From Umboniibacter marinipuniceus (lineage in GTDB: Bacteria > Pseudomonadota > Gammaproteobacteria > Pseudomonadales > DSM-25080): a DNA stretch of 64,000 nucleotides. The position numbers and the translations under genes are program-made. Shown in pieces: positions 1 through 64,000 of this stretch. The notes under the pieces were generated by a model. It was given only the letters and a program-made list of their open reading frames with translations, had not been told where the DNA came from and searched no databases. Positions within the stretch are counted from its first letter, which is position 1; the number at the start of each line of letters is the position of its first letter. The DNA lies in the NCBI RefSeq assembly GCF_003688415.1, contig NZ_REFJ01000005.1, forward strand, positions 117,890 to 181,889, given 5' to 3'.

Positions 1-4
1 GAGC

Positions 5-65
5 TTGACTTTTTTTGCATCCGAAGTACAAAATGCCGCTAGGTAGGTAGTTATTAGTACCTACC
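5..65 (+). promoter_or_regulatory. promoter and inverted repeat before TonB receptor
   Basis: A TTGACT hexamer (5-10) lies 16 bp before TACAAA (27-32), a plausible sigma-70 promoter. Just downstream is a perfect 8-bp inverted repeat, GGTAGGTA (42-49) and TACCTACC (58-65), with an 8-nt spacer. It would sit at about the transcription start or in the first nucleotides of the leader, so it could be an operator or an RNA hairpin. The window begins here, so further upstream elements are unseen. Confidence 0.45.
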
Positions 66-112
66 GGCCAGATTATATAATTATACAAATACGTACATCT
101 GAGGAGTCAGGC

Positions 113-2566
113 ATGGGTACAAACTTTAAGGCTAAGCATTCGGTTCTTGCTACATCGATTGCTGCGGTGCTTGCAGGTAACACTGCAATGGCACAGGACG
201 CATCAAGCGAGTCATCGGTAGCGCTAGAAGAAATCATTGTGACCGCCACTAAACGTGAGTCAAGTGTTCAGGATTTGTCAGTTGCCGTTACCGCTGTTAC
301 TGGCGATCAGCTAACTGAGCTGTCGATTGTAAATATCCTTGATCTCGACAAGACCGTTCCGGGAATGCAGGTTAAGAATTCGGGCAATGACCCAGTAATT
401 ATTATGCGTGGTGCGGGTGCAGCCGGCACAAACGATATCTCAGTGCCCGTCTACATTGATGGCCAGTATCGTCCACGCGCAGGTCAAGCCTTGGCCTCAT
501 ATCTTGACGTTGAGCGTGTAGAAGTCCTTCGTGGTCCTCAGGGAACGTTGTTCGGTCGCAATACCTTAGGTGGCTTGGTTAACGTTATTGCCAACAAACC
601 AAGTACTGAAGATTTTGAATTCGGTGCCGCGGCAACACTAGGCAACTACTCTCTCCGCAAGGTTGAAGGTTTTGTAAATATTCCTATGGGCGACATGTTT
701 GCCGCGCGAATTACCGCTAGTGATACATTCCGTGACCCATACGTTGTTAACACCTTCAATGAAGATGGCGGTCTAAAGGACGCTGACAATACGTACGCGC
801 GTGCGCAACTTGGCTTCTACCCAAGTGATGATTTTGATTTGACGCTAACGGCTACCTACTGGGAAGATACTGCCAACGGTAACGCTGACTATGCTTATAA
901 AGTATTGGGTGTTCCGGTAAATCCAGCTACTGGGGCTACCAACGGCATGACCGGTATTATGGAACCTCGTCAAGGTACCAGTGCTACTGCTAACGGCGGT
1001 CGTCCTCAGGCTGGTGAGTACCCAACCGATTACACTGCTGCAACCGACTCTGATCCGTACCGTATCGCTAATGACTTCGGTGCGAGCCGCGACATTAAAG
1101 AAACGTCTTTCAGTGCTGCCCTAAACTGGGACCTAGACTTCGCTACGCTGCGAGCAGCGGCAACCTTGTTTGACTACGAAGAGTATCGTTTAACTGACTC
1201 TGATCTTTCTCCAAATCCATCTGCTGATCTTGATAACCGTGGCCCTCAGGCCTTGGATTGCACTTGGTGGAACTACTACCCGGCAACGGATTGCGGCCTA
1301 GTTGCCGGTCAGCGTGTAAACTCGAAAGCTATTCAAGCTGATGTTAACCTGAACTCGAACAGTGAAGGTCCACTTCAGTGGACAGTGGGCTACTACTTCT
1401 ACGATGACTCAGGCGATGGCGACACAAGCGGTGAATTCGTTTGGGGTTACACCTCATCAGCTACGCCACAAAATCCTGTTTGGGCACACTGGTTGTACCA
1501 GGGTAATGGCGGAACTCAATCGCAGGCCATTTACGGTCAGGCAGCCTACGACCTAACTGATGATTTGACCGTTGAAGCGGGTCTTCGTTACTCGGAAGAT
1601 GAGCGTCGTTCGTACACTATGTACCTCGACACCGGTCTTAACTGGGGCACTTGGCCACCAAGCTTTGATAACCCAGAATGGGTAGCTGACCGCACCTCAG
1701 CTTGGCCGACATTGTTTACCGTCAAGGGTTCTGAGATCAACGGTAAGGCAAGTAACACCGATTACAAACTAGCGCTTAAGTACAACTTGAATGATGACGT
1801 GATGGTTTATGGTTCGGTTGCAACGGGCTACATCGGCGGTTCACCTAAAGGTGGCGGTAACTTTGAATTGACCGATCCTAATACGGTTGACGCCTATGAA
1901 ATTGGTGTGAAGTCGACACTGCTTGACGGCGCAATGCGTTTGAATGCGTCAGCATACCGAAATGATTTCGACGGCCTTTCGACTACGGTATTCGTAGAAC
2001 AAAATGGCACCATTCTGGCGCAACAGGCTCCGGGCGGCAGCATGAGCTCACAGGGTCTTGAAGTAGAGATGAACTGGCAGGCAACTGGACAGCTATTCTT
2101 GAACGCCGGCGTGTCATTCGATTTCTCTGAATTGGATGAGTTCTCTGAGCAAGAAAGTCGTTTTGACGAAGGTGGTACGCTAGATCCTGTTTCAGGAGAT
2201 CGTTTCCACTACCTACAGGGCAAAGATGCACGCTTCTCACCAGACTACACCATTGCCTTGGGTGCTTCATATAGCATCCCTATGGGGTCAATGGGAGAGT
2301 TGGTACCAGGTGCTTTCCTTTACCACTCAGCTGATTACAAAACTCAAAACGTAGAGTACTTCTTCGCGAAGCAAGAGGCATACACTACGCTAGACTTGCG
2401 TGCTACTTGGTACACGCCACTAGATGACGTATCAGTTCAGGCCTACGCAAAGAACGTTACCGAAGAGGTTTACCTCACTGAAACAACGGTGTTCTCTCGT
2501 GGTCGTGCGATGGGTGATTACAACGCACCGCGTACCTTCGGTGTTCGTGTAGCTTACAACTTCTAA
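113..2566 (+). CDS. TonB-dependent outer-membrane receptor
   Basis: The protein has 817 residues. It starts with a signal peptide ending near AMAQ (about residue 28), followed by a TonB-box-like stretch (EEIIVTATKR, about residues 39-48). The plug domain contains the conserved VEVLRGPQGTLFGRNTLGG segment. A long beta-barrel follows and ends with an aromatic C-terminus (VAYNF), the usual outer-membrane insertion signal. Such receptors import large substrates across the outer membrane using TonB energy. The substrate is not evident: no SusD partner or glycoside hydrolase is adjacent, and the next genes are a TPR-sulfotransferase and a PLP enzyme. A GAGGAG ribosome site precedes the ATG. No MalT-type box is visible upstream, unlike the second receptor at 45956, so it probably belongs to another regulon. 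Confidence 0.93.
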   Translation: MGTNFKAKHSVLATSIAAVLAGNTAMAQDASSESSVALEEIIVTATKRESSVQDLSVAVTAVTGDQLTELSIVNILDLDKTVPGMQVKNSGNDPVIIMRGAGAAGTNDISVPVYIDGQYRPRAGQALASYLDVERVEVLRGPQGTLFGRNTLGGLVNVIANKPSTEDFEFGAAATLGNYSLRKVEGFVNIPMGDMFAARITASDTFRDPYVVNTFNEDGGLKDADNTYARAQLGFYPSDDFDLTLTATYWEDTANGNADYAYKVLGVPVNPATGATNGMTGIMEPRQGTSATANGGRPQAGEYPTDYTAATDSDPYRIANDFGASRDIKETSFSAALNWDLDFATLRAAATLFDYEEYRLTDSDLSPNPSADLDNRGPQALDCTWWNYYPATDCGLVAGQRVNSKAIQADVNLNSNSEGPLQWTVGYYFYDDSGDGDTSGEFVWGYTSSATPQNPVWAHWLYQGNGGTQSQAIYGQAAYDLTDDLTVEAGLRYSEDERRSYTMYLDTGLNWGTWPPSFDNPEWVADRTSAWPTLFTVKGSEINGKASNTDYKLALKYNLNDDVMVYGSVATGYIGGSPKGGGNFELTDPNTVDAYEIGVKSTLLDGAMRLNASAYRNDFDGLSTTVFVEQNGTILAQQAPGGSMSSQGLEVEMNWQATGQLFLNAGVSFDFSELDEFSEQESRFDEGGTLDPVSGDRFHYLQGKDARFSPDYTIALGASYSIPMGSMGELVPGAFLYHSADYKTQNVEYFFAKQEAYTTLDLRATWYTPLDDVSVQAYAKNVTEEVYLTETTVFSRGRAMGDYNAPRTFGVRVAYNF

Positions 2567-2593
2567 CGTTCACGGATATTCGTGATAAAATGA

Positions 2594-2618
2594 GCCCCGC
2601 CTAGCGGGGCTTTTTTTT
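2594..2618 (+). terminator. intrinsic terminator after TonB receptor
   Basis: GCCCCGC (2594-2600) pairs with GCGGGGC (2604-2610) over a 3-nt loop and is followed by eight T. It separates the receptor from the sulfotransferase gene. Confidence 0.9.
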
Positions 2619-2653
2619 GCTAGTCTATTGTTAACCATATTTTAGGATAAGTA

Positions 2654-4516
2654 ATGAATCCAAAATTAGCTGAGTGGCTTAAAGCCGGTTTAAAAGCGCA
2701 GCAACTTGGCCAACTTGACGAGGCCGTAAAGCTTTTTAAGAAGGTTCTAAACAAGGACGCTAGCAACGTGCCCGCATTAAACTTACTCGGAGTAGCCGTC
2801 TTAAATCAGGGTAGGGCAGATCGTGCCGCCCAGTACATTGAAAAGGCGCTTCGCTATCGTGAAGCTGACCCTCAGGCTCACGGCAACGCTGGCTTGGCCT
2901 ATCGCGAACTCGGACAAGCCGAACTGGCCGAACGACACTTTAGACGAAGCCTAGCTCTGAATGGTCGAAATCCGGTTGTGTTGAATAATCTAGCGAATCT
3001 TCTTACCGAGCTGCAACGTCCCGGAGAAGCCATTCCGCTGTTTGATAAGACGCTGGCAGAGGCTCCGCAATATGCGGAGGCCTGGAGTAACCTGGGTGCC
3101 GCGCTGTTGATGACGGGGCAGCATAAGGAAGCTGCTATTGCCTGTGATAGAGCATTGAAGTTAGACGCGAATATTGCTCAAGCTTTCAATACGCGCGCAG
3201 AAATCGCCCGTCACTTTGCTAACTTTAATCAAGCGATCCTTGACTATCGTTCGGCCATTCGGATTCAGCCGAACTATACGGAAGCTCACATCAATTTAGC
3301 GAACGTTCTTCGTGAAAGTGAGCAACCCAAGCAAGCACAAGATGTTCTTGAAAAGGTGCTGGAGTTTTCTTCTAACAACCCACAGGCCCTCACTAGTCTG
3401 GGTGTCTTAGCCGAGCAGCTTGGCGACCTAAGCGCAGCGGCGGAATACTTCCTTCGAGCTATTGATGAAGCGCCCAACAACGTTATGTCGCATTACCAAC
3501 TTGCGCAACTCAAAGGGCGTCGCTCATCGCGTGAGGAAATTGCTGAAATGAAGCGACTGTGGGAGCTAGAGGGCGTCCCTGAACAGGAGCGAATGCACTT
3601 GGGTTTCGGCTTGTTTAAGGCACTTGAACAACAGGGTGAGGACGAAGAAGCCTTCCGTTATTTGGCGGCAGGAAATCAAATTAACGCTCAACACAGCCCC
3701 TACGATGATGCGCAAGCTGAACGATATTTGAATAGTTTGCTAGATGAATCGGCAGCCAGCTCTACCGCAGCGTCTACGGTGATTGAAGGTGCTCCGCAGC
3801 TCGTCTTCGTTCTTGGGATGCCACGTTCAGGGACAACGCTAACCGAACAAATTCTTGCCAGTCACACTGCCGTATTTGGAGCGGGTGAAGTATCCTATGC
3901 CTACGATGTTGCACGCTTCGTCGAAAGCTTGACGGGACAGACATATCCCGGGGGAGTTAGTTCGCTTACAGCGGATCAGTTGTCGACACTGGCTAAAGCC
4001 TATCTAGCAAGATTCGGTGAAGCGGCTCGGACGGCGGACGTCATTGTTGATAAGACCCCTCTCAATTTTCAATACATTGGGTTGCTAGCGCGTATTTTTC
4101 CAAGTGCCAAGTTTGTTAATTGCGTTCGCGAGCCCATGGATAATTGCTTCTCGATCTACAAGTTGCCCTTTGGTGACTCTCAATCTTATGCCCATAGCTT
4201 GGAATCGCTGGGGCAATACTATCGACGTTACGAACGTTTAATGGCTGGTTGGCAGCAGCAGTTTCCCGGTAGAGTTTATTCCTGCGAGTATGAAAGCACC
4301 GTCGCCGATCTCGAGGGGCAGGCCAAGCGTTTGCTGGGCTTTATCGGCTTAGAATTCGAAGCCGAGGTGCTCGATTTTCATAGCTCTAAACGCCTAGTGC
4401 GAACACCGAGTGCCTCGCAGGTTCGGCAGCCTATATATCAGTCTTCGGTTGCCGCGTGGAAGCGCTATGCCAAACAGCTCGCGCCGCTTCAACGAGCGCT
4501 TGGACTGACGCAATGA
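2654..4516 (+). CDS. TPR-repeat sulfotransferase
   Basis: The protein has 620 residues. The N-terminal half (about 10-290) is a run of tetratricopeptide repeats. The C-terminal half is a sulfotransferase domain: GMPRSGTT (about residues 386-395) is the 5'-phosphosulfate-binding loop for PAPS, and a VREPMDNCFSIY stretch (about 490-500) matches the 3'-phosphate-binding region. The family moves sulfate from PAPS to hydroxyl or amine groups; the TPR part is presumably for protein recognition. There is no signal peptide, so it should be cytoplasmic. The acceptor is unknown. It follows the TonB receptor after a terminator, and its stop codon overlaps the next start codon (ATGA), implying translational coupling to the dehydratase gene. 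Confidence 0.88.
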   Translation: MNPKLAEWLKAGLKAQQLGQLDEAVKLFKKVLNKDASNVPALNLLGVAVLNQGRADRAAQYIEKALRYREADPQAHGNAGLAYRELGQAELAERHFRRSLALNGRNPVVLNNLANLLTELQRPGEAIPLFDKTLAEAPQYAEAWSNLGAALLMTGQHKEAAIACDRALKLDANIAQAFNTRAEIARHFANFNQAILDYRSAIRIQPNYTEAHINLANVLRESEQPKQAQDVLEKVLEFSSNNPQALTSLGVLAEQLGDLSAAAEYFLRAIDEAPNNVMSHYQLAQLKGRRSSREEIAEMKRLWELEGVPEQERMHLGFGLFKALEQQGEDEEAFRYLAAGNQINAQHSPYDDAQAERYLNSLLDESAASSTAASTVIEGAPQLVFVLGMPRSGTTLTEQILASHTAVFGAGEVSYAYDVARFVESLTGQTYPGGVSSLTADQLSTLAKAYLARFGEAARTADVIVDKTPLNFQYIGLLARIFPSAKFVNCVREPMDNCFSIYKLPFGDSQSYAHSLESLGQYYRRYERLMAGWQQQFPGRVYSCEYESTVADLEGQAKRLLGFIGLEFEAEVLDFHSSKRLVRTPSASQVRQPIYQSSVAAWKRYAKQLAPLQRALGLTQ

Positions 4517-5508
4517 TTGACCCTAGTGAAATCGCTAGGGCGCAAAAGCGCCTAGCCGGGAGAGTAAAGCGGACACCCATTGTCAGTAGTCAGCTACTAA
4601 ACCGCTGGTTAGGTCATGAGTTCTTCTTCAAAGCTGAATGCCTTCAGTCGGTGGGGGCGTTCAAGGCTCGCGGTGCGCTAAATATGCTTAGCAAGGCGCT
4701 CGCCGAACCGAGTCATGGTATTGAACGGGTCGTGGCGAATAGCTCTGGAAACCATGCCCAGGCCGTAGCATGGGCCGCTCGAGAGGCAGGTCTTCCCGCG
4801 ACCATTCTGATGCCCAAGACGGTATCGGCGGTTAAGGCTCAGGCGACCCGCGCCTACGGTGCTCAAGTGATCCTCGGAGAGGATCGTCTTTGGGTTGATC
4901 GTGAAATTCAACAATTGGCTAGGGAGGCGGGTACCCTTTGGCTGCCGCCCTATGATCATCCCGACATTATCGCCGGACAGGGTACGGTGGTGGCAGAGGC
5001 GCTAGAGCAAGTTGAAAATATTGATGTTATCGCGGCCCCCTGCGGCGGCGGTGGGTTGTTAGCAGGATCACTGCTGGCGGCAAAACATGCTGGAAGCAAC
5101 GCCCAAGTGGTTGGCGCGGAACCCCTGGCGGCCAACGATGCGGCGCAATCATTGCGAGCTGGAGAGATTTGTGCACTGACCGCAGCGCCAAAAACCGTCG
5201 CGGATGGGGCGATGACACTGCAAGTAGGGCAGCATAACTTTCCCTTCCTTCAGCAGCTAAATGGCTTCTATGAAATCCCTGAACGGGATATTGTCTATTG
5301 GTATCAATGGCTGAACCATCTGCTGAAATTACAGGTTGAGCCAACTAGCGCGATGACGATGTCAGCGGTACTGCAACATTTAAAGGGATCAACCACGGCG
5401 AAGCGGATACTTATTGTGTTATCGGGCGGGAATGTTGATGCTGCTATGAGAGCACGTCTTTGGAAAGAAGATCAGTTAAGCGTTCAACCTAGTCTTGAGG
5501 GGAATTAG
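4513..5508 (+). CDS. threonine/serine dehydratase-like PLP enzyme
   Basis: The protein has 331 residues from the ATG at 4513, which overlaps the upstream stop by 4 nt; this start gives the usual family N-terminus (AQKRLAGRVKRTPIVSS). It is a fold-type II PLP enzyme: Lys51 in VGAFKARGA is the Schiff-base lysine, SSGNHAQAVAW binds the substrate carboxylate, and PCGGGGLLAG (about 175) is the phosphate-binding glycine loop. It lacks the C-terminal ACT-like regulatory domain of biosynthetic IlvA. It is therefore closer to catabolic threonine dehydratases, serine racemases or hydroxyaspartate dehydratases; sequence alone does not separate these. It is probably cotranscribed with the sulfotransferase gene. 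Confidence 0.85.
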   Translation: MIDPSEIARAQKRLAGRVKRTPIVSSQLLNRWLGHEFFFKAECLQSVGAFKARGALNMLSKALAEPSHGIERVVANSSGNHAQAVAWAAREAGLPATILMPKTVSAVKAQATRAYGAQVILGEDRLWVDREIQQLAREAGTLWLPPYDHPDIIAGQGTVVAEALEQVENIDVIAAPCGGGGLLAGSLLAAKHAGSNAQVVGAEPLAANDAAQSLRAGEICALTAAPKTVADGAMTLQVGQHNFPFLQQLNGFYEIPERDIVYWYQWLNHLLKLQVEPTSAMTMSAVLQHLKGSTTAKRILIVLSGGNVDAAMRARLWKEDQLSVQPSLEGN

Positions 5509-5526
5509 ACTGAAAATCTTTCGGGC

Positions 5527-5566
5527 AAAAAAAATCCCGGCTCTATAAGGGGGAGAGTTCCGGGAT
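5527..5566 (-). terminator. minus-oriented intrinsic terminator
   Basis: The stem ATCCCGG (5534-5540) / CCGGGAT (5560-5566) with an inner CTCT/AGAG pair is flanked by eight A on the left. It therefore reads as hairpin plus U8 on the minus strand. On the plus strand, after the dehydratase gene, it lacks a U-tract but could still fold. Confidence 0.65.
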
Positions 5567-5598
5567 CAAAAATTCTCGTAGAGAGAATTGCTACTGCT
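5527..5598 (-). ncRNA. candidate small RNA with C-rich terminator loop
   Basis: This is a prediction from structure only. On the minus strand a TATAAA-like -10 (5611-5606) would start a transcript of about 72 nt. It would form AATTCTC/GAGAATT (5571-5589), then a terminator hairpin ATCCCGG...CCGGGAT (5534-5566) with an inner CTCT/AGAG pairing, a C-rich loop, and eight U (complement of 5527-5534). No protein gene lies upstream on that strand to own this terminator. The CUCUCCCCC segment recurs in the candidate at 7897-7968. The -35 is weak and there is no independent support. Confidence 0.3.
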
Positions 5599-5746
5599 TG
5601 CGGGATTTATAATCTCAATTTTATGGAGTGTGTACCATCCGCAAAAATACGCGCTAACTATGTGATTACTTGTATAAAAATTGCGACGAATACTTTAGAT
5701 TTAGCTAATGTTAGAATTTGACACTTAATTTCTCAGCGGACCATCA

Positions 5747-7519
5747 ATGACTCCCAGCATTTTCTTTACGCTAGCTTTGGTTAGTTGCTTACTAGTCCTA
5801 TTTCTAGTGGGGCGATTTCGCTCGGAGTCTGTCGCGTTAGCGGGAATGCTGGTGCTTGGAATCGCCAGTTATTTTGGATTAAATCTCCTGCCGAACATTC
5901 ATAATCTTTGGGATGGCTATTCTTCTAATGCAGTGATTTCGCTCATCGCAGTGATGCTGGTAGCGTTAGGTTTGCAAACGGCAGGCCTAATGGATAGTGT
6001 TAGCCGATGGATTGCTAAGCACGGCCGCAATGATGAACTAAGAGTTACCGGCCTTCTGATGTTGGTTGCAGGGATAGTCTCAGCGGTAATCCAAAATACC
6101 GCCGTGGTAGCTTTGTTCCTGCCCGTCGCCACGGTACTTTCTCGGCAACTAAAGATCTCGATTTCTCGGTTAGCAATGCCTATCGCTATTGCTGCAGCGG
6201 CAGGCGGAACGATGACGCTGGTTGGTACAGCACCACTAATTTTGGTTCAGGATTTGATTCCCGTTGAGCATCTTTCGATTGGCTTCTTAGCGCCATTTAC
6301 CACGGGTCTAACGATTCTCTTGGCGGCGATAGCGATTCATTTGCTTATTGGCCAACGCTTCCTGCCGAGCCGATCGGTACTTAAGTCATTGAGCAGAGGT
6401 GATCAGTATAGTATTCGGCCTCGCTTACGAGGCGTAACGATTGATAATCATAGTCGCTTCGTCGGAAGGAAGTTTGGTTCGTTTGAACGAATATTTCGAG
6501 TGACGGTCGCGGCTTACCTTCGCGATGGAAAGTGGATTTACACGCCGTATAGGCATGATTCTATTCCGCGCTCAACGGTGATTGCCGTCTTTGCTACCGA
6601 CGAAGAACTCGCCGATTTGATTAAAGAACCGGGGATCAATAGCTGTAAGCTCAAACCCAGTGCTTTTTCGGCCGGTACCGCAGACTTTGTTGAAATGCTG
6701 GTTCCAGTTGGTTCTCCATTGGCCGGGCAGCGAATTCGTAATGTGAGTATTCGTAAGAATTACGGTGTGGCGCCGTTGGTGATTTCTTCCGGCGGAAAAC
6801 TAAAACAATATAACCTTCGCAACCAGAGATTGCGCGAAGGTGACATGATTTACGGTTACGCTGCTTGGCACAACCTAACTCGGTTCAACAAACCGAGAGA
6901 GTTATGGTTACTTGGTACTGCGCCAACGCCGTATAACCGTGAGAAAGCTCCGCATGCAATCATTGGCTTGCTTATCGCAGCGGTTGGTTTACTCCTCGAA
7001 GTTCCATCCTCACTTTCCTTTAGCTTGGGTGTCGCTTGGATGGTGTCGGCGAAGCTATTCAATTTTAAGGACGTGATACGAGAGGTTAATTGGTCTACGG
7101 TAGCCCTCTTAGGAGCGATGATCCCGATAGGCTCTGCGGTCTCCTTTTCAGGTAGTGCTGCCTACTTAGCAGATATGCTTCAACACTTCTTTTATGGGAT
7201 GCATTTTTTCGAGATGTGCTTATTCCTCTCGTTCTTCGCGTTAGTTGCCGGTATGGCAATGACTAATGTTGGCGCTGCCACCGTCATGATTCCCGTGGCA
7301 GCGCAAGTCGCTGTGGCGATGGACCTCGATGTGAATTCGCTAGCGCTGGGAGTTGCGATTGCCGTATCGAATACCTTTGTACTATCGAGCTCGCAGGTAA
7401 ACACGCTGGTTCAAGCATCTGGTGAGTACCGAACGCGGGACTACTTTACAGTAGGGGTCTGGCAAACTCTGTCTTACGCCATCATCATCAGTCTCGCCCT
7501 TTATCTAGGAGTGCTGTAA
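5747..7519 (+). CDS. SLC13/DASS-type anion permease with TrkA-C domains
   Basis: The protein has 590 residues in the inner membrane. Hydrophobic segments at about 1-195 and 410-590 flank a soluble central region (about 205-390) that resembles two TrkA-C (RCK-C) domains, a layout common in sulfate/anion permeases of the divalent-anion:Na+ symporter family. QNTAVVALFLPVA (about 115-127) and the C-terminal VGAATVMIPVAAQVA match the repeated substrate-binding hairpins of that family. The stop codon abuts the next start codon with no gap, so it is cotranscribed with an ArsR-type regulator carrying persulfide-sensor cysteines. That suggests a sulfur oxyanion (sulfate, thiosulfate, sulfite) as substrate, which is an inference from context. 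Confidence 0.85.
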   Translation: MTPSIFFTLALVSCLLVLFLVGRFRSESVALAGMLVLGIASYFGLNLLPNIHNLWDGYSSNAVISLIAVMLVALGLQTAGLMDSVSRWIAKHGRNDELRVTGLLMLVAGIVSAVIQNTAVVALFLPVATVLSRQLKISISRLAMPIAIAAAAGGTMTLVGTAPLILVQDLIPVEHLSIGFLAPFTTGLTILLAAIAIHLLIGQRFLPSRSVLKSLSRGDQYSIRPRLRGVTIDNHSRFVGRKFGSFERIFRVTVAAYLRDGKWIYTPYRHDSIPRSTVIAVFATDEELADLIKEPGINSCKLKPSAFSAGTADFVEMLVPVGSPLAGQRIRNVSIRKNYGVAPLVISSGGKLKQYNLRNQRLREGDMIYGYAAWHNLTRFNKPRELWLLGTAPTPYNREKAPHAIIGLLIAAVGLLLEVPSSLSFSLGVAWMVSAKLFNFKDVIREVNWSTVALLGAMIPIGSAVSFSGSAAYLADMLQHFFYGMHFFEMCLFLSFFALVAGMAMTNVGAATVMIPVAAQVAVAMDLDVNSLALGVAIAVSNTFVLSSSQVNTLVQASGEYRTRDYFTVGVWQTLSYAIIISLALYLGVL

Positions 7520-7837
7520 ATGCCAAGTATTGAGCCGAAATTGTTAGAGCAACGAAGTGAAGAAGCTGCGGCACTACTAAAGCTCATGTCGAACCAACGT
7601 AGATTGCTTATTTTGTGTTATCTACATGAAACACCGATGTCAGTTAGTGCGCTTCAGGCAATGCTACCGCTCTCTCAATCAGCGTTGTCTCAGCACCTGG
7701 CCAGTCTTAGGCAAGCCAATGTGGTGGCGACGAATCGTAAAGGCACAGAAGTGCATTACCGCTTAGTGGATAAGAGGGTAGTGGCGTTGTTAGCAACCCT
7801 TCAGGAAGAAGTGTGTCAGCCAGAGGACTTTAACTAG
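7520..7837 (+). CDS. ArsR-family regulator, SqrR/BigR-like persulfide sensor
   Basis: The protein has 105 residues and a winged helix-turn-helix; the recognition helix is in LSQSALSQHLASLRQANVV (about 51-69). It lacks the ELCVCDL metal site of ArsR/SmtB. It has just two cysteines, Cys33 (ILCYL) and Cys99 (EEVCQ), 66 residues apart. That spacing equals the reactive pair of Rhodobacter SqrR (41/107) and Xylella BigR (42/108), which form a tetrasulfide link with persulfides and release DNA. The NQRRLLILC context also fits that subfamily. Its gene directly follows the anion permease gene, so it probably controls that operon. I see no perfect ATTC-N8-GAAT operator upstream; a hairpin at 5571-5589 contains ATTC-N9-GAAT. 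Confidence 0.82.
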   Translation: MPSIEPKLLEQRSEEAAALLKLMSNQRRLLILCYLHETPMSVSALQAMLPLSQSALSQHLASLRQANVVATNRKGTEVHYRLVDKRVVALLATLQEEVCQPEDFN

Positions 7838-7896
7838 CGAATTTATAACTAGCTGAATATTTCCTTTGTTAAACGAGGCAGTAGGAAAGTAATGAT

Positions 7897-7940
7897 AAAA
7901 AGAAACGGCCCAGTAAAATAACTGGGCCGTTTCTTTTTTT
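7897..7940. terminator. bidirectional intrinsic terminator
   Basis: A perfect 13-bp stem, GAAACGGCCCAGT (7902-7914) / ACTGGGCCGTTTC (7921-7933), with a 6-nt loop. Five A precede it and seven T follow it. It ends the permease-regulator operon. Confidence 0.92.
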
Positions 7941-7968
7941 GGGGGAGAGATACTCATATCGAGCGGGT
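7897..7968 (-). ncRNA. candidate small RNA sharing a CUCUCCCCC motif
   Basis: Prediction only. On the minus strand TATTAT (7980-7975) could be a -10 for a start near 7968. The transcript of about 72 nt would fold an AGATAC/GTATCT hairpin, then an exposed C-rich stretch (complement of GGGGGAGAG, 7941-7949) with an A-run, then the terminator hairpin at 7902-7933 with a U-tract. Layout and C-rich motif resemble the candidate at 5527-5598. The terminator also serves the plus-strand gene, so it need not imply minus-strand transcription. Confidence 0.25.
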
Positions 7969-8297
7969 ATCTGAATAATAAGACAGCGTAATCGCAACAA
8001 AGTTCACCAATTAGGTAATTAATTCTGATTTTATGGATGGAACCCTATTCGTTAGCGACCGCCACCTGATTTGACTATGCCGCGAGTTATACCTTCGTTT
8101 TCCGCAGCTTTGAGCTACATTTAAAGTCAAAGCGCTACTGCTACCGGAGGTATTTTCGATTTTTACGTCCTTCTTTAATTGTTGGCGGAGGAGAGAATAT
8201 TTACCCGCCTGATGGTAGTTGATTATTTAATTGTCTATTTATCTTGGTTGGGGATAAAATAGTCGCAATTGGCGTTAATTTTGAGTGGGAGATGATG

Positions 8298-9491
8298 ATG
8301 AAATCTGCGTTTTACGAGCACCTGAGTACTGAGCTTGAGGACATCAAAGCCGCGGGGCTATTCAAGGGTGAACGGATTATTACTGGGCAACAGAGTGCTG
8401 AGATTAACGTCCAAAAAACGGGTGAAGTCATCAATCTTTGCGCGAACAATTATCTTGGCTTAGCCAATGATCCGGAACTCATCAAGGCGGGTCAGGAAGG
8501 CTTGGCAGATTACGGCTTTGGTGTCGCCTCGGTTCGTTTCATCTGCGGCACTCAAGATGTGCATAAGCAGTTAGAGTCAGACCTCGCAGCTTTTTTGGGT
8601 ACCGAAGATGTCGTGCTCTACGCGAGTTGTTTCGATGCTAACGGTGGGCTCTTCGAGGTTCTCCTTGGACCGGAAGACGCTATTATCTCCGATGCGCTAA
8701 ACCACGCTTCGATTATTGACGGTGTTCGCCTATGTAAGGCGAAGCGATTCCGTTATGCAAATAATGATATGGAAGCCCTAGAAGCGCAGTTAATAGCAGC
8801 CGATGAAGCAGGAGCTCGATTCAAACTGATCGCCACAGACGGCGTATTTTCAATGGATGGTGTCATCGCTGACCTCAAGTCCATCTGCGACTTGGCTGAC
8901 AAGTACAACGCCATGGTCATGGTAGATGACTCGCACGCGGTTGGGTTCCTTGGCGCTAATGGTAAGGGTTCACATGAATATTGCGATGTGTTGGAACGTG
9001 TAGACATCATTACCGGTACGCTAGGTAAAGCACTCGGTGGGGCATCGGGAGGCTACACCGCCGCGAGGAAGTCGGTAACTGATTTACTCCGCCAGCGCTC
9101 ACGCCCTTATCTTTTCTCTAATTCTTTAGCGCCATCCATCGCCTCGGCAACCAGACATGTTCTGGGGATGATTGCCTCCGGCGCGGAACGTCGAGCTCAG
9201 TTAGAGGCTAATGCCGTTCATTTTCGCAGCCGAATGACCGCAGCAGGTTTTAGCTTAGCGGGCGCAGATCATCCTATTATTCCGGTGATGATTGGTGATG
9301 CGAAGAAGGCGGCAGATATGTCCGCTGAACTCTTAAAACGTGGTATTTATGTTATTGGTTTTTCCTTTCCGGTAGTTCCGAAGGGCGAGGCGAGAATTCG
9401 GACACAGATGTCTGCTATTCATACCAAAGAGCAGGTTGATAAGGCAATTGATGCGTTTATCGAAGTTGGACGTGAGATGGGGATTATCTAA
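8298..9491 (+). CDS. kbl: 2-amino-3-ketobutyrate CoA ligase (glycine C-acetyltransferase)
   Basis: This PLP enzyme cleaves 2-amino-3-oxobutyrate with CoA to glycine and acetyl-CoA, the second step of threonine degradation. The protein has 397 residues from the third of three in-frame ATGs (8292, 8295, 8298). I chose that one because GGAG (8288-8291) then has a 6-nt spacer and the length matches E. coli Kbl (398). Similarity to E. coli Kbl is very high throughout: [46 protein letters not shown] lysine is Lys244 in GTLGKALGG, the same number as in E. coli. The stop codon overlaps the tdh start by one base. Confidence 0.97.
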
Positions 9492-10525
9492 TGACAACAA
9501 TGAAAGCGCTAGTTAAGGCAAAAGCCGAACGTGGCTTATGGATGCAGCAAATTGAAAAGCCAAGTTGTGGCCCTAATGACGTCCTGATTAAGATTCGAAA
9601 AACCGCCATTTGTGGTACTGATCTTCATATTTTCAAGTGGGATGAGTGGTCACAGAAGACAATTCCCGTTGGGATGAATGTGGGCCATGAATTTGTCGGC
9701 GAAGTGGTTGAACTGGGTTCTCAGGTGTCTGGCTTTGCGTTAGGCGATCGTGTTTCTGGGGAAGGCCATATTACTTGCGGTCATTGTCGTAACTGTCGCG
9801 CGGGAAAACGCCACCTGTGCCGTAATACTGAAGGTGTTGGGGTTAATATTCCGGGCGCATTCGCCGAATATTTAGCCATCCCAGCGGTAAATGCGTTTAA
9901 GATACCGGATAATATTTCCGATGACTTGGCCGCCATTTTTGATCCATATGGCAACGCTGCTCATACAACCCTGAGCTTCGACTTAGTGGGCGAAGACGTA
10001 TTGATTACCGGTGCGGGGCCGATTGGAATTATGGCTGTGGCGATAGCTCGCCATGTTGGTGCGCGTCATGTTGTGGTCACAGACATCAATCCGTATCGCT
10101 TAGCATTAGCCGAGAAGATGGGTGCATCGCGGGTAGTGAATGTGAGTGACGAGTCGCTTAGTGATGTCATGCTTGACCTCGGAATGGATGAAGGTTTTGA
10201 CGTGGGCTTAGAGATGTCAGGTAACGGTCATGCCTTCAGAGATATGCTGTCGAAAATGAATCACGGCGGTCGCGTTGCACTGCTCGGTATCCCGAGTTCA
10301 GAATTAGCAATTGATTGGAATGAAGTGATCTTTAAAGGCTTGTTCATCAAGGGCATTTATGGCCGAGAGATGTTCGAGACCTGGTATAAAATGGCGAGTA
10401 TGTTACAAAGCGGCCTCGATCTGGATCCGATCATCACACATCACTATCACGTAGATGATTTCCAGCAAGGCTTTGAAATGATGGAGAGTGGTCAGTGTGG
10501 AAAGGTCATTCTCAACTGGGACTAG
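9491..10525 (+). CDS. tdh: L-threonine 3-dehydrogenase
   Basis: A zinc-dependent medium-chain dehydrogenase that oxidises L-threonine with NAD+ to 2-amino-3-ketobutyrate, the substrate of Kbl. The protein has 344 residues (E. coli Tdh 341). The catalytic-zinc segment is TAICGTDLH and GHEFVGEV; the structural-zinc cysteines are in [15 protein letters not shown]; the Rossmann motif is GAGPIG. It ends [12 protein letters not shown], like E. coli Tdh. The ATG at 9491 overlaps the kbl stop (TAATG) and has GGGG at an 8-nt spacing; the ATG at 9500 would align exactly with the E. coli start but is too far from that site. Operon kbl-tdh. Confidence 0.97.
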
Positions 10526-10563
10526 CGGCATTCTATTTCTCGCTTTGCCAAGCAGTTGCAATT

Positions 10564-10595
10564 AAGCCTCGATAACTCGGTTGTCGGGGCTTTTT
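10564..10595 (+). terminator. intrinsic terminator after tdh
   Basis: AAGCCTCGA (10564-10572) pairs with TCGGGGCTT (10584-10592) with one G-T mismatch, and the T-run extends to 10595. Confidence 0.85.
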
Positions 10596-10638
10596 ATTCA
10601 AAGGGCCTGCTATTCAGGCGAGTCCTTATTCCAAAGGC

Positions 10639-11658
10639 TCAATCTTCGCCTAAGGTCGATTCGCGCTTGATGATTCTTGGGTTGTAGCAGAGCGTTGGAA
10701 GTTCTTTGTTAGACTGCGAGACAATATCAAGAAGGCGCTGAGCCGCCAATTCAGCGATGTAGATGTTGTTTTGGTGAACGGTGGTGAGGCGCGGCCAACT
10801 CTGCTTAGAGAACGGACTATTTTCAAAGCCAGCAATGGCCAGGTCGCCAGGGCAATTCAATGAGAGCTTACGAGCGGCGGAGAGCACACCGGCGGCCATT
10901 TCATCATTACCTGCAAGAATCGCGCTGGGTTTATGACTTCTTGAAAGTAGTTCGAGCGCTGTCTTTTGTCCCGAATCAAAGGTGTACTCAGTCGAGACGA
11001 TTAAAGAGCTGGGCTCTGGAATAGCAGCCTCACTTAAGGCCGATAAATAGCCGGCATAGCGTTGTTGAGTAGAGTAGTGGTCCATTGAGCCTTTGATAAA
11101 GGCAATTTGCCTATGCCCTAATTCAATAAGATGTTTAGTTACCTGACGAGCACCATCGAAGTCATCAACAAACACTGAGCTTAAATCTGCGCTTTCTTCA
11201 CTGGGCGGTGGCGCTGAAATGATTTTCACATAATGAATCTGCGCCTTCTCCAATGCGGCCAAAAATTCAGGGTGTTCTGAAAACGGAGAAGTAAGGACCA
11301 CTCCCGCTACGCGGGCTTGATTCTTTAGCGAGCTAATTAGATCCTGCCAATTATCTTCGAATGAAGTAGGGTGGATCACGAGCTCGTAGTTATTCTTGCG
11401 CAGTACATTCAATAGGCCAGTTTGAAGGTCGGTGACATAGTAGGCATTCGGGTTTTGGTAGAGACAGGCAATGGTGAATGAATGCTTTGACGCAAAGCTA
11501 CGAGCGGCCGCGTTCGGACGATAGTTGAGTTCATCTACCGCTTTCAATACGCGATCCTTAGTGGTCTCTCGTACGGATGCCTCTTTGTTCATCACGCGTG
11601 AAACGGTCTTAATCGAAACGCCAGCTAGCGCTGCAACGTCATCAATAGTAGCTCTCAA
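10639..11658 (-). CDS. LacI-family regulator, probably of amino-sugar use (NagR-like)
   Basis: The protein has 339 residues from a TTG at 11658. I prefer this to the ATG at 11700 because GGGG lies 5 nt before the TTG, no ribosome site precedes the ATG, and LacI proteins begin just before the ATIDDVAALAGVS helix. The helix-turn-helix is followed by the hinge (YRPNAAARS) and a periplasmic-binding-protein-like sugar domain with the usual DDFDGARQVTKHL and GNDEMAAGVL segments. It diverges from a BadF-type amino-sugar kinase gene. The palindrome TGACAGCGCTGTCA lies between them, so it likely represses both genes until an amino-sugar ligand binds. The ligand is inferred from the neighbour. Confidence 0.85.
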   Translation of the reverse strand: MRATIDDVAALAGVSIKTVSRVMNKEASVRETTKDRVLKAVDELNYRPNAAARSFASKHSFTIACLYQNPNAYYVTDLQTGLLNVLRKNNYELVIHPTSFEDNWQDLISSLKNQARVAGVVLTSPFSEHPEFLAALEKAQIHYVKIISAPPPSEESADLSSVFVDDFDGARQVTKHLIELGHRQIAFIKGSMDHYSTQQRYAGYLSALSEAAIPEPSSLIVSTEYTFDSGQKTALELLSRSHKPSAILAGNDEMAAGVLSAARKLSLNCPGDLAIAGFENSPFSKQSWPRLTTVHQNNIYIAELAAQRLLDIVSQSNKELPTLCYNPRIIKRESTLGED

Positions 11659-11735
11659 AACATCCCCAATTGCAGTTAGTAAATCAATATATGTAGCCAA
11701 TGTAGTGGAATTTTACTCAATTGTAAAAAAGTAAA

Positions 11736-11749
11736 TGACAGCGCTGTCA
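11736..11749. promoter_or_regulatory. palindromic LacI-type operator
   Basis: TGACAGCGCTGTCA is a perfect 14-bp palindrome with the central CG typical of LacI-family operators. It lies just upstream of a weak promoter for the kinase gene (TTAGCG 11752-11757, 17 bp, TATAAA 11775-11780) and upstream of the lacI gene on the other strand. From memory it resembles the NagR operator reported for Shewanella-like bacteria. Confidence 0.75.
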
Positions 11750-11842
11750 GTTTAGCGTTAAACTTCTGCCATCCTATAAAAAGAAGCTAGGCTAAGAAGG
11801 CCCACGTGAGCTTTTGACCTAAGCAAAATATCGGAGTAGTAA

Positions 11843-12733
11843 ATGTCGACAAATTCAACACAGCCCCTCTTTGTAGGCATCGACGGCGGCGGCAGTAAAT
11901 GTCGTTCTATTATCGTAGATGAGAGTAATCGTATTTTAGGGACCGGCGTATCTGGCCCAGCTAATCCGATGAATGACTATGAAACGGCGATTAGCTCGAT
12001 TGTTGAATCGGTTGAGCTGGCCTTGGATGATGCCAAACTCGATCGGAGTTTGATGCCGGACCTAATTGCGGGAGCTGGTTTAGCCGGCGTTAATTTTAGC
12101 TCTGGCAGAGATAAGATGTTGGCTTGGTCGCATCCCTTCGCTGAATTTCATTTAACAACGGATCTTCATACAGCTTGTATCGGTGCTCACAAAGGTAGTG
12201 ATGGCGCGGTGATGATTGTTGGTACGGGCTCAATCGGTATTAGTGTAAAGGGTGAAGACCACTTTATTCTTGGCGGTCATGGCTTCTTGCAGGGCGATAT
12301 GGGAAGTGGCGCTTGGTTTGGGCTACAGGCGGTTAGGTTGGCGCTTAGCTCGGCGGATCAGCTATCTCCTCCCACTAAAATGCTAGATATTCTGCTGGAC
12401 AGGTTTTCAATCAGTCATCATCTAGGGATTATGGAAGTCATGGCCAATAAGCCTGCCCGCAACTTTGCACAGTTGGCACGCGTTGTCTTCCAGGCTGCTG
12501 AAGAGGGCGATGAAGTAGCCCTTCAAGTGATTGAGGAAGGTGCGGGTTACCTATCTAGGCTGGCTTTGAGGCTGCTTGATCAATCGCCTAAACGATTTTC
12601 AATGGTTGGCGGATTAGCACCAATTGTGCTGCCGTTTATGGATAAGCGTGTTCAGCAAACTGTTGAAACCACGTTAGAAGAGCCCGAAGTAGGTGCTGTT
12701 TATTTTGCGCGTGAGCATTACGCCGCGAAGTAA
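11843..12733 (+). CDS. BadF/BadG-type amino-sugar kinase (N-acetylglucosamine or glucosamine kinase)
   Basis: The protein has 296 residues and belongs to the ASKHA ATPase fold, BcrAD/BadFG family. The N-terminal phosphate-1 motif is VGIDGGGSKCRSI, the second phosphate loop is IVGTGSIGI (about residues 128-137), and GGHGFLQGDMGSGAWFG resembles the substrate loop of GspK glucosamine kinases and Shewanella-type NagK. It should phosphorylate GlcNAc or GlcN at C6 in the cytoplasm, feeding NagA/NagB, which are not in the window. It diverges from the LacI-type regulator gene and shares its operator, which supports amino-sugar catabolism. N-acetylglucosamine versus glucosamine cannot be settled here. 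Confidence 0.86.
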   Translation: MSTNSTQPLFVGIDGGGSKCRSIIVDESNRILGTGVSGPANPMNDYETAISSIVESVELALDDAKLDRSLMPDLIAGAGLAGVNFSSGRDKMLAWSHPFAEFHLTTDLHTACIGAHKGSDGAVMIVGTGSIGISVKGEDHFILGGHGFLQGDMGSGAWFGLQAVRLALSSADQLSPPTKMLDILLDRFSISHHLGIMEVMANKPARNFAQLARVVFQAAEEGDEVALQVIEEGAGYLSRLALRLLDQSPKRFSMVGGLAPIVLPFMDKRVQQTVETTLEEPEVGAVYFAREHYAAK

Positions 12734-12752
12734 TTACATCGAACTGGAAGAT

Positions 12753-12785
12753 AAAAAAAGCGAAGTCTCTGACTTCGCTTTTTTT
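12753..12785. terminator. bidirectional terminator after the kinase gene
   Basis: AAGCGAAGTC (12758-12767) and GACTTCGCTT (12771-12780) form a 10-bp stem over a 3-nt loop, with A7 on one side and T7 on the other. Confidence 0.93.
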
Positions 12786-12823
12786 ATGGGTGAAGGCCAA
12801 CGGAAAGTCCTGCAGTATGGATG

Positions 12824-12914
12824 CAAAACTCAAAACTCAAAACTCAAAGCTCAAAGCTCAAAGCTCAAAGCTTGATGGTCAAAGCTTGATGGTCAAAGCT
12901 TGATGGTCAAAGCT
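12824..12914. repeat. heptamer tandem repeat array, 13 units
   Basis: Ninety-one bases of consecutive 7-bp units: three CAAAACT, four CAAAGCT, then three alternations of TGATGGT and CAAAGCT. The unit boundaries stay in register across the whole array. It lies between the kinase terminator and the convergent 3' end of the GH13 gene, so it interrupts no gene. The order suggests stepwise slippage followed by duplication of a 14-bp composite unit. Confidence 0.95.
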
Positions 12915-12975
12915 CGATAGCAAATGATCAATACACCCCAACTTCCTAATCTCCGCCAACGCTTCGCGCCACCCC

Positions 12976-14853
12976 CTATTGTGGGCTAATGATTAGACCG
13001 CCAAACGCTTCCAGCTCAAGACTAATTTCAGCGCCTTGAGTGGTAATGCTAACGTCAATCGGCTCATTACTTAGTTTGTCTATTAACTTAGTCTGAGCGT
13101 CAATCTCAAGCATTAGGCGGACATTTTCGGGTATTTTTAGTGTATAGGCTGAAGCCTCGCGTCGGAAACTAGCGACTGTGATAAACCAGTCCGAATTAAG
13201 TTTTCGCACGAAAGCCATATCTTGGTCACCGTAGCCCGAGTTGGCCTGCAAATTGGCCTGGTGCAGGGGAATCATTTCTCCCATTACGGCGGAGCTATTC
13301 ACCGTGAAGTTCATGAGTGTGGTGTAGAACGCCCGAAGCGCAGCTTCCTGTTCGGTTAACTGACCACCGTCGAAGGCTCCACCGTTCATCCAGCGTTGGT
13401 GAGCGGGTACGCCCCAGTAATCAAAGATGGTGGTTCGAGTCTTACGTCCGAAGCCCGCATCAAGCATACCATCCTCGCCAACGTCTTGACCGAAATAGAG
13501 TAGCGTAGGTGAACTTGAGATGGTGGTTGATACTAACATCCCCGGCTTTCCCGCTAGGGGTGTTCCGGCGAACTCGTCACTCGCGATCCGTTGCTCGTCA
13601 TGGTTCTCTAAGAAGTGCAACATGGAAGGGCTAATATCGGCAACGGCTTCGTGGATGGCAAAGAGCTCCGAGACTGAGCCTTGTCCCTGCATAAGCGGCT
13701 TTAGCGTATCGTAGAAACCTACCTTATCGTAGAGGGTATCCATCAGCCCAAGTTGGAGGTAGCTTCGATACTGAGCCGGGTTATAGACTTCGGCTAAGAG
13801 AAAGGCGTCTTGGTTGGTTGCTTTGATATGACTGTTCAGATAGCTCCAGAATTCAACCGGCACCATTTCGGCCATATCATAGCGGAACCCATCCACACCG
13901 CGGGCGAGCCAATACTGGGTTATATCGCGAAACTTCAGCCAGGAATCAGGAACATCTACCTGTTCCCAGAACGCCAGATGTTCACGGTAGTTTGCACCAG
14001 TCAGTTCACTGGGAAGCGAGGGGAAATCGTAGCTTCCGTCAGGTCTAACGCCGTAGTTTATCTTGACCGTTTCGTACCAATCATTGGCATGTGGTTGCGC
14101 GAGTCGCGAGCCATTCCCCGTCCATTTAGCTGGCGTCTCGCTGAAGAAACCGTCGGCGAGAGGATGCGCTTCGCCATCCAGCGGTTGTTCGCCATTAATG
14201 GCATCGGGAACAATAAAGGCCTCATCTAAAATGTAGTAGAAATTGTTATCGCGCGCATAAACCACCGAGGTATCATCGTTAACACCAAAGCCTTCAATCC
14301 CCTCGGGCGCCGAAATTGATTCATAGCGCCGGGCAACATGATTCGGAACAATATCGATGACTACTTTCATTCCTGCATCGTGCGTGCGTGAAATAAGTGC
14401 ATCGAATTCTTCCAAACGCCTGCTAGGGTCATCGGCGAGATCCGGATTAACATTATAATAGTCCTTTACCGCATACGGCGATCCAGCACGCCCCTTCACT
14501 ACGTCGGGGTCATCAAGGCTAACACCAATATCGCGATAATCTCGGATAACAGCATGGTGAGGAACTCCGGTGTACCAGATATGCGTGGTTCCGAGTTCAC
14601 GGATCCCTTCAAGTGCTTCCGGTGTGAAGTCACTGAACTTGCCAACGCCATTCTGTTCAATCGTTCCCCAAGGGACGTTCGCGGTCTCGGTATTGCCGAA
14701 CAGGCGCGTGAAGACTTGATAAACCACCACCTTAGTTTGCTCCTCCTGAGTATGCGGTGGTTGCTGCGGATCCGTTCTATCCTCGCCGCAACCAACGATC
14801 ATAAACGCCGCCAGAAGGGCTTGTAGACTTAGACGAGAGGATTTGATACTCAT
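12976..14853 (-). CDS. GH13 alpha-amylase-family lipoprotein
   Basis: The protein has 625 residues from the ATG at 14853, which overlaps the upstream GH31 stop (ATGA). It has a lipoprotein signal with a FMIVGC lipobox (Cys22), so it should be membrane-anchored in the periplasm or on the surface. GH13 signatures: IVPNHV (region I), GFRYDMAE with the nucleophile Asp (region II), LLAEVY with the acid Glu (region III), FLENHDEQR with the transition-state Asp (region IV). All three catalytic residues are present. It probably cleaves maltodextrins or starch fragments; exact linkage preference is not readable. It is cotranscribed with GH31 and lies downstream of the MalT-type box at 17390. Confidence 0.9.
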   Translation of the reverse strand: MSIKSSRLSLQALLAAFMIVGCGEDRTDPQQPPHTQEEQTKVVVYQVFTRLFGNTETANVPWGTIEQNGVGKFSDFTPEALEGIRELGTTHIWYTGVPHHAVIRDYRDIGVSLDDPDVVKGRAGSPYAVKDYYNVNPDLADDPSRRLEEFDALISRTHDAGMKVVIDIVPNHVARRYESISAPEGIEGFGVNDDTSVVYARDNNFYYILDEAFIVPDAINGEQPLDGEAHPLADGFFSETPAKWTGNGSRLAQPHANDWYETVKINYGVRPDGSYDFPSLPSELTGANYREHLAFWEQVDVPDSWLKFRDITQYWLARGVDGFRYDMAEMVPVEFWSYLNSHIKATNQDAFLLAEVYNPAQYRSYLQLGLMDTLYDKVGFYDTLKPLMQGQGSVSELFAIHEAVADISPSMLHFLENHDEQRIASDEFAGTPLAGKPGMLVSTTISSSPTLLYFGQDVGEDGMLDAGFGRKTRTTIFDYWGVPAHQRWMNGGAFDGGQLTEQEAALRAFYTTLMNFTVNSSAVMGEMIPLHQANLQANSGYGDQDMAFVRKLNSDWFITVASFRREASAYTLKIPENVRLMLEIDAQTKLIDKLSNEPIDVSITTQGAEISLELEAFGGLIISPQ

Positions 14854-17249
14854 AACTTCAGTTCCCATTGAGTTTCAGTGTGAAGCGAGTGTGCCAATGA
14901 AAATGACAGAGTTTTTGCTTGGTCGTCAAAGGCGGCGAGTGCTGAAGCACCATTGATAGTCAGTTCAGCTGGGGCTTCGTTAATGCCATGGATAACAATA
15001 CGAAGATTGCGCTGCTCGGGCATCCCGGCGTATCCCTTGCCTTGGCTTGAAATTTCACCCTGAAGAGCTAATCCGTCGTGGCTTGCTGTGAGATGAATAA
15101 GTTCGAATGACTGATTGCTAATTGAATTCGGGTCTAGACCATCGTCCTCAAAAACCTGTGCGCTGCTCGAAACGACCTCGGGATCGAAATAGAAGTGAAC
15201 ATCTAGCTCGTCGCCTCGGTATGCCGAGGTATTAGCAATGTCCTCTCGGGTCATGGTGATAAACGAGCCGCCGCGAACAAGCAGTGGTAGCTTAGTGATA
15301 GGAGCCTCATATTTAATAGTTTGGCCGCCCGAAAATACCTCGCTGGACCAAAAGTCGTACCAATGACTGCCGCTGGGCAACTTAATGTCGGCGCTGCGCT
15401 GCTGGTCTGCGGTAATTGGATGAACAAGAAACGCGTCACCATAGAGATATTGAGAGGTGGAGAGCAGGTCATTTGGGTCATGACTAATGAAGCTCATGGG
15501 GCGCATCATCGGGTCCCCCAGGGTGCTATTCAGATATGAAAGCGTATAGAGGTAGGGCAACAGGCGATAGCGAAGCTTCGCATAGGGGCGTGTTAACGCT
15601 TGCGTTGCGCTATCATGGAATACGGGTTCTGAGGCAATATTTTCCTGGGCGTGGGGGCGGAGTACCGGTTGGAAAACGCCGTATTGGAACCACCGCACGT
15701 AAAGCTCAGGATCGAAAACATCGCCACCGGCAAAGCCACCGATATCCGAGTGCATATACGCTAAGCCTTGAAGGCCTGCTTGAAGCGAGAGCTCAATCTG
15801 CGATTGTAGTCCGCCCCATGTGCGATTCACATCGCCAGTCCAGGGGATAAGGCCAAAGCGCTGGGATCCAGCGTAACCAGCTCGCATCATGATGAACGGG
15901 CGCTGATTTGGCTGCGCATCGCGAAGTGTTTCGTCAAGTAATTGAGCCCATTGATGGCCATAGGCGTTGTGAACCGCGTTGGCGGGTACTAAACCACCAT
16001 CGCTAAGGTGGAAACTATCTGCTGGATGCACTTCCGGTTCGCCTAGGTCGCCCCACCATCCGGTCACACCATAGCCAGCTAAGCGTTTATATACCTGAGC
16101 AAACCAATTCTGGCCGGCGGTTGAAAAGACATCTACTAGCCCGGTATTACCGAAGTAGAAATCGAAAGTCTTTGGCGCCCCGGATTCATCGATCGCCAGA
16201 GCGTTGGCCGCAACAGCATTGTCCCATTGCGCGGAGCTGGTCAGGATAAACGGTTCGGTAATGAGTACGGTGTTTACCCCAGCCTGCTGAAAGTCGGCAA
16301 TCATCGCTTCTGGCGTGGGCCAATTATCGGTATCCCACTCCAAATTTCCCATGGTGCCCTTCATTTCCTTACCAAACCAATAGAGGTCCAGCACGATAGC
16401 ATCAAGCGGAAAGTCATGCTCAGCGAAGGCGGAGACTACTTTGCGGGCCTCGTGCTCGGAGTGATAACCAAAGCGAGAAGCATAGAGTCCAAGCGACCAG
16501 CGCGGCGGAAGGGGCTGATAACCGGTAGTTTTAACGTAGTTTCTAACCAGCGACTGCAATGATCCGCCAGTGATAATCACAAAGGACGCTGAACCGTGCT
16601 CACTATTGAAGTTCAGTTGGTTGTTTGCCTTGCTATCAAGATCTAACCACCCCGAAGAAGGGTTGTCCCAAAGAATCGCGTAGTGTTTGTCTGAAAGCAC
16701 CAATGGTAACGAGTAGTACATTTGCTCGCTGTGCGTCTCAAATCCGTAGTGAGCCCGATTGTATAGCGGAAGTCGATGGCCTCGACGGTTAACTCCCAAA
16801 ACGCGAGATCCTCCACCCATAAGTACTTCGTTGTTGGTGAGCGAAAAGCTGGCACTGCTTGCGTTCGATTCGCTGTGAAGATTGAGGACTTCAGTTAGCT
16901 GCGTCTCGCCATCGCGGAGGAACTTAATGCTAAAAGGGCTAGGGGTGATCACCGCCTGAATTGACTCAGAACCAAATACCAGTTGTTGATTCTCTTCATT
17001 CAAACGGGCGTGAGCCGTTGACAGTTTGGGCGAGATAGCTCTGGAAGGGGGAGGGGCTATTGAGCTTGGATTGAAGTCCACACGAATGGCGTTGTCGTGA
17101 AGCAGGGTTAAGACATAGAAACCCTCATCCGTAGCGAGTGTAAGCTCTGCGGTGGACGTTTCGTGACTAACAAGTTGCTCAGAGTGCGTCGCAGTAGCCG
17201 CTAGGACGAGTATGGCGGCTAGGGTGAGGGACGAGAGTCTATTCAACAT
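14850..17249 (-). CDS. GH31 family alpha-glucosidase, exported
   Basis: The protein has 799 residues from the ATG at 17249 (AAGGA upstream), chosen because a signal peptide then begins at residue 1 (hydrophobic core LTLAAILVLAA, cleavage near THSE). GH31 features: a beta-sandwich N-domain, the barrel with LDLYWFG, the nucleophile motif WWGDLGEPEVHP, and the acid/base stretch WTGDVNRTW. C-terminal beta-domains follow. GH31 enzymes release glucose or xylose from non-reducing ends; beside amylases and malT an alpha-glucosidase (maltase) role is most likely. It is the first gene of the two-gene operon divergent from malT, with a MalT-type box about 38 bp before the inferred start of transcription. 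Confidence 0.9.
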   Translation of the reverse strand: MLNRLSSLTLAAILVLAATATHSEQLVSHETSTAELTLATDEGFYVLTLLHDNAIRVDFNPSSIAPPPSRAISPKLSTAHARLNEENQQLVFGSESIQAVITPSPFSIKFLRDGETQLTEVLNLHSESNASSASFSLTNNEVLMGGGSRVLGVNRRGHRLPLYNRAHYGFETHSEQMYYSLPLVLSDKHYAILWDNPSSGWLDLDSKANNQLNFNSEHGSASFVIITGGSLQSLVRNYVKTTGYQPLPPRWSLGLYASRFGYHSEHEARKVVSAFAEHDFPLDAIVLDLYWFGKEMKGTMGNLEWDTDNWPTPEAMIADFQQAGVNTVLITEPFILTSSAQWDNAVAANALAIDESGAPKTFDFYFGNTGLVDVFSTAGQNWFAQVYKRLAGYGVTGWWGDLGEPEVHPADSFHLSDGGLVPANAVHNAYGHQWAQLLDETLRDAQPNQRPFIMMRAGYAGSQRFGLIPWTGDVNRTWGGLQSQIELSLQAGLQGLAYMHSDIGGFAGGDVFDPELYVRWFQYGVFQPVLRPHAQENIASEPVFHDSATQALTRPYAKLRYRLLPYLYTLSYLNSTLGDPMMRPMSFISHDPNDLLSTSQYLYGDAFLVHPITADQQRSADIKLPSGSHWYDFWSSEVFSGGQTIKYEAPITKLPLLVRGGSFITMTREDIANTSAYRGDELDVHFYFDPEVVSSSAQVFEDDGLDPNSISNQSFELIHLTASHDGLALQGEISSQGKGYAGMPEQRNLRIVIHGINEAPAELTINGASALAAFDDQAKTLSFSLAHSLHTETQWELKL

Positions 17250-17389
17250 TGAGCGGTCCTTGATGTGATTGCAGCGAATAATACATTCTAGTTGACTTCC
17301 CAAATCTCTACGGCTTGTTTATATTGCGCAGGCGGAGTGAGATTGGTTGTCATGATGTTTATGATAATATGAGCTAGCGCGATTTTCTG

Positions 17390-17407
17390 CCTCCTCCCAG
17401 TGGGGGC
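17390..17407. promoter_or_regulatory. MalT-box-like site between GH31 operon and malT
   Basis: On the minus strand 17399-17390 reads TGGGAGGAGG, matching the E. coli MalT box GGGGA(T/G)GAGG at 9 of 10 positions. A possible -10, TATTAT (17369-17364), lies 20 bp further on. The plus strand reads CCCAGTGGGGG (17396-17406), identical to the core of the site at 45754. Candidate plus-strand -10 hexamers (TAATAA, TAAATA around 17424-17432) precede malT, so autoregulation is possible. Confidence 0.7.
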
Positions 17408-17454
17408 GCATTCATAACTAGAATAATAAATAATCGGTACCTTAGGATTTGCCC

Positions 17455-20163
17455 ATGCTGTTAACCTCTAAGATTAGTCTGCCCGATGTCTCCGATCTTA
17501 TGCTTGATCGAGATCGACTCACTTCGGCATTGCTGCAATCTAAAAATGATCAAGTGATCTCTATTGTTGCGCCAGCAGGATTCGGGAAGACAACCTTAAT
17601 GGCCTCGTTTATTGAGGCAACAGACTCTTTAGTAGCTTGGTATTCGCTGGACGAAAATGATAACGAAGGTCGTCACTTTCTGGCCTATTTGGTTGAGTCT
17701 GTCCACCGAGCCACTGGCAATGGTATTCCTCGAAGCAGAGCTATTATCGAAGCAAAGTCAGCGGTGGATATTCGCGCCGTGATTGCTGAAATGCTCGAAG
17801 AATTACGCAGTCTGTCGGCACCGCTGAGGATTGTCTTTGATGATTTTCATGTTATTGATAATGCGGAGGTAGAGGCTGCTGTTAAGTATCTTTTAAAACA
17901 CGCGCCCGCGGGTATTGGCTTTGGCTTCACAAGTCGAAGTACGCCGTCCTTAGGTCTGGCGAGCTACCGAGTGTCCAATCGATTAATTGAAATCAACGAT
18001 GACGCACTGGCGCTGACTGCAGACGAGACAGCGGAGCTATTATATAAGCGTTTAGGCTTTCGCCTCCCCGAACCCGCGCTACTTCAATTACAGGAACTGA
18101 GTGAAGGGTGGGCACCCTTGGTTCAGCTGTTCGCGCTGTCGGTAGATAGTGAATCCGACGTTGATGCCTTCCTTGCGGATTTTGAGCGCGGGCATAGCCA
18201 CCTACTAGATTATTTGGCGGAAGAGGTGCTCGATAAATTGGATGACGAGACGCGACAGGTACTTGCTCGCGTTAGTCTGCTTCGTCGTATTGACGGTGAG
18301 ATGGCAGAGCAGGTTAGCGGTAGTCCGCGCGCTCAAGAAATTTTGACATCCGCGTATCATCGCGGTTTGTTCCTAAGCCCTATTGACCGCAGCAGAACCT
18401 GGTTTCGATTTCATCCTGTCTTTGCCAAATTCCTAGAGCGCTCACTGACTTCTAGTGAACGGGTTGCGGTACATGAAGCCGCGCTACAAGCTTGGCTGGC
18501 GCTGGAAGATCCGCTGGAGTCCCTTACTCATGCCGTGGCGTTAAAGTCGGTAGAGTCGGTGATGGAAATTATGCAGCGCTATGCGTCAACGCTTTTGCTA
18601 AAGGGGCACTATCGGACCTTGGCAAGGTGCTTTGAATTCATTGGCGAAGCACGCATAGTGGCGTCACCGAGCTTAACGGTTCTTGGCGCTAAACTTGCTC
18701 AAGCTCAGTATGAATATGACAAAGTGGAGCATCTACTCACCTTAGGAGAGCGTTATATTCGTTTAAACTTAGCTGACGAATGGCAGGGTGTAGAAGGCGC
18801 GTTTGCAACGCTTAGGGCGCAAATGTCCATCGCTCGCGGTAACTTTGTCGAAGCGAGAGAATACGCGGATGAAGCCCTGCAGCTTCTCGATGAATCGGAA
18901 ATTGATCATACCGTTGCGTCGTTGGTCATGGGTGAGTCAGCGTTTTGCCTGGGACGTTTAAACGAGGCCTTTACGCGTATGAGTGAGCTAGAGCGTCGTT
19001 CTCGTTTACAAAAGGATTTTCCAGATGCGGTATGGGCGCTTAGTCAGCAGGCGGAGATTGCCTTCGCGCAAGGTAAGCCTACGCTCTCAGTACAGTGTCA
19101 GAACAAAGCACGCGAACTGATTGAAGCGCATCACTTACATATGTTGCCGGTGGGCGAGTTTATCTTCCGTTTAGGGGCGCAGCAGGATTGGGAGTCGCTC
19201 AACCTCGAGCGCGCCAAGGAACGTATTAATTTGGGGCTGGCGGCCAATAAGCATCTTGGTGAGAGCCGATTGTTACAGGAGTATTCACTGCTCGCAAATA
19301 TCGCGCTTGCCGAAGCCGATAAGGAGAGCTGTTTAGCCTGGTTAGATAAATTAAGTGATCTTTTGAGTCGCGAACGCTATCACTTGGACTGGGTCGTCAA
19401 TGCCGATTACGCGCGCCTATCAATTTGGGAGGCGCTAGGTGATACCGCTGCGATTGAGGAGTGGCTGGATTCAGCGTTGAGTGTAAATGAGGCGCCCTCT
19501 AATCACTTTGAGCAGCGCCATGGTCGCAACGTGATTCGGGCCATGATTGCTCTACAACGATTTGCCGATGCAGGCCGACTGATCAAGCGTCTGAATCGTT
19601 TTGCAAAGCAATTTAAGCTGGTGACTGAACTCAATAAGAACGCCATTATCGAGGCCTACTTTGAATGGCAGCAGGGTAATCGAGAGGCGTCGATTCAGGC
19701 GTTACACGGCGCGCTCGCCATGGCTCTTGGGACGGGAATTCGCGCCAGTTTTTTGCGCTGCGGAAAGCCATTGATTTTGATGTTGAAAGGGCTCATTAAA
19801 GATGCCGAGCTGTCGGTGAGTGAAGCAGACCTTGCGGAGCAACTCATTGGCATCACCCAGCGACATCGTGAGTTTGATGGCCGAATTCGTATTGACCTTG
19901 ATGCGAGTGTTATCGAGGAAATTTTACAGAGCGAGCAGCTTCCGGAGATTCTTAGGCAGTCACCACTTACACCTCGCGAGTGGCAAGTCTTTAACCTCAT
20001 CCATCTCGATTTTTCCAATGCCAAGATCGCCGAACATTTTGAAGTAGCGCCAAGTACCATCAAAACGCATATTCGCAGCCTCTATCAAAAGCTGGGCGTG
20101 GAAGATCGATCCGCCGCCAAGCAGTTAGCTGAGACACTTCTTTTAGCCGTTCAGCAGGCGTGA
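17455..20163 (+). CDS. malT: MalT, ATP- and maltotriose-dependent transcriptional activator
   Basis: The protein has 902 residues (E. coli MalT 901) from the ATG at 17455, with AGGA 7 nt upstream; the in-frame TTG at 17449 is too close to it. The N-terminus MLLTSKISLPDV aligns with E. coli MLIPSKLSRPV. Domains: STAND NTPase with Walker A APAGFGKTTL and Walker B LRIVFDDFHVID, winged helix, a long superhelical TPR-like sensor domain (about 400-800), and a C-terminal LuxR-type helix-turn-helix (LTPREWQVFNLI, APSTIKTHIRSLYQKLGV) nearly identical to E. coli in the recognition helix. In E. coli it activates maltose genes when bound to ATP and maltotriose. The surrounding amylase and glucosidase genes and three matching boxes support the same role. 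Confidence 0.96.
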   Translation: MLLTSKISLPDVSDLMLDRDRLTSALLQSKNDQVISIVAPAGFGKTTLMASFIEATDSLVAWYSLDENDNEGRHFLAYLVESVHRATGNGIPRSRAIIEAKSAVDIRAVIAEMLEELRSLSAPLRIVFDDFHVIDNAEVEAAVKYLLKHAPAGIGFGFTSRSTPSLGLASYRVSNRLIEINDDALALTADETAELLYKRLGFRLPEPALLQLQELSEGWAPLVQLFALSVDSESDVDAFLADFERGHSHLLDYLAEEVLDKLDDETRQVLARVSLLRRIDGEMAEQVSGSPRAQEILTSAYHRGLFLSPIDRSRTWFRFHPVFAKFLERSLTSSERVAVHEAALQAWLALEDPLESLTHAVALKSVESVMEIMQRYASTLLLKGHYRTLARCFEFIGEARIVASPSLTVLGAKLAQAQYEYDKVEHLLTLGERYIRLNLADEWQGVEGAFATLRAQMSIARGNFVEAREYADEALQLLDESEIDHTVASLVMGESAFCLGRLNEAFTRMSELERRSRLQKDFPDAVWALSQQAEIAFAQGKPTLSVQCQNKARELIEAHHLHMLPVGEFIFRLGAQQDWESLNLERAKERINLGLAANKHLGESRLLQEYSLLANIALAEADKESCLAWLDKLSDLLSRERYHLDWVVNADYARLSIWEALGDTAAIEEWLDSALSVNEAPSNHFEQRHGRNVIRAMIALQRFADAGRLIKRLNRFAKQFKLVTELNKNAIIEAYFEWQQGNREASIQALHGALAMALGTGIRASFLRCGKPLILMLKGLIKDAELSVSEADLAEQLIGITQRHREFDGRIRIDLDASVIEEILQSEQLPEILRQSPLTPREWQVFNLIHLDFSNAKIAEHFEVAPSTIKTHIRSLYQKLGVEDRSAAKQLAETLLLAVQQA

Positions 20164-20213
20164 AAGTAAATTTTTCGAAACTAAGGGTGATTTAAACCAT
20201 ACTTTGTTCAACT

Positions 20214-20238
20214 ATCCCCCCCCTCGTGGGGGATGCGG
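20214..20238. promoter_or_regulatory. MalT-box-like inverted repeat before oligo-1,6-glucosidase gene
   Basis: ATCCCCC (20214-20220) and GGGGGAT (20228-20234) are perfect inverted arms with a 7-nt spacer. The right arm continues as GGGGATGCGG (20229-20238), matching the E. coli MalT box at 9 of 10 positions. A possible -10, TACTAT (20255-20260), follows 16 bp later. The left side contains a run of eight C. Confidence 0.72.
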
Positions 20239-20296
20239 TAGTTAGTTGGGTTGTTACTATGGTGACACTTAGAAGAAAACTCATAAAGGTTCAAGT

Positions 20297-21928
20297 ATGG
20301 CTCTGCAATCACCCGAATGGTGGCGTAACGGCATCATCTATCAGGTCTATCCTCGCAGCTTCAATGATACGAGCGGCGACGGTATCGGCGATCTTAAAGG
20401 TGTTACCGCTAAACTCGACTATATTCAGTCGCTTGGCGTTGATGCAGTCTGGTTGTCCCCGTTCTACAAGTCTCCGATGGTTGATTTTGGCTATGACGTA
20501 GCAGACTACCGTGACGTAGATCCAATGTTCGGCTCCTTAGCGGATTTTGATGAATTAATTGCCGAAGCCCATGCTAAGGGACTAAAAGTAGTTATTGATC
20601 AAATCTATAGTCACACCTCAGATCAACATGCTTGGTTCGAAGAGAGCCGTCAAAGTAGAGATAACCCAAAGGCAGACTGGTACGTTTGGGCGGATACCAA
20701 GCCGGATGGGAATCCTCCTAATAACTGGGTTTCGGTATTCGGTGGATCTTCCTGGAAGTGGGATACGCGTCGTAATCAGTACTACCTGCATAACTTTTTG
20801 ACGGAACAACCTGATCTGAATGTGCACAATCCAGAGGTGCAGGAGCAACTGCTTGCTGACTTACGTTTTTGGCTGGACCGAGGTGTAGACGGCTTTCGTT
20901 TGGATGCGATCAATTTTTGCTGCCACAACCAGAGCCTCGAGGATAATCCACCAAAGTACGCCAGCCTTGCGGAGTATGGTGACAGCATTCCACCAAACCA
21001 GTATGACTACCAATGGCATGTGAACGACAAAACTCAGCCGGAAACCGCAGCCTTCCTACAGCGTGTTCGCGCGGTATTGAATGAATACCCGGGCACCATG
21101 GCAGTGGGTGAAATTGGCGATGACAATATGATTGATGTCATGACTCAATATACAACGGATAATCGCCTGCACTGCGCCTATTCCTTCGAGCTACTCGCCG
21201 AAGACTGCGACGCAGAGTTCTTCCGCAGAATTATTCGTGAGTCGAATGATCTGATTACCAAAGGGTGGGCTTGCTGGAGTATTGGTAATCATGATGTACC
21301 GCGAGTCATTACGCGTTGGAACGCCGATGAGCTAGATCAAGCCGCTAAGGAAGACCGAGCGGCGCTATTCTGGTTGATGCAATTCACACTGCGCGGTAAT
21401 AGTTGTATCTATCAGGGCGAAGAGCTTGGGCTTAGCGAAGCCGAGATTGCCTTTGAGGACTTACAAGACCCATATGGAATCAACCTGTGGCCCGAATTTA
21501 AGGGGCGTGACGGTTGTCGGACTCCTATGCCGTGGGATTCATCGTTAGCGAATGCGGGCTTTTCATCAGCTAAGCCTTGGCTACCAGTAGTCCCGGAGCA
21601 CATTGAACGCTCAGTTGATGTGATGGAGGCCGATAGTTCCAGCCTATTACATCGTTTCCGCTCGGTGGTGAATTGGAAGAACCAACAGCAGTGGCTCAAG
21701 ATGGCTGATCTCGAGTTGATTGAGGACACCGGAGAGCTGCTTGCTTTCTACCGTGATATTGATGGTCACCGATACATTATCATTCTCAACTTAGGGGCAA
21801 CTCAACAGAGCTACCCCTTATTCACCGCGGGTGCTGAGAATTTGACCCCCGATAACTATGCCCATGAAGTATCACCAAGTGCGGTAGTTCTCCCCCCAAG
21901 TGGCGCAGTTGTTTTAAAATTAGCGTAA
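20297..21928 (+). CDS. GH13 oligo-1,6-glucosidase / alpha-glucosidase, cytoplasmic
   Basis: The protein has 543 residues without a signal peptide. The N-terminus (WWRNGIIYQVYPRSFNDTSGDGIGDLKGV) and the region-V motif QPDLN place it in the oligo-1,6-glucosidase group (GH13_23-like). Catalytic segments: DQIYSHTS, GFRLDAINF (nucleophile Asp), VGEIGD (acid Glu), IGNHDVPR (Asp). It should hydrolyse terminal alpha-1,6 or alpha-1,4 glucosyl links of imported malto-/isomalto-oligosaccharides. The start has AAAGG upstream. A MalT-type inverted repeat sits in its promoter, just downstream of malT. A terminator and then a secreted amylase gene follow. Confidence 0.93.
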   Translation: MALQSPEWWRNGIIYQVYPRSFNDTSGDGIGDLKGVTAKLDYIQSLGVDAVWLSPFYKSPMVDFGYDVADYRDVDPMFGSLADFDELIAEAHAKGLKVVIDQIYSHTSDQHAWFEESRQSRDNPKADWYVWADTKPDGNPPNNWVSVFGGSSWKWDTRRNQYYLHNFLTEQPDLNVHNPEVQEQLLADLRFWLDRGVDGFRLDAINFCCHNQSLEDNPPKYASLAEYGDSIPPNQYDYQWHVNDKTQPETAAFLQRVRAVLNEYPGTMAVGEIGDDNMIDVMTQYTTDNRLHCAYSFELLAEDCDAEFFRRIIRESNDLITKGWACWSIGNHDVPRVITRWNADELDQAAKEDRAALFWLMQFTLRGNSCIYQGEELGLSEAEIAFEDLQDPYGINLWPEFKGRDGCRTPMPWDSSLANAGFSSAKPWLPVVPEHIERSVDVMEADSSSLLHRFRSVVNWKNQQQWLKMADLELIEDTGELLAFYRDIDGHRYIIILNLGATQQSYPLFTAGAENLTPDNYAHEVSPSAVVLPPSGAVVLKLA

Positions 21929-21946
21929 CGTTCCCATTAGCGCTTT

Positions 21947-21980
21947 GGGATGGTATCTATTCGTTACCATCCCTTTTTTT
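21947..21980 (+). terminator. intrinsic terminator between the two amylase-family genes
   Basis: GGGATGGTA (21947-21955) and TACCATCCC (21965-21973) form a 9-bp stem followed by seven T. It ends 15 bases before the next start codon, so expression of the downstream amylase would depend on readthrough or an unseen promoter. Confidence 0.9.
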
Positions 21981-21995
21981 ATTAAGGATTTGGCA

Positions 21996-23366
21996 ATGAA
22001 AACACGCCTACTTTTCTCAACTTTGATGACCGTAATCACTGCAATCACAGGGGTAAATGCGGTAGCCGATCAGTCAGCCCCAAAGGCTAATCCGAATACA
22101 TTTGTTCATCTCTTTGAATGGCGTTGGGAAGATATTGCAGCCGAGTGTCGTGATCATTTACCTGGATTAGGTTATGACGCGATTCAAGTTTCACCTGCTA
22201 TTGAACACATTGACCACCCAAGTTGGTGGGCGAGATATCAGCCGGTCGATTTTTCGAAGTTCGAATCATTCAGTGGTGGCGAAGAAGCGCTCCGCTCAAT
22301 GATTGAGACTTGCCATGCGGCAGGTATCAAAGTGTATGCCGACGCGGTGATTAATCATACGGCCGATTACGGCGAGCAAGGAGTTGGTACTGCCGGAACA
22401 CCTTGGGAAATTATGCAGCATCCTGGTCTTGATGAAAGTCACTATCACCACCCCATCTGTACCATTGAGGACTACAGCAATGCGGATGAGGTCCAGAATT
22501 GTCGGCTTGGAGCGCTTCCAGACCTAAATACGTCTGATTCCTATGTCCGCGAGTTGTTGGCGGCGTACCTACGAAAGCTTAGTGAGCTTGGCTTCGATGG
22601 GATGCGTATTGATGCGGCTAAGCACATGTCGGCGGCAGACGTAGCAGCGATCTTGGAGCTCGCAGGTGGGCCGAATGTCTTTCTCGAAGTCATTGGCGAT
22701 CCCTCGGCAGAAACTGCGTTACAGCCTTCAACGTATGCGGCGATCGCCCCTGTCACCGATTTCGCCACTCGCGGTGCAATTTATTCGGCTATAAACGGTG
22801 ATCTCTCGGACTTAGCGAGCTATTGGCGCGGGGAGTCGGATTTATCGGCTGATATGGCTGTGACCTTCGTGGATAATCATGATACCGAGCGACATACTCA
22901 GCCATTATCAATTGCTCAAAAACAGCTAGGTGAGGCGCTGCTTCTGACGTTGGGCTACGGTTACCCCAAGGTACTCTCTGGATACCAGTTTGAAAACCGA
23001 GATGCGTTACCCTCGCAGGCTCAGGTATCTTGTGAACAGGGATGGACGTGTTGGCATCGGGACCCAATAGTGAGCCAGTTTGTCCAGCTTCGTCGTGCGG
23101 CAGGTGGTGCTCAACCTGAGCAGCTGGAGTATCTCGATGATCAAGTTTTGGCGTTTAGCTATGGACCAGGCCGGGTGTTAGTTAATGTATCCAACGAGAC
23201 TAAGTCAGTAAGCTGGGATCCGCAGCTTAGTGGTTCGGAATACTGTGATCTTTTGGCGGGTCATGGCAGTGTGGTAGAGCTTGGTTGGTGGGGTGACGTT
23301 GACATTTCGCTGCCACCCCATGGTCTGGTGCTGTTACGGGAAGATGCAGTCTGTTCGGCTCCGTAA
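21996..23366 (+). CDS. secreted alpha-amylase, GH13, animal/Pseudoalteromonas type
   Basis: The protein has 456 residues from the ATG at 21996, with AAGGA upstream; earlier in-frame codons would run through the terminator. A signal peptide precedes ADQSAPKANP. NTFVHLFEWRWEDIAAEC is characteristic of the animal-type alpha-amylases that include the cold enzyme of Pseudoalteromonas haloplanktis. Catalytic segments: DAVINHT, GMRIDAAKH (nucleophile Asp), VFLEVIG (acid Glu), FVDNHDTER (Asp). It is an endo-acting extracellular or periplasmic starch enzyme. No separate starch-binding domain is visible. It lies 67 nt after the oligo-1,6-glucosidase gene, behind its terminator. Confidence 0.94.
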   Translation: MKTRLLFSTLMTVITAITGVNAVADQSAPKANPNTFVHLFEWRWEDIAAECRDHLPGLGYDAIQVSPAIEHIDHPSWWARYQPVDFSKFESFSGGEEALRSMIETCHAAGIKVYADAVINHTADYGEQGVGTAGTPWEIMQHPGLDESHYHHPICTIEDYSNADEVQNCRLGALPDLNTSDSYVRELLAAYLRKLSELGFDGMRIDAAKHMSAADVAAILELAGGPNVFLEVIGDPSAETALQPSTYAAIAPVTDFATRGAIYSAINGDLSDLASYWRGESDLSADMAVTFVDNHDTERHTQPLSIAQKQLGEALLLTLGYGYPKVLSGYQFENRDALPSQAQVSCEQGWTCWHRDPIVSQFVQLRRAAGGAQPEQLEYLDDQVLAFSYGPGRVLVNVSNETKSVSWDPQLSGSEYCDLLAGHGSVVELGWWGDVDISLPPHGLVLLREDAVCSAP

Positions 23367-23442
23367 CCACTGCGTTGATCACTAATGTCCAGTGCTTCAG
23401 GACGGCGCTAATTTCTATAAAAAGCTACCAATAATAGCTTTT

Positions 23443-23475
23443 AAAAAAAAGGCTACCAATTAGGTAGCCTTTTTT
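23443..23475. terminator. bidirectional terminator between amylase gene and asnS
   Basis: GGCTACC (23451-23457) and GGTAGCC (23463-23469) form the stem, flanked by eight A and six T. It serves both convergent genes. Confidence 0.92.
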
Positions 23476-23485
23476 GTGGGTAATG

Positions 23486-24877
23486 CTAGAAGTCCGCTTG
23501 ATTCGGCACGCGAGGGAACGGGATGACATCGCGGATGTTCTCCATCCCGGTGACGTAATTCAGGAATCGGTCAAAGCCCAGTCCAAACCCAGCATGAGGA
23601 ACCGTTCCGTACTTACGGAGATCTCGGTACCACTCTAACTGACCTGAAAGTCCGCTTTCAGCCATACGCGCATCCAACACGTCTAGACGCTCTTCTCGTT
23701 GCGCACCGCCGATAATTTCACCAATACCAGGTGCCAACACATCCATTGCCGCAACGGTCTTTCCATCGTCGTTAAGACGCATGTAGAAAGCTTTAATGTC
23801 TTTCGGGTAGTCAGTGATGACGACTGGGCCTTTAACGTATTCTTCACACAACCAACGTTCATGCTCAGATTGAAGATCAATACCCCATTGAACTGGGAAT
23901 TCAAACTTCTTGCCTGACTTTAAGAGGATATCGATGGCATCAGTGTACGGAATTCGAGCAAATGGCGTTTCCGAGACATTGGTCAATCTTTCGATCAGTG
24001 TTTTATCGACCATCTTGTTGAAGAAGCCTAAATCATCTTCACACTTATTAAGGACTTCCTTCACGGCGTAACGGAGCATACCTTCAGCCAAGTTTGCATC
24101 ATCGTTTAGGTCGGCGAAGGCAATTTCCGGTTCAACCATCCAAAATTCAGCAAGGTGGCGAGTGGTGTGGGAATTCTCAGCACGGAAGGTAGGACCGAAG
24201 GTGTAGACCTTGCTCATTGCCAGCGCGTAAGCCTCAGCGTTTAGCTGGCCCGATACGGTTAAAAATGACTCTTTGCCGAAGAAGTCCTCGCTAAAGTTGA
24301 CGTCACCTTTATCGGTACGAGGGAGGTTGGCCATATCCAGGGTACTTACTCTGAATAATTCACCAGCACCTTCGCAATCACTTGCGGTAATGATTGGTGT
24401 ATTGATCCATTGGAAACCATCATTCACGAAAAAGTTGTGGATGGAATTCTGTAGCACGGTGCGAACGCGAGTGACCGCACCGATTGAGTTGGTGCGTGGA
24501 CGAAGGTGGGCAACGCCACGAAGATATTCGAAACTGTGGCGCTTCTTGGCGATAGGGTAAGTTTCAGCGTCAATCACTTCACCTACCAATTCTACTTCGG
24601 ATGCTTGAATTTCAACACTCTGGCCTTGACCTTGCGACGCTACTAACTCGCCTCGAATCACTACCGACGCCCCAGTTGTAGCCCGCATTACGTCGGTTTC
24701 ATAGTTATTCAGTGTATTGGGAACAACGGCTTGAATTGGGTCAAAACAACTGCCGTCGTGAACGGCGACAAAAGAAATTCCTGCCTTTGAGTCACGTCGA
24801 GTACGGACCCAACCTTTTACTTCAACTGTTGAGCCAACGGCTACGGACCCGCCCAAAAGCGTTTTTACACTGGTCAT
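23486..24877 (-). CDS. asnS: asparagine--tRNA ligase
   Basis: A class II aminoacyl-tRNA synthetase charging tRNA(Asn) in the cytoplasm. The protein has 463 residues (E. coli 466) from the ATG at 24877, which aligns with the family N-terminus ([10 protein letters not shown]). The OB-fold anticodon domain includes [27 protein letters not shown]. Catalytic motifs: [28 protein letters not shown] (motif 2) and GFGLGFDRF (motif 3), all close to E. coli AsnS. A strong TATAAT -10 with an 11-bp inverted repeat lies upstream. Confidence 0.97.
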
Positions 24878-24917
24878 AATTCTAGATTCCAAAAAAATTA
24901 GGGTTTCAATGGTAACC

Positions 24918-24976
24918 ATTATACGAAACTCTGAGCCTAACGGGTAGATGAATTAGCTTTTGGGCGGCTCAGAGTT
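24918..24976 (-). promoter_or_regulatory. asnS promoter with 11-bp inverted repeat
   Basis: On the minus strand TATAAT (24923-24918) is a consensus -10 for asnS. AACTCTGAGCC (24927-24937) and GGCTCAGAGTT (24966-24976) are perfect inverted repeats 28 nt apart; the copy nearest asnS sits in the spacer region of the promoter. No U-tract follows, so an operator is as likely as an upstream terminator. Confidence 0.5.
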
Positions 24977-24997
24977 AAATTGAGAGGATGACTGAAA

Positions 24998-25993
24998 CTA
25001 GAAAATGAAACGGATGCCGCCGCCAAAGAGGAAGCTTTCCTCTTCATAAAAACTAATATCACTGTCACGCGCGCGGTCGGATAAGATTAGCGTGAGCGTC
25101 GTATTTTCGAATCCGAATGGCTCAGCAAAGGAGTAGATCGCGAAGAGATTGTTGAGATTGTCTTCACGCTCACTGGCGAAAATGGGATTGACAGCATCAT
25201 AATCGAGTTGCTCGTAGCTATAGGCGCCAATAATGGTGTGTCGACCGGACCGATATACCAGGCCAAGTTCGGCTCCATAGGTATCAAAACTCATCGCCTC
25301 GCCTTCCGCATCGTTACGGAAGTTAAATAGCGACGGGCGAAGAATAAAGCCTCTGCCAAGCGGGATAGTAAGGTCAGCCCCCAGGTATCGCACGCTGGCG
25401 TTTCGATCGAGCGCCGCACGTTCATCTGGCAATAAGTTTTCATACACGCCACTTTCTTCTTGGTCAATTTTTGAGTCGCCATAGGCAACTTCTAGCGAAA
25501 GTGGCCCCCAAATATGCTCGGCCCGAGCGCGTATTGCCGTTAGGTGACGGTCTGTCTCACGACGCTTTTCACCGGTGAGGTAGGGGTCCTCCCAAACTCC
25601 GGATGGTTGGATGCCCGGGAGAAGCGCGACTTCGAAGAATTGATACTGACCAGTATGGACTCGATAGCCAAGTTCCGGTGCGAAACTTCCTCGTACGGCC
25701 TTTTGACGGTTAATACCAAGATAGATCTGCTGGTTAGTATCCTCGAAGGTGTAAGTGACTCGCCCAATTATGGTGGGGATCACTTTCGTTCCACTTGGTC
25801 TGTCGCCTTGAAGATCGCTAATTGGGTCCTCATTTGCAGTGCTCAGGAAACTATCGCTGTTAATGTAGCCAATGCCAAAGAGTGCATCGCCAGAAATCCC
25901 ATGCTCTCTGTCAGCGCCTGGCTGAGCAATTAGGCAAGCTGGATAAAAGAACAAGGTTAAAACCAGTAGAGCGGATTGCTTGATTTTATTCAT
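24998..25993 (-). CDS. DUF2860-like outer-membrane protein
   Basis: The protein has 331 residues from the ATG at 25993; an in-frame TTG lies 4 codons earlier. A signal peptide ends near LIAQ. The rest is rich in alternating, aromatic beta-strand segments and ends with a phenylalanine (GGGIRFIF), which suggests an outer-membrane beta-barrel. GISGDALFGIGYINSDS and the EREDNLNNLFAIYSF stretch resemble DUF2860 proteins of vibrios. Function is not known; it could be a porin-like channel. It is monocistronic on the minus strand between asnS and an epimerase gene. Confidence 0.7.
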   Translation of the reverse strand: MNKIKQSALLVLTLFFYPACLIAQPGADREHGISGDALFGIGYINSDSFLSTANEDPISDLQGDRPSGTKVIPTIIGRVTYTFEDTNQQIYLGINRQKAVRGSFAPELGYRVHTGQYQFFEVALLPGIQPSGVWEDPYLTGEKRRETDRHLTAIRARAEHIWGPLSLEVAYGDSKIDQEESGVYENLLPDERAALDRNASVRYLGADLTIPLGRGFILRPSLFNFRNDAEGEAMSFDTYGAELGLVYRSGRHTIIGAYSYEQLDYDAVNPIFASEREDNLNNLFAIYSFAEPFGFENTTLTLILSDRARDSDISFYEEESFLFGGGIRFIF

Positions 25994-26118
25994 AATTTTT
26001 CTCAAATTGGTGTTTTGCCGTAATAGCTCATCAAATTCTACCTCAAGTCAGTCATTGAAGGCGGCTAGTGAGCTTTAAAAGAATCTCTCTTTAACGCTAG
26101 TAAAGCATTTTTAGATTA

Positions 26119-26991
26119 CTAGGTACTAAGAATATCTTCGATTGCCGCGTTAAGATTCGAAAAGCGAAAATCAATTAACTGATTTGCTAGTTGTGAGGTG
26201 TTGAAATAGTGCCCATTTAAGATGAGCTCGTTCGCCATTTCTCCGCCGAAAAGTTTGACCAGCGAGCTTGGTACGCTAAGGCGAACTTTCCTGTTTAGTT
26301 GGGCAGCAAGCGCATTATTGATCTCGGCGTGACTATTCTGACTGGGAGCCACAAGGACCAGCGGCGAAGATTCATTGGTTGTTTGCGCAAGCGTTAAAAT
26401 TCCCTTAACGACGTCATCAATATGCACCCATGGAACGCCCTGCTGGCCACTGCCTAAATGCATTGCCAAGCCTAACTTGGTAGGTAATATCAACTGCTGT
26501 AAATAGCCGCCCTTACCCAGCACAATACCCAGTCTGGCGATGTGCACGGTGCCCCGGAATAACTTCGCTGCCTGCTCCCAGCTATGACATAAGTGGCCCG
26601 CAAAAGAAGATGAGGCGGTACTGATAAGCGCGGTGGGGTCTTCCTTGCTACTGTGTGGGTAATAGCCCACTGCACTGGCGCTAACTAAGGTGGCATTGGG
26701 AGCTCGTGCGTTTAAAAACTCGCTTAAGGCCTCCGTAGCCTTGACGCGAGAGTTGATAATTCGCTGTTTCTTACTTTCACTCCAGTGACCAAATATTGGT
26801 TCGCCAGCGAGATTAATGACTACATTGGGAACCTTGTTCACGGCCTCGAGGCTATTTACGTAATTGATCTTCGGGTTGCTGGACTTCAACGAAGCCTGTC
26901 GTGTTAAGACGGTTACGGTGCTGTTTGTGGGGAGTGTCGCGATCAGCGCGTTGCCGATAAAGCCCGTGCCGCCTGTAATCAGATAGTCCAT
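26119..26991 (-). CDS. TIGR01777-type NAD-dependent epimerase (YfcH-like)
   Basis: The protein has 290 residues from the ATG at 26991, where the family N-terminus MDYLITGGTGFIGNAL begins; upstream codons would add an unrelated extension. The Rossmann motif GGTGFIG, the NLAGEPIFGHWSESKKQRI stretch and SASAVGYY are typical of the YfcH/SulA-like extended SDR subfamily. It binds a dinucleotide, but the substrate is not established. It diverges from the YeeE/YedE pair. Confidence 0.88.
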   Translation of the reverse strand: MDYLITGGTGFIGNALIATLPTNSTVTVLTRQASLKSSNPKINYVNSLEAVNKVPNVVINLAGEPIFGHWSESKKQRIINSRVKATEALSEFLNARAPNATLVSASAVGYYPHSSKEDPTALISTASSSFAGHLCHSWEQAAKLFRGTVHIARLGIVLGKGGYLQQLILPTKLGLAMHLGSGQQGVPWVHIDDVVKGILTLAQTTNESSPLVLVAPSQNSHAEINNALAAQLNRKVRLSVPSSLVKLFGGEMANELILNGHYFNTSQLANQLIDFRFSNLNAAIEDILST

Positions 26992-27087
26992 CGTGATAGA
27001 ATTCCACTGAAGTTTTGCTTTGTTTACGTCATGATAGTTGGCGTGGACTACTTTCAGCAGGCTGAATGGCAATTTTAGGAAATATTT

Positions 27088-27501
27088 ATGATTTATTTAA
27101 CACCGCTATTGGGCGGAATAATGATTGGTGTAGCGGCTATGCTCATGTGGTATGGCTACGGCCGTATTATGGGTATGAGTTCTATTACATCGGGCGTGCT
27201 TTGGCAGCAGGCTGCGGAACGTCGTTGGCGGATTATTTTTATCGTTGCGGTAATCGCCGGTGCGTTTGCGGTGTCTAAATTCATGGGTGTGACAAGCTTC
27301 GCGCCCATTAAATCCGGTTGGATATGGCCGATCGCGGCGGGTCTCCTCGTAGGTTTCGGTACTGGAATAGGAAGTGGCTGTACCAGTGGTCATGGTATCT
27401 GTGGCATCGGCCGTTTCTCGTCGCGCTCAATTATTGCAACCTGTATTTTTATGGCGTCGGGTATCGCTACGGTATTCTTAGTTCGTGTATTAGGAGCCTG
27501 A
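27088..27501 (+). CDS. YeeE/YedE half-transporter, first subunit
   Basis: The protein has 137 residues with four likely membrane segments. GSGCTSGHGICGIGRFS (about 94-110) is the conserved cysteine signature of the YeeE/YedE (sulf_transp) family, whose characterised members bring thiosulfate into the cell through cysteine-based relay sites. Here the transporter is split into two short proteins, as in the PmpA/PmpB pairs found in BigR-regulated sulfide-detoxification operons. AGGA precedes the ATG. One base separates it from its partner gene. Confidence 0.88.
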   Translation: MIYLTPLLGGIMIGVAAMLMWYGYGRIMGMSSITSGVLWQQAAERRWRIIFIVAVIAGAFAVSKFMGVTSFAPIKSGWIWPIAAGLLVGFGTGIGSGCTSGHGICGIGRFSSRSIIATCIFMASGIATVFLVRVLGA

Positions 27502-27502
27502 T

Positions 27503-27910
27503 ATGAGATTGTTAATTGTAGCCCTGTCGGGCTTATTGTTTGGTGGCGGTCTAGCACTTTCTGGTATGACTAACCCTGTGAAGGTAGTTGGTTTTCTGGA
27601 TCTATTTGGACAGTGGGATCCTTCACTGATGTTCGTGATGGGCGGCGCGCTAGCCGTAACCATTCCGTTATTCTTTATGTCGAAGAAGGCACAGAGCACT
27701 TGGTTCGGTGATACCCTACAGTGGCCGTCGATGACCCAAATTGATCGCTCGTTGGTCAGTGGCGCGGTGCTATTTGGTGTTGGTTGGGGTATCTATGGAC
27801 TGTGTCCTGGCCCGGCCGTAGCCTCACTTTGGACGATGAACGAAGAACTGATTAGCTTTGTGGTGGCAATGGTCGCTGGCTTGTCGGTGGCTCATTTCAT
27901 AAAGAAATAG
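27503..27910 (+). CDS. YeeE/YedE half-transporter, second subunit
   Basis: The protein has 135 residues with about four membrane segments. GLALSGMTNPVKVVGFLD and GLCPGPAVASL are the signatures of the C-terminal half of YeeE/YedE. It starts one base after the stop of the first half, so the two form an operon and probably one channel. The substrate is likely a reduced sulfur compound. The SqrR/BigR-like regulator at 7520 is a possible controller, but no shared operator was found. Confidence 0.88.
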   Translation: MRLLIVALSGLLFGGGLALSGMTNPVKVVGFLDLFGQWDPSLMFVMGGALAVTIPLFFMSKKAQSTWFGDTLQWPSMTQIDRSLVSGAVLFGVGWGIYGLCPGPAVASLWTMNEELISFVVAMVAGLSVAHFIKK

Positions 27911-27958
27911 CGCAATGCATACTGAGTAGGGCGCGACCCTTCTCATGGTGAGCTGATT

Positions 27959-27992
27959 AAAAGCCGCTAAAACTTAGTTTTGGCGGCTTTTT
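27959..27992 (+). terminator. intrinsic terminator after YeeE/YedE pair
   Basis: AAAAGCCGC (27959-27967) pairs with GCGGCTTTT (27983-27991), with an inner AAAAC/GTTTT extension, and ends in a T-run. Confidence 0.85.
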
Positions 27993-28111
27993 AGTATGTT
28001 CAGCGTCTACCCAACAGCGTTTCAACTCGAGGACGCTAGTGCTTTGTAGCCGTTTCGCTTCACCTCTTACAGCACTTCTATCAGCATGTTTATTGGAACT
28101 TATCTTGGTAC

Positions 28112-28918
28112 CTAGCGCTTACGATGCTTTTTAATCAGGTCGTAAGCAGCTTGAATTTCCTGCGCTTTTTCGGTGGCAACTTTCACCATGTTTTCAGGTA
28201 GTCCTTTCGCCATGAGCTTGTCAGGGTGATACTCCTTCATTAGGTTTCTATAAACTTTCTTAATTTCGGCGTCCGTAGCGGAAGACTCAACGCCCAACGC
28301 ACGGTAGGCAGTATCGATGTCCTGTTGAGCAGTGTAGGTCTGGCTTGAGCGCTGGTACGAGCCACCTTGCTGCCGCCCTCGGAAGAAGTTGTGCTGAGCT
28401 TCCAGCATCATAATCAACTGCTGTAGCTGCATTGGCGACATACCAATGCCCTGAGCGATTCGCTGAACAACACGATTCTCAATGTCGTCCATATGGCCAT
28501 CGGCCATGCCCAAACTAATGAGAGAGACAATTAGAAACTGGCGCATCTGTCGACTTTGACCTGGACCCATTCGGAACGCGGTCAGGGTTGAGTCAAGGTT
28601 AAAGCTATCGCTGGCGCCAGACTTAAATAGTGCTATGGCTTCACGGCGTTTCTCAGTGCTGAGCCCCATGCGGGTCATCAGTGCTTCAGTTGTTTTGATC
28701 TCAGCCTCGGTGATTTGGCCATCCGCCTTTGCCAGGTGACCTAAGCACTGATATAGCGTTTGGAAGAAGACCTGCTGCATGGCTCCCTGTTGCTGGCGAT
28801 TCGCCATTGACGGGCTATCTTTGAACATCGCGTCAAAGAAGGCGCCAATGAAGAAACCAATAACAGCACCCGCCGGACCACCTATTAAGCCAATAACGGC
28901 ACCAATCCATTTACCCAA
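28112..28918 (-). CDS. djlA: DjlA, membrane-anchored DnaJ-like co-chaperone
   Basis: The protein has 268 residues. An N-terminal glycine-rich membrane segment (GAVIGLIGGPAGAVIGFFIGAFF) anchors it to the inner membrane. A TerB-like helical domain (about 50-165) with LAKADGQITEAE and LGMADGHMDDIE follows, and a C-terminal J-domain carries the HPD motif (231-233) that stimulates DnaK ATPase. Order and length match E. coli DjlA (271). It is a single gene, divergent from ogt. Confidence 0.95.
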   Translation of the reverse strand: MGKWIGAVIGLIGGPAGAVIGFFIGAFFDAMFKDSPSMANRQQQGAMQQVFFQTLYQCLGHLAKADGQITEAEIKTTEALMTRMGLSTEKRREAIALFKSGASDSFNLDSTLTAFRMGPGQSRQMRQFLIVSLISLGMADGHMDDIENRVVQRIAQGIGMSPMQLQQLIMMLEAQHNFFRGRQQGGSYQRSSQTYTAQQDIDTAYRALGVESSATDAEIKKVYRNLMKEYHPDKLMAKGLPENMVKVATEKAQEIQAAYDLIKKHRKR

Positions 28919-29027
28919 AACTCTACCTCATTCGTGAATATCGCTTGCGCAGATGATAACGGATAAACTATTTTACTGTAAGAGATAGCCGCGATTATCC
29001 TGAAAACAACGCAGAGGGAAGAAATCA

Positions 29028-29549
29028 GTGCAATCAATAGAGCTGCCCCATGGCGGTCTTATCAACTTTGAAGAGCGACCAGCGAAAAGAGCACAGCTAG
29101 CACATTTTAGCTTCCGACTTCCTATGGCAATGGTTCATGTTAGCCATGCTGAGGACGTGGTGGTGAGTATCGAACTTAGTGCTATCGGGGCTCCCGCTTC
29201 CAGTTTGACGCCACAGCAACGACGTATCGCACGTTCAATTGAAGAGTTGTGGCGTGGTAAACCCCAGAACTTGATATTGCAGGGGCCTCTTACGGAATTC
29301 TCGATGGCTGTTTGGCAGGCGCTTGTGGAACTGAGTCCGGGAAGTACTATCTCTTACACCACTCTCGCAGAGCGTGCAGGCAATCCTCGAGCAGCCAGAG
29401 CCGTGGCACGAGTCATGTCGCAAAATACCCAGGCATTGGTCTTACCCTGTCATCGAGTAATTGGTAAAAGTGGTGCATTAACGGGGTATCGATGGGGAGA
29501 AGATATCAAGGCTGCGCTGATTGAGTTCGAGAAACTGCAGTTGAGTTAA
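29028..29549 (+). CDS. ogt: methylated-DNA--protein-cysteine methyltransferase
   Basis: The protein has 173 residues from a GTG at 29028 with GAGGG upstream. The suicide DNA-repair enzyme takes alkyl groups from O6-methylguanine. Cys141 in LPCHRVIGKSGALTGYRWG is the acceptor. The preceding wing-helix (TISYTTLAERAGNPRAARAVARVMSQN) contains the arginine-finger region. It has no Ada regulatory domain, so it is Ogt/AdaB-type, constitutive rather than inducible in known cases. Confidence 0.93.
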   Translation: MQSIELPHGGLINFEERPAKRAQLAHFSFRLPMAMVHVSHAEDVVVSIELSAIGAPASSLTPQQRRIARSIEELWRGKPQNLILQGPLTEFSMAVWQALVELSPGSTISYTTLAERAGNPRAARAVARVMSQNTQALVLPCHRVIGKSGALTGYRWGEDIKAALIEFEKLQLS

Positions 29550-29623
29550 TCCAGCTTTCATGTGTAGTCGCTACCTGAAACTCTTCAATCTTCAGGTGGA
29601 GCTAGCACCGCTACTTAAGGTTT

Positions 29624-30301
29624 CTATTCTGCCGAAGAGAGCTCAATAGTCAAATCTTCCGCATGGATATCACGCTTTAGCTGAATCAAAAAATCGCGCA
29701 TATAGTTAGTCCTCCGCAGTGCTTCTCGCTTGGCCGATTCGGTGTTCATCGTCTTGCCGATGTGCAGCAATTTGGTAAAGAAGTGATCGACGGTATATTT
29801 TAAGTCCTCAGGACTCCGATGTTCACAAAGCGGGTCAGAGGGTTCATAGAGCGTCCTGCCAATAGCGCCTCCCACAAGCATACAGCGAGCCACGCCTACT
29901 GCTCCTAAGGCATCCATTCTGTCGGCGTCTTGAACAATCTTTGCTTCGAGCGAACGAGGCGGAATGTTGGCGCTGAAACTGTGAGCGATAATCGCGTGCT
30001 CGATGGCCGGAATCAGGGTCTTGCTATAATTTAATCGCTTTAGCGCTTCCCGAGCTTTTTCCGCGGCAAGCTTCGAGGCAATTGGCCTATCGGGACTGTT
30101 CTTGGCGACCGCGACACTGTCATGAAACCAAGCCGCTGGGACGACGATATTAAGATCGGCGCACTCGGCAGTTGCCAAATTCTTTGCCATACTGACAACC
30201 CGCTCAATGTGAGCAAAGTCGTGAGCTGGATCGGCGCTTTCAATGCTGCTAATTATTGTAGTGAATGCGGGTTCGAATGCTTGCCAGTAGTTTGGACTCA
30301 T
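29624..30301 (-). CDS. HD-domain phosphohydrolase (YedJ-like)
   Basis: The protein has 225 residues. The metal-binding HD motifs are visible in order: HDFAHIERV (about 27-35), WFHDS (about 58-62), and DADRMDALG (about 128-136). The family hydrolyses phosphate esters, often nucleotides; the substrate of this one is unknown. It is on the minus strand downstream of the PII gene, about 80 nt away. Confidence 0.87.
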   Translation of the reverse strand: MSPNYWQAFEPAFTTIISSIESADPAHDFAHIERVVSMAKNLATAECADLNIVVPAAWFHDSVAVAKNSPDRPIASKLAAEKAREALKRLNYSKTLIPAIEHAIIAHSFSANIPPRSLEAKIVQDADRMDALGAVGVARCMLVGGAIGRTLYEPSDPLCEHRSPEDLKYTVDHFFTKLLHIGKTMNTESAKREALRRTNYMRDFLIQLKRDIHAEDLTIELSSAE

Positions 30302-30381
30302 TGGTATTCTCTTAAGAGTAATATCGGCGGTAAAACGCTGAGTATGGCCTGAATTGCGCGAATACTAGACGACATGTCTAT

Positions 30382-30744
<363 letters not shown>

Positions 30745-30898
30745 TTAAGTTGACCTTAGTCTAACAAAAATTAAACAAACAAAAACGGTTAGTTTGCAAT
30801 GCCTAGATAGAGCTAATGGTAGCATTTCCCTTGTTAGGAGGCACTTTAGTGTGGTTTTATGGTACTGAAGGAAAGACTCTAAAAATAACGGATAAAGC

Positions 30899-32875
30899 AT
30901 GCTAAGAGAATGGAAACTCTTTGCGGTGTGTTTGCTATCGGCAGTATCTATAGCCTCAGCGCAGGGTGAAAGCTTAGAGCGAGACGTCGATGCCCCTCAG
31001 TGGTTCGAGGGAGAGATAGTTGATATCGCGAATTCAGCCGCCGAATTACCACGCGAACGGGTTCGGGCTTATATTGAGTATCAGCTCTCTAAATCAACCT
31101 TTAGTGAAACTGAAAGAATACAGCTCGCTTTACTTCAATCCTATTATCATGTCAGTGATGCTCGATATTTGGATGCGTTGGCGATATTAGATGAAGCGCC
31201 ACAGGTAGAGGTCGTAGGTGTCCCCACGGTTATTGAGTTTTATCTTCAGCGCGGAATTGTCAATCAACTTCATAATCAACTGTCCGAGGCCAACTGCCGC
31301 GATTTTGATCGGGCGTATGCCGTAGCGAAAAACGGTATTTACCCAGAGTTGTATGTGCGTGCTGCGGGCCGACATGTGAGTTGCTTGACCAATGATATTG
31401 GTCGAGAGAGCGAGGCGGTGTCAGTATTGGCCGAGGCAATGGAGGTTGCATCTCGAACAGAGATTGATAAGGCAATCGTCATTGACCTTCTCGTTTCCTT
31501 GGGTGAGATTAACCAGCGTCTTTATGACCACCAAACCACTCAAGCTATTTTTACTCAGGGCTTACAGTTAGCTCAGTCAGAAGCGCTACTTCAGCATGAA
31601 TTCGATATGTTGTTTAACTTAACGGTTGAATCCTTCTTTGTACGCGATGAGATCGCCTATCGAAGCTATTTAGATCAGCTTTGGTTGGTGGGTGGTGCAA
31701 ACCGTTATGCCGATTTCGACTTCTTTTGTTGGTATCTAGAGGGCTTGTATTTTAGTCCCTATCTAGTAAATGACCCTAGGAAGGCAGTAGAGGCCTATTT
31801 TCAGGCGGTACAGTTGAGGGACTCGACCTCGGAAACCTACTATTCAAATGATGCTGTTTTACAGTGGTTGCTAAGCAGAGCTTTAGCTGATGGTATTACT
31901 AGTATACGAGAAGAATTTATTGTCTTTATAGAGGAGCATCCGGAGTTCCTGGATTACGATTCAAGCGCGTCAATACTCAGCGATATTCTTTCTGATGATT
32001 ATGAAAGCATCCTATTTTATACGGTAGCGCTGGAAAATCATTATGCCAACGCGATGTTTAAGCTAGCCGACCATGTCAGAGCCTACTCTGGCGAGGGTGT
32101 AGCCGAAGCTGGTGTTCGCTATCAGGCAGAGATCGCCCGCCAGCAGCTTGAGATCGAGCAGTTGAATAACGCCGCGACGCGTGCGGAGAGCACTAAAATG
32201 CGTTGGCAGAGGAATGTGGTATTTTCACTAGTTGGGTTTATGGTGTTATTGGTGAGCTACTTAATTTATTCCCGAAATAGATTTAGAGAGTTATCGCAAA
32301 CCGACGTGTTAACTGGGATTGCCAATCGCCGACGAGCGTATCGAGAGCTCGATAAAGCAATGCGCTCAATGGAAAGTGGCGAAGCAGCGTACGATGACCC
32401 TAGCGTTGGGCTAGCGGTACTGCTACTTGATGTGGACAAGTTTAAAACGGTTAACGATAACCTTGGTCATGATGCCGGCGATCGAGTTCTCAAAGAGCTC
32501 TCGCGTATTGCCAAACTGGCAATCCATCGGCGTGAATTAGTCGCGCGTTTCGGCGGTGAAGAGTTCTTTATCCTAATGCCACGAACTAACTTTGAAGCCG
32601 CCGTAGAAACCGCTGAGCGATTGCGCTTAATTATTTCCCAATCGGATGTGGGGATTGGCAGCCAGCGTGTTACGACGAGTGTCGGACTTGAATTTGTCGA
32701 TCGTTTAGACCTCCAAGCGGGGATGACGGCTGATGAAATTGTTAACCGGGCGGATAGGGCGCTTTACGATGCTAAGTCGTCGGGCCGAAATTGTGTAAGG
32801 TGGACCCAGAATGACGCAATTGACATTGAGTCCTTCAAGGCTACTCAGCATGAGGAAGATCAACGGACTGCTTAG
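30899..32875 (+). CDS. membrane diguanylate cyclase with periplasmic TPR-like sensor
   Basis: The protein has 658 residues. A signal peptide ends near ASAQ. A large helical periplasmic domain with TPR-like repeats follows (about 30-400), then a coiled-coil-like stretch (about 405-435), one membrane helix (about 438-458), and a cytoplasmic GGDEF domain with FGGEEF (about 550). TDVLTGIANRRRAY and DVDKFKTVNDNLGHDAGD are the standard substrate/metal motifs, so c-di-GMP synthesis is likely. The inhibitory I-site RxxD is replaced by HRRE, suggesting weak product inhibition. The sensed signal is unknown. A (TTAC)9 tract lies 41 bp after the stop. Confidence 0.92.
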   Translation: MLREWKLFAVCLLSAVSIASAQGESLERDVDAPQWFEGEIVDIANSAAELPRERVRAYIEYQLSKSTFSETERIQLALLQSYYHVSDARYLDALAILDEAPQVEVVGVPTVIEFYLQRGIVNQLHNQLSEANCRDFDRAYAVAKNGIYPELYVRAAGRHVSCLTNDIGRESEAVSVLAEAMEVASRTEIDKAIVIDLLVSLGEINQRLYDHQTTQAIFTQGLQLAQSEALLQHEFDMLFNLTVESFFVRDEIAYRSYLDQLWLVGGANRYADFDFFCWYLEGLYFSPYLVNDPRKAVEAYFQAVQLRDSTSETYYSNDAVLQWLLSRALADGITSIREEFIVFIEEHPEFLDYDSSASILSDILSDDYESILFYTVALENHYANAMFKLADHVRAYSGEGVAEAGVRYQAEIARQQLEIEQLNNAATRAESTKMRWQRNVVFSLVGFMVLLVSYLIYSRNRFRELSQTDVLTGIANRRRAYRELDKAMRSMESGEAAYDDPSVGLAVLLLDVDKFKTVNDNLGHDAGDRVLKELSRIAKLAIHRRELVARFGGEEFFILMPRTNFEAAVETAERLRLIISQSDVGIGSQRVTTSVGLEFVDRLDLQAGMTADEIVNRADRALYDAKSSGRNCVRWTQNDAIDIESFKATQHEEDQRTA

Positions 32876-32916
32876 TGGTGGACGGATGTCATTTAGAGAG
32901 GAAAAGTTTAGCTAAG

Positions 32917-32953
<37 letters not shown>

Positions 32954-33060
32954 AGCGCTTTCGCTGAGCTGCTCGTTAAAAATAGCTTGCGGTGCTAGTT
33001 AGCTGCGATTGCCGCTGAAGAACTCTCGCAAGTGGTTGAACCGCCGTACTCGGTACGGAT

Positions 33061-33118
33061 AAAAAAGTCACTTGGTTCTCAGTTCTTCACCGCTAGGGTG
33101 GACTAGGAACCAAATGAC
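33061..33118 (-). terminator. terminator downstream of sppA
   Basis: AGGAACCAAATGAC (33105-33118) pairs with GTCACTTGGTTCT (33067-33079) with few mismatches, and on the minus strand six U follow (complement of 33061-33066). The loop holds a further CACC/GGTG pairing. Confidence 0.75.
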
Positions 33119-33142
33119 GATTTATCTATTCTTCACCTTATT

Positions 33143-34948
33143 TTAAGGTTGTTCTGGGCAACCACCACAGCTTAAGTAGACATGACGTGGATCGTTGAGT
33201 TGATTGAGTTGAATTAACTGCTGCTGAAACGCATTCAGTAAACGCTCTGATGTTGTCATGGTGTAAGCTTCCGCCGATGAATTTTGTTTCATATCACGGA
33301 AAAATTGCTGGGTGGGTGTTAGCGGTTGCGTGACCAGAATAGTTTCATAGTCTTCAATTTCCGCCAGTGTGGCAGCATGATTGATAGCATCGTCTAAGCC
33401 GCCGAACTCATCAACTAAGCCGAGTTCTAGCGCTCGTGCTCCACTCCATACTCTACCCTGAGCAATTTCATTGATCTTCTCGGGAGTGCTATTTCTGCCC
33501 TGCGCAACGATTTCAAGGAATTGTGTATAGATATTCTCGATACTCAGCTGAATGGTGCGAGCCATTGGCTCGCTAATGCCATTGAGTGGATCGAATCCGC
33601 CCGCCATTGGCGTGGTCGCCACGCCGTCCGAATAGATTGCGTAGTCAGCGGCTAAACGGTCGAAGGTAGGTATTATGCCGAAAACTCCAATTGATCCCGT
33701 AATAGTCTGAGGATTGGCAAAGATATAGTCGGCACTGGTCGAAATCCAGTAGCCACCTGAGGCTGCTAAACCACCCATTGAAATGACCACGGGGATTCCT
33801 GCCTCGCGGGTAGCTACGACCTGCTCACGAATCACTTCCGATGCATTGGCTGAACCGCCCGGGCTATTAACTCGGAGGACTAAGGCATCAACTTCGTTGT
33901 CTTCACGAGCTCGACGAATGAGTTCTGCTGTTGAATCACCGCCGATCATACCTGGAGGTTGACGACCATCGACAATTTCACCTGAAGCTACGATAACCGC
34001 AATTTTCTGCTCTGAGTCTGAACTATCGAATAGGTTCTCCATCTGAAGCTGAGTACGGTAGTTCTTCCAAGAAACGCCGGGATCATCGCCCTCTTCATCG
34101 GCAAATTCAGCTAATCGAGCTAAGCGTTCTGTACGAGTCTTGATGCCGTCAACTAGACCGAGCTCAAGAGCCATTGAGGCAAAATGACCATCGTGGGCTG
34201 AAAGTGTTTCAGGGTAGTGATCTAACCAAGTATTGATGAAGCCGGTTTCGAGGTGGCGATTGCTTTCTACGACATTGGTGAAGTTACCCCAAAGATCACC
34301 CATCCATTGCTCAGCGTTTTCGCGAGCAGGGGCCGACATCGCGCCGCCCATAAAAGGCTCTACCGCCGATTTGTAAGTGCCAACTTTAAAAACGTGAACG
34401 TCAATGCCGTAGCGCTGGAGGAATTCGCCGAAGTAAGGTCGGTAGCTAGCTAGTCCCATCAAATCAACGCCGCCCATATCACCGATATAGATTTCATCTG
34501 CAAAGGAAGCTAGGTAGTAGGCCGATTGGCTGTAAGACTGTGAGGTAGAAATAATCGGCTTACCAGTCTCTTTAAAGCGGTTTAGTGCCTGGCCAATTTC
34601 ATCGAGCGAGGTGAAACTAGCTCCCATTCCCGATGGCAGCAATATCAGGCCTTTGACACGGTCGTCCTCCGCCGCCCGATCAATCGTATCGATGACGTCA
34701 AATAGCAGAATTTGTTGCGGTCCATCGTCTTGTAGCTGGGCTAGGATTTCATCGGAGACAATCTCCTGCTCTACGATTAGTCCATTTAAGGACAAACGGA
34801 CCACGCCCTGATCCTCAATGGTTTCAAGCTCATCCTGTTGGCTGGACGCAACCACGATGATAATCAAGACGCCGAAGAACAAAACGTTCAACAGGATAAT
34901 TCGGGAAATATTGAACGCCTTTCCTAGCGCAAGTAGAAATTGTTTCAT
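33143..34948 (-). CDS. sppA: signal peptide peptidase SppA, 67K type
   Basis: The protein has 601 residues. It is an inner-membrane serine protease that degrades cleaved signal peptides. It has one N-terminal membrane helix and two tandem S49 domains, as in E. coli SppA. The catalytic lysine of the first domain is in VGTYKSAVEPF, and the nucleophile serine of the second domain is in GGLAASGGYWIS. The C-terminus has several Cys (YLSCGGCPEQP), which is unusual. It is the last gene of a minus-strand cluster arsC-wrbA-DUF2069-sppA. Confidence 0.94.
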   Translation of the reverse strand: MKQFLLALGKAFNISRIILLNVLFFGVLIIIVVASSQQDELETIEDQGVVRLSLNGLIVEQEIVSDEILAQLQDDGPQQILLFDVIDTIDRAAEDDRVKGLILLPSGMGASFTSLDEIGQALNRFKETGKPIISTSQSYSQSAYYLASFADEIYIGDMGGVDLMGLASYRPYFGEFLQRYGIDVHVFKVGTYKSAVEPFMGGAMSAPARENAEQWMGDLWGNFTNVVESNRHLETGFINTWLDHYPETLSAHDGHFASMALELGLVDGIKTRTERLARLAEFADEEGDDPGVSWKNYRTQLQMENLFDSSDSEQKIAVIVASGEIVDGRQPPGMIGGDSTAELIRRAREDNEVDALVLRVNSPGGSANASEVIREQVVATREAGIPVVISMGGLAASGGYWISTSADYIFANPQTITGSIGVFGIIPTFDRLAADYAIYSDGVATTPMAGGFDPLNGISEPMARTIQLSIENIYTQFLEIVAQGRNSTPEKINEIAQGRVWSGARALELGLVDEFGGLDDAINHAATLAEIEDYETILVTQPLTPTQQFFRDMKQNSSAEAYTMTTSERLLNAFQQQLIQLNQLNDPRHVYLSCGGCPEQP

Positions 34949-34960
34949 TCGATGAAATTC

Positions 34961-35329
34961 CTAGTCCTTGTGATTTGATGATTCAGCTTGATCTGCAATC
35001 GCCAGCGCTCTCGCTCTGAACATGGCACTGTTGAAAAGTATGACACAGCAAGCCAACGCTGCAAAATCCCAGAGTGTTGAGGCCGGTGAAAAGCTGCCTA
35101 ATGTTGCGCCTACAAAGTAGCCGAGTAATAGAAAGCATAGCCATATGAGTAGGCGCGGAGTCTCGTTGCTGATAGCTCTGTATAATAGCAACAGTGGCGC
35201 AACTCTTACTATCGCGACAATCCACTGAGTAGTGAGGGTCAGGTCCGAACTAAAGGTATCGGCAATTTGGGTGAAGATTAGCAGCAGATAAAAGCAGACT
35301 ATGACGCGGGGGTGAATTAGATACTTCAT
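34961..35329 (-). CDS. DUF2069 membrane protein
   Basis: The protein has 122 residues with about four hydrophobic helices (10-30, 37-50, 60-78, 85-105). The gene order arsC-wrbA-DUF2069 is common in gammaproteobacteria and the size fits. The start codon overlaps the wrbA stop by one base, so they are translationally linked. The function is unknown. Confidence 0.8.
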   Translation of the reverse strand: MKYLIHPRVIVCFYLLLIFTQIADTFSSDLTLTTQWIVAIVRVAPLLLLYRAISNETPRLLIWLCFLLLGYFVGATLGSFSPASTLWDFAALACCVILFNSAMFRARALAIADQAESSNHKD

Positions 35330-35931
35330 TATAGGCTTCTCTCTAATCGTTGAGCGAGTTGTCCAAGGCGCTTTCCGTAAGCGCGGGCAATGGCAATTTC
35401 ATCTGCCGTTAACGTAGTTGTTCCTTGCGAACCACTGACGTGAGACGGGCCGTAAGGCGTTCCTCCAGTGGAAGTTTGTCCGAGCTCTGCCACGCTGTAG
35501 GGGACGCCTGCCCAAATCATACCGTGATGAAGAAGTGGGATAGCCATGCTCATGAGAGTTGTTTCTTGTCCTCCATGAAGGCTTGCCGAGCTAGTAAAAA
35601 CGCCGAAGGGTTTATCAATCAGATCACCGCTGAGCCAGAGGTCAGAACTCCCATCGATAAAATATTTTAATGCCGCCGCCATATTGCCAAATCGGGTTGG
35701 GCTACCCAGTGCTAGGGCACTACAATCGCGGAGGTCCTGGTACTCGCAGTAGAGGTCTCCCTCATCGGGGACCGGCGAGCTCGTTGCCTCGGTGGTTGAG
35801 CTGACAGCTGGAACGGTACGAACGCGCGCGCTCATACCACTTGCTTCAATACCAAGTGCTATTTGCTCGGCAAGCGCTTTGACGGACCCACCAACCGAGT
35901 AATAGAGCACGAGAATGAAGGAGCTACTCAC
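35329..35931 (-). CDS. wrbA: NAD(P)H:quinone oxidoreductase, WrbA type
   Basis: The protein has 200 residues with a flavodoxin-like fold. The FMN phosphate loop is at the N-terminus (YYSVGGSVKALAEQIA), and GSPTRFGNMAAALKYFIDG and the TSSASLHGGQETT loop are WrbA signatures. It reduces quinones by two electrons and limits redox cycling. It overlaps arsC upstream by 4 nt and DUF2069 downstream by 1 nt. Confidence 0.94.
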   Translation of the reverse strand: MSSSFILVLYYSVGGSVKALAEQIALGIEASGMSARVRTVPAVSSTTEATSSPVPDEGDLYCEYQDLRDCSALALGSPTRFGNMAAALKYFIDGSSDLWLSGDLIDKPFGVFTSSASLHGGQETTLMSMAIPLLHHGMIWAGVPYSVAELGQTSTGGTPYGPSHVSGSQGTTTLTADEIAIARAYGKRLGQLAQRLERSL

Positions 35932-36272
35932 TTAAATAACTCCAAGACCTGCTCAGGGGGGCGACCAATCATTGCTCGCCCATTATGGCTAACAATTGGG
36001 CGTTCTATCAAAATTGGGTTCTCGACCATCGCCGCCAATAATTCGGCATCAGCGGTATCTGCCGATAAGCCAAGCGACTTATAGATTGCTTCGCCCTTGC
36101 GAAGTAGTTGATGAGCTGAGTAACCAAGTTGGTTGAGCAGGTCTGATAATTGCTCCCTGGACGGCGGTGTGTCCAAGTAACGAACGACATTGACGTTGAT
36201 TCCTTCATTGGTGAGGAGTTCTAGAGTCTGTCGTGACTTTGAGCATCGCGGATTGTGGTATATGGTTGTCAT
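35928..36272 (-). CDS. arsC: arsenate reductase, ArsC glutaredoxin-linked type
   Basis: The protein has 114 residues with a thioredoxin-like fold. The catalytic Cys10 is in YHNPRCSKSRQTLELL; the arginine triad is represented in ENPILIERPIV and in GRPPEQVL. E. coli ArsC reduces arsenate using glutaredoxin. This chromosomal copy in an arsC-wrbA-DUF2069 cluster with no arsB or arsR is often called ArsC/YfgD-like, and an arsenic role is not certain. Confidence 0.93.
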   Translation of the reverse strand: MTTIYHNPRCSKSRQTLELLTNEGINVNVVRYLDTPPSREQLSDLLNQLGYSAHQLLRKGEAIYKSLGLSADTADAELLAAMVENPILIERPIVSHNGRAMIGRPPEQVLELFK

Positions 36273-36302
36273 AATGACCTAATAACCTAGTGTGAACTGT
36301 TA

Positions 36303-37553
36303 ATGGAAAAAGTTGCTGACACAATTATAACCACAACACGCGAGCGTATGCTTGAATTCATCCGTTTCTGTCGGTTTGTACTAAGAAGATTCGTTGATGA
36401 CGGCTGTGCGCACGCCGCGGCGGCCTTAACCTATACTTCGCTATTTGCGATTGTTCCCACCTTGACGGTGATGGTGACCATCATTGCCATCGTACCGGCC
36501 TTTGAGCCAGCTCTGCAGCAAGCGCAGGAACTTCTTTTAAATCACCTAGTTCCCTCGAGCTCCGATACGGTGCAATCCGCGCTGGTTGGATTCACTAACG
36601 AAGCAAAGAAGCTTACTGGATTCAGCGTTCTGCTGTTAATCGTGACCGTTGTATTGCTCCTGAATACCATTGAGGATGCTTTTAACCGTATTTGGGGTAT
36701 TAAACAACGGCGAAAGTTGCGCCCCAAGCTGATGCTGTATTGGACCTTGATAAGTCTAGGGCCAATCTTCCTAGCGTCAGCGGCGGCTGCATCGGCGGCG
36801 TTGGCTCAATCGGAGTATATTAGTTGGCTGGATGCCGAGCACCTAAATTGGCTGCTGACGCCGCTTCCTTGGGTGTTTAATTGCCTATTGTTTTCAATGC
36901 TGCTTGCCTATGTCCCTAATTGTTACGTTCCTGCGCGCGACGCTATTTTAGGCGGTATGGTAACGGCTTCATTATTCATGGTGGCGCAGAATGTTTTTTC
37001 AGTTGGTGCTTTCAGCCCCAATTATTCGGCAATCTATGGCACCTTTGCTGCAGTGCCGCTATTCCTCCTATGGATTTATGCGTCATGGATAGTGGTCCTA
37101 TTTGGCGCCAACTTGACTCGCTGTTTACCCCGTTATCACACCACCAACAGGACTTCTAGCAGCAGGCTGATGGTGGCGATTGCGGTGCTTCGATGGCTAT
37201 GGGCGAACCATGCGCAGGGCTATCGACTCTCGGAGCGGCAGTGGATAGGCGGAAAGATTAAATCGCTGCCACTAGAGTCTCATGCGGACTGGTTGGCATT
37301 GCGACATCGGCTGGTTGCGGAGCGGATTTTATTGGTCAATGATGAAGACGAGCTAGCGTTAGGTAGGGATTTAACACGGTATAGTATTGGCGACTTCCTT
37401 CGTATACTGGAACCAAATGTGCTGATGGACGATACGTTACGACGCACTCGCGACAAACTTCCCGCTACCGTAAGCGCGTCATTGAAAGGTCTTCAAGGCG
37501 ATGCAGAGGTAGTACTGAAGCAGCCACTTAGTGTGTGGCTCGAGAAAGGTTAA
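36303..37553 (+). CDS. YihY/BrkB family inner-membrane protein
   Basis: The protein has 416 residues. The N-terminal 280 residues carry about six membrane helices with ALTYTSLFAIVPTLTVMVTI and the FGAFSPNYSAIYGTFAAVPLFLLWIY-type segment typical of the family. The C-terminal 130 residues are soluble. It was formerly labelled ribonuclease BN, which is a known misassignment; the true role is unsettled. It diverges from arsC by 30 nt and is followed 3 nt later by a thioredoxin-like lipoprotein gene. Confidence 0.92.
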   Translation: MEKVADTIITTTRERMLEFIRFCRFVLRRFVDDGCAHAAAALTYTSLFAIVPTLTVMVTIIAIVPAFEPALQQAQELLLNHLVPSSSDTVQSALVGFTNEAKKLTGFSVLLLIVTVVLLLNTIEDAFNRIWGIKQRRKLRPKLMLYWTLISLGPIFLASAAAASAALAQSEYISWLDAEHLNWLLTPLPWVFNCLLFSMLLAYVPNCYVPARDAILGGMVTASLFMVAQNVFSVGAFSPNYSAIYGTFAAVPLFLLWIYASWIVVLFGANLTRCLPRYHTTNRTSSSRLMVAIAVLRWLWANHAQGYRLSERQWIGGKIKSLPLESHADWLALRHRLVAERILLVNDEDELALGRDLTRYSIGDFLRILEPNVLMDDTLRRTRDKLPATVSASLKGLQGDAEVVLKQPLSVWLEKG

Positions 37554-37556
37554 TTA

Positions 37557-38015
37557 ATGCGTTTGATAGTTATTATGGTCACGTTGATGTCATTGTCGGC
37601 GTGCGCAGAGAAGCCGATTTCTCTGCAATTACTACCCTCTGGTTCGCACGCCATGACTAATGACACTGGCGAGTACACGGTACTAAATTACTGGGCAATA
37701 TGGTGTGCACCCTGCCGCAGGGAAATCCCAGAGCTGAACGAATTCGACCACCTCAGTGCCGATGTTACTGTAGTAGGTGTGAACTGGGATCGAGATGACG
37801 CAGACACCACGCTAGAGTACATGGAACGTATGGGAATCGAATTTCCGGTCACTGACGGCGATCCACTCCAGCAACTCGCCATTATTCGTCCCGAAATTCT
37901 GCCAACTACTTTCGTGTTTGACGCTAATGGTCGCTTAGTGGCTACCTTGGTTGGCGAGCAGGACGGGCAATCAATCCGCGCGGCGATTGAGTCAGCTGAG
38001 CACAGCGGAACTTAA
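37557..38015 (+). CDS. TlpA-like thioredoxin-fold lipoprotein
   Basis: The protein has 152 residues. The lipobox is MSLSAC (Cys16), so it is a periplasm-facing lipoprotein. The thioredoxin-fold active site WCAPC (Cys50, Cys53) and the cis-proline segment EILPTTFVFD are present. It should reduce periplasmic disulfides or support cytochrome c maturation, as TlpA/ResA proteins do. It is 3 nt behind yihY, so in the same operon. Confidence 0.92.
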   Translation: MRLIVIMVTLMSLSACAEKPISLQLLPSGSHAMTNDTGEYTVLNYWAIWCAPCRREIPELNEFDHLSADVTVVGVNWDRDDADTTLEYMERMGIEFPVTDGDPLQQLAIIRPEILPTTFVFDANGRLVATLVGEQDGQSIRAAIESAEHSGT

Positions 38016-38092
38016 TAATTTACCTCGAAGGATTGACGTCACGCGGTTGAATTATCAGCTAAGCTCAAGAAACTATATTGAGTAGAGCGCCT

Positions 38093-38737
38093 ATGAAAAA
38101 TTATCGACAGCCCTTCAATGTTCGTTTTTGGACCGTGGCGGTCACTGCACATATCGCGGTGATCGCGGCCTCTAACTATCTGATTCAAATCCCCATTGAG
38201 TTTGGTGGTCACTACACTACTTGGGCGGCATTTACTTTTCCTATTCTCTATCTGCTATCGGATTTGACGGTTCGCCTACAGGGGTGGAATCTAGCAAAAT
38301 GGGTGGTCTTGATGTCGATGTTCCCAGCATTGCTGTTGAGCTATGTGTTTGGAATGGTGTTTGAACACGGCGAGTTTCAAAACTGGGACGCGCTACTTAG
38401 CTTTGATTCCTTTGTCGCGCGAATAGCTTTCGCCAGTCTAATTGCCTACGCATTTGGTCAGCTTTTGGATATTAAGGTGTTCGATAAGTTACGCCGACGA
38501 GGCTCTTGGTGGGTAGCTCCAACGGGTTCTAGCTTGCTGGGTAATGCGGTGGATACCACGGTGTTCTTTACGGTGGCATTCTATGCCTCAACGGACCCCA
38601 CCATGGGTGCTCACTGGGTGGAAATTGGCATAATTGATTACCTCACCAAAATCGCATTTACGCTGGTGGTTTACATCCCTATCTACGGAATTCTTGTACG
38701 CAGCCTCAGTCGCAAAATGGCGACGGATACTGAATGA
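38093..38737 (+). CDS. yhhQ: queuosine precursor transporter YhhQ
   Basis: The protein has 214 residues from the ATG at 38093; an in-frame TTG 5 codons earlier is less likely. It is an inner-membrane VUT/DUF165 protein with about six helices. FPILYLLSDLTVRLQGW and GNAVDTTVFFTVAFYAS match the E. coli YhhQ transporter of 7-cyano-7-deazaguanine, which supplies queuosine synthesis. I looked for a preQ1 riboswitch in the leader and saw none. Confidence 0.9.
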   Translation: MKNYRQPFNVRFWTVAVTAHIAVIAASNYLIQIPIEFGGHYTTWAAFTFPILYLLSDLTVRLQGWNLAKWVVLMSMFPALLLSYVFGMVFEHGEFQNWDALLSFDSFVARIAFASLIAYAFGQLLDIKVFDKLRRRGSWWVAPTGSSLLGNAVDTTVFFTVAFYASTDPTMGAHWVEIGIIDYLTKIAFTLVVYIPIYGILVRSLSRKMATDTE

Positions 38738-38816
38738 TGTCTGGCTAAGGATTGGGGAGGTTGCACTATTACAATTCGGCCCGTTCCCGCAGGCTCGAGC
38801 CGATAAAGAATAGTTT

Positions 38817-39203
38817 CTAGAATAAACCGAAAGGACCGGCCTTTGAAACAGCTGAGCTACCAATGGCTGCAAAGCATACCAGTGCGGCAACAAACACAGC
38901 GGCCCTAGCACTGCCAGACAACTGTTTCTTTATCACTACTGTCCCTAGACCGATGTACACGATGAGCAGAATAATCTTGGTGGCTAACCACGGTTGCGCC
39001 ATGGGTGAAAAGCCGGCCAGTACCGCAAGGGTAATACCCGACGCGAGCAGTAGCGTGTCATTAATATGCGGACTTATTTTTAGGACCTTGGTCTCAAGCA
39101 GCTGAGACCCCCGAAATTTCAATGTAGCGCGAAATACGAATAGAGAAATTGAAATAACAGCGAACAGAAGATGGCTGTGTTTAAAGAGTGCGTATGTTTC
39201 CAT
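38817..39203 (-). CDS. SirB2-family membrane protein
   Basis: The protein has 128 residues with four hydrophobic helices. FKHSHLLFAVISISLFVFR, ISPHINDTLLLASGITLA and WLATKIILLIVYIGLG follow the SirB2 pattern. The biochemical role is unknown; the name comes from a Salmonella invasion-gene effect. The start is 14 nt after the bioA stop on the same strand, so it is probably cotranscribed. Confidence 0.87.
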   Translation of the reverse strand: METYALFKHSHLLFAVISISLFVFRATLKFRGSQLLETKVLKISPHINDTLLLASGITLAVLAGFSPMAQPWLATKIILLIVYIGLGTVVIKKQLSGSARAAVFVAALVCFAAIGSSAVSKAGPFGLF

Positions 39204-39217
39204 AATTTACCTACTTA

Positions 39218-40510
39218 TTATTGTTGTTGGAGTTGTTCTATCACTGCCGTGGTTGCACGGCATAGCTGTTCGAGCTCGGCTTGGGTAATGACGAAAGGCG
39301 GCATCATGTAGATGAGCTTACCGAAGGGGCGAAGCCAAACGCCCTGTTCAACCAAGCGTGGCTGTATCTCATTAAGGTCCACGGGCTGTTTCATCTCGAT
39401 AACACCCATCGCCCCGAGGACGCGAACATTTGCCACCGAAGCATGCTGCCGAAGCGGGGAGAGCGCGCTATTAAGTGTGCGTTCAATCTGACTAACCTGT
39501 TGAGACCAATTATTCTCTAAGAGCAAGTCGATGCTCTCGCAAGCAACTCGACACGCTAGCGGATTACCCATGAAGGTTGGCCCGTGCATGAATACGCCGG
39601 CCTCGCCATGGGAAATACCGTTAGCGACTTCTGCCGTGCAGAGTGTTGCCGCCAGAGTCATTGTGCCGCCTGTTAACGCTTTACCTAAACAGAGAATATC
39701 GGGGCAGATACCCGCATGCTCAACGGCGAAGAGTTTCCCAGTGCGGCCAAAGCCGGTGGCGATTTCGTCGGCGATTAGGAGTACATCGAAGGCTTTACAG
39801 AGTTCAGCCAGCGCAGCGAGGTAGTCAGGTGAGTAGAATCGCATGCCTCCCGCGCCTTGAGTAATTGGTTCGATAATAAAGGCGGCAGTTTCTTCAGCGT
39901 GATGCTCAAGAAGATGACGTACGGAATCTAAATCACTGGATTGAAATGGCCGGTCAAAACCCAGCGGCGGTGCGTCGGCGAAAAGCTGCTGAGGCATACT
40001 TTGTTGGAACAGATGATGCATACCGGTTACTGGATCACAGGTGGCCATAGCGCCGAAGGTGTCTCCATGATAGCCGTTGCGAACTGTCATGATGCGATGC
40101 TTTTGCGGCTTTCCGCGAGAGGCTTGATATTGAATGGCCATCTTAATAGCGACCTCTACCGATACTGAGCCTGAATCCGCCAGGAAAACCCGTTCTAGAC
40201 CACTGGGAGTTAGCTCAACCAAGCGGCGCGATAGCTCAACGGCTGGATTATGAGTAAAGCCGCCAAACATGACGTGTGACATCTTGGTAATCTGATCGGT
40301 CATCGCCTGGTTTAGCCGAGGGTGGTTGTAGCCGTGAACGGTGCACCACCAAGAGCTCATCCCGTCAATGAGCTGTCGGCCATCAGTCAGCTCAATCATC
40401 ACCCCATCGCAGCGCTCAACCATAAAGGTTGGTGACGGATTTGTGGCGGACGAGTAGGGGTGCCAGATATGGTTGGCATCAAATTCGAGTTGTTCTGTTT
40501 CGGTGTACAT
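39218..40510 (-). CDS. bioA: adenosylmethionine-8-amino-7-oxononanoate transaminase
   Basis: Converts KAPA to DAPA in biotin synthesis, using S-adenosylmethionine as amino donor. The protein has 430 residues (E. coli 429) from the ATG at 40510 with GGAGG upstream; upstream codons lack homology. HIWHPYSSATNPSP, DGMSSWWCTVHGYNHP, RNGYHGDTFGAMA, IADEIATGFGRTGK and LCLGKALTGG (PLP lysine) match BioA closely. No other bio genes are adjacent, unlike the usual bioBFHCD neighbourhood. A minus-strand TATAGT around 40543 is a possible -10. Confidence 0.96.
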   Translation of the reverse strand: MYTETEQLEFDANHIWHPYSSATNPSPTFMVERCDGVMIELTDGRQLIDGMSSWWCTVHGYNHPRLNQAMTDQITKMSHVMFGGFTHNPAVELSRRLVELTPSGLERVFLADSGSVSVEVAIKMAIQYQASRGKPQKHRIMTVRNGYHGDTFGAMATCDPVTGMHHLFQQSMPQQLFADAPPLGFDRPFQSSDLDSVRHLLEHHAEETAAFIIEPITQGAGGMRFYSPDYLAALAELCKAFDVLLIADEIATGFGRTGKLFAVEHAGICPDILCLGKALTGGTMTLAATLCTAEVANGISHGEAGVFMHGPTFMGNPLACRVACESIDLLLENNWSQQVSQIERTLNSALSPLRQHASVANVRVLGAMGVIEMKQPVDLNEIQPRLVEQGVWLRPFGKLIYMMPPFVITQAELEQLCRATTAVIEQLQQQ

Positions 40511-40611
40511 GTGAGCCTCCAGTTGAGTGCGAAGTGTACCACTATACGAATACTCATTGCTGCTCAAATTACGCTTGGCTAGCGCGGGAGAGAATGGATT
40601 CAAGCGCTGAG

Positions 40612-40650
40612 GAAAAGCCGCTGCAGTTCACCTTGGGCGTGCTGCAGCGG
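40612..40650 (-). terminator. terminator after the metalloprotease gene
   Basis: A perfect 9-bp inverted repeat, CCGCTGCAG (40618-40626) and CTGCAGCGG (40642-40650). On the minus strand it is followed by CTTTTCC, a short U-tract. Confidence 0.7.
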
Positions 40651-40667
40651 TGACGCTATTTGCTGGC

Positions 40668-42950
40668 CTAGATTGGCGACCCAGGCGGGAGCGCTTGGGC
40701 TTCGCTTGGGGCAATTTGCCCCATTGCCTCAGTGAGTAATTGATGGAGACGATAACCACTTGCGGTGGAGGTATCGACGTCTTCAATCCACCCTTTAAGC
40801 TGCCATTGTAGTGTTGATTTCACCTCTTCTCGCGTGGTGGGATTGGCGAGCACTTCACCCAGTGCGCGCGCTAACAAGTACTGAGTTCGCTCATTGAACG
40901 GAGATGTGGCCGACATGGCCATCACTCGTTGGTAGAGATGCGAAAGATACTCGTCAACCTGCAGCGGTGACATGGCTTGCGACAGTCGATTTAAGCGCCG
41001 AGGCGCCAACATGGCAGCCAAGACGTGGCGACTATAGGCTTCGGCCATCGCTCGTTGATCAATGAGTCGGCCTAGTTGAGACGGTGAAGACTCTCTATCA
41101 CGACTATAGCCAATAGGCATGGGGGCTAACTGCTGCGCTAAGGTGTCTGGGAGCTGCAGAAAATCAGCTTCAATAGTAGTTAGTAGGCCATCTACGGCGG
41201 CAAGTTGTTGTGACTTATCCACCCAGATAAAGGCAGCAGGATCGGCCGCTAAATTCGCTACTAAGTGATAGCCGCCAATTTGCTTTGCTACGGCTTCAAC
41301 TTGAAAGCGTGTGAGGTTATAAACAGGGACCACTACTTTATCAAGCTGGCCGATTGGATCAGAGTCATCAATTGCATTTAGACTCAGCCGAGCCAGCGCA
41401 AGTTCCCGAACGGCGATCAGCCGGGAGAGTTCGTTGACGGGATCAGCACCGTTATCCCAAAGATGACCGCTTGCTGAACCGCCACCAAGCGGGCGTGCTT
41501 CGTAATCGCTAACGTAGCCAATGTCCGAGCGAAGCAGAGCGCGCTTCGCGGCCTCGAAGTCATCGCCGTAGCCGTAGCTTACCACCAAGGTATCCCACTC
41601 GCCGATGGCGTTATCGTAGGCATCCTCCAAGCTAATCGCTCCCGCTGCAATGTCGATAAGCGGATGAGGGTAGTCCATGACCGAGGCTCGGTTACGCTCG
41701 CTGGCCGCAAAATTATGAGCGATTCCTAGCGTATGACCAATTTCGTGCGCCGACAGTTGTCGAATGCGGGCTAGCGCCATCGCTTCAGCTTCAGTTGAGT
41801 TACTCTGATCAAGAAGCGCATCGGCAATGAGAATATCCTGACGAACCCGAAGTGAGCCCAAGGTGACGTGTCCCTTAATAATTTCACCGGTTCGTGGATC
41901 AATAACGGAGGCGCCATAAGACCAGCCACGAGTTGCTCGGTGTACCCAGTTTATTACGTTATAGCGCGCATCCATGGGATCGGCGCCTGCGGGTAGTTCA
42001 CGGATTTGGAAGGCATTTTCGTAACCAATTGCGGAAAAAGCTTGATTCCACCACATGCCGCCGTCAATTAATGCGCTCTTAACGGGCTCGGGAACACCAG
42101 GATCCAGGTAGTAAATGATGGGTTCAACCGCCGGTGAACTTGCCGCGCTCGGGTCAAGTTTTTCTAAGCGGTGGCGCGGGATAACGCGAACGCTTAGATC
42201 CTCGTGGAGACCAACGGTGTAATCTTGCCACGCCACTGAAAAGTAGCCACTATTTGGGTGATAAGGGCGAACCTCAAAGCCCTCTTCCGGTAGCTTCAAG
42301 AAGGAGTGATGAAGGTAAACCGTAAAGCCTTCGGTGTTAGTCACTACATCATTAAGATACGAACCAGCACCGCTGCCGGTAAAGCTGACCACCGCTTCAA
42401 TCTCAAGGTTTTCAGGGAAAGACTTGGTTCGATCCCAATGAATCATTGATCTCTCACTGTTTGCCGCGTACTGACCTTGCTCCATACTAGCAAGCCAATC
42501 ACTAATGGCCATGGCGTCAGAGAACGCAAAGTCGGTGGCATCAATTGACCAAGATGAGGCATTGTCTTCAAGAATTGGGAAGGACCAAATGACATGATCG
42601 GGAAAAGCTTCCTCAACGGCCTGTGTTTCAGCTGGATTGTCTGAGCTGCTTCGATAGCGAAGGTTGTGCTCCACCAGTAGCAGGCGCTCTCCGGCAGGCA
42701 CGAAACTGACAATCTTGGTTTCGCCCAGTAGACCTCGGTCCAAACCGATGTCATTGGAGCCAATACCGCGAGCAACACTGGGGTAGTAGAGTAATTCACC
42801 CAGGTCCTTTGGTACCGCTAGCTGCAGTGAATTGTCAGTAGGATTCGCAGTAAGACCAATAAAATTGTTACTGGGCTGCGAAGTTTCCTGGTCTTGGATA
42901 CACCCAGTCAAGAGCAAGCTTAGCGAAAGAAACACGGCTATTAAGCGCAC
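40668..42950 (-). CDS. zinc-dependent metalloprotease lipoprotein (DUF5117/DUF4953-like)
   Basis: The protein has 760 residues. The lipobox is LLLTGC (Cys17). The extended zinc motif HEIGHTLGIAHNF (about residue 400) followed by a methionine-turn (SVMDYPHP) places it in the metzincin-like group. The flanking domains resemble DUF5117 (N-terminal) and DUF4953 (C-terminal), found together in large secreted metalloproteases of marine proteobacteria and Bacteroidetes. It is probably attached to a membrane in the envelope. The target is unknown. Confidence 0.88.
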   Translation of the reverse strand: MRLIAVFLSLSLLLTGCIQDQETSQPSNNFIGLTANPTDNSLQLAVPKDLGELLYYPSVARGIGSNDIGLDRGLLGETKIVSFVPAGERLLLVEHNLRYRSSSDNPAETQAVEEAFPDHVIWSFPILEDNASSWSIDATDFAFSDAMAISDWLASMEQGQYAANSERSMIHWDRTKSFPENLEIEAVVSFTGSGAGSYLNDVVTNTEGFTVYLHHSFLKLPEEGFEVRPYHPNSGYFSVAWQDYTVGLHEDLSVRVIPRHRLEKLDPSAASSPAVEPIIYYLDPGVPEPVKSALIDGGMWWNQAFSAIGYENAFQIRELPAGADPMDARYNVINWVHRATRGWSYGASVIDPRTGEIIKGHVTLGSLRVRQDILIADALLDQSNSTEAEAMALARIRQLSAHEIGHTLGIAHNFAASERNRASVMDYPHPLIDIAAGAISLEDAYDNAIGEWDTLVVSYGYGDDFEAAKRALLRSDIGYVSDYEARPLGGGSASGHLWDNGADPVNELSRLIAVRELALARLSLNAIDDSDPIGQLDKVVVPVYNLTRFQVEAVAKQIGGYHLVANLAADPAAFIWVDKSQQLAAVDGLLTTIEADFLQLPDTLAQQLAPMPIGYSRDRESSPSQLGRLIDQRAMAEAYSRHVLAAMLAPRRLNRLSQAMSPLQVDEYLSHLYQRVMAMSATSPFNERTQYLLARALGEVLANPTTREEVKSTLQWQLKGWIEDVDTSTASGYRLHQLLTEAMGQIAPSEAQALPPGSPI

Positions 42951-43069
42951 GTTATCACCTCATAGTTAAGAATTGTTGTAGACGAACTATACCCAAAATT
43001 TGCGCGCGAAGTATCCCTTTCTAAGTGAAACTTACGTATGATGTGAGCTAAGTAGTTAGAGAGGTAAAC

Positions 43070-43993
43070 ATGAGCGAACATCTGATCACCGCAGAGCGAA
43101 GAGAGAAGCTACTTCGTTGGGTGTCTATTGCTTCAATTAGCGTTGCCATTATCTTGGTCGCTACCAAACTCGCCGCCTGGTGGTATAGCGATTCGGTAAG
43201 TCTAATGGCCTCTTTGATTGATTCGGTGATGGATGCGGGGGCGTCACTCATTAACTTCCTGGCCATTCGCTATGCGCTAAAACCGGCGGATGACGACCAT
43301 CGCTTTGGCCATGGGAAAGCGGAAGCCTTAGCTTCGCTACTGCAGTCTATTCTCATTGCGCTCTCCTCAGTTTTCCTGCTGTTCTACGCCATCGATAGAA
43401 TTAGTAATCCTACCGAGCTCAACTTTGCCGCGATTGCGATCGCGGTCATGGTACTGTCGTTATTCCTGACTATCTCATTGGTTTTGTTTCAGCGTTATGT
43501 TGTGCGTCGAACCAAGTCGACGGTGGTGTCGGCTGATTCACTTCACTATTTATCGGATATCTTGGCTAATATTGCGGTAATTGTTGCACTCGTTTTGGCC
43601 GGGTATGGATTTAAGGGTGTGGATGCGTGGTTGGGTGTTGTTATTGGTATCTATATTGCCTACTCGGCCTGGGAAATCGCCAGTGAAGCAATTGACCTAC
43701 TCTTGGATAAGGAGTTGGACGACGAGACGCGTGAGCGCATTTGTGAACAGGTCCGTTCGGTCCCCAAAGTGATCGGCCTTCATGACTTAAGAACGCGTGA
43801 TTCAGGTGGCGTGGTGTTTGTTCAAATGCACTTAGAACTGCCGGATCAGATGCCGCTCTTAGAGGCTCATAAAATTGCTGATCAGGTTGAAGAACGAGTG
43901 CTATCGCTCTTTCCTAAGGCGGAAGTACTGGTTCACCAAGACCCCATCTCAGTGGTGCCCGAGCCGCATCCGCTTCCCGCTGAAGATAGTTAA
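43070..43993 (+). CDS. fieF: cation-efflux pump, FieF/CDF family
   Basis: The protein has 307 residues with six membrane helices and a cytoplasmic C-terminal metal domain. The transport site is supplied by DSVMDAG in helix 2 and HYLSDI in helix 5, the FieF pattern (DD-HD); DDHRFGHGKAEALASL follows helix 2. It exports Zn2+/Fe2+ by proton antiport. GAGAGGTAA precedes the ATG. It is divergent from the metalloprotease gene and followed 5 nt later by ygjP. Confidence 0.93.
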   Translation: MSEHLITAERREKLLRWVSIASISVAIILVATKLAAWWYSDSVSLMASLIDSVMDAGASLINFLAIRYALKPADDDHRFGHGKAEALASLLQSILIALSSVFLLFYAIDRISNPTELNFAAIAIAVMVLSLFLTISLVLFQRYVVRRTKSTVVSADSLHYLSDILANIAVIVALVLAGYGFKGVDAWLGVVIGIYIAYSAWEIASEAIDLLLDKELDDETRERICEQVRSVPKVIGLHDLRTRDSGGVVFVQMHLELPDQMPLLEAHKIADQVEERVLSLFPKAEVLVHQDPISVVPEPHPLPAEDS

Positions 43994-43998
43994 GTAGC

Positions 43999-44679
43999 GT
44001 GGGATTCTTCGACTTTCCCAATCGTAGGAAAGCTGCGGTAGTTAGCGCTGACCGCGGCTGTCTTGATAATGGCGTTGTCTGGCAGCATAAAACTCATCCC
44101 CGCCGCCAGCGACTCGCTCTGGTGGTTACGGCTAGTGGCACGGTGGAAATTCGGACACCGGTTGGGGTCACCACTCGCCAAGCCGTAACATTCCTAGAAG
44201 CGCATGCAAATTGGGCGAAGCAAAAATGTTCAGAGCGCTGCCAAGCTGCCTCCCACGATACGATTCGCCTTTTTGCCGAGGATGTTGAGCTTAAGCGTGT
44301 TGAAGGTCCGGTTACAGTCAGTGCTGGAACTATTTCAGCGCCCAGTGATGCCGATTTGGAACGTTTTCTCCGTGGACAGCTTGAGCAGGTGATTGCCGAG
44401 CGATGGCAAGTCTGGTTGCCTATCATTGCAGATTGGGATGTGCCGCAGCCAACCTGGAGTTTGCGTAAGATGAGCAGCCGGTGGGGAAGTTGCTCTGCCG
44501 ATGGCCGAATTCGCTTTAGTACCTTGCTTGTTCACCACGCTATTGAACAGATTGATTACGTCATTGTTCACGAGTTGTGCCACCTTAAGGAGATGAATCA
44601 CAGTCTCGCCTATTGGCAGTTGGTTGAACGGTCTATGCCGGATTGGCGGCAACGACGAGCACGTTTGGCTAATCGATAG
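43999..44679 (+). CDS. ygjP: YgjP-family M48-like metallohydrolase
   Basis: The protein has 226 residues from a GTG at 43999, 5 nt after the fieF stop; the ribosome site is weak. HELCH (191-195) with a downstream acidic/histidine region (NHSLAYWQLVERSMPDWRQRR) is the WLM/YgjP signature, and WGSCSADGRIRFS is the usual preceding motif. E. coli YgjP was described as a UTP pyrophosphatase; a peptidase role was assumed earlier. Cytoplasmic. Confidence 0.88.
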   Translation: MGFFDFPNRRKAAVVSADRGCLDNGVVWQHKTHPRRQRLALVVTASGTVEIRTPVGVTTRQAVTFLEAHANWAKQKCSERCQAASHDTIRLFAEDVELKRVEGPVTVSAGTISAPSDADLERFLRGQLEQVIAERWQVWLPIIADWDVPQPTWSLRKMSSRWGSCSADGRIRFSTLLVHHAIEQIDYVIVHELCHLKEMNHSLAYWQLVERSMPDWRQRRARLANR

Positions 44680-44804
44680 TACGTTCTGCTAATCAATAAT
44701 TCGCTTCGCAGGCTTGGCTGGCCTAAATCTTCGGATAGTGCCAATTGCGACCGAGAAAGGTGTTTGGCTATGATGACTATTCACAGCGTTCAAGGAGATC
44801 TGCA

Positions 44805-45686
44805 TTGGAACCTCAGCAAAGTATTTTCAGCGATGGTCATAATCATCGACTATTTCTTGAATTTAGCCTGAATGAATCACCTAATCTGAAAACGGTTAAA
44901 GCCGCCCTTCGTGCGCTTCGAGCACAGAGCGAAGTGGAGGTTGTGGTGGCATTCGGTCGAAAATTTTCGCGGCTATTGGAAATTGCGCTACCTAACAATT
45001 TCCATGACTTTGCATCTCTAGAGAGCTCTAGTGGCGCTATTGCCCCAGCTACTCAGAATGATCTTTTTGTGTGGCTGCAGGGCGAAGATTCGGCTATTTT
45101 CGAAGTCAGCTTCCAGCTTGTTCAGGCACTGCAGAATTCTCTGTCCATTGAACGAGAGCTCAATGGGTTTGATTATCGTGAATCGAAGGATTTAATGAGC
45201 TTTGAGGACGGTAGTGCCAATCCTAAAGGGTCGGCGATACAGACCGCAGCGCTGGTTCCTGAGGGAGAAGCTGGTGAGGGTGGCAGTATCGTATTAACTC
45301 AACAGTGGGTCCACAAGCTTGCCAAATTCTTTGCGTTGACACCGCATGAACAGAGCGCCGTGATTGGTCGAGATAAGGCAACTAACGAGGAGCTGAGCAG
45401 TGAGGATATGCCCAATAACGCCCACGTTGCGCGAACCGACGTAGACTTGGACGGCGTGCCAACCAAAGTCTGGCGTCGCTCCAGCCCCTATGGCACTCCA
45501 AGTAAGCATGGTCTTTATTTTCTCAGTTTCAGCTGCGACCAGCGGCGTCATCAGTTGCAGTTGGATTCCATGTACGGGCTCACTGGGGATGGCGTGAGCG
45601 ATCATATCCTTGCGTTTTCCGATGCGGTCTCCGGCAGTTATTACTTCGCTCCGTCGGAAACGGTATTGCGCGAGATGCTTAGCTAG
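44805..45686 (+). CDS. DyP-type heme peroxidase (YfeX-like)
   Basis: The protein has 293 residues from a TTG at 44805. I chose it because AAGGAG (44793-44798) lies 6 nt upstream and the N-terminus then aligns with E. coli YfeX (299); the ATG at 44745 would add 20 residues without a ribosome site. SFEDGSANPKG is the GxxDG-type distal motif with the catalytic aspartate; the proximal heme histidine is in NNAHVARTD; the C-terminus is GSYYFAPSETVLREML, close to YfeX. No signal peptide, so cytoplasmic. It uses H2O2 to oxidise dyes or porphyrinogens; the natural substrate is unclear. Confidence 0.93.
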   Translation: MEPQQSIFSDGHNHRLFLEFSLNESPNLKTVKAALRALRAQSEVEVVVAFGRKFSRLLEIALPNNFHDFASLESSSGAIAPATQNDLFVWLQGEDSAIFEVSFQLVQALQNSLSIERELNGFDYRESKDLMSFEDGSANPKGSAIQTAALVPEGEAGEGGSIVLTQQWVHKLAKFFALTPHEQSAVIGRDKATNEELSSEDMPNNAHVARTDVDLDGVPTKVWRRSSPYGTPSKHGLYFLSFSCDQRRHQLQLDSMYGLTGDGVSDHILAFSDAVSGSYYFAPSETVLREMLS

Positions 45687-45753
45687 GCACACTGCCGGCT
45701 GAGTCTCAGCGTTTCCTCTTCTCCACATCGTCCTAGTAGATCTACGCATTGAA

Positions 45754-45792
45754 CAAGCTTACCTCCCCCCCCCAGTGGGGGAGGTAAGCTTG
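45754..45792. promoter_or_regulatory. 39-bp palindrome with MalT-box-like core before second TonB receptor
   Basis: Perfect 16-bp arms, 45754-45769 and 45777-45792, with a 7-nt spacer. The inner part is CCTCCCCC...GGGGGAGG, a MalT-box-like half on each strand (GGGGAGGTAA at 45778-45787 matches 7 of 10 of GGGGA(T/G)GAGG). A possible -10, TATAAG (45802-45807), follows, which puts the box near -32. A run of nine C (45765-45773) is included. No U-tract follows, so a terminator for the peroxidase gene is unlikely. Confidence 0.68.
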
Positions 45793-45955
45793 TCTAGAGT
45801 GTATAAGAATGCTCTAACTCGCAAAAGCGGGTGCAGCTACTAAACTTATAAGCTGTTACGAAGCAGGTTGCTGACTAATACGTCCGCACCAACAATGCTG
45901 AGATAATAATAACGTTGAATACGTCTCAGACTTATTTACACAAGGGGAAGATAAC

Positions 45956-48775
45956 ATGCCAGCAGTGAATACGTTCCGTCGTTCACGCCTAGCAGCCAGT
46001 ATCTCAATGGTACTGGGGGGTGTCAGTGCGGGTGCTTTGCACGCGCAAGATCAAGATCAAGTTCAAGAAGAAGCCGTTGTTGAAGAAGTTGTTGTCACGG
46101 GTTTCCGAGCCAGCTTGGAAGATTCTGTTGCAACAAAACGTGATAGCTCGTCCATTGTTGAAGCTATCTCAGCTGAAGATATCGGTAAGCTTCCAGATGT
46201 TTCCATTGCGGAAAGCTTAGGCCGACTACCTGGGTTAACTGTTCAGCGATTGAACGGTCGAGGGCAGGTTGTTGCTGTCCGCGGTATGTCACCAGACTTC
46301 TCGACGGGCCTCCTAAATGGCCGCGAGCAAGTTTCAGTGGGAGACAACCGCGGTGTTGAATTTGATCAGTATCCATCGGAACTACTGCACGGTGCTGTGG
46401 TTTATAAAACCCCGGATGCTGCGCTGATTGGCCAGGGTCTCTCCGGTACGGTTGATCTCCACACCGTTCGTCCACTTGAGTATGGTGAGCGAAACATTAC
46501 TATCAACGCTAAATACGAAGCACTTGACTACGATCTAGTGTCTAACCGTGATAACACGGGTAACCGTTTTAGCGCTACCTACATTGATCAGTTTGCTGAT
46601 GAAACCATTGGTTTGATGTTGGGCTACTCTCACACCAAATCGCCTAACCAAGGTCAGCACTTCAACTCGTGGGGCTACTACAACGGTGACGGCAACGGTA
46701 ATAACGCCATTGGCGGTGGCCGTTTGTACGCTCGTGCGGGAATGTTAGAGCGTGATAGCTTCGTTACCACTGTTGAATTTGCTCCGTCAGATCGTATGAG
46801 TGCGTCAATGGACGTGTTCTATTCAGAGTTCACTGAAGATCAAATTAAGCATGGTATGGCACTGTGTTTGGCTTGTGGTGCAACCATGACGGTGATTGAC
46901 ACTAAAGATGGTGTTGTCACTGAAGGTATCTACGACGGTGTTAAAAACATCCTAGAAAACAATCAGTTTAAGCGCGATGCTGAGTCACTGTCTGTTGGCT
47001 TCAATGTTGAATTCCAACTTAATGATCAATGGAATTTGGAAGCAGACGTTTCTCATTCAAGTATTGATCGTAGTGATATTGCTGAGCTCGAAACTAACGC
47101 CGGTACTGGTCCGAATGGCCAGGGAGCGTTAGATACCGTTCATTTCTGGTCAACTCCAGATGGTACCCAGTTCGAAACAGCGCTTGATTACACTAACGTT
47201 GATTACAACTCGGCGAACCCGATTTATGTTACTAGCCCAGCTGGATGGGGTGACCCAAGCGCGCTAGCACCTTACCAGCCAGCTGGACAGTTTGGTTATA
47301 ACAAAGTATTTGACGTTTCTGATGACATTAACGCTTTCCGCGCTGCGGTTTCGGGCGAGCTTGATTTTGGTGTCGTAACGGGCGTTGAGATGGGATACAA
47401 CTACACCAGCCGTGAAAAGACTCGTGTTTCTAACGAAGGTGTCATCACCAGTAACGTGACCGATGCGAATGGTGATTTGCTGGACAAGGTAGAAATTCCT
47501 AGCGGCATCGTTGGTCAGACTTCACTGGACTTTGGTTTGCGTGGAGCGAACACTTCGATGTTAGCTTACGATCCATCGGCATTGCTCGCGAGCGGCGTTA
47601 TTCAACAGGGTGCTTACCTCTATAACGACATCTTGGCGAAGGCATGGGAAGTTAACGAATCTGTTAATACGGTTTACGTTAAGTTTGATGTCGATGCAGA
47701 GATTGGCGATATGCCGCTAACCGGTAATTTCGGTGTTCAGTATCAGTTTTGGGATCAAGACTCTCGTGGTCAGAACGCTACAGGTGCCGGCTCAAGTATT
47801 CAATCTGAGTACTACGAAGGCGAAGCAAGTGATTCAGAGATTCTTCCAAGCTTGAACTTGAGCTTGGCAGTTACCGACGATCAAATTGTTCGCTTGGGCT
47901 TGGCTCGCACACTTGCTCGTCCACGTATGGATGAGATGCGCGCGTCAGGTACCTATGGTTACAACGCCAATAATGCCAATACCACTCAGGCTGATATTGA
48001 TGCGTTAATTGCTTCAGGTGTGTCTGAAATCAGTGCATATCAGCAGCTTTCTCCTTGGGGCCGTGGCGGTGGTAACATCGAATTGACTCCTTGGGTTGCT
48101 GACGCTGTCGATCTTTCATACGAGTACTACTTCGAAGATGGCCTAAGCTATGTTTCTGGTGCGGTATTCTACAAAGATTTACAGAGCTACATCTTCAATC
48201 AGAACGTTCTCTTCGACTTTACCGGTCTACCTCCACAAGGTCCTGCACCGCAGATTTACACAGGTGTAAGTAACCAGCCGGTCAATGGCGAAGGTGGCTC
48301 GATTGAAGGCTATGAGCTAACGGCATCGATTAACTTCGGTTTGTTTGCCGATTCACTTAGTGGCTTCGGTATCTTCGCGACTTACTCGAAGAACGATAGT
48401 GAGATCGAGCCGAACGGTCCAGGCTCTAACTCTCGTTTGCCGGGTCTTTCTGAAGACGTCTACAACCTAACGGCTTACTACGAAGATCATGGCTTCTCAG
48501 CACGTATCAACCAACGTTATCGTTCGGACTACGTGGGTGAGGTTTCAGGCTTCGGTGGAGCGCGAACAGGTTCTGATATCGCAGAAGAAACCATTGTGGA
48601 TGCGCAAATCGGCTACTCGTTCGATAGCGGTTCACTTGAAGGTCTTACCGTGATGCTTCAGGGCTTGAACCTGACTAACGAGCCGTTCCGTACGGTTGAT
48701 GTCAACACAGGTTATGCTACTGAGTACCAGACCTATGGTTCATCGTACATGCTAGGTGCTTCTTACACCTTCTAA
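45956..48775 (+). CDS. TonB-dependent receptor, probable maltodextrin importer (MalA-type)
   Basis: The protein has 939 residues. A signal peptide ends near LHAQ, followed by a TonB-box-like EEVVVTGFRASL. The plug (SIAESLGRLPGLTVQRLNGRGQVVAVRGMSPD) and the length fit the TIGR01782 group that includes Caulobacter MalA. The barrel ends MLGASYTF. AAGGGGAAG precedes the ATG. The promoter has a MalT-box-like palindrome, which links it to the starch genes 22 kb away; that is the main reason for proposing a maltodextrin substrate. A terminator and a halogenase gene follow. Confidence 0.92.
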   Translation: MPAVNTFRRSRLAASISMVLGGVSAGALHAQDQDQVQEEAVVEEVVVTGFRASLEDSVATKRDSSSIVEAISAEDIGKLPDVSIAESLGRLPGLTVQRLNGRGQVVAVRGMSPDFSTGLLNGREQVSVGDNRGVEFDQYPSELLHGAVVYKTPDAALIGQGLSGTVDLHTVRPLEYGERNITINAKYEALDYDLVSNRDNTGNRFSATYIDQFADETIGLMLGYSHTKSPNQGQHFNSWGYYNGDGNGNNAIGGGRLYARAGMLERDSFVTTVEFAPSDRMSASMDVFYSEFTEDQIKHGMALCLACGATMTVIDTKDGVVTEGIYDGVKNILENNQFKRDAESLSVGFNVEFQLNDQWNLEADVSHSSIDRSDIAELETNAGTGPNGQGALDTVHFWSTPDGTQFETALDYTNVDYNSANPIYVTSPAGWGDPSALAPYQPAGQFGYNKVFDVSDDINAFRAAVSGELDFGVVTGVEMGYNYTSREKTRVSNEGVITSNVTDANGDLLDKVEIPSGIVGQTSLDFGLRGANTSMLAYDPSALLASGVIQQGAYLYNDILAKAWEVNESVNTVYVKFDVDAEIGDMPLTGNFGVQYQFWDQDSRGQNATGAGSSIQSEYYEGEASDSEILPSLNLSLAVTDDQIVRLGLARTLARPRMDEMRASGTYGYNANNANTTQADIDALIASGVSEISAYQQLSPWGRGGGNIELTPWVADAVDLSYEYYFEDGLSYVSGAVFYKDLQSYIFNQNVLFDFTGLPPQGPAPQIYTGVSNQPVNGEGGSIEGYELTASINFGLFADSLSGFGIFATYSKNDSEIEPNGPGSNSRLPGLSEDVYNLTAYYEDHGFSARINQRYRSDYVGEVSGFGGARTGSDIAEETIVDAQIGYSFDSGSLEGLTVMLQGLNLTNEPFRTVDVNTGYATEYQTYGSSYMLGASYTF

Positions 48776-48799
48776 TAGGCCGTAGGAACACGTAAGCTA

Positions 48800-48834
48800 G
48801 ACCCTCAAGGACTCGTGTCGTTGAGGGTCTTTTT
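48800..48834 (+). terminator. intrinsic terminator between TonB receptor and halogenase genes
   Basis: GACCCTCAA (48800-48808) and TTGAGGGTC (48821-48829) form a 9-bp stem followed by five T. It should reduce, not necessarily abolish, readthrough into the halogenase gene, which starts 32 nt later. Confidence 0.88.
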
Positions 48835-48865
48835 CGTTCAAAACGTAGAATAATAGGGACGACTA

Positions 48866-50377
48866 GTGGTAGATAATTCAATAAAAAAAGTGGTTGTGGT
48901 AGGTGGCGGTACCGCCGGTTGGATGGCCGCGGCGTTACTTGGTAAGTTGATGGGTAAGCTGGTTAGCGTTGAGCTGGTGGAGTCCGATCAAATTGGTACG
49001 GTTGGTGTGGGTGAGGCAACCATACCGCAAATTCGTCATTTGACCGATGCATTACAAATATCTGAGCAGGATTTTCTGAAGTCCGTGCAGGGAACCTACA
49101 AGTTAGGTATTGAATTCAATGACTGGGGTAAGCTTGGTGACTCCTATATTCATACCTTTGGGGACGTTGGACGTCGTCTAGGGGTCTTGGATTATCATCA
49201 GGTGTGGCTTCGTGGTCGAGAATTGGGCTTGACCGAAGATTTTTGGGGCGCCTCGTTTAATGAGATTGCCGCCCGAGCGAATAAGTTTGCGCCCGTAGAG
49301 AAGATCGGTAATACCGGTTTGCTTGGTCTAGGGTACGCGTTCCACTTTGATGCTACGCTCGTGGCAAAGTATCTACGCAACTACGCCGAGCCATTAGGGG
49401 TAAAGCGCAGTGAAGGGCATATTCAGCAGGTCTTAAAGGACCCTGATTCGGGTTATATTACTCAGCTTAAGCTGGAGGACGGGCGCTTAGTTGAAGGCGA
49501 TCTTTTCATAGATTGTTCTGGCTTTAGAAGTCTTCTGCTAGGTGAGGCGTTAGCAACTCCCTACGTTAATTGGAGTCATTGGTTGCCCTGTAATAGCGCC
49601 CAAGCCGTCCCGACAAAAGCCACCGAGCCACTCGTCCCCTACACCAAGGCAACGGCAAGAAAGGCCGGCTGGCAATGGCGCATTCCGCTGCAGCATCGAG
49701 TGGGCAACGGTCATGTCTATGCCAGTGACTTTATCAGTGATGCTGAGGCAACGGACATCCTGTTGGCTAACTTAGATGCTGAGCCGCTCATGGCACCTAA
49801 ACAACTCCGCTTCACTACCGGAAAGCGAGAGAATTTCTGGGTCAAAAACTGTATTGCTTTAGGGCTCGCGAGTGGTTTCATGGAACCGCTTGAGTCAACG
49901 AGTATTCATCTGGTGCAGTCGGCACTTAGCCGCCTTATTGACCTATTCCCAACGCGTGAATTTTCTGAGGCAGACGTTGCTGAGTACAATACTCGAACGC
50001 ATTTCGAATACGACACTATTCGCGATTTCCTCATTCTTCACTATAAGGCCACAAGCCGAGATGATTCCGAGTTTTGGAATTACTGCCGAAATATGTCAAT
50101 TCCTGATAGCCTGCAGCACAAGTTTGATCTTTGGCAAAACCATGGTCGATTCTTTCGAAATGACGATGAACTCTTTACTCAGATGAGTTGGGTTCAGGTA
50201 TTTTTAGGGCAGAATATTATTCCTAGTGACTGCCACCCAATTGCCAAGAGTCTGACGAAAGATCAAGTACAGGGCTATAGCGCAGATATACGGAGAATTC
50301 TTTTGCAGACGGTAGATCAAATGCCCAGTCATGCTGAGTTCATCGCTCAACATATCGCTGCGCCGCGTCTGGATTGA
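48866..50377 (+). CDS. flavin-dependent (tryptophan-type) halogenase
   Basis: The protein has 503 residues from a GTG at 48866 with AGGGA upstream. The FAD-binding motif is VVGGGTAGWMAA, the halogenase motif WxWxIP is present as WQWRIP, the catalytic lysine is Lys79 (GTYKLGIEF; the number matches PrnA and RebH), and the EPLEST glutamate motif is at about 340-345. An active halogenase is therefore predicted; a separate flavin reductase would be needed and is not adjacent. Such genes are often found beside TonB receptors in Caulobacter, Brevundimonas (BrvH) and marine bacteria; the natural substrate is unknown. It has no evident promoter between the terminator and start, so it may depend on readthrough from the receptor gene. 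Confidence 0.92.
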   Translation: MVDNSIKKVVVVGGGTAGWMAAALLGKLMGKLVSVELVESDQIGTVGVGEATIPQIRHLTDALQISEQDFLKSVQGTYKLGIEFNDWGKLGDSYIHTFGDVGRRLGVLDYHQVWLRGRELGLTEDFWGASFNEIAARANKFAPVEKIGNTGLLGLGYAFHFDATLVAKYLRNYAEPLGVKRSEGHIQQVLKDPDSGYITQLKLEDGRLVEGDLFIDCSGFRSLLLGEALATPYVNWSHWLPCNSAQAVPTKATEPLVPYTKATARKAGWQWRIPLQHRVGNGHVYASDFISDAEATDILLANLDAEPLMAPKQLRFTTGKRENFWVKNCIALGLASGFMEPLESTSIHLVQSALSRLIDLFPTREFSEADVAEYNTRTHFEYDTIRDFLILHYKATSRDDSEFWNYCRNMSIPDSLQHKFDLWQNHGRFFRNDDELFTQMSWVQVFLGQNIIPSDCHPIAKSLTKDQVQGYSADIRRILLQTVDQMPSHAEFIAQHIAAPRLD

Positions 50378-50406
50378 TTTAACGAGTTTTGAAATCGAGA
50401 CGATAA

Positions 50407-50430
50407 CGGGAGCGCTAACATTCGCTCCCG
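50407..50430 (+). terminator. hairpin after halogenase gene, no clear U-tract
   Basis: CGGGAGCG and CGCTCCCG form an 8-bp stem over an 8-nt loop, 29 nt after the stop. It lacks a T-run, so it may be a stabilising 3' hairpin rather than a true intrinsic terminator. Confidence 0.4.
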
Positions 50431-50518
50431 ATACCCAACTACCTTTGTTGAGTACCCTATGGGCTTAGCTCTATGAGTAGACTCAAGCCATTTAACGCGC
50501 GTGGAGACGGCTCTTCGG

Positions 50519-51067
50519 TCACTTCAGAGTATTAATCTCAAATTCAATAGGCTCCGCGTTAGCGGCAATATAAAAGGTGTTCTCAGTAATGGTGATGCTG
50601 AGTTCCGTAGTGCGTGCCAGTGCATTGGTAAGCGATTCGAGCGCGGATTCATTGAACTGAAGCACGGATAAGTTCAGTCCCGCCGCCTTCGCCTCGATAC
50701 CTTCCCACCACACCTTCGAACGGTCCTTGAAGCACACGACTATGGCCTCTTCGGCCTTACGACAGGCTCGCTTGAGGCGATCTAGACTGGGTTCACCAAC
50801 TTCAATCCACAGCAGTGGATGATCATCATTGCTAACAGACCAGAGGTCAGGTACATCGACGTCACTTAATCCTTTCGTGAAGCTAATATTTCGATGCGCG
50901 AATAAGGTGTAGCAAAGGACTCGACATAGCATTCGCTGCGGGGTTTCCGACGGATGCTGAGCAACAGTTAGCTCCAGTTGGTCGAAGAAATTACTATCCA
51001 GATTGGAAAGGGCGATTTTAAACTTATATATGGTAGGCTTTAAGGCCACACTGAACTCCACGCGCAT
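50519..51067 (-). CDS. yaeQ: YaeQ family protein
   Basis: The protein has 182 residues (E. coli YaeQ 181). It has the family pattern ALKPTIYKFKIALSNLD, AQHPSETPQRMLCRVL, FTKGLSDVDVPDLW, LWIEVGEPSLDRLKRACRKA and VWWE. The fold is related to PD-(D/E)XK nucleases. It was once linked to RfaH suppression, since withdrawn. The function is unsettled. It is a single gene, divergent from a GNAT gene. Confidence 0.93.
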   Translation of the reverse strand: MRVEFSVALKPTIYKFKIALSNLDSNFFDQLELTVAQHPSETPQRMLCRVLCYTLFAHRNISFTKGLSDVDVPDLWSVSNDDHPLLWIEVGEPSLDRLKRACRKAEEAIVVCFKDRSKVWWEGIEAKAAGLNLSVLQFNESALESLTNALARTTELSITITENTFYIAANAEPIEFEINTLK

Positions 51068-51127
51068 GGGGTGAGGGAGTCACCCAGTAGTTGAAAGACC
51101 ACGATACTAGCACACTTGTAGAGGACA

Positions 51128-51685
51128 ATGAGCGGAATGATATTGGCAAGCAAAAGATTAAGCTATCGACTCTTCACTGAGGAAGATCGCGAGGAACTGT
51201 GGGCGTTAGATCAAGATCCCGAGGTGATGCGTTTTATTACCAAAGGTGAACCCAGCTCTATGGAACGGATCGAAACGCTATTCATACCGCGCATGATGGC
51301 TTATAACCTGCCGATCAAAGGTTGGGGTATTTGGCGAGTAAGTGTCAGTGAGGATGATCGATACCTGGGTTGGGTGCTCGTGCGGCCGGAGAACTTCTTT
51401 GACGATCAGCGAGATGACACCAGTCTAGAGCTTGGTTGGCGCTTCTTTCAGTCATCCTGGGGTCAAGGATACGCGACCGAAGCGGCCGCGTATCTGGCTG
51501 ATCAGCTACTGGCACTCAATCCGGAGCTTAAGCAGTTCATGGCCATTGCGGATAAAGAGAACGAGGCCTCGATAGGGGTGATGAAGAAGCTAGGAATGAG
51601 CTTTAGTAATGAGACGAGTTTTTTAAGCCCAGTAACTGGCTGTTCTGAGCCCGTAGTGCGTTACGTCAAATTGATCCCGCGATAG
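51128..51685 (+). CDS. GNAT acetyltransferase, RimJ/RimL-like
   Basis: The protein has 185 residues. LASKRLSYRLFTEEDREELWAL is the usual N-terminus of the RimJ/RimL type, SSWGQGYATEAAAYLADQLL is the acetyl-CoA pyrophosphate loop (Q/RxxGxG/A), and NEASIGVMKKLGMSF is the C-terminal motif. It transfers acetyl from acetyl-CoA to an amine; the substrate is unknown. The stop codon is inside a short repeated element (51680-51708). Confidence 0.9.
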   Translation: MSGMILASKRLSYRLFTEEDREELWALDQDPEVMRFITKGEPSSMERIETLFIPRMMAYNLPIKGWGIWRVSVSEDDRYLGWVLVRPENFFDDQRDDTSLELGWRFFQSSWGQGYATEAAAYLADQLLALNPELKQFMAIADKENEASIGVMKKLGMSFSNETSFLSPVTGCSEPVVRYVKLIPR

Positions 51686-51708
51686 CGCACAACGCTGAGG
51701 GGCTTAAG
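51680..51708. repeat. dispersed short repeat, copy 1
   Basis: CGATAGCGCACAACGCTGAG, followed by GGGCTTAAG. A near-copy is at 56908-56940 (19 of the first 20 bases identical). Both copies lie at the junction of convergent genes, directly before the minus-strand stop codon. Confidence 0.7.
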
Positions 51709-52081
51709 TTGGATTGACTCGCCAAGGCGGGTTAAGACGATTCTCGCCAGCGTAATACAGCTTAATTCGATTTCCCGCCGGGTCTAGCAGAATGGCTTCC
51801 GTCCACAGATAGGACTCATCTTTCGGTAGCTGTTCGAACACCAATCCAGCATCCTGCAAACGCTTCACGTCTTGTGTGAGGGTACTGGTCTCGAAATAAA
51901 TCGTATTAGTGTTGGCGGTGAAAGTCGGATCCAAACTGACTGACAGCGAGGCCTCACCGCTTGGCGCGATAAATCTCAGATAGTGGGGCGTATCCACAAT
52001 TAGCGTTAAACCAAGCTTCTGGTAGAAATCCTTTGAACTTGCGATGTTTTGGCTACCGAGGGTCACCTGATTAAGATACAT
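51704..52081 (-). CDS. VOC/glyoxalase-fold protein
   Basis: The protein has 125 residues. It has two beta-alpha-beta-beta-beta units of the vicinal-oxygen-chelate fold: VTLGSQNIASSKDFYQKLGLTLIVD at the start, and ILLDPAGNRIKLYYAGENR at the end with a glutamine/glutamate-like metal position partly replaced by lysine. Substrate unknown; it may be a lyase, dioxygenase or binding protein. It is convergent with the GNAT gene and divergent from icd. Confidence 0.85.
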   Translation of the reverse strand: MYLNQVTLGSQNIASSKDFYQKLGLTLIVDTPHYLRFIAPSGEASLSVSLDPTFTANTNTIYFETSTLTQDVKRLQDAGLVFEQLPKDESYLWTEAILLDPAGNRIKLYYAGENRLNPPWRVNPT

Positions 52082-54652
<2,571 letters not shown>

Positions 54653-54683
54653 TTCGCCTCGCTAACGGCTCTTTATACGGGCC

Positions 54684-54720
54684 AAAAAAAGCCGCTTTGG
54701 GTATCCAATGCGGCTTTTTT
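54684..54720. terminator. bidirectional terminator after icd
   Basis: GCCGC (54691-54695) with TTGG and CCAA with GCGGC (54710-54714) form a stem with one bulge pair, flanked by seven A and six T. Confidence 0.9.
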
Positions 54721-54786
54721 ATTGTCTAGTTCTATTGTCTAGTGTTAGCGACAGCAGTCATGCACTAACCGTTCTGGTAATACGGG

Positions 54787-54807
54787 CAAAGCCGGCTATT
54801 CGCCGGC
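54787..54807 (-). terminator. weak hairpin after transporter gene
   Basis: GCCGGC (54791-54796) and GCCGGC (54802-54807), each self-complementary, pair on the minus strand and are followed by only three U. Confidence 0.35.
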
Positions 54808-54818
54808 CTGTCAGCGAT

Positions 54819-56342
54819 TCAGATCTCCTGAGCCTGTTGTAGGCGATACAGCCAACGACCGTAGAGAAAGATGCCCACCGCAGAAAGAGTGCCAATGGCG
54901 GAAATGATATACCATGCCATTCCCACGTTGTGGGCCGCGTAGAGCTGTTCGGTCACCGCATAGGCAGGTTGCCCAAGGGTGCTGACCAGTGTATCGAAGG
55001 CTTCACCATTGGCGATATTCGCCACGGCTTCCGAGCTCCAACCCATATCCGCTAACATTTCTCTAGAGAACGCTTCTTTGGACGCAAACCATTCGTATAG
55101 CTTAGGGCCGAAATAGCCCTCAAGCCCCCAACCAATGCCCTGAGGAAGCATAACAAAGCCTAGGTACATGGCTTTTTTGCCCTCGGGAGCAATATTACCC
55201 ATGAATTCGTTTTTCTTCGGGCTAATCATCATTTCGCCTAGCGAAAAGGTAGCGATGGCGAAGAAGATAATCCACGCGGCATTGAACAAACCGACTAGGG
55301 CAATGGCGACAATACTGAGAATACAACCCACCAACATGGCGTGAGTCACGCGTACTTTAGCCACTACAGCGCCAACCAAGAAGCAGAAGATCATGATCAT
55401 GCCAGCGTTGAGATTCAACATTCCTTCGGGCATGACTTTGGTGCCTTGGTCATCCAAGCCTAGGAAGAAGATTAATAGCCCGCTGTCCGTGCCGCTCGGC
55501 CCAAAGAGCGTGTCAACGATGACGCGTGTATCAACCCACTCAGAGATGTGAATAGGTAAGACATCAAATAGCGAGAAGAACAGGAACCAAAACGGCGCGA
55601 ATACCAACATGTAGCCAATGACCAACGGCTTTTTTAGTTCTTGCCAAGCATCTCGCCAGAGCGGGCGTTGAGTAATTTCTCCCGCTTTGATCTGGCGGGC
55701 ACGTTCGAGGCGATCCGCTTTACCCGGCTCGCGGTAGGCGAGCAAAAAGAGGAAGTTGAGCGAAATAATTGCGGCACATGCAAAGAAAACATAATCCCAC
55801 GATAGTTGGCGCATGTAGACCGCGATGAGCGGACCGACAAAGCCACCGATATTAACAATTTGGTAGAACAGTGCCCAAGCCATTGAAGTGTTATTACGAT
55901 TGGTGGAAAGGACCAGGGTGCCTTGAATACCGGGTTTAAAGATTCCTGTCCCCGTTGCTAATAGCATCGCGCCAATCAAGAAGCCCCAGAAAGTTGGGAA
56001 CATAGCCATGGCAAGGTAACCGAGAATTTTGATTACGGTGGAAAGCGCAATGGTTTCTTTGTAGCCCATGCGGTCAGATAGGCCGCCAGAGAAGACGGGA
56101 ACAAAGGTTTGGGTGACGGCCCAAATCATGGAGATGATGGCGTAGTCGTTAAGCGTGATACCTAGGCCGCCGGCGGAAACGGGGGCCTGAGTATAAAGGC
56201 CCGCACTGGCTTTAACACCGTAGTAGCTAATTCGCTCTACCAGTTCCATGCCACCAACGATCCAGAAAATGTAGCTGAGACTGGCAATTGAGGCGAACAT
56301 GCCTAACTGCTTTACTTCGCGCAAGTCGTTATTATCGTACAT
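54819..56342 (-). CDS. POT/MFS-type transporter (peptide transporter-like)
   Basis: The protein has 507 residues and about 12-14 membrane helices. The N-terminal ELVERISYYGVKA resembles the ExxERFxYYG motif of proton-coupled oligopeptide transporters (POT/PTR2), and FYQIVNIGGFVGP resembles the FYxxINxGSL motif. Large loops (about 275-310 and 425-465) are longer than in most family members. Di/tripeptides are the likely cargo but this branch is divergent. It is divergent from DUF3224, with an inverted repeat in between. Confidence 0.85.
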   Translation of the reverse strand: MYDNNDLREVKQLGMFASIASLSYIFWIVGGMELVERISYYGVKASAGLYTQAPVSAGGLGITLNDYAIISMIWAVTQTFVPVFSGGLSDRMGYKETIALSTVIKILGYLAMAMFPTFWGFLIGAMLLATGTGIFKPGIQGTLVLSTNRNNTSMAWALFYQIVNIGGFVGPLIAVYMRQLSWDYVFFACAAIISLNFLFLLAYREPGKADRLERARQIKAGEITQRPLWRDAWQELKKPLVIGYMLVFAPFWFLFFSLFDVLPIHISEWVDTRVIVDTLFGPSGTDSGLLIFFLGLDDQGTKVMPEGMLNLNAGMIMIFCFLVGAVVAKVRVTHAMLVGCILSIVAIALVGLFNAAWIIFFAIATFSLGEMMISPKKNEFMGNIAPEGKKAMYLGFVMLPQGIGWGLEGYFGPKLYEWFASKEAFSREMLADMGWSSEAVANIANGEAFDTLVSTLGQPAYAVTEQLYAAHNVGMAWYIISAIGTLSAVGIFLYGRWLYRLQQAQEI

Positions 56343-56355
56343 AAAGGTTTCTCAA

Positions 56356-56384
56356 ATTACTGTGAATACCCGTCATACAGTAAT
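56356..56384. promoter_or_regulatory. 8-bp inverted repeat before transporter gene
   Basis: ATTACTGT (56356-56363) and ACAGTAAT (56377-56384), perfect, 13-nt spacer, 14 nt before the transporter start on the minus strand. It could be an operator or a leader hairpin. Confidence 0.45.
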
Positions 56385-56476
56385 AAGGCACAACTTTCAG
56401 TTCAACCTCTATTGCGAATTTTGTTGTTGGCTGCGATATTTAAGTTAGCATTTGTCTGTAGATAGGGAGTTGGTTT

Positions 56477-56863
56477 ATGAGTAATTTGGCAACCGGAAGT
56501 TTTGATGTGGCGCTCACTCCCAGTGAGGGTGATGAGCCGGCTATGGGTCGCATGCTGATCAAGAAGCACTATAAAGGCGATTTGGCGGGGATTGCGAAGG
56601 GACAGATGTTGAGTTCGCGTAGCACCGTAGAGGGCTCCGCGGGCTATGTTGCGATGGAGCTGTTCGAGGGGTCGCTAGGTGATAAATTTGGCACCTTTGT
56701 CCTGCTGCATAAGGGGTTGATGACCCGAGGTGAGTCATCGTTAAGAATTAGTGTGGTGCCCGATTCGGGAACGGGTGAGCTGGTAGGCATTTCCGGCGAA
56801 ATGACCATTGATATCGCGGAAGCCGTCCATAACTACACTTTCGACTACCGTTTAGCCGATTAA
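56477..56863 (+). CDS. DUF3224 domain protein
   Basis: The protein has 128 residues. It looks like the DUF3224 family by pattern: GSFDVALTPSEGDEP at the start, HYKGDLAGIAKGQMLS, VEGSAGYVAMELFEGSLGDKFGTFVLLHKG and the end MTIDIAEAVHNYTFDY. The fold is a small beta-barrel related to allene oxide cyclase-like proteins. Function is unknown. GGGAG precedes the start. Confidence 0.85.
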   Translation: MSNLATGSFDVALTPSEGDEPAMGRMLIKKHYKGDLAGIAKGQMLSSRSTVEGSAGYVAMELFEGSLGDKFGTFVLLHKGLMTRGESSLRISVVPDSGTGELVGISGEMTIDIAEAVHNYTFDYRLAD

Positions 56864-56907
56864 GGCTAGCGCCAAGCAATGCTCGGGCGAAGGCGCTGAG
56901 CTAAACC

Positions 56908-56940
56908 GATAGCGCACAACGTTGAGTTTTGCGCTTTAAG
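56908..56940. repeat. dispersed short repeat, copy 2
   Basis: CGATAGCGCACAACGTTGAG, then TTTTGCGCTTTAAG. AGCGCA (56911-56916) and TGCGCT (56930-56935) form an inverted repeat here that the first copy (51680) lacks. It ends on the galM stop codon. Confidence 0.7.
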
Positions 56941-58003
56941 TTTCGTTGAACTGGTACTGTATTTGGTGATGATAGCTGCGCTGCGGGCCAAATATACAGT
57001 TTGGCCAGTCCGGCCGATTAGGCGAATCTGGCGCGAATTGAGGTTCGAGCGCTACCGCAGCATAATTTTCCAGCGCTTGGTTGTTACCGAGTTGTGTTCC
57101 TGCCAATCCTCCTCCAGCGTAGCATTGAACGGCTGGCATATTAGAGCGGAGTGTGAGAGTCAAATCTCCCCGCGGCGACGAAAGTCTTGCCATGGGTACC
57201 GAATTGGCGGACATATCCTCTTGGATGATAAATGAGTGGTCATAGCCGGCGGTGATTTCCTGGTGCGAATCCTGAAGTAGGACGTCGCCAATACAACGTG
57301 GTTCGCGAAAATCAAAGCCATTACCGATGACCGACATGGCCTGTTCAGCGGGAATTCCGTCTGGATCTACAGGCAAATAGCGATCGGCAAAGATCTCCAA
57401 TTGATGGGTGCTAATGGTTGGGTGTTGTCGCGCAAGATTGAAATAGGGGTGGGCTGTAATATTCAGTGGTGTCTCAGCGTTGGCCGTTGCTCGGTAATCA
57501 ATTGAAACGACGTTATCCTCGGAGAGGCTGAACCGAGCATAAACGATTATCCGGCCAGGGAACCCTTGATCCCCGTCATTTGATTGCAGTCTCAGGGTGG
57601 CGCTGGAGCGATCAACGGACTTAATTTGCCAGACTCGTTTATCGAAGCCTAGCGAGCCGCCATGAAGTGTATTGTTGTTCTCATTCTTACTAAGCTGATA
57701 GGTGGAGTCTCCAAGTTTAAACTGGCCGTTATGGATTCGATTGGCGTATCGTCCTATTGTTGAGCCTAAGTAGATCTGTTGACTAAGGTGCTGTCGAATG
57801 GAGTTGCAGAACAAGACAGTGTCGCGAAGCTCGCCAGAACTAAGGGCTATCTGAAGGCGCGCAATGCTGGCGCCGTAACTTAACAGCGTAAGCTTGCTAC
57901 CAACCCCATTACTCAATTCAATACGATCAATGGATTGATCGCCAATCATCAATCCGGTTGGTGTAATACTTGCTTCTGATCGGTTTCCTATTGCCTCAGT
58001 CAA
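56936..58003 (-). CDS. galM: aldose 1-epimerase (galactose mutarotase)
   Basis: The protein has 355 residues from a TTG at 58003, which overlaps the galK stop by 8 nt and has GGGAG upstream. An ATG at 57949 is an alternative (337 residues). It interconverts alpha- and beta-galactose to feed GalK. Motifs: SYGASIARLQI, GRYANRIHNGQF, NENNNTLHGGSLGFDKRVW, NITAHPYFNLA (catalytic His) and ALEPQFAPDSPN (catalytic Glu). It is the last gene of the lacZ-galTKM operon. Confidence 0.93.
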   Translation of the reverse strand: MTEAIGNRSEASITPTGLMIGDQSIDRIELSNGVGSKLTLLSYGASIARLQIALSSGELRDTVLFCNSIRQHLSQQIYLGSTIGRYANRIHNGQFKLGDSTYQLSKNENNNTLHGGSLGFDKRVWQIKSVDRSSATLRLQSNDGDQGFPGRIIVYARFSLSEDNVVSIDYRATANAETPLNITAHPYFNLARQHPTISTHQLEIFADRYLPVDPDGIPAEQAMSVIGNGFDFREPRCIGDVLLQDSHQEITAGYDHSFIIQEDMSANSVPMARLSSPRGDLTLTLRSNMPAVQCYAGGGLAGTQLGNNQALENYAAVALEPQFAPDSPNRPDWPNCIFGPQRSYHHQIQYQFNET

Positions 58004-59147
58004 TGCGTCCCGCTCCCTGTGAACTATTACAAAGATATATGTCGGCAACCAATCCAGTGGCGGCCTCGTAGTGCTGTTCAACAAGCTGTATCACCGCCGC
58101 TACCAAGCCCTGCGGGACGAGTGCCACCACACAGCCGCCAAAGCCACCACCGGTCATTCTCACTCCACCCTTTAGTCCTAGTTGTTCGTGAATATTGTCC
58201 ACTAGCCAGTCTATGGGTGCCACGGTGATATTAAAGTCATCACGCATCGACGCATGTGAGGCTTGCATCAATCGGCTTACCATGGCGATATCCCCATTGT
58301 TTAGCGCCTCGGCAGCAATCAGCGTGCGTTCATTCTCAGTGACGACGTGCCGAGCGCGTTGGAAGAGTTCACCATCCAGCTCGTCAACCCGGGCGTTAAG
58401 CTCTGCCGAGCTGATATCTCTGAGGGCTTTGACGTTGAAGTGCTTAGCGACGGCTTCACACTGTTCGCGCCGCTGATTGTAGGCGCTATCCACTAGGCCT
58501 CGTTTCACGTTTGAGTTGATGACAAGAATTTGCAAGTCAGTTGGGATGTCTACGGTTTGGGTGGAGAGGTCGCGACAGTCTATAAGTTGAGCGCCGTCGG
58601 CGACTCCGGTAGCTGAAATTAACTGATCCATAATGCCGCAATTGCAGCCTACGAAATCGTTTTCAGCACGCTGTGATAGCAGCGCAATATCCGTGGGACT
58701 TAACTGGGCGTTAAACAGGTCATTGAGTGCCGTACCCACGGCTACCTCCAGCGCGGCGCTGGAGCTCAAGCCGGCGCCCTGAGGAACGTTGCCAGTGATT
58801 GCCATGGATAATCCGGATAACTGAACGCCAAGTCGTTGGAACTCTACGATCACTCCACGGACATAATTGACCCATTCGGGGCTTGATTGGCGAGTGATTG
58901 GAACATTGAGATCAATCACGTGCGTCTCGTTGTCGAAGTCGCAGGCGAGCACCTCGATCCGATTAGTGCCGTTGAGTGTACAGGCCACAACTGTTTGGTA
59001 GTTAATGGCTGTCGGCAGCACAAAGCCGTCATTGTAGTCAGTGTGTTCGCCAATTAAATTTACTCGCCCAGGTGCCTGATACGTAGCGAGGGCTTCGGTG
59101 TTGAATGTGGCCGCGAAAGCCGCTTTAAGCTGATCGATTTGTGACAT
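57996..59147 (-). CDS. galK: galactokinase
   Basis: The protein has 383 residues (E. coli 382). It phosphorylates galactose at C1 with ATP. The galactose signature GRVNLIGEHTDYNDGFVLP, the GHMP ATP loop VPQGAGLSSSAALEVA and the C-terminal GGVRMTGGGFGGCVVALVP are intact. The catalytic Asp is in CGIMDQLIS. It starts 5 nt after the galT stop. Confidence 0.97.
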   Translation of the reverse strand: MSQIDQLKAAFAATFNTEALATYQAPGRVNLIGEHTDYNDGFVLPTAINYQTVVACTLNGTNRIEVLACDFDNETHVIDLNVPITRQSSPEWVNYVRGVIVEFQRLGVQLSGLSMAITGNVPQGAGLSSSAALEVAVGTALNDLFNAQLSPTDIALLSQRAENDFVGCNCGIMDQLISATGVADGAQLIDCRDLSTQTVDIPTDLQILVINSNVKRGLVDSAYNQRREQCEAVAKHFNVKALRDISSAELNARVDELDGELFQRARHVVTENERTLIAAEALNNGDIAMVSRLMQASHASMRDDFNITVAPIDWLVDNIHEQLGLKGGVRMTGGGFGGCVVALVPQGLVAAVIQLVEQHYEAATGLVADIYLCNSSQGAGRID

Positions 59148-59152
59148 TTGGC

Positions 59153-60208
59153 TTAAGCTCCTGCACGATAATGTTGACTGCTGACGGTGCGAAGGTACTC
59201 GGCGGCTTGTTCAGGGGTTAGATCGCGCTGGGATTCCGCGAACATCTCATAGCCTACCATGAACTTCTTTACACTCGCCGAGCGCAGCAATGGGGGGTAG
59301 AAGCTGGCATGAAGTTGCCAGTGAGAGGTTTCTGCCAAGTCAAACGGAGCATGGTGCCAACCCATCGAGTAAGGGAAGCTACATTCAAACAGGTTATCGT
59401 AGCGCGTAGTGAGCGCCTTGAGGTGTGCGGCTAAGTCGCCTCGTTGTTCGCTGCTAATCCCGCTAAAGTCACTGATTTGCTGTGACTTAGGCATTAGTAG
59501 CGTCTCAAAGGGCCACGCGGCCCAAAAGGGTACCACGCTGAGCCAGTGCTCACTCTCCTCAACAACTCGCTCGCCATTACTAAGTTCCGAACGGGCGTAA
59601 TCGAGGAGGAGGTTACTTTGATGTTGTGCAAAATATTGCGCTTGGTGGATATTTTTCTTACGAATTTCGTTTGGCCAGAAACTGTTCGCCCAAATTTGAC
59701 CATGAGGGTGTGGTTGAGAGCAGCCCATTAAGGCGCCCTTGTTCTCGAAAATTTGTACCCATGGATAGTGTTGACCGAGTTCTGCCGATTGCTGTTGCCA
59801 GCAAGACACTATGCGTTCAATTTCTTCCGGGTTCAATTCGGCCAGCGTACGACTGTGATCAGGCGAATAGCAAATGACTCGGCTAACGCCGGTGGCGCTC
59901 TCGTAGCTAAAGAGAGGGTCTTCGCTACTTGCTTCGGGCACGAACGGTTGCAATGCAGCAAAATCATTGGTGAACACGAAGCAGTCTTCATACTGTGGAT
60001 TATGATCGCCGCTAATGCGCTGATTTCCCGGGCAGAGGAAGCAATCACGTTGGTACTTTTCGCTAGCTTTGGGTTCGGGCGCATCCTCGGCACCTTGCCA
60101 AGGACGCTTAGCGCGATGGGGGGACACCAAGACGTAGTCACCCGTTAGTGGGTTTCGGCGCCGATGTGAGTGATCGCTCACGTTAAATATTTCGTCACGT
60201 TTTTCCAT
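59153..60208 (-). CDS. galT: galactose-1-phosphate uridylyltransferase
   Basis: The protein has 351 residues (E. coli 348). It exchanges UMP between UDP-glucose and galactose-1-phosphate. The active-site HPHGQ (nucleophile His) is in [20 protein letters not shown] is the first zinc ligand group; [23 protein letters not shown] is the usual N-terminus. It is 13 nt after lacZ. Confidence 0.97.
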
Positions 60209-60221
60209 TAGCTACCACCCA

Positions 60222-63200
60222 CTATTGGTCAATATCGTTAAGCGGCTGCATGGTGAACTGGTAGCGATAATCCAGCCATGGAAGCGTGTAGCGAAATAGT
60301 GGCGGAGAACCCCAAGAATCGGTGCCGCCCACACCGCGTTGACGTAGATCGATGTTCACAAAGATTCTATCCTGTTTCTGCAAATCATGCGGATGAAGAT
60401 TACGAGCTGAAACCTGGCCTTTGCTCGCATCGTAATCATCGGTTGAATAGTACTGGGCGCCAAAGCTTAACAGTGGGGCGCCAAGGAAACTCACCCCACG
60501 TTGATTATCATCACTGAAGTGAAGGGTTCTGACATCGGTACGGTAGCCATTTTCCTGTGGTCGAACATAGGGCGTGTACAAGTCCTCAACCGTGGATTGA
60601 TAGCGCCCCACATCGGCAGACGTTTTCCTATCGCTATAGTTTTCGTGTGGCCCTCGGCCATACCACGCCACCTGACTCAGCGCAGGGTTAAGTTGGAAGA
60701 GTGTGCCGAAGCGGGGCAGTTCTGCTTGTTTTTGATGCGGTGCCGCGTAAAACCAGAGATCGAAGTCAATTCTGCCGTTGCCATGAACGATATATTCACT
60801 TAGGTATTGGCTTTGAACGCTTGGCAAGTTATGCACCGTAGAAACCTTTACGCGTTGGCTATCAATTCGTGTCACATCAATGGATTGTAACGTCATGGAG
60901 CGGCCCACCCACTGCCAAGTTGATAGGCTGGGCTGAAACTTTGAAATATCAAAGTCATTGTCGATGGGAGCTCGCCAAAATTCGGGTCTTGAACTGCCAG
61001 CAAGTATTTCCTCTCCGTGATAACTGACCTGAGTAAGTAGTCCGCTATCTTTATTGAATTGGATATCGGCAACGTTGCTACTTAAACGAAAGCGTTCATC
61101 GTTTTCTCGTAACCGCAAACGTGTTGCTTGGTCAGCAAGAGGAGGGGTGAAGGCTGAGCTCAGGGCATGCTGAGATTGCGCCGCGATATGACCAGCATTG
61201 AGCATGCCCTGAGCCGCGGCTAGTTGTACTGAGGTATTTAAGAACAGCTCACCGCTGAATTGGTCTAACTCAAGTTCATTCAGTGCAATGGTTTGAGTGT
61301 GCTGAGCGGCCGCGCTGAGTGGAATATTTTGCAAGCTTTGGGCCACTACTTGACCGTTGGCAATAAGCTCCCAGCTTAATTCGTAGCCGGCTAAGTCAAT
61401 GAAAAAGAATTCATTGCTCACACTAAGTTGTTTAGACGCTTCGTCAAATTCAATCGCGATATCCTGTTGCACGCGCTTTACTTCGTGTAGGTATGGGTAG
61501 GCGCTGCGATCGGCATATACCAGGCCATTGGCGCAAAAGCTGTCCGAATGAATGACCGCTGGAGGTTCTAGATCACCGCCGTAGGCCCAGAAAGCTTCGC
61601 CTTGGGGTGTATGACGCAGGAAGGTTTGATCTACCCAATCCCAAATAAAGCCACCCTGGAGCGAGTCATATTGCTTGAAGGTGTCCCAATATTCCTTGAA
61701 ATTCCCTAGTGAATTACCCATCGCGTGTTCGTACTCAATAAGAATGGCAGGGCGCGAGTCAACTTGGGTTTCGGCGTAGTGAGTGATCTGATCAATGGAA
61801 GCATACATTTGTCCGTAGGCATCAGTATGGCGTCGAAGCTGTGCCTGCTCGGAGATAACGGGTTCGTCAGAGGCTTGCTTTAACCAGTCGTAGCTGGCCT
61901 CGGTATTGGGGCCGTCACCGGTTTCATTACCCAGTGAACGAATGACGACTGACGGATTATTCTTGCTGCGCTGATACATGTTCTCGATGCGATCGATATA
62001 GGCATCCCGCCAGTCCGGTTGATTGACAATATGGTTCGCAGGGTTGTAGCCAGCCCCCTGGTTGGCTGCGCCTAATCCATGGGACTCGATATTTGCTTCG
62101 TCTACTAAGTAGAGGCCTACTTCGTCAGCAAGTTGGTACCAATATGGATCATTCGGGTAGTGCGCCAGACGAACCGAGTTGATGTTATTTTCCTTCATTA
62201 AGCGCGCATCCAGTTCCATTGATTCACGCGAGACAACATGGCCGGTTACGGGATCATGCTCGTGACGGTTTACGCCTTTGAAGAGTACTGGCTGACCATT
62301 AATAAGGAATTGTCCATTGCGGAGTTCGCTGCTGCGGAAGCCAATTCGGTTACTGACATACTCAATGGCTTGGTCGTCGGCCAGTAGTGTTAGGTCCAAC
62401 TGATAGAGTTTCGGGCGTTCAGCGCTCCATGCCTCAATGTCCGCTAGAGTTAACTGCCAGTTGATGGTTTGTTCGGAGTCACTGCTTAAGGAGCCCATTG
62501 TGAGGAGCTCTTCGGCAAGTGTCTCGCCGTTATCGGATACCGATACCTTCAAGGCTAGGTCACGATGAGTGCCGCTGTCGACGTTGGCGATACGGGTGGA
62601 TAAGTTGAGTATGCCGTCCTCAAAGTCGGCACTTAGTGTTGCTTCGCTATGATAGTCCGCGATATGTACCTTAGGGGTGGCAAATAGGTAAACGTCACGT
62701 TCAATGCCGCTGAGTCGCCACATATCCTGACACTCGAAATAGGAGCCGTCGGAGTAGCGATAGACCTCTAAGGCTAGCGTGTTGTCACCAGCTTTGAGAT
62801 AGTCAGTAATATCGAACTCTGCCTGAGTTTTCGAATCCTCTGAATAGCCAACACGCTGACCGTTAACGTAGACATAAAATGCCGACTTCACTGCCCCGAA
62901 GTGGGCCACTACCCGTTCATTCTGCCAGGTATCGGGAAGCGTAAATTGTTTTCGATACTGACCTACGGGGTTGTAGGTTTGCGGCAGTTCGGGTGGCGTG
63001 ACATTTGGCGCGAAACAGTTGTGGCTATGATAGTAGGGAATGCCATAGCCGTTAATTTCCCAGTTTGCTGGAACCGGGATGGTGTCCCACTGAGAGTCGT
63101 CAAAATCATTGTGCTCGAAGCCCTCGATTTTGGACTGCGGGTTTTCTACCCAGTTAAACTGCCATTCACCGTTTAAAAGTAAGTGATTACTACTTTGAAA

Positions 63201-63386
63201 AGGGTTGGTGGTATTAACTTCTTCAGCAGAGCGATAACTATAGAAAAAGCTTCTCGACGGGAGCTTATTAATCCTGAAGACCGTTGGATCTTGCCAAGCA
63301 GGTAGCGCGGATTCAGTCTGTGGCGTTGCCAGCGATTGGGATGCTAGTAGAGCAGTAGCGAGCAAGAGGCCGCGTTGAATATTCAT
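60222..63386 (-). CDS. lacZ: beta-galactosidase, GH2, with signal peptide
   Basis: The protein has 1054 residues from the ATG at 63386. Unlike E. coli LacZ (1024) it starts with a signal peptide (RGLLLATALLASQSLA), so it acts in the periplasm or outside. Domain order is sugar-binding jelly roll, immunoglobulin-like domain, catalytic barrel, second Ig domain and a C-terminal small-chain domain. The acid/base Glu is in SLGNETGDGPN and the nucleophile Glu is in ILIEYEHAMGNS. QDMWRLSGIERDVYL and NGQPVLFKGVNRHEH are standard. It heads the operon galT-galK-galM. No sugar permease gene is in the operon. Confidence 0.96.
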   Translation of the reverse strand: MNIQRGLLLATALLASQSLATPQTESALPAWQDPTVFRINKLPSRSFFYSYRSAEEVNTTNPFQSSNHLLLNGEWQFNWVENPQSKIEGFEHNDFDDSQWDTIPVPANWEINGYGIPYYHSHNCFAPNVTPPELPQTYNPVGQYRKQFTLPDTWQNERVVAHFGAVKSAFYVYVNGQRVGYSEDSKTQAEFDITDYLKAGDNTLALEVYRYSDGSYFECQDMWRLSGIERDVYLFATPKVHIADYHSEATLSADFEDGILNLSTRIANVDSGTHRDLALKVSVSDNGETLAEELLTMGSLSSDSEQTINWQLTLADIEAWSAERPKLYQLDLTLLADDQAIEYVSNRIGFRSSELRNGQFLINGQPVLFKGVNRHEHDPVTGHVVSRESMELDARLMKENNINSVRLAHYPNDPYWYQLADEVGLYLVDEANIESHGLGAANQGAGYNPANHIVNQPDWRDAYIDRIENMYQRSKNNPSVVIRSLGNETGDGPNTEASYDWLKQASDEPVISEQAQLRRHTDAYGQMYASIDQITHYAETQVDSRPAILIEYEHAMGNSLGNFKEYWDTFKQYDSLQGGFIWDWVDQTFLRHTPQGEAFWAYGGDLEPPAVIHSDSFCANGLVYADRSAYPYLHEVKRVQQDIAIEFDEASKQLSVSNEFFFIDLAGYELSWELIANGQVVAQSLQNIPLSAAAQHTQTIALNELELDQFSGELFLNTSVQLAAAQGMLNAGHIAAQSQHALSSAFTPPLADQATRLRLRENDERFRLSSNVADIQFNKDSGLLTQVSYHGEEILAGSSRPEFWRAPIDNDFDISKFQPSLSTWQWVGRSMTLQSIDVTRIDSQRVKVSTVHNLPSVQSQYLSEYIVHGNGRIDFDLWFYAAPHQKQAELPRFGTLFQLNPALSQVAWYGRGPHENYSDRKTSADVGRYQSTVEDLYTPYVRPQENGYRTDVRTLHFSDDNQRGVSFLGAPLLSFGAQYYSTDDYDASKGQVSARNLHPHDLQKQDRIFVNIDLRQRGVGGTDSWGSPPLFRYTLPWLDYRYQFTMQPLNDIDQ

Positions 63387-63450
63387 GCAGTCACACACCT
63401 TTATTTGTGATTATCGTTCTAGGTGCGAAAAGTATAGATGAATTGGCTTA

Positions 63451-63500
63451 GATAGTTGGCTGATCAATATTCACCTTCGGGTGAAATTGCTTGAACTATC
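63451..63500. promoter_or_regulatory. nested inverted repeat with UUCG loop upstream of lacZ
   Basis: The outer arms are GATAGTT (63451-63457) and AACTATC (63494-63500); the inner arms are TTCACC (63470-63475) and GGTGAA (63480-63485) around TTCG. The flanks CAAT/ATTG extend the inner stem with a bulge. The plus-strand RNA would have a C(UUCG)G tetraloop. It lies 65-115 bp before the lacZ start. Confidence 0.5.
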
Positions 63501-63557
63501 TACCGGCTAAGCAAGCGTCTTTAGCTTTGGTACTGCGTTCTGAATTGGTGCGGACGA

Positions 63558-63731
63558 TTAATTCTGTTGTCGAGCCTTATGCGCTTGGCCAAGCAGCTTA
63601 TTCTTGGCTTGTTGAAGTAGTTGGTAGGCAGTAAGAATGGTCCAGGGGATGGTATAAGATACCAGTGCAATAAAGATATAGGACTTCCCGGCAAAGCGGG
63701 CTGCCGTATTAGAAAGGTTAGTGAGTTTCAC
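63558..63731 (-). CDS. small membrane protein, 57 residues
   Basis: A short gene with a GTG start at 63731 and a textbook ribosome site, AAGGAGG (GGAGG at 63743-63739), spaced 7 nt from the start. The 57-residue product has one hydrophobic segment (about residues 17-37, YIFIALVSYTIPWTILTAYQL) preceded by R/K and followed by a basic, glutamine-rich tail (QQAKNKLLGQAHKARQQN). I recognise no family. It reads in the same direction as lacZ, ending about 170 nt upstream of it. It may be cotranscribed with the lac operon or belong to a gene cluster beyond the window. Confidence 0.7.
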   Translation of the reverse strand: MKLTNLSNTAARFAGKSYIFIALVSYTIPWTILTAYQLLQQAKNKLLGQAHKARQQN

Positions 63732-63743
63732 TTGAGTTCCTCC

Positions 63744-64000
63744 TTTTAGGTGTATTGGAAATTGCTAATTAATTAGTTGGGTTAGAGTACTAATAATTAG
63801 AGTTCGAATTAATTGTACGCCTTTTATGTCCTTTAAATCAATTTTTTTGCAGATTACTTGGGTTTGAGTTGATGTTAACTACTTTATTTTTCTTTTTAAA
63901 TTCTGAGTTATTTAATTCAATTCTAACTAATATTGTAACGTGGAGAATGGCTGTTACGCGCTGGGTTGTAGTTATTCAGGGGGCTAGCAGTAAATTTAGG
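63744..64000. other. AT-rich right edge
   Basis: Noticeably AT-rich and with runs of T. It presumably holds the promoter of the small membrane-protein gene. An ATG at 63947 opens a frame to the window end (18 codons), but GGAG is only 1 nt before it. I do not call a gene. Confidence 0.4.

Follow-up and report, generated by a model that had tools for sequence, protein, structure and literature searches.

Background

The halogenase described here belongs to the type of flavin-dependent halogenase (FDH) represented by BrvH and Xcc4156. According to the available sections of PMC7336383, it is still not known what BrvH and three Xcc halogenases act on in nature, and the same is said there of Xcc4156. 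Transcripts of the rebH/prnA type have been reported, and their authors speculate that the products may be bactericidal or that virus-host receptors may be affected through redox changes; the available part of that report (PMC11337851) makes no link between halogenases and TonB receptors. Among the titles and abstract openings listed for halogenases in combination with TonB receptors or with sugar regulons, none describes a receptor-halogenase link, though one may well be published.

Alpha-glucan uptake has its own described systems. XCC2469, of the MalA/XCC2469 maltodextrin CUT locus, is reported to be induced by maltose (PMC1790865). The MalT box of E. coli and Klebsiella reads GGGGA(T/G)GAGG and is positioned 34.5-35.5 upstream in E. 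coli, and opposed MalT boxes (TCATCC-5 nt-GGATGA) are reported in Actinoplanes (PMC7567727, available sections).

Here we describe a locus of Umboniibacter marinipuniceus in which the two subjects meet. The window, meaning the whole stretch of DNA analysed, comprises 64,000 nucleotides (contig NZ_REFJ01000005.1, positions 117,890 to 181,889). Its FDH, of the BrvH/Xcc4156 type, is probably a working enzyme encoded last in a maltodextrin receptor unit under MalT control, and expressed at a low level by readthrough. As far as sequence can tell, the anatomy given in a preliminary description of the locus is confirmed, its view of the regulation is strengthened and its scope is generalised.

The halogenase gene and its product

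The FDH gene (48866-50377, + strand) encodes 503 aa, has no internal stop and begins with a GTG codon, 90 bp after the receptor gene, which ends at 48775, as first described. An SD-like AGGGA can be read from the sequence together with the GTG (48854-48868, + strand). The protein matches PF04820 at 622.6 bits over profile positions 1-456 of 458 (Pfam). The motifs that mark the family are present: GxGxxG as GGGTAG (residues 13-18), the catalytic lysine as Lys79 within YKLG (78-81), WxWxIP as WQWRIP (269-274) and the catalytic glutamate within EPLEST (340-345), which we take to be the second Glu of that motif, E343 (PrnA numbering). The closest solved structures, 9luq, 6y1w and 6frl, together span the full length of the protein; 6y1w is presumably Xcc4156. 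The entry 6frl is BrvH (PMC7336383).

Three regular expressions based on the Trp-lid motifs of groups A and B, as given in the available part of PMC8269204, found no match in the protein. By this test it lacks the Trp4 lid motif of the Trp 5/6/7-halogenases, as do the BrvH/Xcc (group C) indole halogenases. The residue after EST is Ser, not Gly, and Ser is also reported at this place in BrvH and two Xcc enzymes (PMC7336383). Because no tested lid motif is present and Ser follows EST, free tryptophan is judged an unlikely substrate.

The preliminary description had called the halogenase active-looking and not a decayed relic. One point could speak for a relic: the window genome holds a single FDH copy at E 1e-50 or better and its near relative G002 holds five. 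Against this, the catalytic residues are intact and comparison with the 92% identical G002 copy gives a dN of 0.049 against a saturated dS of 2.7, which indicates that selection keeps the gene. Decay is hardly credible, and the FDH is seemingly a working halogenase.

The FDHs directly behind this receptor clade retain the catalytic Lys in 17 of 17 cases and the Glu in all 16 that cover the site. In a halogenase tree the window FDH falls in a 33-tip clade (support 0.998). Since this clade holds 14 of those 17 FDHs, the pairing looks inherited within the group; the other three (L027, L028 and L050) lie outside it. At L027 (3144-5975), where the same receptor type lies in front, a single ORF running up to the end of the contig encodes two halogenase domains head-to-tail.

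A sister lineage of FDHs resembles pseudo-halogenases. The catalytic Lys is replaced by S, C or T and the Glu is lost (T in 16 of 22). In the alignment 189 FDHs cover the Lys position, and 22 of them are Lys-less; these come one each from L030, L031, L033-L036, L039-L041, L045-L047, L049, L052, L054, L055, L077, L080, L084, L162, L164 and L165. From their residues they seem to be either pseudo-halogenases or enzymes that catalyse a different reaction.

The receptor and the alpha-glucan cluster

The upstream gene (45956-48775, + strand) encodes a TonB-dependent receptor (TBDT) that matches TIGR01782 at 553.8 bits, above the cut-off of 310, and belongs to a clade with relatives in alpha-glucan loci. 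Among 390 genomes of the order, with at most two candidates scored per genome, the receptor was found at E 1e-110 in 16, of which 13 are beyond the genus. A GH13-cluster gene is present at 10 of these 13 loci. Neighbours at the loci of receptor relatives, annotated through one representative per gene cluster, include genes for cyclomaltodextrinase, alpha-amylase, pullulanase, CBM26, glucokinase, LacI and MFS proteins. The receptor of a gammaproteobacterial MAG (L026) has alpha-amylase, LacI and MFS neighbours, and that of a Massilia (L028) has cyclomaltodextrinase and GH31. The clade is not purely alpha-glucan, because in Rhodoferax (L050) the neighbours are GH1 and, by cluster membership, GH3 instead of alpha-glucan genes.

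The window carries its own alpha-glucan cluster at 13.0-23.4 kb. Two genes lie on the - strand, a GH13 gene (12976-14868; PF00128, 69 bits) and a GH31 gene (14850-17303). On the + strand follow the likely regulator, a MalT-like activator with TPR_MalT and a LuxR-type HTH (17449-20163), a GH13 gene (20297-21928; PF00128, 424 bits) and a GH13-like gene (21945-23366; PF00128, 57 bits). The TIGR01782 match, the GH13-cluster genes of the relatives and this MalT/GH13/GH31 cluster, which lies approximately 22 kb upstream of the receptor, agree with the first assignment of the receptor as maltodextrin-type.

Short direct repeats (CAAAGCTTGATGGT and variants) occupy 12820-12930, just past the end of the first GH13 gene. 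A Dyp-type peroxidase gene (44745-45686) lies directly 5' of the receptor promoter, and this pair is kept in G002.

MalT-box-like sites

An extended dyad, AAGCTTACCTCCCCC...GGGGGAGGTAAGCTT, precedes the receptor gene (45756-45790, no strand assigned). Its core (45762-45784) resembles two opposed MalT boxes, with one mismatch to the box on the - strand and two on the + strand. A candidate -10, TATAAG (45802-45807, + strand), was read from the sequence and is not listed by the promoter scan. It is separated by 17 nt from the preceding + strand MalT-like half of the dyad (45775-45784, the one with two mismatches), and is conserved in G002 and altered in the congeneric G001. If transcription is assumed to start 6-7 nt past TATAAG, the MalT-like box would begin approximately 38 nt upstream. 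Two further MalT-box-like sites, also without assigned strand, lie between the GH31 and MalT-like genes (17390-17408) and before the GH13 gene (20216-20238).

The pattern YCCNNGTGGGGG, a C-rich/G-rich dyad written after its three sites had been seen, has three matches in the window against 0.08 expected from shuffles, each before alpha-glucan or receptor genes. Genome-wide it has five matches against four for the reversed control, which is no excess. Because the pattern was derived from its own sites and shows no genome-wide excess, the case for MalT rests on a test with the published box.

The search for the published box covered the region between 220 bp upstream and 60 bp downstream of the start of the receptor ORF. 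When no more than one mismatch is allowed, the box is present ahead of the receptor in 8 of the 10 MalT-bearing genomes, the window genome being among those with a MalT homologue, and in none of five without (Fisher p 0.007, a value that is too small because the one-mismatch limit was chosen after the scores had been seen and five of the eight positive genomes belong to one genus). The positive genomes are G000, G002, G228, G143, G268, G017, G167 and G011, five with an exact box. The two counted as misses are G001, with a best box of two mismatches, and G357, with three. In G384, G304, G339, G058 and G090 MalT was not found at E 1e-30 and no receptor box is present; three of these (G304, G339 and G090) have a LacI-type gene at the receptor locus. 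G322 was left out because the receptor upstream region is cut by the contig end.

As a control, the other upstream regions at the same loci were searched, leaving out the window's own cluster. The box was found in 9 of 121 regions at nine MalT-positive loci versus 1 of 47 at five MalT-negative loci. Six of the nine precede GH13, GSDH/CBM26 or glucokinase genes (by cluster membership), and no control match precedes a gene labelled halogenase.

The receptor-halogenase pairing across genomes

The preliminary description had left it to the relatives to keep or lose the pairing. It is retained in both relatives within the genus, and in 10 of the 13 beyond it the FDH lies directly downstream of the receptor. 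The three without an FDH at that place include G357, where an FDH orthologue lies in a starch locus (GH13, CBM26) with no adjoining receptor and no MalT box before it. G357 thus indicates that the FDH can exist without an adjacent receptor. A polyketide synthase gene lies beside the mal-type FDH of this genome (L280, 6851-15000), on the side where relatives carry the receptor.

In a wider set, 66 genome-contig loci were found through the FDH. A TBDT lies immediately beside the FDH in 46 of them and elsewhere in the locus in 9; none was detected in 11, some of which are on short contigs. The best FDH matches within the order supplied another 20 loci, and in 18 of these the FDH follows the TBDT on one strand. 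Twelve genomes were selected because they carry this receptor. Of their 103 FDHs, 78 have one of the 150 listed TBDTs (of 209) no more than 5 kb away, and 76 of these 78 follow the TBDT on the same strand; given the 150 of 209, the distances are upper bounds. Eight f16 genomes have their best-scoring FDH at a different locus: in four it comes directly after another receptor, in three it belongs to an FDH array that a receptor precedes, and in one no receptor was found.

Among the gene clusters that recur across the retrieved loci, named by representative, are GH3 (32 loci), LacI (31), MFS (22) and GH16 (17). Another recurring order is TBDT-FDH-SapC-Cupin_8-FDH, seen at L093, L097, L166-L171, L173, L174, L176, L177 and L098 (8842-16908); SapC and Cupin_8 are annotated in L093 and assigned elsewhere by size and cluster. 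In the window's own genome, genes for TBDT, SapC, Cupin_8, SIS and amidohydrolase proteins share a locus that contains no FDH. Of the link first drawn between halogenase and starch, the recurrence at the alpha-glucan loci of this receptor stands, but the association is not starch-specific, as the GH3/GH16/LacI/MFS and SapC/Cupin_8 loci indicate.

The junction and the regulation of the halogenase

Between receptor and FDH lies an intrinsic terminator (48799-48834, + strand), as was first noted. Its stem (48799-48830) has a dG of -22.8 kcal/mol and is followed by a T-run (48830-48834). A consensus terminator scan with loops of 3-8 did not list it. The claim that the halogenase has no evident promoter of its own agrees with the promoter scan, which reported no + strand promoter-like site between the two genes.

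Terminators, counted as hairpins of -12 kcal/mol or better before a T-run, occur in 39 of 44 same-strand TBDT-FDH junctions (close relatives among them). For other co-directional gene pairs spaced 40-400 bp apart the figure is 40 of 286. In gaps of the same size range they were found at 17 of 24 between a TBDT and another gene and at 0 of 8 between FDHs. This size limit dropped 59 of 67 FDH-FDH, 350 of 636 other co-directional, 8 of 32 TBDT-other and none of the 44 TBDT-FDH gaps, and gene pairs came from a longest-ORF caller, so the controls include some false pairs. The five TBDT-FDH junctions without a terminator are L071, L082, L085, L166 and L167. Because terminators also follow TBDTs with other next genes, the terminator is, on this comparison, the receptor's rather than the halogenase's, and the FDH is kept behind it.

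The stem ends 35 nt before the start codon in the window, and at most 44 nt before the FDH start in 18 of the 39 terminator junctions. Many FDH starts were re-anchored on the GxGxxG motif, the longest-ORF start having run into the terminator. Such short distances leave little room for a separate promoter, and by this reading of the junctions they favour readthrough.

An alternative is that a separate promoter, which either overlaps the terminator or lies within the receptor gene, gives the FDH a regulation independent of the receptor, so that the neighbourhood reflects nothing more than inherited gene order. Receptor and FDH are purely divergent in 28 of the 66 loci, and five more have divergent and convergent copies; at divergent loci the FDH must have its own promoter. 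A TAGAAT lies between terminator and FDH start, and the FDH of G357 stands without a receptor. Against these points are the empty promoter scan, the 35 nt between stem and start, and the stretch between terminator and FDH start, which is not conserved in G001. We regard independent control at this locus as unlikely.

Under the preferred reading, that of a MalT-controlled receptor unit, MalT activated by maltotriose would bind the dyad core and drive the receptor gene. Most receptor transcripts would stop at the terminator, and a minority would read through, giving low-level FDH whenever alpha-glucan is taken up. The FDH is probably cytosolic, its FAD motif beginning at residue 13. With FADH2, O2 and a halide that is probably bromide, it would halogenate an electron-rich group resembling indole or phenol. 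The co-induction with starch uptake that was first suggested gains backing from the MalT-box-like dyad, and readthrough is what we infer with the 35 nt spacing in view.

What the halogenase may act on

Two proposals on the substrate are each compatible with the MalT-unit explanation. In one, the product of the FDH is a small halogenated compound for defence or signalling, which would be released during alpha-glucan feeding and be unconnected to uptake. BrvH is reported to brominate free indole at C3, but its activity on indole is low (PMC5945002). A PKS gene stands beside the FDH in one relative; none of eight scanned window neighbours is of an obvious biosynthetic family. We consider a small product possible, if somewhat doubtful. 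An orthodox secondary-metabolite cluster was rejected on the same scan of eight neighbours.

In the other proposal the target of the FDH is a peptide or protein that belongs to the uptake machinery, for example the receptor precursor before export. FDHs adjoin receptors at loci of several sugar types, and some of these loci also contain SapC, Cupin_8 and DUF6445 genes. Because the loci differ in sugar type, the common partner of the FDHs is the receptor. Larger or peptide substrates have been proposed for BrvH and Xcc4156 (PMC5945002, PMC7336383, available sections). Against this, 3 of 13 receptors of the clade have no FDH at that place, and no residue column clearly separates 107 FDH-linked receptors (after reassigning four at locus edges) from 46 unlinked ones in an alignment of 153. 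The receptor as substrate through one fixed residue was rejected: the lowest p was 0.0016 by tree-based simulation over the 116 tests that passed a difference filter, so no residue survives correction. A protein substrate seems to us improbable. The same low standing applies to a broader conjecture, that receptor-linked FDHs might form a dedicated class whose targets are peptides or proteins that take part in TonB uptake, either the receptor precursor or a small partner. SapC, Cupin_8 and the Lys-less sister FDHs would then be parts of one modification set that would follow the receptor and not the sugar.

An FDH behind a receptor for starch fragments, recurring in many bacteria, offers a concrete route to the natural job of an enzyme family. 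The genome has a single FDH that is probably sugar-inducible, and deleting this one gene and changing the growth substrate once could therefore be enough to reveal what the enzyme acts on in the cell.

Comparison with known systems

Xcc4156 of Xanthomonas campestris matches the window FDH over residues 6-500 at 483 bits; we assume that it is the structure behind the 6y1w match. BrvH (6frl), an indole 3-brominase, is of the same subgroup and matches over residues 3-494 at 434 bits. It shares with the window FDH the absence of a Trp lid motif and the Ser after EST (PMC5945002, PMC7336383), whereas Xcc4156 has Asn there (PMC7336383). No receptor link is mentioned for BrvH in the available text of PMC5945002, in which 'TonB' and 'operon' occur 0 times.

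The MalA/XCC2469 locus likewise has a TonB receptor beside alpha-glucan genes, but it has a repressor and the window a MalT-like activator (PMC1790865). In the available text of that paper 'halogenase' and 'tryptophan' occur 0 times. The opposed boxes of Actinoplanes resemble the opposed MalT-box-like halves of the window dyad, and the window box at approximately 38 nt is near, but not equal to, the position in E. coli MalT promoters (PMC7567727, available sections). A MalT-like activator is common to MalT regulons and the window. The outer-membrane member of classical MalT regulons is the LamB porin. The window has a TonB receptor in its place, with a halogenase behind.
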